From positions 1 to 37,960 of the forward strand of contig JAUVYH010000007.1 of assembly GCA_030603165.1 (NCBI GenBank): a DNA stretch of 37,960 nt, written 5' to 3'. Under the pieces are notes generated by a model, which saw nothing but the letters and a program-made list of their open reading frames with translations, did not search any database and had not been told where the DNA came from. A program made the position numbers and the translations under genes. The DNA is from Fidelibacterota bacterium. Its GTDB lineage: Bacteria; Fidelibacterota; UBA2242. Positions 1 through 37,960 of the stretch are shown here, one piece after another (position 1 is the stretch's first letter; the number at the start of each line of letters is the position of its first letter).

Positions 1-116
1 TTCCAATCCCGCCTCTCTTGTTTTTCCATTTTCATTCATCATAACATAAATATTTCACTATTATTTTTCAATCATTAACTCTTCCTTCCTAAATCGTTCC
101 AAACAGTAAAAAATGA

Positions 117-680
117 AAATTCCTATACAATCAAGTTAAACTTGATCGCTCTGCCTGGGATTATGAACCCTGGTGGAAGGGAAAGGCGGAATTGTATTTT
201 AGAGTTTATAACAAGAGCGCAAAGCCTGAAAGTTATTGGACCCTGGGTTATTTAAGTCCGGATGGTAATCATAAAAGTTATGCATGTTGGAAATGGGTCA
301 AAAAATGGTACGGTGGTTATTATAAGCAATACAAACCCTGGCGGACTATTTCATTGGAAACAAACTGGCCTGCTTCAGTATATTTGGAAGATAGTAATTT
401 CTCTTTGAAATTAATTGAATATGATCCTCCTATTTATGATTGGGGAGAATCATCCCAATATTGGTGTTCGGCTGCTGCAATATTTATTCCTTTTGCTCCT
501 ACTTGGCCTGGAGTAGCTTCTTTGACATTACTAACTTTAGCATGTGTATGGTATTCGGATGATGATATGATTGGTTGTGGAGATTATTTTGAAAATATTG
601 TAGTAGAGGCATATGAAAATTCCGGACAGGAAATAATCTGGGATGCCGGGCATTATAGAATAACAATAATTGTGGAGTGA
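117..680 (+). CDS. Hypothetical Trp/Tyr-rich protein, possibly 5'-truncated (ORF track starts at TTG 192)
   Basis: ORF 192-680. The same frame stays open upstream to a TGA at 114-116 and reads KFLYNQVKLDRSAWDYEPWWKGKAELYFRVYNK with no ATG/GTG/TTG before 192. Confidence 0.45.
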   Translation, partial: KFLYNQVKLDRSAWDYEPWWKGKAELYFRVYNKSAKPESYWTLGYLSPDGNHKSYACWKWVKKWYGGYYKQYKPWRTISLETNWPASVYLEDSNFSLKLIEYDPPIYDWGESSQYWCSAAAIFIPFAPTWPGVASLTLLTLACVWYSDDDMIGCGDYFENIVVEAYENSGQEIIWDAGHYRITIIVE

Positions 681-1411
681 AGGTGCAAATGAAAAAATAT
701 CTTCTTATTTCATGTTTATTGATATTATTAATACTTCCTTCCGGTAGGGGTCACGGACAAAATGATTCCAAGTTTGGAGATTTTATATCCTATAGCAGTT
801 TAGGTTTTTTACCTGGTAATTTATATAGACGTGATCTATCATCCCAACCAACCGGAAAAATTGAACTTATATTTAATTATTCTCTGGACCAATATCCACG
901 ATCTAATCCTTATAATGAATTTTTTAGAATACGACTAGATCTATCAGGTTATAATTACAAAAAAAGCATGGAAATATTTTCTTTCTTATTAATGTCTTCA
1001 TTAAGTACGAAATCAAGAGTCTTTAAAATGAGATTTCCTTATTTATCCGGATATATAATGTATGATAACGGATTCGAATATCCCAGTGGAGGTTTTGGTG
1101 TTTTTAGGAATTATAGATTCAGAAAAATTTTTCAAGATGATAAGATTGAAATAATGGCGAATATATTTGCCTCAATTAATCCATTAAATTGGCATGAAAA
1201 ACAGATGATCCTGGCTCCGGGAATCATTCTATTTCCCCAACTGCTGATAAGATATCGGGATATGCATATAAACCTGGAACTGTTCAGCTCTTATTCCTAT
1301 GGCATTAAAAATGCTAAGAAATATTATAGGATTTATCCTCGTATTCAACTTGGATATTCTCTGAAGTGTAAAGTTAGAAACGTAAGTGATAAGTTGATAC
1401 TTACCCCTTAA
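677..1411 (+). CDS. Hypothetical exported protein
   Basis: ORF overlapping the previous stop; N-terminal hydrophobic signal-like segment MKKYLLISCLLILLILPSGRG (start probably ATG at ~689). Confidence 0.6.
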   Translation: MKVQMKKYLLISCLLILLILPSGRGHGQNDSKFGDFISYSSLGFLPGNLYRRDLSSQPTGKIELIFNYSLDQYPRSNPYNEFFRIRLDLSGYNYKKSMEIFSFLLMSSLSTKSRVFKMRFPYLSGYIMYDNGFEYPSGGFGVFRNYRFRKIFQDDKIEIMANIFASINPLNWHEKQMILAPGIILFPQLLIRYRDMHINLELFSSYSYGIKNAKKYYRIYPRIQLGYSLKCKVRNVSDKLILTP

Positions 1412-2205
1412 TTTAAACGATATAATTCAGGCTTACGGTCCAAAAACAAATCATTATTTTGATTAATGGATTTGTTGTCGGCTTCAGCCGGATCAATATC
1501 AACTATTAAAACGCCTTCCCGATCTTTGGAAAGCTGCCCAAGACGTTTTCCTGAGATATTAGTCACCTGGCTGTTGCCGATAAATGTTAATTGATGTCTG
1601 CCCGATAATTTCTCCGTCCCAATTCGGTTTGCTGTTGCCGTAAAGATTCTGTTTTCAATGCTCCTCGTAACCATTGCGTCGGGACAATAGGGCAACACCA
1701 GGTTCGCCGGGTGGGCTATCAGCTGGGCGCCATCCAGCGCCAGTGTCCGGGCAGCCTCCGGAAAGATCCAGTCAAAACATATCATAACACCGATCCTTAC
1801 ACCCCGAACTGTAAAAACCGCAGGCGCTTCATTACCTGGATCGAAGAGATGTTTTTCATTATCAAATAGATGAATCTTACGGTAAGTGCCAATGTGAACG
1901 CCATTATCAAAGATGACAGCGCTGTTATAAATATTTTTGTTACATTTTTCGGCAACACCCATTACTACAGACGTATTCAGGCGTTTTGTGATGGACATCA
2001 GCCAGGAGTCAGTTTGACCGCCCGGGAACGATTCCGCGATAGAGCCGATCTCGGTTTTTGAGTTAAACAGATAGCCCGTCGTACACAATTCCGGCAATAT
2101 CCACAAATCAATATTTGTATGACGGCACAATGTCGATTCAATTTTTTTCAAATTTCCCGAAACGTTTCCCCATAATGGAGCAAATTGATATAAGGCAATT
2201 TTCAT
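1408..2205 (-). CDS. Carbon-nitrogen hydrolase (nitrilase superfamily)
   Basis: Nitrilase triad contexts LPELCTTGY (Glu), YRKIHLFD (Lys), GVMICFDWIFPE (Cys). Confidence 0.9.
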   Translation of the reverse strand: MKIALYQFAPLWGNVSGNLKKIESTLCRHTNIDLWILPELCTTGYLFNSKTEIGSIAESFPGGQTDSWLMSITKRLNTSVVMGVAEKCNKNIYNSAVIFDNGVHIGTYRKIHLFDNEKHLFDPGNEAPAVFTVRGVRIGVMICFDWIFPEAARTLALDGAQLIAHPANLVLPYCPDAMVTRSIENRIFTATANRIGTEKLSGRHQLTFIGNSQVTNISGKRLGQLSKDREGVLIVDIDPAEADNKSINQNNDLFLDRKPELYRLN

Positions 2206-2222
2206 ATCGTCCTAAATGTAAT

Positions 2223-2418
2223 TAACCTTTTTTAATTCATAAATTTTGCCACTTCCGAATCCCTTCGGGAAAAGACAATAGGGCTTCTAAAAATTAATAA
2301 AATATAGATATTGAAATATACGAAATAACTCAAAATTTATACCTTACCTTTTTATCTTTATTTTTATATTAAACATCATTTTGTGTCTTCGTGCCTTCGT
2401 GGCTATAAATAATTCAGG
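2223..2418 (+). repeat. MITE-like intergenic repeat, copy 1
   Basis: Shares taattcataaat..tgcc, ccttcgggaaaagaca, aaaatttataccttacctttttatctttatttttatattaaacatca and gtgtctt..gtggctat with copy 2. Confidence 0.8.
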
Positions 2419-3369
2419 TTAAATGAAATTAAAACAAAGGTTCAGGATAAATAAAACATATAACAGTAACAAAAACACTCCTTCGAGCCGCGAAAGACGG
2501 CGCCCGATAAAAAGAAAGACAGCAAACAGAACCGTTATGCACAACATGAAAACATTCTCAAGACGGATCACATGTGCATCTATTTTTAACGAATAAATCA
2601 TTGGTACTATGCCCAGCACAAAAGCCGTATTAAAAAGGTTACTGCCAATGATATTGCCAATTGAAATTTCATCTTCTTTTTTAATCACCGCCACAACGCT
2701 GGTAAACAGCTCCGGCAGAGATGTGCCAAGGGCAACGATCGTCAATCCAATGACCAGCTCCGAGATTCCCACGGCTCGCGCAAGACCGATAGCTCCCCTG
2801 ACCGTCAGCTGTCCTCCGATTACGAGTCCCAACAAACCCAATACAGTGAGGAATGTATTTCTGATAATATGTCCCTTTTCCATCGGCGTCGGATCGACAT
2901 CTGCGCTATTACGAACCTTCCGGTTAGCAATAATAAAGGTCATATACACAACAAACACGACCAGCATAAGCGCGCCCTCATAACCCTTCAGGGCGCCGTC
3001 CATGCAGAATAATACAAACATCAACGTGATTAACAGCAGAACCGGAAGCTCAAGTAAAAATATTCTTTTTTTTACTTTAATTGGGTGAATTACCGATGAC
3101 AGACCCAGCACCAGCAGAATATTAGCCAGATTGCTGCCGACTATATTTCCGACGCTGATACCGTCCACTTTTTTAACGGCGGCAAAAAAGCTGACGACAA
3201 ACTCCGGCATCGACGTGCCTAAAGCAACGATTGTTAAACCAACAACGATTTTTTTAACACCGAGAGAAGCTGCAATGGAAGAGCTTCCTCTAACGAGGAA
3301 ATCAGCTCCGTAGTAGAGTAGAATAAAACCAGCCAAAAAATACAGTAAATACATATATCCCCAAGACAC
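2419..3369 (-). CDS. CaCA-family Na+/Ca2+ (or K+-dependent) exchanger
   Basis: Two inverted alpha-repeat motifs: GLTIVALGTSMPEFVVSFFAA...GNIVGSNLANI and GLTIVALGTSLPELFTSVVA...GNIIGSNLFN; multiple TM segments. Confidence 0.92.
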   Translation of the reverse strand: MSWGYMYLLYFLAGFILLYYGADFLVRGSSSIAASLGVKKIVVGLTIVALGTSMPEFVVSFFAAVKKVDGISVGNIVGSNLANILLVLGLSSVIHPIKVKKRIFLLELPVLLLITLMFVLFCMDGALKGYEGALMLVVFVVYMTFIIANRKVRNSADVDPTPMEKGHIIRNTFLTVLGLLGLVIGGQLTVRGAIGLARAVGISELVIGLTIVALGTSLPELFTSVVAVIKKEDEISIGNIIGSNLFNTAFVLGIVPMIYSLKIDAHVIRLENVFMLCITVLFAVFLFIGRRLSRLEGVFLLLLYVLFILNLCFNFI

Positions 3370-3380
3370 TTCCGCTTATT

Positions 3381-4094
3381 TCATTGACCGCGGGCAGTCT
3401 GCGAATCCGGTAGATAAGATCGGATAAAATTCATTCCGTAAATAACATGCTGAACGTCAGGATGCCTTTTTCTTAGTTTTTTATTTAAAACACTATATGC
3501 TCTTTGATAATAAAATTGAGCGCGCGGATACTTTTCAACACGCGCATAATGATCGGCGATATTCGCAAAAACCCGCCCAAGATTAGGATGATCAAAGGGC
3601 ATAACGCTCTCTATAAACGCCGCGCATCTATAATAAAAATCTTCTGCCCTTGCTTTGTTTCCTTGTTTTTCATGTAAGTCTGCCAGTTGGCATAAATACA
3701 CCGCCTTCCGAAAAATCCATGGTGCTTTTTTATTTTCGGCTATTTCAATCAGATCACACAATATTTTTTCGGCTTTACGGAATTTTTCCTGACATAAATA
3801 CAACGATACGAGATTCTCAAGAGTTGGTATCAGCTCTACCGAAGATTTTCCATATATCGATTTCTTTAATCCGACAGACCGAAGGTAAAATGTTTCCGCC
3901 ACGTCGTATCGTTGCAACAGGTCATAAATCCAGGCAAGATTATTGAGTGTTTTTGCAGTTTCCAGATGAGTGTCCCCAAAAAAAGTCTTCGAAAACACAT
4001 ACGATTCTTCTGCAACCCATAGCGCATGTTCATAATTACCTGCTTCTATGAAGTTCAAAATTTCTTTGTCGTATGCGGTCATTGGATTATTCAC
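3381..4094 (-). CDS. Tetratricopeptide repeat protein
   Basis: Kinesin-light-chain-like TPRs (AKTLNNLAWIYDLLQRYDVAETFYLRSVGL; VFANIADHYARVEKYPRAQFYYQRAYSV). Confidence 0.8.
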   Translation of the reverse strand: MNNPMTAYDKEILNFIEAGNYEHALWVAEESYVFSKTFFGDTHLETAKTLNNLAWIYDLLQRYDVAETFYLRSVGLKKSIYGKSSVELIPTLENLVSLYLCQEKFRKAEKILCDLIEIAENKKAPWIFRKAVYLCQLADLHEKQGNKARAEDFYYRCAAFIESVMPFDHPNLGRVFANIADHYARVEKYPRAQFYYQRAYSVLNKKLRKRHPDVQHVIYGMNFIRSYLPDSQTARGQ

Positions 4095-4168
4095 TAAAGG
4101 ACCTCCCTTTATTTTTCTAATAAATCTACAGAAGTCAGATAATCATTACAAACATCAAAGTAGTGTTT

Positions 4169-4371
4169 TACCCTGTTTAATTCATAAATCTTGCCACTTC
4201 CGAAGGAATCCCTTCGGGAAAAGACACTAAGGCTCTAAGAATTAATAAAATGTAGATGTTGAAATATACGAAGTAAATCAAAATTTATACCTTACCTTTT
4301 TATCTTTATTTTTATATTAAACATCACTTTGTGTCTTGGTGTCTTAGTGGCTATGAATAATTTAGGCTAAA
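4169..4371 (+). repeat. MITE-like intergenic repeat, copy 2
   Basis: Near-identical to copy 1 and, over its first ~130 bp, to copy 3; internal hairpin ccgaagg-aatc-ccttcgg. Confidence 0.8.
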
Positions 4372-4430
4372 ATAAATATGGCAATAAAAACCATTCTATT
4401 TTATGATTTCCTTTCGTATTTTGTATCATT

Positions 4431-5111
4431 ATGATGGAAAAGGTCACCGCAAACAAGCATTTTAACACGGCGATTGCACATTCTATCGTCAATCATCAGT
4501 TGAAACGCCCTCAAGAAAACTTGTATTTTCAGCATTGGAGGAATTGCGGTCTCTGTCGGAAACTGCTTTCAGAACAGAAACAAACGGCTGGATTCACGAT
4601 GACGCTCCCAAAACCATTGACAATATTTTTATTATCGGGTCACTCTACAATTCCATACCATATGTTATGTTCAGAAGATGCTGTTCTTGCCATATCGTTT
4701 AGTTGTGATGAAATCGATCAAAAGATCAGAGTGACTGGAGTAAATCCACAATCTGAAGACCCTCCCGGATTTTCATTATGTCTTATCAGTGAAATTGACG
4801 CCTATTTAAAACATGGAACCGAATTTCAAATTCCACCAATTAATGTCTTCTTTGTAAAATCCGGTTTTATGTTACAGGCGCTCTTTTGGACCTGGCTGAT
4901 TCCATTCGGATCAGTGGTCAGCTATGGAGATATTGCCAACTGGTGCGGTAAGCCAAAAGCCGCCCGCGCTGTCGGCGGCGCGCTTCATAATAATCCCATT
5001 CCGTTCCTGATTCCCTGTCACCGCGTGATTGGCAAGGACGGACATTTAACCGGTTTTAGCGCCGGTATAAAAATTAAACGTCATCTGTTATCGGTTGAAA
5101 AAAGGATTTGA
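4431..5111 (+). CDS. ogt: Methylated-DNA--protein-cysteine S-methyltransferase (AGT/Ogt family)
   Basis: VSYGDIANWCGKPKAARAVGGALHNNPIPFLIPCHRVIGKDGHLTGFSAGIKIKRHLL contains the active-site PCHRV motif. The N-terminal ~70 residues are not convincing. Confidence 0.88.
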   Translation: MMEKVTANKHFNTAIAHSIVNHQLKRPQENLYFQHWRNCGLCRKLLSEQKQTAGFTMTLPKPLTIFLLSGHSTIPYHMLCSEDAVLAISFSCDEIDQKIRVTGVNPQSEDPPGFSLCLISEIDAYLKHGTEFQIPPINVFFVKSGFMLQALFWTWLIPFGSVVSYGDIANWCGKPKAARAVGGALHNNPIPFLIPCHRVIGKDGHLTGFSAGIKIKRHLLSVEKRI

Positions 5112-5165
5112 AGCCATCAAAATCAAGTTTTGAATTTTTAAGTAAATTGATGTAATTTTACTATT

Positions 5166-7373
5166 ATGAAATATGTCGGCATTATTCTTGTAAATCTCCT
5201 GCTTATATCGGTCTCTTACTCTGATATTCCTCTGGAGAGAACATGGATGTTTAATATCGGCGATGACTCTACCTGGGCTGAAGTTGATTACAATGATTCT
5301 GTCTGGTATCCCGTCATAGTGCCGGATTCGTGGGAAAACCAGGGATTTGCAAACTATGATGGTGTGGCGTGGTATCGAACTAACTTTAGTGTCGATTCAA
5401 ACTACTTTGCGTATGACACCTTATTTCTCCACCTCGGTAAGGTTCGTGATACCGAACAGACATATATCAACGGAATTTTTTTAAGTGATACAAGCCGGAA
5501 TATTGATTCAACGGAAACTCTTTATCACGCAATACCGACAAGCTTAATACGGCAGAACAACCTTCTCGCAATCAGGATTTATAATCAGTCTGGAAATGGC
5601 GGCATCCTTTCCGGTCCGGTAAAAATATCTGTCACACCTCCGGAACCGTCGCTTATGAAAAAAGGTCATGTACCGCATCGCTCCACATATCGGTTGCCTT
5701 TCGGCAACGGTGTCGCCATTGCCGCATATCAAGTCGATAAACGAGAGTTTAGCGATTTCCGACCCCATTTATATGCTCAATTTGATGAATCATCTTTGAC
5801 GCCCACGGTGGCGACATCTGCCCGAACCGTATTGTTTCAGAATCGCCGGGAAATTCCCCTTGAGGATTTACCGACAGTTTCCGCCGGTTATGTTGAAGGG
5901 ACCGGAATCGTTCATCACAAAATACACGGGCAGGAATTTACCCTGGATCAGTATGCCTTTTCTCCCTTTTCCAAAGATAACGCCTTCTGGATTTTTTATG
6001 CGGTGCTAAAGGGAGATTCTTTAGAAAATTTTTCGCTGAATTTCGAAATCACGGATAAGGACCCGAATTTGAATGTAGGCAAATGGTCGTTCCGGGATAA
6101 AAAACGGAAATGGCTTTTCGTCATCTGTTACTACAGTGACATACCGAATCCCAAGTCCTACACGGTAGTGCGTAAATACAAAAATGAGCATCCCGGGTTT
6201 ACTGCACTTATCAAAGAAATTGACTGGTGGAAGAATTGGCATAAAAAAACGATTTTACCGCCAAACATATCAAAAGAAGAAGTATCAGTTTACTCACAAT
6301 CGATTGCTGTTCTAAAAATGGCTCAATGCCGCGAGCGATTTCCCGCCAGGGGACAAATCGTTAATTCCTTCCCCCCTCAAAAAAAGATCATGTCGGCGCC
6401 TGTCAGTATGGGGTTCGCAATTGACGCCTTTTTGAATTCCGGGCATCATGATGAAGCGCTATCGGCGCTACAATTTATAATGAACGGGCGTTGCGGGAGC
6501 TATAAACATATTCAATGGGCGGGAGAAGATATTGGTGTCGGACAAAATTACTGCATAACAACCGGTCATTATTTTGGAAATGGATTAGAGGCTAACAGCG
6601 CCGGAGAATTCGGACCCCGGCTCTACCTCGGTAACTTTGGTGTAGTTCTCTGGAATCTTAAACAATATGTAGAAATTACAAACGATGTAAAATTTCTGGA
6701 ATATTATTGGCCAAAAATTTCCACCGAAATCGCAGATATTATTATTAACAGCATCGATGACACAGGTTTGATCCGCGCAGACAATGGATTTTTCAACATA
6801 GGTGCGCCCAAACATTATACATTTACATCGGTAACTGCATACCGGGGTTTAGTTGACGCCGCCTGGTTGGCTCGCATGGTAAATGACGAGCTCAAAGCCA
6901 TAGAATATGAAAACGCCGCAATAGCGCTCCGCCAGCAGATAGAAATAAATTTATATGATGACGAATATAATGTATTGCAAGCATTTATGGAGAGCAAAGA
7001 AATGGCGCTCGACGCCGTAAACGCCCTGGCATTAATCTGGGTCTTTACTCCCCAGGACTTTATTAGCAAAGGAACTCTTTCTGTTTTCGAAAAGCATCTC
7101 GCGCTGAATAACGGCTTTCGTCGTTATATAAGCCCTATAAATCGACGTAAACACGAGTGGGTGTTCGGTGATATTCTTCTGTCAATTCTTAATAAACGCA
7201 TGACAAACTTTGATAAAGCCGATGCGCTCCATATGTGGATTACACGGCAGGCGTTTGTCAATTTCGGGCTCATCCCGGAATATTTTGACTATCTCAATGC
7301 AGATTATGCCGGAAATATTCCACAATGCGGTCTCGGTGCGGGAATCTATGTATCATCGTATTGGGGAGAATGA
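5166..7373 (+). CDS. Secreted glycosidase: GH2-like sugar-binding N-terminus plus (alpha/alpha)6 six-hairpin catalytic-like domain
   Basis: Signal peptide; WMFNIGDDSTWAEVDYNDSVWYPVIVPDSWENQGFANYDGVAWYRTNFSV...LHLGKVRDTEQTYINGIFL is typical of a GH2 jelly-roll; the C-terminal region is alpha-helical with AGEFGPRLYLGNFGVVLWNLKQYVEIT. Confidence 0.7.
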   Translation: MKYVGIILVNLLLISVSYSDIPLERTWMFNIGDDSTWAEVDYNDSVWYPVIVPDSWENQGFANYDGVAWYRTNFSVDSNYFAYDTLFLHLGKVRDTEQTYINGIFLSDTSRNIDSTETLYHAIPTSLIRQNNLLAIRIYNQSGNGGILSGPVKISVTPPEPSLMKKGHVPHRSTYRLPFGNGVAIAAYQVDKREFSDFRPHLYAQFDESSLTPTVATSARTVLFQNRREIPLEDLPTVSAGYVEGTGIVHHKIHGQEFTLDQYAFSPFSKDNAFWIFYAVLKGDSLENFSLNFEITDKDPNLNVGKWSFRDKKRKWLFVICYYSDIPNPKSYTVVRKYKNEHPGFTALIKEIDWWKNWHKKTILPPNISKEEVSVYSQSIAVLKMAQCRERFPARGQIVNSFPPQKKIMSAPVSMGFAIDAFLNSGHHDEALSALQFIMNGRCGSYKHIQWAGEDIGVGQNYCITTGHYFGNGLEANSAGEFGPRLYLGNFGVVLWNLKQYVEITNDVKFLEYYWPKISTEIADIIINSIDDTGLIRADNGFFNIGAPKHYTFTSVTAYRGLVDAAWLARMVNDELKAIEYENAAIALRQQIEINLYDDEYNVLQAFMESKEMALDAVNALALIWVFTPQDFISKGTLSVFEKHLALNNGFRRYISPINRRKHEWVFGDILLSILNKRMTNFDKADALHMWITRQAFVNFGLIPEYFDYLNADYAGNIPQCGLGAGIYVSSYWGE

Positions 7374-7379
7374 ATTATT

Positions 7380-9371
7380 CTGAAAAAATCTCCTTTTATT
7401 TTAACAACTCTCTTTTGGATACTTGCCTTTCTTTCCTGTTCAAAAAGCCCCTTTTCACAGCAAAATCTTCTCATTCTGCGAACCGGAAATAATCGGCAGA
7501 TCAAGCGACTTATCACACAATTTTCCGGTTTTCAAAAACCCGGTGAACGATTCCGGCTTTGTCTGGCGGTTGCAAACAGTAGAGACAGCACAATTATTCC
7601 GGAGCTTGTCCCATTGACGGAAGATTCTTCCCCGCTCGTGCGTCTCGGCGCGGCGTTTGCGCTTGGTCAGTTGCGGTGCTCTGAATCTGTCAATATCTTA
7701 ACCCAAAGACTTGCTTCTGAATATGATCCCGATATCCGCCGACAAATTGTATTGTCCCTCGGACAGGTTGGAGATATATCAACACTTCGATTGCTTGACG
7801 AACAGTATCATGACCATATACCCGATGAGACATTATTCAAAGCATACGTGTATTTTTTCTCAAGAAATATTATTCAATCAGAATGTGTCGGATATTGTTG
7901 TGAATCCCTGTCTTCCAAGAATGCAAATAACAGACACATGGCAGCTGCTGCGCTTCAGAGAATCCGCAATTCCGAATTGCTCACTCCTTATGCTAAGTTG
8001 CTTATAGATGCAGCAAAAAACCACGATCCGGAAATTCGCCGAGCTGTTGCCAAAGTATTACGACCAATCACATTTTCAAAAAAAGACCAAATATATTCTG
8101 ATCTGTTAATCGACCCTGACTGGCGAATCCGTTATGAAAGCGTTTTGGCAATACCCGGTTTACAAGACAGGGAATCTTTATGGTTGGAGGCGTTAGACGA
8201 TTCAAACAACCATGTCGTTGCAGCTGCGCTGCAAAACGCCCCGGACAATATTGTATTAAATCAACATTTAATAAATAAGCTGACACAACTGTTTAAAAAT
8301 TCTTCCGAACATATCAGGGGCTCGATTGTTCAATTTACTACGCCTTTTCTTGATTCAAGCAATCAAGCGCCGGCGGATTCTTTTCCGGTTAACGAAACAC
8401 TTTTGCCCTATAAAATTGCCGGATTGAAAAATTCTCCCAACAGGCAATCTTTCGATTTTCTGCTTAATCTTCCAAAACATCGCAAAAAGACAATTGCCAC
8501 TCCGGCATACCTGGGGATTGTCAATATGCTGGATTCTCTAATTGCCAACAACACAATAACAATCGAGGAGTACAAAACAGTTCTGATCGATGGTTTAGCC
8601 GGCAATGATCCGGTTCAGGTATATCTCGCCGCAGACAAAATATCCGAAACGGATTTGAATATGACGGATATAGCGCCCTTTTTATACGAGTGTCTTAAAA
8701 AACATAATCAATATGCTTTTTTAGAAGCTTGTGTGGCTGCGCTCACGGCAATTGAAAAAATCCACCCTGATGACGCCGTTGACCATCTTAAACCTTTACT
8801 GAGCAGCAAACAAAAACAGATTCGCGACAAAAGCCGCCATATACTCACCGAAATTTATGGGGAGAATGCTATCGCTCCCTCTGATTATAATGATACTTTT
8901 GTATATTCTAGGTTGACAAAATTAAATCAATACGGTCTTAGCCCCAGGGTTGATATTCTTACAAACCGCGGAACGTTTGTAATTGAGTGCGATGGATTCT
9001 ATGCCCCTTATACTGTCACCGCTTTTCTGGAACGGATCGACTCGGGATTTTACGACGGGCTAATTTTTCACCGGGTAATCCCGAATTTTGTGGTGCAGGG
9101 AGGAGATCCCCGCGGTGATGGCTGGGGCGGTCCCAATTATCATCTTTTAACGGAAAAATCTCCCGTTGGATATGATGTCGGTTCAGTCGGAATGGCAAAT
9201 GCGGGAAATGATACCGAGGGTTCGCAATTTTTCATCACGACAACTCCCCAATATCACCTGGATTATAACTATACGCGTTTTGGACGTGTTGTTGAGGGAA
9301 TTGATGTAGTATTGAATATTGAGAAGGGCGATAAAATTCTGGCGGCGGATATCCGGCGACCGTCAAATTAA
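7380..9371 (+). CDS. Putative lipoprotein with HEAT repeats and C-terminal cyclophilin-type peptidyl-prolyl isomerase
   Basis: ORF track starts at internal TTG 7614. The frame is open upstream to 7374 and encodes (L)KKSPFILTTLFWILAFLSCSKSPF, a lipoprotein signal. C-terminus FYDGLIFHRVIPNFVVQGGDPRGDGWGG...GSVGMANAGNDTEGSQFFITTTPQYHLDYNYTRFGRVVEG is cyclophilin. Confidence 0.85.
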   Translation: MKKSPFILTTLFWILAFLSCSKSPFSQQNLLILRTGNNRQIKRLITQFSGFQKPGERFRLCLAVANSRDSTIIPELVPLTEDSSPLVRLGAAFALGQLRCSESVNILTQRLASEYDPDIRRQIVLSLGQVGDISTLRLLDEQYHDHIPDETLFKAYVYFFSRNIIQSECVGYCCESLSSKNANNRHMAAAALQRIRNSELLTPYAKLLIDAAKNHDPEIRRAVAKVLRPITFSKKDQIYSDLLIDPDWRIRYESVLAIPGLQDRESLWLEALDDSNNHVVAAALQNAPDNIVLNQHLINKLTQLFKNSSEHIRGSIVQFTTPFLDSSNQAPADSFPVNETLLPYKIAGLKNSPNRQSFDFLLNLPKHRKKTIATPAYLGIVNMLDSLIANNTITIEEYKTVLIDGLAGNDPVQVYLAADKISETDLNMTDIAPFLYECLKKHNQYAFLEACVAALTAIEKIHPDDAVDHLKPLLSSKQKQIRDKSRHILTEIYGENAIAPSDYNDTFVYSRLTKLNQYGLSPRVDILTNRGTFVIECDGFYAPYTVTAFLERIDSGFYDGLIFHRVIPNFVVQGGDPRGDGWGGPNYHLLTEKSPVGYDVGSVGMANAGNDTEGSQFFITTTPQYHLDYNYTRFGRVVEGIDVVLNIEKGDKILAADIRRPSN

Positions 9372-9749
9372 TTTTGCAATAATAAATCCCACCGCAAAAC
9401 CCAGTAGAAAAATCACCGTGATCATTCTGTAACTTACTACATCCCGACCATATCCTTTTTTAATCGCAATAACCGAAATATAGTATCCTAAAGCATTTAA
9501 CAACCAGAATATTGGCAGGGATAAAACCTTAATGATCAGCGGACCGATAAATGGTATCAGTGCAATAAATCCGGCGAGACCGGCAAAAGCATTGGCAATA
9601 ATACCAAAAATAACAACAGAAACAGCAATTATTTCCTTGTCGATTTTTAGGTATAATCCCAGCACAACCGCCAGAATAATAATTGTCCAGGTGGTAATGA
9701 ACCGCCTGTTACGGTATAGAAAAAAATAGATGTTACGGGAAAATTTCAT
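9363..9749 (-). CDS. Small membrane protein, hypothetical
   Basis: 128 aa with several hydrophobic helices; convergent 9-nt overlap with the PPIase gene. Confidence 0.65.
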   Translation of the reverse strand: MKFSRNIYFFLYRNRRFITTWTIIILAVVLGLYLKIDKEIIAVSVVIFGIIANAFAGLAGFIALIPFIGPLIIKVLSLPIFWLLNALGYYISVIAIKKGYGRDVVSYRMITVIFLLGFAVGFIIAKLI

Positions 9750-9805
9750 TTCTGTTTTTCCCTAAAAAATCTGATCCCCAATTGTATTTCCTCTTTCCCG
9801 TTGCT

Positions 9806-10573
9806 TTAAGCATTTAAATCATAGATTAAACGAAGTCCCTCAAGAGTCAAATCCAAATTTGCAATATCAATGCGGTCTGTGTGTTTCGCCACCTCTTCGC
9901 AATAACCACCGGTGGCAATTACTTTGACCGACTCATCAGAGAGTTCCGATTTTATCCGGTCAACAATCCCCTCAATCATGGCAATATGACCGGCGAAAAT
10001 TCCGCTTTGCAGGTGCTCCTTAGTGGTTTTGCCAATAATATTTTCAGGATAGATTAAATCAATCTCATGCAGCTGGGACGCCTTGCGAATCAATTCCAAT
10101 GAGCCGGTTATCAGTCCCGGAGATATTGCGCCGCCAATATAGTCGCCATTTTTATTAATTACATCAAAAGTCGTAGCCGTTCCAAGGTCCACAATTATCA
10201 GCGGAAGAGTATAAAGGCGTTTTCCGGCAACTACATTGCAGATTCGGTCAGCGCCAACTTGTTTAGGTTCTCTGACCAGAAGCTTCATTCCCAGGTTCAA
10301 TTGATATCCGATAACAACCGGCTCCAGAGAAAAATATTTTCTGCTCATTTTCACAAAACTGGTTGTCAACTCGGGAACGACAGATCCGATGATCACGCCC
10401 TTAATGTCCGCCGTATTTATTCCGGCGTCATTACATAACAGCTTTCCCACCATCCAGTATTCATCGACTGTCCGCGCATGGGAACTGACGATCCGCCAGC
10501 TTTCCAAAAGCCGCTCTTTTTGATAAATGCCTATTACAGTGTTGGTGTTGCCAATATCAACAACTAATATCAT
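9806..10573 (-). CDS. coaX: Type III pantothenate kinase
   Basis: MILVVDIGNTNTVIG, PKQVGADRICNVVA, IVDLGTATTFDVI, GGAISPGL, IATGGYCE motifs. Confidence 0.95.
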   Translation of the reverse strand: MILVVDIGNTNTVIGIYQKERLLESWRIVSSHARTVDEYWMVGKLLCNDAGINTADIKGVIIGSVVPELTTSFVKMSRKYFSLEPVVIGYQLNLGMKLLVREPKQVGADRICNVVAGKRLYTLPLIIVDLGTATTFDVINKNGDYIGGAISPGLITGSLELIRKASQLHEIDLIYPENIIGKTTKEHLQSGIFAGHIAMIEGIVDRIKSELSDESVKVIATGGYCEEVAKHTDRIDIANLDLTLEGLRLIYDLNA

Positions 10574-11364
10574 TGCTGTCTCCCTTTTAAAATAGTTACA
10601 TCGGCGGCATGAAAAATGACTTTTTTAGCACCTGTATTCAACACAAGCCCGCCGTTTTCAGAAATATCCTCAAAAATTCCTTTGTGGATCCTTTTTCCAT
10701 CATCCACCGCTACCTGTCTGCCGATTGAATCGCAGGCATTTTTCCACTTGTTAAAAATAATCTTTGCTCCCTTTTCATACAATATAGTCAACTGTTGGTC
10801 AATATTACGCAAAATATTTGTCAAAACAAGGAATCGGTCAAAACATTTTCCTGTTGTTGAATACAATGATGCTGCGTGTTGCAGATCATCCCGGAAAAAC
10901 CCTTCCGGCTGATTGACATTCAGCCCGATCCCGATGACGAGTCGGGATAATACAGATCCGCTTGTTTTGCTCTGAACCAGGATGCCACACACTTTCTTAT
11001 TATTCAGAAGAATATCATTAGGCCATTTTAAGGATAATTTGAATTTCCCGGATACCAGGGAATTTAAACCATCATATACGCCCACCGCAGCTAAAAACGT
11101 GTAGATATAGAGCGGAATCTCTTGATTTAAATCGGTCAGCAATATTGAAAACAGCAGCGCTTCTTCCGGTGGACTGATCCAGCTCCTGCCGAACCGACCT
11201 CTCCCGGCAGTTTGATAATCCGCCAGCACAACTGTTCCCGGTTTGTAAGAATGAGCGTTCATCAAATAACTATTCGTTGAATCAATTAACGGGAAGTGCA
11301 CAATTTCCGGCTTTATAAAACGGGTCTTAAGCTTTAATAGTATCCTGTCCGAATTTTGCTCCAT
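10570..11364 (-). CDS. birA: Biotin--[acetyl-CoA-carboxylase] ligase
   Basis: DSTNSYLM, ADYQTAGRGRFGRSWISPPEEALLFSIL, LKWPNDILLNNKKVCGILVQ, VIGIGLNVNQ; start/stop overlap with coaX. Confidence 0.94.
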   Translation of the reverse strand: MEQNSDRILLKLKTRFIKPEIVHFPLIDSTNSYLMNAHSYKPGTVVLADYQTAGRGRFGRSWISPPEEALLFSILLTDLNQEIPLYIYTFLAAVGVYDGLNSLVSGKFKLSLKWPNDILLNNKKVCGILVQSKTSGSVLSRLVIGIGLNVNQPEGFFRDDLQHAASLYSTTGKCFDRFLVLTNILRNIDQQLTILYEKGAKIIFNKWKNACDSIGRQVAVDDGKRIHKGIFEDISENGGLVLNTGAKKVIFHAADVTILKGRQQ

Positions 11365-11365
11365 A

Positions 11366-13522
11366 TTACTTAATCGTCAACTCCTTTAATAGCTGTTCGG
11401 CATTGCTATATTTATCGAGTACGAAAAGAATATAGCGGGAATCAACGCTGATTGTGCGCGTCAACCGATCATTAAATTGCCAGTCGCTGGTCATGGATTC
11501 ATAATCGCCGTCAAAAGCGCACCCGATGATCTCTCCTTTGCCGTTCATGACCGGGCTGCCGGAATTGCCGCCGGTGATGTCGGCGGTAGCCAGAAAAGCG
11601 ACGGGGATATCGCGCAGCTTTTTATCCACATATCCACCGAAATCACGTTTTGCGTGCAGATTAACTAATTTCTCCGGCACATCAAAAGGCTCTTCGCCAG
11701 TATTCTTTTCAATCACGCCCCTTAAACTCGTGATATGCTTGTAATAAACGCCGTCGCGTGGAAAATAGCCCTTAATTGTTCCATGAGTAAAGCGAATAGT
11801 GCGATTGGCGTCGGGATACATATCGCCGCCCTTCCATTCAACTAAAGCCTTGAAATATCCCGGTCGCAAGACGGTTATGGTTCCGTTAAATTTGTCGTTT
11901 TTCTTTTTATTGATTTTAAGAGCAGCATTTACTTTTTTAGCAAATTCGATGAATGGATCCGCCAGCGCGTCAAGCTCTGCCAACGAAAGATCAAACATTT
12001 TCAAACATTCTGCTTTCTTTACAAGTCCAGTGTTGGCATAGAGCGCTTCAATAAAATCACCGATCGTTTTTTCATAATCCTTTATATTCCGTCCTCCGAT
12101 TATATCCCGGAGAAATTCAGGATGTTGGCCATCCGGTAAATTTGCCATCTTGACCAGAAAGTACTTCAGGGCTTTAGCGTCGGTGGGCGCATGATAATTT
12201 TGAAAACCTAATTCCATTCTTTTGCGCATATTGGGAATTTGAAAATCTAAATAACCCGGCTCTCTTTCGGCGTCGGGTTTCTCTTTTTCTTCGCTCCACT
12301 TTTGAATTGTTATGGCATTCGAAAGGGTGGATGCAAATCTGAGATAATTTAAGTAGCTGTCTGTCTCAAACCCGATTGCATGTTCCCGGTATAACTTTTC
12401 AATGGAAGGCAGAACATCGCCATACTCTTTTTTTAAGTTTTGGTTTTTATTCAGAAACCGGGTGAACTCCTTTTCCGCCTGTTTTTTCCTCGCCAATAAA
12501 TTGGATTTCTTTAATCCTTCAACCATGCCCTGATTGTTTTTTAGAGCATTGTTCAAACCCTTGATTTTAGAGGAAAATTTGATGGCGAGTTCTGCATTGT
12601 TCTTGCTTTCGGCTTCAAGGGCGTCAATTATATCACGGAATATTTTTATTCTGAACGGCAATGAGCGGTTCAGATTCCAGTCAACGGAATAGGACGTTCT
12701 ATATCGCATGGTCCTACCCGGATAACCTAAAATAAAGGCAAAGTCGCCTCGCTCAAAGCCCTGTTTCGAGAATGCTAAATAGGTTTTTGAATTGAAGGGA
12801 ATATTGTCCGGGCTGTATTCAGCCGGAATTCCATCCGGTCCTGTATAAACCCGCATAAAAGAGAAATCGCCCGTATGGCGCGGCCACATCCAGTTGTCAA
12901 TATCGCCCCCATAATTACCAATCGAGCTGGGCGGCGCATAGACAAGTCGAATATCCTTGAATTTCATATAGGTGAACAGATAATAAGCCGAGCCGTCCAG
13001 CATGGAAACGACGCGTCCTTCCGTACCTTCTGCCAAATTCTCGTGCTCCTTTTCAATTTGGGCAATAATTTTGCTAATGGCTTCCGAGCGTTCCGCCGGT
13101 GACACTTTATCGTTCACAGCAGCTAAAACCCGGTCGGTAATATCTGTAAAATTTAAAGTGATATAAGCGTCATATCCCGGCGCCGGTAGTTCTTTCTGAT
13201 AACTGCCGGCATAAAATCCGTTTTCAAGAAAATTATTTTCCGGTGTGGAATTTTTCTGGATTGCGCCATAAGCCACATGATGGTTGGTTAAAACCAGACC
13301 ATTGGGCGATACAAAAGAGCCGGTGCCGCCACTTATAATAATCACAGCATCGGATAATCCGCCGCCACCCGGCTTATAAATATCCTCCGGCGATAGTTGA
13401 AAGCCATTCAAATCACCGGGAATATTATCCGGGAGAAACATGCCTTCGTCGGCAAACGTTTGAAGTCCGAGAGTAATTACCAGAATAATTGTTCCCGAAA
13501 GAAAAAATGTGCCTCTTTTCAT
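11366..13522 (-). CDS. S46-family dipeptidyl-peptidase (DPP7/DPP11-like)
   Basis: GGGLSDAVIIISGGTGSFVSPNGLVLTNHHVAYGAIQ and DITGGNSGSPVMNGKGEIIGCAFDGDYESMTSDW. Signal peptide starts MKRGTFFLSG, so 13522 is a better start than 13606. Confidence 0.92.
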   Translation of the reverse strand: MKRGTFFLSGTIILVITLGLQTFADEGMFLPDNIPGDLNGFQLSPEDIYKPGGGGLSDAVIIISGGTGSFVSPNGLVLTNHHVAYGAIQKNSTPENNFLENGFYAGSYQKELPAPGYDAYITLNFTDITDRVLAAVNDKVSPAERSEAISKIIAQIEKEHENLAEGTEGRVVSMLDGSAYYLFTYMKFKDIRLVYAPPSSIGNYGGDIDNWMWPRHTGDFSFMRVYTGPDGIPAEYSPDNIPFNSKTYLAFSKQGFERGDFAFILGYPGRTMRYRTSYSVDWNLNRSLPFRIKIFRDIIDALEAESKNNAELAIKFSSKIKGLNNALKNNQGMVEGLKKSNLLARKKQAEKEFTRFLNKNQNLKKEYGDVLPSIEKLYREHAIGFETDSYLNYLRFASTLSNAITIQKWSEEKEKPDAEREPGYLDFQIPNMRKRMELGFQNYHAPTDAKALKYFLVKMANLPDGQHPEFLRDIIGGRNIKDYEKTIGDFIEALYANTGLVKKAECLKMFDLSLAELDALADPFIEFAKKVNAALKINKKKNDKFNGTITVLRPGYFKALVEWKGGDMYPDANRTIRFTHGTIKGYFPRDGVYYKHITSLRGVIEKNTGEEPFDVPEKLVNLHAKRDFGGYVDKKLRDIPVAFLATADITGGNSGSPVMNGKGEIIGCAFDGDYESMTSDWQFNDRLTRTISVDSRYILFVLDKYSNAEQLLKELTIK

Positions 13523-13602
13523 CCTGCTCACCTCTTTTGTTTTGTATAAAAATTTCTCATCAATATAAAAGACGAACTTTTGCCCGATCCGGTTGTCAAC
13601 GA

Positions 13603-14352
13603 TCAAAAACCGCGCTCTTTGCGGATATTTTGGTAGGCGTCATTAATGGCTTTAAATTTTTCTTCCGCCAGTTGCTGAATTTCCGGTCCGAGACTCGCTA
13701 CTTTGTCGGGATGATATTTTACCGCCAGACCCCTATAGGACTTTTTAATCGTTTCAATATCATCTTCGGGTTGGACATTCAGTATGCTATATACCTGGTT
13801 ATTACTTCCAATAAAAATTGACTTTATAGATTCATAATCTTTTGCCGTAATACCTAAGCCAACACAGATTTCCTGAATAGCTTGAAGTTCTACCTTTTGG
13901 AACACTCTGTCCGCACCTGCAATTCCAAAAAGCACATGAACAAGTTCTAAGCGTGAATAGTAATCCATATTTTCGCCGATCTGCCTGGCGACGTCGTGTA
14001 TATTGTAATCCTTTTTCAGAATCTCTCTATACAGATAAAGCAAATCCTGAGCGTTCTGCTTGCCAAATTTTTCAACAAGGAAGCTCTTCACGTATTGTAT
14101 TTCAGAAGAACGGACTGTTTTGTCCGATTTGCTGACATACGCAAACAGGGACAGCATAGCTACCGCGAAATCACCCGCCCGCGTGTCTCCATAAGGTGAG
14201 GCGCCACCACGAATATAATCCCCCGAATATCCGCTTCGCTTAGAGTCTTCCGACAGCATGCTCCCAATATATGCACCAAAAATCGCACCCAGAGGACCAA
14301 GCAGCGCCCAGCCAATACCGCCGCCGATGATCGTTCCTGTCCATTTACCCAT
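13603..14352 (-). CDS. DjlA-like protein: glycine-rich membrane segment, TerB-like domain, C-terminal J-domain
   Basis: WTGTIIGGGIGWALLGPLGAIFGAYIGSML; FAVAMLSLFAYVSKSDKTVRSSEIQYVKSFL; J-domain YSILNVQPEDDIETIKKSYRGLAVKYHPDKV with HPD. Confidence 0.88.
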   Translation of the reverse strand: MGKWTGTIIGGGIGWALLGPLGAIFGAYIGSMLSEDSKRSGYSGDYIRGGASPYGDTRAGDFAVAMLSLFAYVSKSDKTVRSSEIQYVKSFLVEKFGKQNAQDLLYLYREILKKDYNIHDVARQIGENMDYYSRLELVHVLFGIAGADRVFQKVELQAIQEICVGLGITAKDYESIKSIFIGSNNQVYSILNVQPEDDIETIKKSYRGLAVKYHPDKVASLGPEIQQLAEEKFKAINDAYQNIRKERGF

Positions 14353-14548
14353 TCGTCTTTCCTTGATTAAAAACATTGCGAATATCTAAGTATAAAAATA
14401 CTGTCAAAATATAAAAAATCCTCTCGAAGTTTTATAATTTCTGAAGAAAAATTAGATATAGAAAATGATGGTATAGTATTAATAAAGATCAAAACCAGGG
14501 ATGATGGTATACCCCCAATTTTATTAATATTCCCATTTTATGATTTAA

Positions 14549-15268
14549 TTAAAATCCGAGACCTATTCTCATATTAATTGTTCCAAAACCATTTGTATCA
14601 GGATAGAGATCTTTCGAGATCACATATCTATAATAAATAAATGTATCTAAGGTTAATATTTTTATTTGAGCTCCAATTTGTGCATGGAATCCTGTATTCG
14701 TTTCTGCATTCTCTTTAATATAATCAATAATCTTATCTCCCATTGAAGAAGCATCAAATGCATCAAATAGATCATCGCCTAATAAATCTTCCATCATATT
14801 AATAGAGGCAAATGGCACCGATTTATGAAAATTTAGTCCCCCGCCGGCATGCAATTTTACACCTCCTAAAACAGGTAAAGAGAGTCCAGCAAGTTTTTTC
14901 CGTACAGTAAAAAAACCAGAGATTCGAGCATGGGCAAAATCGACATCTCCCGTTTCTACTAATAGAACACTGCTAGTGTAATTTTTAAAATTAAATGTAT
15001 ATTTGGAAAATGTGGCTTGAACATCTGCTTCAAGATCGATAAATGGTATAAAATCTAAGTATATATACCCGCCTAATCCGTATGGGTTTTCAAAGCCCTG
15101 TCGATCCATTAGAACTTTTACGATACCTTCTACTTTATCGGATTGGTGCCCTTCGACTGTTACCATATCCTGAAGACCATACAGTCCAATGCCGATAAAT
15201 CCAAAAGCGCTGGAAATAGAAATTGCCACAACAACAAAAACCGCAATGATATTTTTCTTAGTAGTCAT
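14549..15268 (-). CDS. Putative outer-membrane/exported beta-barrel-like protein
   Basis: N-terminal signal; alternating beta pattern ending in NMRIGLGF. Confidence 0.5.
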   Translation of the reverse strand: MTTKKNIIAVFVVVAISISSAFGFIGIGLYGLQDMVTVEGHQSDKVEGIVKVLMDRQGFENPYGLGGYIYLDFIPFIDLEADVQATFSKYTFNFKNYTSSVLLVETGDVDFAHARISGFFTVRKKLAGLSLPVLGGVKLHAGGGLNFHKSVPFASINMMEDLLGDDLFDAFDASSMGDKIIDYIKENAETNTGFHAQIGAQIKILTLDTFIYYRYVISKDLYPDTNGFGTINMRIGLGF

Positions 15269-15357
15269 ACTACCACCTCACCTTTTTTATGTTAAATATT
15301 TAATCACGATTTACTTTAAGCCTATTTTTTAATAAAATCAAGCTCAATTTCGCTTTT

Positions 15358-18300
15358 TTACCGCGCCACCACCAATGTTGTGACATATCCCACTGTCCGA
15401 TCGCTCATTGAATCTGTGGCGCTGCAGCGAACCACATACATACCTATTCGGGCTTTATTGCCATGCTTACTCGAACCGTCCCAGTAGATGGCTCCTTCGG
15501 AAGACGACATCAAATTCTTCGCCGGTTGATAAATCAGACGCCCCATCAAATCATATATTTCCATTGTAACCATGGCGCTCGGAAAAGGAAGTTGAAACAA
15601 TATTGCAACCTCATCATCGAAACCATCGCCATTGGGGGAAAAAGGATTTGGCTCTACTTTAATTCCCGGTTTTTTCCATTCCTTTGAAATGGCAACGCTG
15701 TTTACCCGTCCGGGGGTTCCGCCGTCGGGCGATGTGGACAGACGCCAATTATTTCGAAAATTTGGATTCGTATAAAAGACTCTTTCCATCGATGTGTTAT
15801 TAGAGATCAGCCAATCAGAATTATATCGCAAACTATCTATCGTTTTACCGGTAGGGTCTTTAAGCACGACACCGTCTTCAACATTATTCAAGGATGGAAA
15901 AGTATTTATAACACACGTGTTTTCCGGATGCGCGCCCGGAAAATTAAATATCGTAGAATCTGCCGCAAAAATAAAATAGCCCTGGGCAGACACAGACTTT
16001 TTCTCCATATTTTGCGCCGGTCTTCCAATATTTTCGTCACACAGCGCACATCCTTTCAGCGGCAAATTGTCCAAGCCGGGGTTGTAAACTTCAACATATT
16101 CAGAAATGGAATTGCTGCCGGTTTCAATATCAAGTGGGATTGCCATAAACTCTGACAGAAGCAACGCCCCCTCATCGAAGGACACTTTCAGAGTTATAAA
16201 AAGAGAATCGTTTGATGGATTCACATCTGTATCACTGTTCAACACCGTTACTATACGATGAAACCCCGATTTTAACGAACCAATTTGAACATCAAAAGTG
16301 TCCATAGATCCGGTTTGTATCGATCCTAATATTTCTGTTGCTATTGGTTGCCCGGCGCCGGTATCTTCGTCATAAATTATCAATGACGCAGAAGGAACGT
16401 TGTTTAGACCAACATTGGAAAACCAACACCTAATTGTAAATTCTGTTTCGTAACTGCCTGTTTCCGGAATTGCGACAACAGAATCCAAAGAAAGATCGTG
16501 AGTCGCCGGTGTTACTGAATTAACTAATCCCGGCGTCGCTCCATTAGGGGCGGTCGATAGAAACCATCCATCCGGTGAAAAGCTGGAATTTGCCGGAAGA
16601 GTTTTTTCCAGAGAAACGCCCTGTTTCAGCCCCCAGCTGTCGTCATACACCAGAGAGTCAATCGTTGCGCCGGTCAAATCTTTTAAAATAATTTTATCGG
16701 ATGTGTTATTAAGCCCGGGCCACTTTGGCGGCACAACAATCACCGCATCTGAAGGTGGAAAATAATCAAAATAGACACTGTCTTTCACCAGTACCAGGTA
16801 TTCTCCCGATGATACTATTGTGTTTTCTTTCAATGTAACGGCGCTTCGTTTGTTGGAAAGGCTCCATTTATATAAGTTAATGTCGGCGCTCCCCACGTTA
16901 ACAAATTCGACAAATTCTGTCTGTTCCGATGTGGGATATACTAAAAACTCATTCAATATTAACGAGCGAACCGGATAGGCGACTAACAAATTTGTATGGG
17001 CGACATTATCAGCTATCTGCTCATCTCCGCTCATCGCCACCATTGCAATATAGGAACACTTTCCGGATCTTTCGGAAAAGACTACTCCATCAATAACAAT
17101 CACAGAATCCGGGAGCAGTGGGGGCACGCTGTGAATGCTCCAGACAAGTTCGCCCGGGGCGGCATGAGAATCTTCATTACGATCATGAAATAATTCAAGG
17201 GAAAACGATTTTGATTCTTCGCAGCCCGTATTTTTTATCTCAATCTGAAAAGCGGCAGAAATAACCAGCGATACCGTTGAATCAACAAAGACAAAGCTGC
17301 CCGGAATTATGGAAAGATCGAGTTGGTATTTTAAGATTGAATTGATCGCTCCCGGCGTCGCCCCCGAAGTAGAAATAGAGCCGCCCCAATTATTTTCTCC
17401 CAAAGCCGGAGAGTTTGGGTCTTTTCGCTCAATTGTTATCCCGGCAGCTCCGCCCCAGCTCTGTTCAAAATAAATCTGCTCAACCGTGTGGCTGATCGCG
17501 TCACACAAAAACAACGAATCCGAAGAATTGTTTATGACGGGGAACTCGTCTGGAACAACCAGCATACCCGAAAAATCCGGATACGCCTGAAGAAAATCTT
17601 GTTTGTCCGCAACAACAATAAATTCCTGCGGCTCAATAAATAACGGTTGCGCTGATAATATGCGCCATTTACCATTCGCATCCCGGTAATTCCACTTGTT
17701 TAAATCTACCGGATAAGAAGACGGATTGAACAATTCAAACCATTCTGTCTCGCCTGTTTCCGGTGTGTACATTATTTCATTAATAACAATTGAATTTTCA
17801 GGATATCCAACGGCAAACAGACAACTATCCAGGTCGTTTTCAGTGAGTTCGTCCGGTTGACAAATAACAGATGCAAATAACTGATAAGCGCCGCCGCTTA
17901 TTGTTTCAATTATTTGGGATCCGGTGTATGTGTTTCCAGATTCAAGAGAATCCAATACGTCTATTGTTGATTCAAAAACAATATTAGAATCCAACATCGC
18001 CGCTTGCGATACAACCGTGAAGCGAACAGAATATTGATAAACGGTATTCATGCCGGTATTTTTTACACCGTAATTCATCTGTACCGGTTCGCCGTACATA
18101 GCGCACTGCGGCTGCGTTTCTATGTATTCCATTTCAAGATCGTTATTTTTTATCATCCAACTATTGCTCATACCCGGTGTTCCGCCCGTCTGATTATTCG
18201 AGAGCGCCCAATTATCCGAATTGTCTCCATCTATATATGGATTGATTCTTTCCAGGGTAACTCCCTGCTGATATCCCCATGTACTTGAATATTCCAGCGC

Positions 18301-21162
18301 GTCTATTCTTTTCCCGCACAAATCCCTAATGACAATGGAATCGCTGGTGTTATTTAACGTTGGAATTGAGTTCGTACATTGAATATAAACTCCGCCCACG
18401 TTCCAATAATCCAGTAATGTCGAATCCGAAGACAAAACAATATATGTCTCCGGAGGAATAAGAATATCTTTGTTTGTAATAACAACCCGGTTTGAATTGT
18501 CCGCGATCGTCCAGTGTATCATGTTAATTGTATCTTGCGAAACATTCAGCAATTCAATCCACTCGCCGCCCCAATCCGATTTTGGCACATACATAAATTC
18601 ATTTATAACAATTGCATTCTCCGGACAGCCAACGGCAAACAGACAACTATCCAGGTCGTTTTCGGGAAGTTCGTCTCCCTGACAAATAACAGATGCAAAG
18701 AGCTGATAAGCGCCGCCGTTTGGCGTTTCAATTATTTGGGATCCGGTGTATGTGCTTCCAGATTCAAGAGAATCCAATACGTCTATTGTTGATTCAAAAA
18801 CAATATGAGAATCCAACATCGCCGCTTGCGATACAACCGTGAAGCGAATAGAATATTGATAAACGGTATTCATGCCGGTATTTTTTATACCGTAATTCAT
18901 CTGTACCGGTTCACCGTGTATAACACACTGTGGTTGCGTCTCTATATAGTCCATTTCAAGGTCAATGTCTTTTATCATTCGGCTATTACGCGTACCCGGC
19001 GTCCCGCCCGACTGATCATTTGAGAGCGCCCAGTTGTCTGAGTTGTTTCCATCTATATACGGGTTGATTCTTTCCAGGGCAACTCCCTGCTGATATCCCC
19101 AGGTGCTCGAATACTCCAGCGCGTCTATTGGTTTTCCACACAAATCTCTTACGACAATGGAATCGCTGGTGTTATTTAATGTTGGAATTGAGCTTGTGCA
19201 TTGAATATAAATCCCGCCTACATTCCAATAATCCAACAAAGTTGAATCTGACGATAAAACAATATAGGTCTCCGGAGGAATGAGGATATCTTCATCTGTA
19301 ATAACAACCTGTTTTGAATTGTCCGAGATTGTCCAATGTATCATATTGACTGTATCTTGCGAAACATTCAGCAATTCAATCCACTCGCCGCCGTGGTCCG
19401 ATTTCGGCACATACATGAATTCATTAATAACAATACAACCGGCGCGGTAGGGAACTTTAATATCGAATAAAAACGTGTTGTTTCCCGGGTCGTCGTCCTC
19501 CGATACAATCGAGCCGATTATCAGATTTTTACCCGAATGGACATCGAGAATACTTGGATATATTACTACAGAATCTCCCGGCTCAACCGTCAATATATCT
19601 ACGTACAACACTTCGTTTTGTTGTAAAAGCGAATCCCGGTTGTTATCGACGCCCAAATAGAATTCGGCATTATTAATTATTTCACGACCTAAATTTTTAA
19701 TCGTTACATACAGATCTGCCGTTCCGCCGGCTCGCGGATTCGCGGCCCCGTCCAGCAGTCCGACACCGCTGACAGCCAGATCATAATCCTTTATGGCCAC
19801 ACTATTTTTGTATCCCGGTGTACCGCCAACAAGATTTTGGCATAATGCCCAGTTTTCAGACGTGTCGCCGCCCAGATAAGGATCGATCCGCTCAAGCGAT
19901 ACGCCTTGTTGATAACCCCAATTAGTTGAATATTTCAGTGAATCGATCACCTGGCCGCATAAATCTCTGACTACGATTGAATCTTCAGTGTTGTTCAACG
20001 TCGGCAGAGATTCTTCACAATGAACATATATTCCGCCCAGATCCCAATAATCCGTTATAGATTCATTAGAGGATAGAAGCACATATTCCGCAGGCGGGAT
20101 CATTATGTCTGTTGTTGTTATCTCAACCCGGGATGAATTATCGCAAATCTGCCAATTCGCAAGATTTACAGTGTCATTCGAAATATTCAGCAATTCAATC
20201 CACTCACCGCCAAAATCGCTTTTTGGTGCATACATAAATTCGTTGATAACAACGCTGCCGGAATGATAGGTTACTTGAAAATCAAATAAACCCGTGTTGT
20301 TTTCCGGATTATCGTCCTCTGCTGTAATTATGCCCAATAGCGTGTGTTTCCCGGATTTAACTTCGACCAAACTTGGATACAGAACAACCGAGTCGCCTGG
20401 CGATACAGTTATAATATCTACTGATACGACTTCGGTATTTTGAAGTATCGTGTCACGGTTCAGGTCGTCACCAAACTGAATTTCAGCATTGGAAATAGTC
20501 TCTCGCCCTAAATTCTTGATCTTAATTGAAAATTCTACCGTGCATCCGGGGTTTAGCTGAGAAGTTTCGTCTCGCCGGGCAATTTCCGCAATCGCCAAAT
20601 CAAAATCTTTCATGGCGATACTGTTTTCATACCCCGGCGTACCGTATAAACAAACTGCGTTTCCCCAGTTGGCAAGTCCGTCAGAGCCAAATATATCAAT
20701 TTTTTCTTCCGAATAACCTGCATCCTGATCAGGAGTTGTAATTGCAGAACTGAGAGTATCTCCGGATTCTGAAATAAGAAATAGATTGTTGAGCTCAGTG
20801 TTTAATAGTCCGAAAGAGCTACTCGTGATTGTAATTAATAAAGTCCCGTCCGGAATAAAATCATCGTAAGTATGAGATTCGTTATCAAGAATAAGAGCAT
20901 AAGAATTTGGGGAAAATGTAAGGTCAGAGTAGATATACTTTCCAATGATATTTTTTATAGAACCATTTATAATTAGAAGTGCTCCTTCTAAGGATATATC
21001 TGTTTCACCGTAATTAAATAATTCTATGAATTCATCATAAGAATCTGGTCCCTTAGCGTCAAACATTACCTCATTGATTGATATTGTCTGTCCGTCCAGC
21101 AGAATAACCTGGAAAAATAATAAGATTGCGAACAATATCTGGAAAAGTTTTTTTATATTCAC
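15358..21162 (-). CDS. Giant secreted protein with about seven lamin-tail domains (LTD), intervening CARDB/Ig-like segments and a C-terminal FlgD/CHU_C-like segment
   Basis: Seven LTD signatures (INEVMFDAKGPDSYDEFIELFN; INEFMYAPKSDFGGEWIELLN; INEFMYVPKSDHGGEWIELLN; INEFMYVPKSDWGGEWIELLN; INEIMYTPETGETEWFELFN; LNEFLVYPTSEQTEFVEFVN; LSEFMAIPLDIETGSNSISEYVEVYN); C-terminus VEPNPFSPNGDGFDDE...MEIYDLMGRLIYQ...YWDGSSKHGNKARIGMYVVRC. Confidence 0.9.
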   Translation of the reverse strand: MNIKKLFQILFAILLFFQVILLDGQTISINEVMFDAKGPDSYDEFIELFNYGETDISLEGALLIINGSIKNIIGKYIYSDLTFSPNSYALILDNESHTYDDFIPDGTLLITITSSSFGLLNTELNNLFLISESGDTLSSAITTPDQDAGYSEEKIDIFGSDGLANWGNAVCLYGTPGYENSIAMKDFDLAIAEIARRDETSQLNPGCTVEFSIKIKNLGRETISNAEIQFGDDLNRDTILQNTEVVSVDIITVSPGDSVVLYPSLVEVKSGKHTLLGIITAEDDNPENNTGLFDFQVTYHSGSVVINEFMYAPKSDFGGEWIELLNISNDTVNLANWQICDNSSRVEITTTDIMIPPAEYVLLSSNESITDYWDLGGIYVHCEESLPTLNNTEDSIVVRDLCGQVIDSLKYSTNWGYQQGVSLERIDPYLGGDTSENWALCQNLVGGTPGYKNSVAIKDYDLAVSGVGLLDGAANPRAGGTADLYVTIKNLGREIINNAEFYLGVDNNRDSLLQQNEVLYVDILTVEPGDSVVIYPSILDVHSGKNLIIGSIVSEDDDPGNNTFLFDIKVPYRAGCIVINEFMYVPKSDHGGEWIELLNVSQDTVNMIHWTISDNSKQVVITDEDILIPPETYIVLSSDSTLLDYWNVGGIYIQCTSSIPTLNNTSDSIVVRDLCGKPIDALEYSSTWGYQQGVALERINPYIDGNNSDNWALSNDQSGGTPGTRNSRMIKDIDLEMDYIETQPQCVIHGEPVQMNYGIKNTGMNTVYQYSIRFTVVSQAAMLDSHIVFESTIDVLDSLESGSTYTGSQIIETPNGGAYQLFASVICQGDELPENDLDSCLFAVGCPENAIVINEFMYVPKSDWGGEWIELLNVSQDTINMIHWTIADNSNRVVITNKDILIPPETYIVLSSDSTLLDYWNVGGVYIQCTNSIPTLNNTSDSIVIRDLCGKRIDALEYSSTWGYQQGVTLERINPYIDGDNSDNWALSNNQTGGTPGMSNSWMIKNNDLEMEYIETQPQCAMYGEPVQMNYGVKNTGMNTVYQYSVRFTVVSQAAMLDSNIVFESTIDVLDSLESGNTYTGSQIIETISGGAYQLFASVICQPDELTENDLDSCLFAVGYPENSIVINEIMYTPETGETEWFELFNPSSYPVDLNKWNYRDANGKWRILSAQPLFIEPQEFIVVADKQDFLQAYPDFSGMLVVPDEFPVINNSSDSLFLCDAISHTVEQIYFEQSWGGAAGITIERKDPNSPALGENNWGGSISTSGATPGAINSILKYQLDLSIIPGSFVFVDSTVSLVISAAFQIEIKNTGCEESKSFSLELFHDRNEDSHAAPGELVWSIHSVPPLLPDSVIVIDGVVFSERSGKCSYIAMVAMSGDEQIADNVAHTNLLVAYPVRSLILNEFLVYPTSEQTEFVEFVNVGSADINLYKWSLSNKRSAVTLKENTIVSSGEYLVLVKDSVYFDYFPPSDAVIVVPPKWPGLNNTSDKIILKDLTGATIDSLVYDDSWGLKQGVSLEKTLPANSSFSPDGWFLSTAPNGATPGLVNSVTPATHDLSLDSVVAIPETGSYETEFTIRCWFSNVGLNNVPSASLIIYDEDTGAGQPIATEILGSIQTGSMDTFDVQIGSLKSGFHRIVTVLNSDTDVNPSNDSLFITLKVSFDEGALLLSEFMAIPLDIETGSNSISEYVEVYNPGLDNLPLKGCALCDENIGRPAQNMEKKSVSAQGYFIFAADSTIFNFPGAHPENTCVINTFPSLNNVEDGVVLKDPTGKTIDSLRYNSDWLISNNTSMERVFYTNPNFRNNWRLSTSPDGGTPGRVNSVAISKEWKKPGIKVEPNPFSPNGDGFDDEVAILFQLPFPSAMVTMEIYDLMGRLIYQPAKNLMSSSEGAIYWDGSSKHGNKARIGMYVVRCSATDSMSDRTVGYVTTLVVAR
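17811..19436 (-). repeat. Two tandem near-identical ~822-bp coding repeats inside the LTD gene
   Basis: cggcaaacagacaactatccaggtcgttttc at 17811 and 18633, and gattctttccaggg at 18244 and 19066, both 822 bp apart (274 codons, in frame). Confidence 0.9.
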
Positions 21163-21300
21163 GATTGTGAACCTTTTTGAATTTCACTCAATTTTATGCT
21201 CTATATCACATAATGTCAATATTAATATTGTTTCCGACATCATAAAGAAAATGATTGACATCTAACATCAATGCATCGAAATTTCATTTACTCATAATTA

Positions 21301-23097
21301 ATGCTACCCATGAACAATAATGACCAGCAAAGTAATATGAAAAACAGACGCTTCAAAACGATTTTCTACCTTGCCGCCGCGATAGCCGCCCTCTGTGTAG
21401 GCTCCAATATGAGCTTTGCCCAGGCGCCCGGAAAGTACACCAGAAAATCCATTTCGTATGTAAACGCTCTTCTGTCAACAAAGGATTTCAAACTACCTTC
21501 TTCCCAACAGAACTACCTGCTGGATGCTATTCACACCGGCATACGAATCGCACGATTTGATTATAACCCTCTCCCGGAAAACACCCATAGCGCTTTTAGA
21601 AAGCGGCTTTCTCAACGCAACTTTGTTTCGGCGGATGATATAGAATCCCTGATAAATAAAACGATTATACCCGAAATTATTAAAATCCTGGACATCAACA
21701 AGGAAATGCGGGCGCAATCGCTTATCAGCGAAACCCAACGCAATTCATTTATTGCCTTAAAAGCAAAAGAGATCGGAATAACGGCTCAGCAATTGGAACA
21801 GGTGATGAATTCATCTTATTTGTATATTCCCTTTATCGATAAATATCGTGTGAAGAAAGATAGCGATAAAGAAAAGGTCAGCGTACATATTGGCGGTGGT
21901 TTACTCTGGTATCATATTATCGCCGGAGAGAAACCTCATGTTGAGAAGTTCGCCAAAATATCATCCGAAGGGATGTCGGGTGCTGATTCAGAAGAAAAGT
22001 ATTCTATTGACAGTGAAAGGGTCAGCGCCGATGAATACGCATTCCGGAATGCTGCCCATACACTGGCGATGAACCTGGAAATTAAAACCCGCGAACTGGA
22101 TATGTTCAAATTGAAAGCCCCCATCGCCAATATTCAAAGACGTAAAATCTGGTTTCCGCTGGGAAAGGCAGAGGGAATTAAACTTGACGACCCGTTCTTT
22201 GTTGGCGAATGGATCGAAAAATCAAATGGTAAAATCCGCTTCCAAAAGTCCGGATTTGTGCGCGTGAGCACAGTTTTAGACAACCGGAGTACCCCGGGAC
22301 AACTTTCGCAGGCCATCGCTATCAAAAAGGGCGATTGGGCAAAAGGAATGATGGTTGTGGAACACCCGAGACTTGGAATTGACATTGCAATAAAACCAAG
22401 ATGGTTTACGATGAATATAGATGAAGGCATAGTATTTAACGGCGAGAAAGGATTTGTTATTTATTTCGATGACTATCAAGGCGGAGCTATAGGTTTTGAT
22501 ATAGACCTGCACTGGAATATTGCATCGCTTACAAAAAAACGTCAGAGCTTTTTAGTGTTCGGAGGTTCCGCCGGGCTTGTTCCGGTAAAAAGCAGCATTT
22601 TCAACTTTGCTTTCTGGAACAAGGACTGGACACCTCTTGATTTGATTCCTACAGAGAGCTGGGTTGCTGGTATTTATTACGGTCATGTCGGATATTTAAA
22701 AAAATTCTATCTTGGTCCTTTTGCCGTACATGGTGAAGGATTGTTTGGCGTGCAGACTCTTAGTATCTGGGACTATAAAAGCGGTGATGATTATGATGGT
22801 GAAACGATTACTATATCTAATAAAACAGTCGGGCTGCGAGTAAATCTTGGTCTTGAGTATGCCGTCAATATTGATTGGAATATCGGGATGTTCGCTGGTT
22901 TTAATGTGTTCCCGCCCATTGATTGGTGGACAGTAAAATATGATGAAAAAGAAGTCGATATGGAAAATATGTCAGGCTGGGCGGCGCCTAAAATTTATAG
23001 CATTGGACCTACATTCGGATTTTACATACACTTTTCGCCACCCACTTTACCGTTTAATCCAGCCGCGGTTGTACAAAACCAATTGAAAAACTTATAG
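21301..23097 (+). CDS. Exported protein with possible C-terminal beta-barrel, first gene of the LPP20-containing cluster
   Basis: Signal peptide FKTIFYLAAAIAALCVGSNMSFAQ; segment KIWFPLGKAEGIKLDDPFFVGEWI...GFVRVSTVLDN; aromatic/beta-rich C-terminus. Confidence 0.7.
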   Translation: MLPMNNNDQQSNMKNRRFKTIFYLAAAIAALCVGSNMSFAQAPGKYTRKSISYVNALLSTKDFKLPSSQQNYLLDAIHTGIRIARFDYNPLPENTHSAFRKRLSQRNFVSADDIESLINKTIIPEIIKILDINKEMRAQSLISETQRNSFIALKAKEIGITAQQLEQVMNSSYLYIPFIDKYRVKKDSDKEKVSVHIGGGLLWYHIIAGEKPHVEKFAKISSEGMSGADSEEKYSIDSERVSADEYAFRNAAHTLAMNLEIKTRELDMFKLKAPIANIQRRKIWFPLGKAEGIKLDDPFFVGEWIEKSNGKIRFQKSGFVRVSTVLDNRSTPGQLSQAIAIKKGDWAKGMMVVEHPRLGIDIAIKPRWFTMNIDEGIVFNGEKGFVIYFDDYQGGAIGFDIDLHWNIASLTKKRQSFLVFGGSAGLVPVKSSIFNFAFWNKDWTPLDLIPTESWVAGIYYGHVGYLKKFYLGPFAVHGEGLFGVQTLSIWDYKSGDDYDGETITISNKTVGLRVNLGLEYAVNIDWNIGMFAGFNVFPPIDWWTVKYDEKEVDMENMSGWAAPKIYSIGPTFGFYIHFSPPTLPFNPAAVVQNQLKNL

Positions 23098-23104
23098 GAC
23101 ATTA

Positions 23105-24373
23105 ATGATGAGACTATTTAGGCATACATTTCTTATAACAATTTTAATTACATCGATTATCTCTGCAACGAATCTCCCGCGGTCACGAATAGCAACCCAG
23201 CTGGAAAGCACCTCTCCTTCAGAAGTCATGATTCGCGCAACCGGTTTTGGTATTGACAAAAAACACTGGAAACCAAAAGCAAAGACGCTTGATAAAAGCG
23301 CCAACAATGACGCTAAAAAGACAGCCGTCTGGTTTGTTCTCTTCGGAGGAAGCGATCCGCTTTTACAGACCGACAATGAAAAACAAGCATTTGAAAAAAT
23401 CCAGGAAGATTTTTTCAAAATGGACAATGTTCGCCAGTATATTTCCTGGGAAGCCGACTATTACGACAAACGCCTCAAGGTAGATGGCGGCAAAATGCTG
23501 AAAGTGGAAAAAACCTTCAAGATAAATAAAAGCCTGCTCGAAGCAGAACTGGTAAAACGTTCTATCATCACAAAATCAGCATCGATCTCTGAATCAGTCG
23601 GCATGCCTACAATTATGGTAATCCCGGAGACAACCGGAGATATTGCCCCGCTGGAGTTACTCAAAACAGATCCGGACATTAAGAAGAGCGCCGAAGTTAT
23701 TGAATCCTATCTGACCGCGAAAAAATACACGGTGATTGTTCCCGAACAGCAACAGGTGTTGCAGGAATTAACAGCTACTCAATATGCCCTGGGCGGAGCA
23801 GCCGAAGATTACAGTTATCTTCTGGCGCTTTCCATTGGCAGTGATGTTTATATTTCCTATAATATTTCTGTTGAATCACGAAACATCGGATCGTCCCTGG
23901 TGAAGAAAGCCATTGTCGGCTGCCGTGCTTATGAAACAACCACCGGGCGACTGCTGGGAACCGAAACCGGCTATAGCCATGAACGAGTTGCGCCAAACCC
24001 GGTATTAATCGAAGAGGCAATGAACGATGCGATTAATAATGTCCTGAGTAGAATCACAAATTACTGGAAATCTGATATCAAACAGGGAATTCAGTATAAA
24101 ATAATTGTTAGCGTCGGTAGCTCTTTCGACGCCGACCAGGCTGAGGAAATAATATTTTCATTGAGCGATGTTTTCAAGGACATCGCATCGACTCTCAAAG
24201 AAAACACCATTGCCGATTATACATATGACGTATTGCTCTGGGTGAAGCCGGAACAGTATTCAACCGCCACGGATATATATCGCGCGATAAAACGTTCCTA
24301 TCGCGGTTCCGGTATGGTCAAAAGGATTTCAATTTCCAGAAAATTAATTTTATTATCCATAGAAGAAGAATAG
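23105..24373 (+). CDS. Exported hypothetical protein, possibly DUF6175-like
   Basis: Signal-like N-terminus; AVWFVLFGGSDPLLQTDNEKQAFEKIQEDFF and MPTIMVIPE blocks; 8-nt spacing from the upstream gene. Family name is from memory only. Confidence 0.6.
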   Translation: MMRLFRHTFLITILITSIISATNLPRSRIATQLESTSPSEVMIRATGFGIDKKHWKPKAKTLDKSANNDAKKTAVWFVLFGGSDPLLQTDNEKQAFEKIQEDFFKMDNVRQYISWEADYYDKRLKVDGGKMLKVEKTFKINKSLLEAELVKRSIITKSASISESVGMPTIMVIPETTGDIAPLELLKTDPDIKKSAEVIESYLTAKKYTVIVPEQQQVLQELTATQYALGGAAEDYSYLLALSIGSDVYISYNISVESRNIGSSLVKKAIVGCRAYETTTGRLLGTETGYSHERVAPNPVLIEEAMNDAINNVLSRITNYWKSDIKQGIQYKIIVSVGSSFDADQAEEIIFSLSDVFKDIASTLKENTIADYTYDVLLWVKPEQYSTATDIYRAIKRSYRGSGMVKRISISRKLILLSIEEE

Positions 24374-24382
24374 GAGGCGGGC

Positions 24383-25741
24383 GTGCGGAGAAACATCCGG
24401 ATAATTACTCTTTTATTTATCAGCATAAATATACTTACATTCGCACAGGTGCCTAAATGGGCAACGACAAACAGTCATAAAAAATATCCATCATCAAAAT
24501 ACCTGCTTGGCGTAGGAATATCCAAGGGCAAGACCGAAGCGATCGAGCTTGCCAGAGCAGACGTCGCCAAACAAATTCAGGTAAAGATCGAATCAGAGTT
24601 GGAAACGATTGAACAGGAAATCAGCACGGGGGATCGGACTAAATTTAGTTCGGAAATCATCTCAAAAACCAAGTCCGCCGTTTCTGAAACTATTGCCGGA
24701 ATTGAAATTAAAGAAACCAAATTCATAAAGGGCAAATATTACATCCTCGCAATATTGAATAAGCAAAACTATCTTGCCGGAATTGAACAGGAAATGGATA
24801 ATACAGTCGCCGAAACCGAAAAATATATACAGAACGCCAGAAAATTAGCCGGTAATGGAAACATTTTCAACGCTCTCGACAGCTACATTTCCGCTCAAAA
24901 CATCATTCCGGAATTTTATGTAAAGCGGGGGCTATATACTGCATTGACCGGCAGAAATTACGGCGGAGCCAATACTGTTTCAGCCGCTGACATTCTCTCT
25001 GAAATCCGGTCGGTGCTCTCGGGAATTGATATAAAAATCATAAGCGGCAATAACCAGTCTGCGCCTATCGGGACATCTTTAAAAGAGCCTGTTATTGCAA
25101 AAGTATTTTTTGTGGACGATGGCGGATCGGAGATCGGCATCAAGTGGTATCCGGTAATTATCAAATATGCCAACGGCGAAACCCTTTCCAGGCTGGGTTC
25201 CGGAGAAGACGGGAAAATAAAGGTCAGTGTTTTAGCTACACCAACAGGAGCTTCTTCACAGCGGGGGTCTGTGATCTTTACTCTCGGGCTCAGCAATCTA
25301 CCCGAAATGTTCAGAGCTGATCTGTCTAAAATACAAACATCTATTGTCTATGATGTTTTAACTATCGATATCGCATTCTCGGTCCGCATTGTAAACTCTT
25401 CCGGTGAACCGCATCAAAATTTAGCAGAGCGTGTAAGCGCCTGGATAAATGAGAATGGTTTTCAAACCGACCAATCGGCAAATATGATCATAGCCGGCAA
25501 AACGTCCATAACCAACGAAAAGGTCATTAGCACTCCAGCCGGTAAACAATATTTCGTCGAAGTTGAAATCCAGCTAACCCTCATTAATACCGATTCGAAT
25601 AAACAATTAGCGTCGGTATCCGCAAAAGGTAAGGGTCTTGCCATTGGTTCAAAAGAATCGGCTTTTGAAAAAGCGTGTAACAACATAAATGTATCAAAAT
25701 CAAAATTTGCCGCCTTTTTACAAAGTGCAGATAATAGATAA
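24383..25741 (+). CDS. LPP20-like domain protein with additional C-terminal domains
   Basis: VPKWATTNSHKKYPSSKYLLGVGISKGKTEAIELARADVAKQIQVKIESE...ISKTKSAVSETIAGIEIKETKFIKGKYYILAILNKQ; GTG start 9 nt after the upstream gene. Confidence 0.75.
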   Translation: MRRNIRIITLLFISINILTFAQVPKWATTNSHKKYPSSKYLLGVGISKGKTEAIELARADVAKQIQVKIESELETIEQEISTGDRTKFSSEIISKTKSAVSETIAGIEIKETKFIKGKYYILAILNKQNYLAGIEQEMDNTVAETEKYIQNARKLAGNGNIFNALDSYISAQNIIPEFYVKRGLYTALTGRNYGGANTVSAADILSEIRSVLSGIDIKIISGNNQSAPIGTSLKEPVIAKVFFVDDGGSEIGIKWYPVIIKYANGETLSRLGSGEDGKIKVSVLATPTGASSQRGSVIFTLGLSNLPEMFRADLSKIQTSIVYDVLTIDIAFSVRIVNSSGEPHQNLAERVSAWINENGFQTDQSANMIIAGKTSITNEKVISTPAGKQYFVEVEIQLTLINTDSNKQLASVSAKGKGLAIGSKESAFEKACNNINVSKSKFAAFLQSADNR

Positions 25742-25791
25742 AAAGTGTATATTACGAATGAAAGAGAAATTAAAACAAAAGGAGAGGAGTT

Positions 25792-26343
25792 ATGAAGAAA
25801 GTTCTAACCTTAGCAATGTTGATTCCATTGGCATTGATGCTTGTAGATTGCGGAGGTCCGCCGAAAGCTAAGATGCAGGATATTCCTGAGTGGTATCTGA
25901 ATTCTCCACAAGCAGAAGATGTAATCTATGAAGCCGGCGACGCCGCCAAGATGAGTATGGCTCTTGCAAAGGAAGCCGCCGATTCTCGTGCAAGAGACGG
26001 AATCGCACGGGCTATTGAGGTGAAAGTCTCCAACATGTTGAAAAACTTCATGCAGCAAAGTGGAATGGGAGATGATGCTGAAGCGATTGAATTTACATCG
26101 TCTGTTAGCAAGCAAGTGGCTAATACGGTACTTAGCGGTTGTCGTATTACCAAACGGGAAATGAAAACCAAGGGCGCCACATTTCATGCGTATTCCCTGG
26201 CGGAATACAACTTGAATTCATTAATTCGGGAAACACTGAACCAGGCTAAAAAACAGAAGTCTCTTTATAATGAGGCTAAAGCTAATCTGAGCTTTGATGA
26301 TCTTGAGAAAGAAATCGGGAAATTGGAAGCTGTAGAGGATTAA
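25792..26343 (+). CDS. LPP20-family lipoprotein-like protein
   Basis: Signal with MLVDCGG; DIPEWYLNSPQAEDVIYEAGDAAKMSMALAKEAADSRARDGIARAIEVKV; preceded by ggagagg RBS. Confidence 0.8.
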   Translation: MKKVLTLAMLIPLALMLVDCGGPPKAKMQDIPEWYLNSPQAEDVIYEAGDAAKMSMALAKEAADSRARDGIARAIEVKVSNMLKNFMQQSGMGDDAEAIEFTSSVSKQVANTVLSGCRITKREMKTKGATFHAYSLAEYNLNSLIRETLNQAKKQKSLYNEAKANLSFDDLEKEIGKLEAVED

Positions 26344-26383
26344 CAATAAAATTCTTAAGCCTGTCCGGCAACTGAGACTTGAG

Positions 26384-26428
26384 CAAACCCGTTTCTGTCC
26401 CGATATATATCTGGGCTAAACGGGTTTG
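26384..26428. other. Intergenic long inverted repeat / stem-loop
   Basis: caaacccgttt (26384-26394) and aaacgggtttg (26418-26428) are perfect 11-bp inverted repeats; the loop can itself pair (ccc gata..tatc t ggg). Confidence 0.7.
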
Positions 26429-26496
26429 GCTTTCGCTGAGCAGCCTATTCATTTCCAGATTCATATTTAAACTAACCGCGTTTTGAAAGCATCAAT

Positions 26497-27282
26497 ATGA
26501 AAAGAACAAGTATTGTAATTCTTGCAATAGTTTTGTTTCAATTTTGTGGACATTTCCCTATAGGGGAGCTTTCAGAGGCTTTATGCCAGACGTTAATCCC
26601 TGCGTGGTTTGAGGAAATACCAAAATCCCCTGCCGGGATAATGTTATCTGTAGGGTATTGTGGAAAATACCAGGACAAAAATCTCGCCAGACAGGCAGCA
26701 ATTAATCACGCCCTGATAATTATGGCTAAGCAGGAGCAGATACGCCTGATATTTGAAGTGGAAGAATTTGCAGATGGAAGGTTAAGACTTTTAAATCCTA
26801 CTTTTGAGCAGTTTTACGAGGAATCAATTCTGAGCCGGATTATGCAGGATTATAAAGTACTTGATTCATTATCTACGGAAGACGGTTACTTTGTTTTATT
26901 ATCTCATCCATCCAGCGATCGATTTTCAGTAAGGTCAACCGGAGGAAAATCTTGGGGATCTCGACCCAATTGGACGAAAGAACTGCCCGGATCGAAGGAT
27001 TTTGTCTATGGCATTGGACTGGTTGGAAAATACTCTTCCTGGGTCAGGGCGTGGAAAGACGCCGATGAGTATGCGCGTTTTGATCTGGGGAAAAATATAG
27101 AAATCGAAGCAGAATCGATTCATGCTGTTAAAAGAGATGATAGATTTACAATAGAATCTAAAATCTTGCGACAGTCTTATGATATAACTCTCAAAAACTC
27201 TATTATTGTTGCCAGATGGTACGATGCAAAACGGGATATCTATTATTCGCTGTGTCGAATGCAAAAGCCCACTTCTCCCTGA
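26497..27282 (+). CDS. Exported protein with two tandem LPP20-like segments
   Basis: PAWFEEIPKSPAGIMLSVGYCGKYQDKNLARQAAINHALIIMA and PNWTKELPGSKDFVYGIGLVGKYSSWVRAWKDADEYARFDLGKNI. Confidence 0.65.
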   Translation: MKRTSIVILAIVLFQFCGHFPIGELSEALCQTLIPAWFEEIPKSPAGIMLSVGYCGKYQDKNLARQAAINHALIIMAKQEQIRLIFEVEEFADGRLRLLNPTFEQFYEESILSRIMQDYKVLDSLSTEDGYFVLLSHPSSDRFSVRSTGGKSWGSRPNWTKELPGSKDFVYGIGLVGKYSSWVRAWKDADEYARFDLGKNIEIEAESIHAVKRDDRFTIESKILRQSYDITLKNSIIVARWYDAKRDIYYSLCRMQKPTSP

Positions 27283-27352
27283 GAAAAGAACTGAAAATAG
27301 AGAAGGCTAAATAGGGTTATTAGAAAAAATCGCTTGTTCAGAAACTTGTAAT

Positions 27353-27426
27353 GTACCCCGAACCTTCGGTTCGGAACTCTTTAACAGTGCGATAAACTGA
27401 GGTTGCGAAGCGGAGCTTCGCGGTAC
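27353..27426 (+). repeat. REP/BIME-like unit, left of RAYT
   Basis: Two hairpins: ccgaacc-ttc-ggttcgg (27358-27374) and gcgaagc-gga-gcttcgc (27405-27421), bounded by gtacc...ggtac. Confidence 0.88.
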
Positions 27427-27443
27427 ATATGAAATAGAACAAA

Positions 27444-28103
27444 ATGAAAAACACCGACATATTCGATTACCGTTTTTACTACAAAAGATATCTACCTCAC
27501 ATTCAGCCGGTTGACGCGGTTCTGTTTGTTACCTATTCCATAAAATTTGAGTATCCCAAAAGCTTTTATGAAAACTTAAAAAGAAAAAAAGAAGAATTTT
27601 TTAAATCTCTTAAGCATATTCCAAAAGAAGATCGAAAAGAAAAAATCAACAATTTCAATAAAATACAGTTTGACATTACTGATAATTTCATTGCTAAATT
27701 CACAAAATCACCAAAATGGCTAAATAATTCTCAGATTGCTGACATTATAAAAAACAGTCTGTTTTTCAAGCACGATAAAGAATATAATCTGATTTGCTAT
27801 TGCATAATGCCGAACCATGTTCATATTTTAATTAAACCGCTTCTTAAAACTAAAGACAAACCCTATTCAATAGCAGGTATTATGAAGAATCATAAAAGTT
27901 TCACTGCTATTGAATCGAATAAAATTTTAAAAAGAAATGGGCAATTCTGGCATCGCGGTTATTATGATCACTACATTAGAGATGAGAATGAATTTTATAA
28001 CGTTATTCGTTATATTCTGAATAATCCGGTTAAAGCAGGATTAGTTGAAAAGTATGAAGATTGGGGATATTACTGGGTAAATGAAGAAGTATTGCAACTA
28101 TAA
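27444..28103 (+). CDS. REP-associated tyrosine transposase (RAYT, Y1/HUH superfamily)
   Basis: YCIMPNHVHILIKP (HUH), GQFWHRGYYDHYIRDENEFYNVIRYILNNPVKAGLVEKYEDWGYYW. Confidence 0.92.
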   Translation: MKNTDIFDYRFYYKRYLPHIQPVDAVLFVTYSIKFEYPKSFYENLKRKKEEFFKSLKHIPKEDRKEKINNFNKIQFDITDNFIAKFTKSPKWLNNSQIADIIKNSLFFKHDKEYNLICYCIMPNHVHILIKPLLKTKDKPYSIAGIMKNHKSFTAIESNKILKRNGQFWHRGYYDHYIRDENEFYNVIRYILNNPVKAGLVEKYEDWGYYWVNEEVLQL

Positions 28104-28132
28104 CCGCTCCACCCCGCCTCAATGTACCCGAT

Positions 28133-28207
28133 GTACCCCGAACCTCCGGTTCGGTACTCTTTAACCGCGCGAAAAACTGGAGTTTGCGAAGCGGAGCTTC
28201 GCGGTAC
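28133..28207 (+). repeat. REP/BIME-like unit, right of RAYT, direct orientation
   Basis: Hairpins ccgaacc-tcc-ggttcgg (28138-28154) and gcgaagc-gga-gcttcgc (28186-28202), bounded by gtacc...ggtac. Confidence 0.88.
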
Positions 28208-28298
28208 TGATATGTTGGAAGACTTTAACAGCGTGAATTAATCAGGCTAAAAGGTTTAATTACTCTTTATGCCGGCAGGCTCGCAATTCTGCGCCGGA

Positions 28299-29000
28299 TT
28301 AAATCCTGTGCAGAATATTTTTAAGCAATTTATTAAAATTCTGCTTGGATAGCGTTTTATCGACAAGAAACCCTGTTGAATGCAGAGACATATGTTTGGC
28401 GGTTATTGCTCCGTCAAAAACATCTTCTGAGACAACAATATTATTTCTAAGATCAATTATTTGTTTCTCAAGCTTAGACAATTTCAGAGCGTTTTTTGGT
28501 ATCAAACATATCGATTCCCGGCACAATAGCCCTGCATCGCCTGAACAAGATTTAATTATCGAATTTAATTCAGCGTCATATAGACCGGTCATATCAGGAA
28601 ATCTCGTGCCAAAATCCTCATTGTTCGGGCCGATCAGCGGATTTTTACCGGATACATTTATATGATCTGTGATTATATGTACTTGAGAGCCGTCTTGACC
28701 GGAAGGCATAAAACCTTTACCAATAAATAATATTTTCTGTGCACCCAGCGCCGCTGCTGTTCTGGTAATTTCACGCCATATATCCACGGTATTGTTTTTT
28801 ATTTGCCAAATACTTACCGGCTCTTTTGCGCCGCTTATAATTCCGGCTTGAATGTTTTTATCTGAGTAGAAAGAAGTTATTTTTAATGAAAGGGGAACTG
28901 ACGAGATAATAGCAATAGGCGCGTCGGGGAAATTACATTCCTTTAATTGCTTTATAATCTCTCTATGTGTAAGCGACATCCCGATTATTTTTTCTGCCAA
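28299..29000 (-). CDS. Purine nucleoside phosphorylase-family protein, divergent
   Basis: HIITDHINVSGKNPLIGPNNEDFGTRFPDMTGLYDAEL matches the PNP/MTAP class signature; other motifs are absent or unrecognisable. Confidence 0.7.
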   Translation of the reverse strand: MAEKIIGMSLTHREIIKQLKECNFPDAPIAIISSVPLSLKITSFYSDKNIQAGIISGAKEPVSIWQIKNNTVDIWREITRTAAALGAQKILFIGKGFMPSGQDGSQVHIITDHINVSGKNPLIGPNNEDFGTRFPDMTGLYDAELNSIIKSCSGDAGLLCRESICLIPKNALKLSKLEKQIIDLRNNIVVSEDVFDGAITAKHMSLHSTGFLVDKTLSKQNFNKLLKNILHRI

Positions 29001-29434
29001 TCAGACTCGTCATTATCCGGGTCTGGTGTGCCGTCTTCTGTATCGCCTTTTAAGAAACACAGTAAATCCGCCTGTTTACGAATGGCGTCGTTCAGTGTCT
29101 GAATTAACCGGTTTTTACGGTGTTGAAGCTTTACAATCTCTTCTTTTTCAGATTCCTTTTTATGTTTTGTTGCATCTAACACGTCTGAAGCGAGTTTTTC
29201 TGCGTCATAAACTATTTTCCGGGCGCGCTCTTCCGCGTCTTTAATAATATTTTCCGGAGACTTTATATCCATTTGCTTCAATTGCTTTTCGATTGGCTCC
29301 AACTCTTTAATACGGCTTTCCAGCTTGCCAAATTCTTCGGCAAGCATTTCCAGAAAATATCTCACTTCCACTTTATCATAACCGCGGAGAGCTTTGTTAA
29401 ATTTTCTTTCCAAAATATCTTTTTCGTGAATCAT
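28985..29434 (-). CDS. DivIVA-domain protein
   Basis: EKDILERKFNKALRGYDKVEVRYFLEMLAEEF followed by coiled coil. Confidence 0.85.
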   Translation of the reverse strand: MIHEKDILERKFNKALRGYDKVEVRYFLEMLAEEFGKLESRIKELEPIEKQLKQMDIKSPENIIKDAEERARKIVYDAEKLASDVLDATKHKKESEKEEIVKLQHRKNRLIQTLNDAIRKQADLLCFLKGDTEDGTPDPDNDESDWQKK

Positions 29435-29453
29435 GTTCTATGCCACATTTTGT

Positions 29454-30209
29454 TTAATTTCGGGGACCAAAAATTGCGCGTCCCAACCGAATCATCGTCG
29501 AACCTTCCTGAATCGCAATTTCATAGTCATCTGTCATACCCATTGATAGAATGTTAAAACCATCATTTTCGCTGTTCTGCATATCTTCAAAAATCTTCCT
29601 CATTCTTCTGAATGCATTCCGGATATCGACAATATCTGAAGTGAGCGGTCCAATCGTCATTAAGCCTCGAACATTGATATTGGGCAGCGAAGCTATTTCA
29701 CCATTTATGTGCTCGACATCATCAGGATTTATACCATATTTAGATTCTTCCCCAGAAATATTTACTTCGATAAGTATATCGACATTTTTTTGCAATTGTT
29801 GGGCAATACCGGAAATCTTTCTTGCTAATTTAATCGAATCGACCGACTGAATCATATCGAAATTCAAAACAGCAATCTTCGCTTTATTGCTCTGCAGATG
29901 ACCGACCATGTGCCATGTTAAACCTGAATGCTGCTTATTTAGATCATTAATTTTGGGAACAGCTTCCTGGATTTTATTTTCACCGAAATGTCTGACGCCA
30001 CATTCGATTGCCATGTTCACAATCTCGGCGGACCTGGTTTTACTAATAACAATCAGGGTGATATCGCGAGGATCCCGACCGGAGCTTACAGCTGTACTGT
30101 TTATTCTTTCTTTAACCTTGCTCAGGTTTTCAGAAATCGGTCTCTTTCTGTGGTCAATAAAATGCATTACATGGTTAATTTGTGTTTTGTCCTGCTTTCT
30201 CTTCATCAA
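29454..30209 (-). CDS. yggS: YggS/PLPBP-family pyridoxal phosphate homeostasis protein
   Basis: [91 protein letters not shown]. Start probably internal Met (MHFIDHRK). Confidence 0.93.
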
Positions 30210-32697
30210 TCAGCAGGATGGTCTGGTCGTCATCTTCTTCTCTATCATTGTTTGATTCCAGAATTCGTCTCACGGACGATATGGAATCGCCCCCGTCTAA
30301 TCGTATTAACCGGACGCCCTGGGTGTTTCGGCTGATAGTTCGTATTGTTGCCACGGGTAATCTGATCAGCACGCCTTGCTCGGTAATAATCATGAGGTCG
30401 TCGGTATCAACAACCTCGCGGAGAGCAACCATTCGTCCGTTACGAGCAGATGTTTTCAGGGTGATGACGCCAACGCCGCCTCGCTTTATAACCGGATAGT
30501 CCTTGATATCTGTTCGTTTTCCGTATCCATTTTCCGATACTGCCAAAAGGGTTCCGCCTTCGCGCTTGACAATTACCATTCCAACGACAATATTATCTTT
30601 GCCCGGAAGTTTTATACCCTTAACGCCAGCGGCGGTTCTACCCATGGATCTTACATTGGATTCTCTGAAACGAATTGATTTGCCGTAAGCTGTTCCTAAT
30701 ATAATGTCCTGATCACCGTCGGTCAGGCGAACATCTATCAGATCATCATCTTCTCCCACATTAATTGCGCGAATACCGGTGCGTCGCGGATTCCCAAATG
30801 CCGAAAGGGTTGTTTTCTTTATTGTGCCTTTTTTTGTCACCATTACAATAAAGTGCTCGTCGTCAAATTCTTTCACGCTTAGGACGGCGCGCACCTGTTC
30901 TCCCGGCTGCGTTTCTATCAAATTAACGATCGCCCTGCCCCTGGATGTTTTGCTCCCGCGGGGTATTTCATGAACCTTTAGCCAATAACATTTTCCGCGA
31001 TTAGTAAAAAACATCATGTAATTATGCGTGCTGGCAATAAATAAATTGCGAACAAAGTCTTCGTCTTTTGTTTGTGCGCCCATAGAACCGCGACCACCGC
31101 GATTCTGCCTGCGTGAAATATCAACCGGAAATCGTTTTATAAACCCGTTGTTTGTAATTGTGATCACCATGTCTTCATCGGCAATCATATCTTCAATTGA
31201 AAATTCCCCGTCATCGTCCATAATTACAGTTCTGCGTTCATCGCCATACTTATCGCGTACCTCAGAAATCTCATCCTTTAATATTTGCATTCTAAGGAGC
31301 TTGCTCTCTAAAATTTCTTTCAATCGCGCGATTAATTTTAGCGTCTCTTTATACTCCTCAACGATTTTATCGACCTCGAGTCCAGTCAGTTTTTGTAAAC
31401 GCATCTCCAAAATAGCTTGGGTCTGGCGCTCAGAGAATTTAAAACGATCAATCAAATTTATTTTCGCATCAGCCGGAGATGAGGAGCTTTTTATTATCGC
31501 GATGACCTCGTCAATGTTGTCCAGGGCTATTTTTAACCCTTCCAGTATATGTGCTTTTTCCTCGGCAGCGGTGAGATTATATTGAGTCCGTTTAATTATT
31601 ATTTCGTGGCGAAAATCGATGTAGTGACTTAATATTTCTTTTAGTGAAAGCTGCCGCGGAATACCGTCAACCAAGGCCAGCATATTTATTCCAAAGCTGT
31701 CCTGAAGTTGGGTGTGGCGATAGAGTTGATTCAAGATTACTTCCGGGATAACGTCTCTTTTTAATTCAATTACAACCCGAATACCGTCCTTGTCGGACTC
31801 GTCACGTATATCGGAAATCCCCTCCACAATTTTATCCCGGACAAGATCCGCTATTTTTTCTATCAGCCGGGCTTTATTGACCTGATAAGGAATTTCAGTA
31901 ATAATAATACTGTCGTTACCAACCTTAGCTGTTTCCACAAATGCCTGCGCGCGAATTTTGATTATACCCTTGCCTGTTTCATAAGCGCTTTTAATGCCTT
32001 CTCCGCCAAGGATCATCGCCCCGGTCGGAAAATCGGGACCCGTTACAATTTCCATCAGGTCCTGTAGCGTCGCTTCGGGATTTTCGACAAGATAAATTAT
32101 GGCGTTAGCTACTTCCGTTAAGTTATGGGGCGGAATGTTTGTCGCCATACCGACAGCGATACCGCTGGCGCCGTTGACCAATAACAGGGGAACAGCCGTT
32201 GGAAGCACGGTGGGTTCTTTTAAAGAATCATCGAAATTTGGGGTGAATCTGACCGTCTCTTTATCGATGTCTTTCATTAACTCGCTGGAAATTCGGCTCA
32301 TTCTTGCTTCGGTATATCGCATTGCGGCAGCATTATCTCCGTCTATTGAACCAAAGTTGCCTTGCCCGTCAACCAGTGGATATCGAAGGGAAAATTCCTG
32401 CGCCATACGAACAAGAGAATCGTAAACCGCAGCATCGCCGTGATGGTGATATTTACCCATAACTTCTCCGACGATACGCGCACATTTTTTAGTTGGTCGG
32501 TTATATGGCAGACCAAGTTCAGACATGCCATAAAGAATCCGGCGGTGAACCGGCTTTAAACCGTCTCTGACATCCGGAAGAGCTCGTGAAACAATAACCG
32601 ACATGGAATAGTCAAGATAAGAATCCCGCATCTCTTCGTCGATATTTACCGTAATAATCTTATTTCTTTGAAACTCTATATTTACTTGTTTATTCAT
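30175..32697 (-). CDS. gyrA: DNA gyrase subunit A
   Basis: [41 protein letters not shown] (catalytic Tyr); GyrA-box-like [12 protein letters not shown]. Confidence 0.97.
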
Positions 32698-32700
32698 TGT

Positions 32701-34903
<2,203 letters not shown>

Positions 34904-34904
<1 letters not shown>

Positions 34905-36019
34905 TATGAAAATCCTATCGGTAAACCAAATGTCTTTGCATTATATTTTTTAAAATCAAAACCGTATTTTTTAAAAACGGTGATATCTGTAGTTGTTACA
35001 AGCGTCTGGTTTTGTTTTCCAATCTCTTTCAGTATATTCATACAATGGGTTACATCTAACATTGCAAACAAATCATCCAGCAGGAATATAACTTTCTCAT
35101 TAAGGTTCTTCTCAATATAAATACCCTCTGAAATCTTCAGCGAAACCAGAAGAATTTTTTGTTCACCATGAGATCCTGTAAAACGAATATCTCTGTCACC
35201 AAATAATAACAAAATATGATCCAGATGGGGACCGGTTCCAGTGCGCCCAAATAATATATCTTTTTCAAATTTATCTACCAGCTTTTCTCTAAATACGTTT
35301 TTAAAAACCTCCAAATCAACATTAATATTTGGATTTATCTTTACTGAAACATCTATATTGAAATGTGATATTTTTTGGAAAACTTCTTTTAGTACAGTGT
35401 TAAAGGACTCTATACATTCACTTCTTTTTCTTTGAATTATGTAAGCATAATCTATTAAAATTTCGTCAATCGTCTCTATATATTTATCATATTTGTTTAT
35501 TTTTTGTTCTCTATATTTATTAAGCAAAATATTTCTTTGATATATACGCTTCTTATATTCCATTAAAGCTATAAGGTATTCTTTATTAATCTGTGCTAAA
35601 ATACGATCGATAAAATTTCTTCTGATTAACGGACCGCCATCCGTGATTTTTTGTGTTCCGGGAGATAATATAATTACCGGAATTTTGCCAATTATATCTG
35701 TTTTTCTCTTTAATTCGTTTTTGTTCAGAAAAACTTTTTTACCCTCATATTTTGAATAGTTTAAGTTTACAGAAATGTCAGTTTTCTTTGAATTGGTAAA
35801 TTGCCCAAAAATTTGGAAATAATCCTGTTTATATTTAATAACATCAGTATCGTTACCGGCACGGAAACTTTTAGTCAATGATAAAAAATGGATTGCTTCT
35901 AACAGAGTTGTCTTGCCTGTTCCGTTATCACCATAAATTATATTCAGATTATCATTAAATTCAAAAAACCCATTGTCATAATTTCTGAAATAATTCAGTT
36001 TTAGCGTTTTTAATTTCAT
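34904..36019 (-). CDS. recF: DNA replication and repair protein RecF
   Basis: LKLNYFRNYDNGFFEFNDNLNIIYGDNGTGKTTLLEAIHFLSLTKSFR; GSHGEQKILLVSLKISEG; FLLDDLFAMLD. Confidence 0.96.
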
Positions 36020-36081
36020 AAAAATTGTAAACTTTTTTCGGTTTATCTAAATATATCAGATAAGAAAAAAATCTGTGTCTA

Positions 36082-37197
36082 TTATTCATTCAATCGTATT
36101 GGCATTATAAGCATGGTAAATTCTTCGTTTTCACCTTGCTGATCAGGTAAAACGAGACAAGCGCTTATTGCGGATTTTAATTTTAATATCACTTTTTCCG
36201 TATCTATGTTTCGTAGAATTTCTTTGAAATATTCTGCGTTATAACCAATAACCATTTCATCACCACTATACTCAGCTTCCAATTCTTCATCGGCGGATGT
36301 TCTTGACTCCGGGTTCATCGTTGATATTTTTGATAGTTCTTTACTAACAGAAAGAGATATCTGATGGGTGGTCTTATTTGAAAAAATAATTACACGTCTT
36401 AACGTCGCAAGCAGATGATTTACATCAGTAATAACTATTTTATCATTATCTTTTGGAATAACGCTCATAAAATCCGGAAAATGTTCATCAATAATCCTTG
36501 AATATATTACCGTAGAGTCTAATTCAACTTTTATATGGTTTTCGCTAATCGAAAGCAATGTGGCGCCTTCATTGTCAAGATATCCCAATAATAAATTTAA
36601 AAATTTTGTTGGAATTATTACATCGCCTTCAAATTCATTGCTATTGCAGTCTTTTCTGATTATACATACAAGTCTGTGTCCATCGGTTGATACAGCACTT
36701 ATTTCATTGTGTTTAATCTGAAATAAAACTCCCATAAGCGCTGGTTTTATTTCATCTTTACTGACTGAAACCAGTGTTTTTTGGATCATTCGTCTCAAAA
36801 TAGTATTTTCTATTTCGATGTTATTGAAATTAGTTATTTTTGGGACAGATGGAAATTCGTCCCCCGGACGCCCCATTATCTCAAAAATTCCTTTACCGGA
36901 TTTTAATATTACACTTCCTTCTTCAGTTGCTGTAATATTAATATCACCTTCTTCGGCTTCATTAACTATATCTAAAATAATCCTGGTAGGTATTGCAACA
37001 GATCCATTTTCAGATTCGTTGATATCCAGTATTGTATTCATTGTAATTTCAATATCGGATGATCTGAGAGATAGATGACTATCATTAACCTCAAAAAGGA
37101 TACTATTTAAGATTGGCATAGTCGATCGAGTAGGTGAAACTTTTGATATTTTCTGAATGTGTGTAAGGAGGATATTTTTATCGACGGATAATTGCAT
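36082..37197 (-). CDS. dnaN: DNA polymerase III subunit beta (sliding clamp)
   Basis: SPTRSTMPILNSILFEV; ALMGVLFQI; SAVSTDGHRLV; IPTKFLNLL; C-terminal MLIMPIRL. Confidence 0.96.
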   Translation of the reverse strand: MQLSVDKNILLTHIQKISKVSPTRSTMPILNSILFEVNDSHLSLRSSDIEITMNTILDINESENGSVAIPTRIILDIVNEAEEGDINITATEEGSVILKSGKGIFEIMGRPGDEFPSVPKITNFNNIEIENTILRRMIQKTLVSVSKDEIKPALMGVLFQIKHNEISAVSTDGHRLVCIIRKDCNSNEFEGDVIIPTKFLNLLLGYLDNEGATLLSISENHIKVELDSTVIYSRIIDEHFPDFMSVIPKDNDKIVITDVNHLLATLRRVIIFSNKTTHQISLSVSKELSKISTMNPESRTSADEELEAEYSGDEMVIGYNAEYFKEILRNIDTEKVILKLKSAISACLVLPDQQGENEEFTMLIMPIRLNE

Positions 37198-37358
37198 TTT
37201 TTAGTACTCCTTTCAAAATATTTTCACAACGGGTAATTTTACCAAAATATAGGTATTTTTACAAGACATTTTAACGCATAAAAACAGATATTATTAAAAG
37301 GGTATTCCACTCGAATCAGGTATCTATTTTCTAATTGTGAAATCCGGTCAAAAGGTTC

Positions 37359-37485
37359 TATCCTGTTTAATTCATAAATCTTGCCGGACATACCTTTAAG
37401 CCTCTAAGAATTAATAAAATATAGATATTGAAATGTACAAAATAAATCAAAAATTTATACCTTCCCTTTTTATCTTTATTTTTAT
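37359..37485 (+). repeat. MITE-like intergenic repeat, copy 3, truncated
   Basis: tatcctgtttaattcataaatcttgcc...ctctaagaattaataaaatatagatattgaaatgtac...atttatacc..tttttatctttatttttat, then abruptly diverges from copies 1 and 2. Confidence 0.78.
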
Positions 37486-37960
37486 CTGAAAAGGCAAAGA
37501 ATACCCCGCTGCTTGCAGCGATTGGGATGAATTTGCCAAATTTAGAGCAAGGCTGTAACTTTCCAATATGGAATTAAAGTTTGCAAGTCATTGTTCTTAT
37601 CAAATTCGTTATCACATGGTGATGTGTTTGAAATATCGGAAATTACTGCTCCGGCAGAAAGATTATATAGACAGTTTAAGAATCATATTGCAAGAGATAG
37701 GAGAGAGGTATTGGTTTGAGTTTGATGAGATAGGAACAGATGGAGACCATGTACATGTTTTTGTAGGAGCCGCGCCAAAGTGGGCCCCTTCAAGAATAAT
37801 GCAGGTTATCAAAAGCATAAGTGCACGGCAGATGTTTTCAGAATATCCAGCATTGAGGAAACAATTATGGGGAGGAGAGTACTGGAGCGATGGAGGATAT
37901 ATAGGTACAGTAGGAGAGGGAACCACCGAATCTATAGTCAGGAAATACATACAAGAGCAA
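37486..37960 (+). mobile_element. IS200/IS605-family element, left end and 5' part (runs off window)
   Basis: Subterminal hairpin cgctgc-tt-gcagcg (37507-37520) upstream of a Y1 TnpA ORF; left boundary inferred from repeat truncation. Confidence 0.85.
37568..37960 (+). CDS. tnpA: IS200-like transposase TnpA (partial, open at window end; absent from ORF track)
   Basis: ATG at 37568 open to the edge: MELKFASHCSYQIRYHMVMCLKYRKLLL...FDEIGTDGDHVHVFVGAAPKWAPSRIMQVIKSISARQMFSEYPALRKQLWGGEYWSDGGYIGTVGEGTTESIVRKYIQEQ, with HVH motif. Confidence 0.95.
   Translation, partial: MELKFASHCSYQIRYHMVMCLKYRKLLLRQKDYIDSLRIILQEIGERYWFEFDEIGTDGDHVHVFVGAAPKWAPSRIMQVIKSISARQMFSEYPALRKQLWGGEYWSDGGYIGTVGEGTTESIVRKYIQEQ

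Follow-up and report, generated by a model that had tools for sequence, protein, structure and literature searches.

Introduction

Proteins of the LPP20, FlgP/FlgT, and CsgG types are known chiefly from flagella and curli. FlgP and FlgT form rings of the SHS2 fold, and a ring-forming beta-hairpin insert within the SHS2 module has been described for FlgP (PMC12222027). The H. pylori protein Lpp20 has an SHS2-type fold common to FlgP and FlgT (PMC12222027, PMC11756786). The second report presents the H. pylori Lpp20 operon (HP1454, HP1456) as an example of several exported proteins of this fold encoded in one operon, with HP1456 and HP1454 both interacting with FlgP (PMC11756786). The exopolysaccharide export system PelBC, on the other hand, combines an outer-membrane barrel with a periplasmic lipoprotein ring, the PelC ring being placed on the PelB barrel (PMC12141448).

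Results

The window analyzed here, a stretch of 37,960 nucleotides, belongs to a 3.3-Mb MAG assembly of Candidatus Neomarinimicrobiota that is about 92% complete, and the cluster lies on its contig 218. Five genes, referred to here as A to E, follow one another on the forward strand; an initial annotation made from the DNA letters had described them as co-directional, with the first four tightly spaced and signal-like N termini throughout. The coordinates proved right, with gaps of 7, 9, 50, and 153 bases between successive genes, and all five products start with a hydrophobic signal segment, beyond which no stretch is strongly hydrophobic. Comparison with the nearest relative, a genome of the same genus (G001), gave dN/dS values of about 0.13 (B) and 0.23 (C), which marks them as genuine genes evolving under purifying selection. 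Simple scans of the DNA returned 22 promoter matches against 15.8 expected and 11 terminator matches against 5.9 expected, neither excess being decisive. Divergent from A, on the reverse strand (15358..21162), lies a gene for a 1,934-aa surface protein with seven lamin-tail domains, a CARDB domain, and a CHU_C type IX secretion signal.

Gene A (21301..23097) encodes a 598-aa protein that has no family in Pfam, NCBIfam, or PHROGs and for which a sequence search of solved structures found nothing. Its family profile begins at an internal ATG (21337), so the true start of the gene may be located there. The signal peptide is followed by a conserved periplasmic alpha/beta region (about residues 50-268), a beta-rich region with a conserved GFVR motif (about 277-350, in a stretch from 267 to 358 that is poorly modeled and of low confidence), and a predicted C-terminal barrel. 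The structural models of A and B were built by AlphaFold2 from shallow alignments of 6-7 sequences and have mean pLDDT values of about 65 and a pTM of about 0.4. In the model of A (six sequences, mean pLDDT 64.6), the part up to residue 268 has helices at its N-terminal end as well as three long strands and a further helix, and residues from about 360 to 578 are modeled as about 8 long strands; Foldseek matched the model to OmpT, OmpW, NspA, and OmpA with a probability of 1.0. No Pfam barrel family is found in A, and one distant orthologue shows a sub-threshold match to OMP_b-brl. This moderate-confidence model supports the assignment of the C-terminal part as a putative outer-membrane beta-barrel of about eight strands, in agreement with the possible barrel proposed initially.

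Gene B (23105..24373) encodes a 422-aa exported protein that belongs to DUF6175 (PF19672; E=1.1e-8, 35 bits against a cut-off of 23), which turns the earlier "DUF6175-like" label into a family assignment. DUF6175 is not mentioned in the literature searched. A search of genome contigs with B returned close relatives only, the named ones being Candidatus Neomarinimicrobiota MAGs; there was no match on plasmids, and the search of solved structures by sequence gave noise only. The model of B (mean pLDDT 65.4) has an N-terminal beta-alpha-beta-beta region, in an order that appears SHS2-like by eye, followed by more alpha/beta domains. Its two top PDB matches are an LPHT-ring chain and FlgT (E values of 8e-4 and 1.3e-3), and CsgG, PelC (from PelBC), GNA1162, and LptE are found among the lower ones; because the TM-scores are low (0.15-0.20 over the query), with E values near 1e-3 and a low-confidence model, these matches are taken to indicate the local fold class only. 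As modeled, B would belong to the FlgT/CsgG/PelC-type periplasmic fold class.

The remaining three proteins are linked by LPP20 domains. Gene C (24383..25741, GTG start) encodes a 452-aa protein with a signal peptide, an LPP20 domain at residues 24-124 (PF02169; E=9.9e-14, 52.0 bits against a cut-off of 25.9), and extra C-terminal domains without a family; it is the sole member of the cluster with a relative among solved structures by sequence, the LPP20-family structure 4kzs (E=2.5e-6). Gene D (25792..26343) encodes a 183-aa lipoprotein in which an LPP20 domain is combined with a conserved tail at the C terminus. Its lipobox, LMLVDC-GG, contains a cysteine that is invariant in 13 aligned sequences, and the LPP20 match of the protein in the window falls below the cut-off (21.8 against 25.9 bits, E=2.5e-4), whereas D orthologues exceed it. 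Gene E (26497..27282) encodes a 261-aa exported protein with no family in Pfam, NCBIfam, or PHROGs and with two LPP20-like halves (about residues 33-140 and 153-256), and a distant E orthologue shows an LPP20 match. The search of solved structures by sequence gave noise only for D and nothing for E. In profile-profile comparisons, the LPP20 domains of C and D and both halves of E proved related to one another (E values from 2e-5 to 1e-8), giving four LPP20 modules in three proteins. Every other pairing of domains from the cluster gave noise, and no sequence relation was found between A or B and these modules. The reading of the initial annotation, which had an LPP20 protein with extra C-terminal domains, a small LPP20 lipoprotein-like protein, and a protein with two LPP20-like segments, thus stands for C, D, and E alike.

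Eleven further genomes from the family and order preserve A-B-C-D-E unbroken, and most of the remaining loci in these groups are interrupted by contig ends. The gyrase genes that follow the cluster in the window are present at that place in only some of the other loci, and a TerB/DnaJ gene is found on a changed side of the cluster in G018; flanking genes therefore vary while the order stays, as expected for a unit kept amid changing surroundings. G016 carries A by itself within a 424-kb contig and an intact B-C-D-E unit within another. In G019, A is likewise separated from B-E, but there the two pieces both stop at contig ends; this case, probably a break in the assembly, was left uncounted, and G002 is ambiguous on the same grounds. 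Loci in distant families, of low identity, are re-ordered but still linked, with arrangements including D-E-x-A-B-C (G063 and G165), A-x-D-B (G147, where C lies on the next contig), D..A-B-C (G142), and A-B-C in five further genomes. G028 has A, B-C, and D-E on three separate large contigs, so that no part is lost despite the scattering. Beyond the order, E is a weak match, lies apart from the other genes, or is absent. The full five-gene order is thus found mainly in one order of the phylum, and the core shared more widely consists of A-B-C, frequently with D nearby. A further arrangement occurs in G029, a genome of the sister family f5, which lacks A and B. Here a CsgG gene (E=7.7e-22) heads a row of genes for a C-like LPP20 protein, then a small protein, then an E-like protein in which two segments match, and last a D-like protein, indicating that LPP20 sets of such type also travel with true CsgG.

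Across the phylum, A is present in 33 of 199 genomes and B in 30, all of which are among the A-bearing 33; the probability of this overlap by chance is about 1.6e-32 by genome and 5e-16 by genus, both values ignoring phylogeny. The three genomes with A and without detected B are G043, where a contig ends, and G065 and G134, where A is divergent. In G012, which is 96% complete and belongs to the same family, A, B, E, and any LPP20 match are all absent, which looks like joint loss of the cluster. Whether homologues of the 598-aa and 422-aa proteins accompany LPP20 genes elsewhere had been named at the outset as a refutation test, and they do so, both in their neighborhoods and in their co-occurrence across the phylum. 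With linkage kept and models of A and B that are not of a cytoplasmic type, the proposal of a candidate undescribed, dedicated envelope system is supported.

Discussion

Our analyses point to an even chance that A-E constitute one flagellum-independent, outer-membrane-associated periplasmic ring or export complex of the CsgG/PelC/FlgT-LPP20 kind. In such a physical complex, A would span the outer membrane as a small beta-barrel with a large periplasmic part, B would provide a FlgT/CsgG-like periplasmic body, as its model suggests, and C, D, and E would contribute four LPP20 (SHS2-type) modules, with D held at the outer membrane by its lipid. As PelC on PelB, CsgG, and FlgP/FlgT in flagellar motors suggest by analogy, the soluble and lipidated parts may assemble as a ring or disk beneath the outer membrane around A, and this ring may form or reinforce a site of export or display. 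A more far-reaching version, in which Neomarinimicrobiota possess a flagellum-independent ring or disk organelle of FlgT/FlgP-type modules around a dedicated barrel, serving surface-protein export, and flagellar disks are a separate use of one ancient outer-membrane ring-building kit, is offered tentatively, as a possible but doubtful extension.

The best hint of a client comes from the gene next to A. A CHU_C/lamin-tail gene divergently adjoins A in 14 other loci, one of them being the divergent A copy in G002 and another G016, where it adjoins A although B-E lie elsewhere; the 1,934-aa CHU_C protein is possibly a client of the cluster, or a mere neighbor. Together with the presence of SprA in the host genome, this would suit a T9SS accessory for the export, anchoring, or display of surface proteins such as the 1,934-aa protein, an explanation that we nevertheless regard as unlikely. 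SprA is found in 185 of the 199 phylum genomes as compared with 33 for A, and the cluster can therefore not be a general part of the T9SS; a core role in this system was rejected since SprA is nearly universal and A rare. Moreover, the CHU_C neighbor is missing in G020 and G021, whose loci, both in the order, do include upstream sequence, and in the distant-family loci. The literature searched contained nothing on secretion in Neomarinimicrobiota. Still less likely is that the proteins are envelope-homeostasis or peptidoglycan-linked lipoproteins acting in the manner of LpoB or TolB, with no ring or channel. The CsgG protein heading the set in G029 also matches LpoB, an LPP20 gene adjoins a lytic transglycosylase in one distant genome, and the small lipoproteins GNA1162 and LptE are among the structural matches suggested for B, but the top matches of the B model are ring-forming proteins, and A, the most constant partner, has a predicted membrane barrel.

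The cluster might alternatively serve as an accessory of flagella or pili, such as a disk of the FlgO/FlgP/FlgT type, as the LPP20 (SHS2) modules and the FlgT-like fold modeled for B could suggest. The host genome has one secretin gene, and FliF is somewhat commoner in genomes with A (12 of 33 against 26 of 166; Fisher P=0.013, uncorrected for relatedness). However, neither the host genome nor 20 others that bear A, several of which are at least 90% complete, contain FliF, and the FlgT and FlgO Pfam families gave no match in A-E (up to E=1). As 21 of the 33 genomes with A thus lack FliF, the cluster does not depend on a flagellum, and a flagellar module was rejected; the accessory explanation is largely refuted for flagella and very improbable overall. 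Curlin repeats were likewise found in none of 26 genomes (the host and 25 relatives) with a positive E. coli control, in agreement with the earlier remark that no flagellar or curli genes were visible. Finally, the five genes might be unrelated neighbors sharing a strand by chance, and the 153-base gap between D and E does leave room for separate transcription of E, but the conserved order, the relocation as a unit, the restriction of B to A-bearing genomes, and the joint absence in G012 refute this, short of a phylogeny-aware test, and make it hardly credible.

If the ring or export complex is real, outer-membrane ring building would be a wider kit than flagella and curli, DUF6175 and the 598-aa family would acquire a first functional context, and one more system would be added for a largely uncultured phylum. 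The components of the cluster belong to known kinds, and the literature searched holds no description of their combination with A, of their conservation without detected flagella, or of the link with DUF6175, the family of which B is a member over cut-off and which is without assigned function. The H. pylori Lpp20 operon resembles the cluster in its multiple exported LPP20-fold proteins, and C matches 4kzs, but the accessible portions of the report name no A- or B-like partner, and the interaction partners given there are flagellar (PMC11756786). As for PelBC, the likeness lies in the predicted barrel of A and in the presence of PelBC among the structural matches of the B model, whereas the barrel of A is predicted to have about 8 strands, and no exopolysaccharide synthesis families were found among the window genes scanned. 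The flagellar FlgT/FlgP rings (H ring, T ring, and basal disk) are alike in that the B model matches FlgT best and C, D, and E have LPP20 modules; they differ by the 21 of 33 A-bearing genomes without FliF and by the lack of a FlgT or FlgO Pfam match, and no A-like barrel protein is known to us from flagellar rings. With respect to the CsgG curli channel, B differs in having no CsgG sequence match (PF03783; none for A-E at E<=1 in Pfam) and no lipobox seen, curlin repeats were not found in the 26 genomes, and the CsgG matches in the host genome are many but partial and weak. On the other hand, the B model matches CsgG, and in the sister family the CsgG gene is followed by C-, E-, and D-like LPP20 genes, so that B, with its modeled CsgG/FlgT-like fold, may take the place of CsgG in the A-E cluster.

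Divergently from A, the first gene of the five-gene cluster A-E, which encodes a 598-aa protein with a predicted C-terminal outer-membrane barrel, lies a gene for a 1,934-aa repeat protein (window 15358-21162, minus strand) with seven lamin-tail domains, a CARDB domain, and a CHU_C domain (a type IX secretion signal), and this divergent placement adjoining A is conserved in 14 other loci. Additional, divergent copies of A occur at L055, L057, and L058, and in genome G028 the extra copies are arranged in tandem; in G002, a divergent A adjoins a copy of the lamin-tail gene, and B-C-D-E (DUF6175 gene B and LPP20-type genes C, D, and E) are located on a different contig.

Elsewhere in the window, an IS200-like (Y1) transposase gene (27444-28103, plus strand) lies immediately 3' of E, and HEAT repeats are fused to a cyclophilin-type peptidyl-prolyl isomerase (7614-9371, plus strand). 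The listed start of GyrB (32701-34536, minus strand) is probably internal, because matches to GyrB family models begin only at model position 21-30.

In families f14/f15 (L141-L143), a C-like LPP20 gene is in line with genes that, judged by eye, encode putative thioredoxin-fold and DsbD-type proteins, and is accompanied by a D-like gene in L142 and L143. A FecR-domain protein is encoded between an E-like gene and A in family f17 (L121:5232-6041), and a lytic transglycosylase (SLT, MltC-like) after an LPP20 gene in G142 (L126:2330-3493). In L137-L140, whose host family is without A and B, a CsgG gene is followed by a C-like LPP20 gene (L139:1653-7385 in G029, where E-like and D-like genes are also present); this CsgG and LPP20 set is a module parallel to the A-E cluster.
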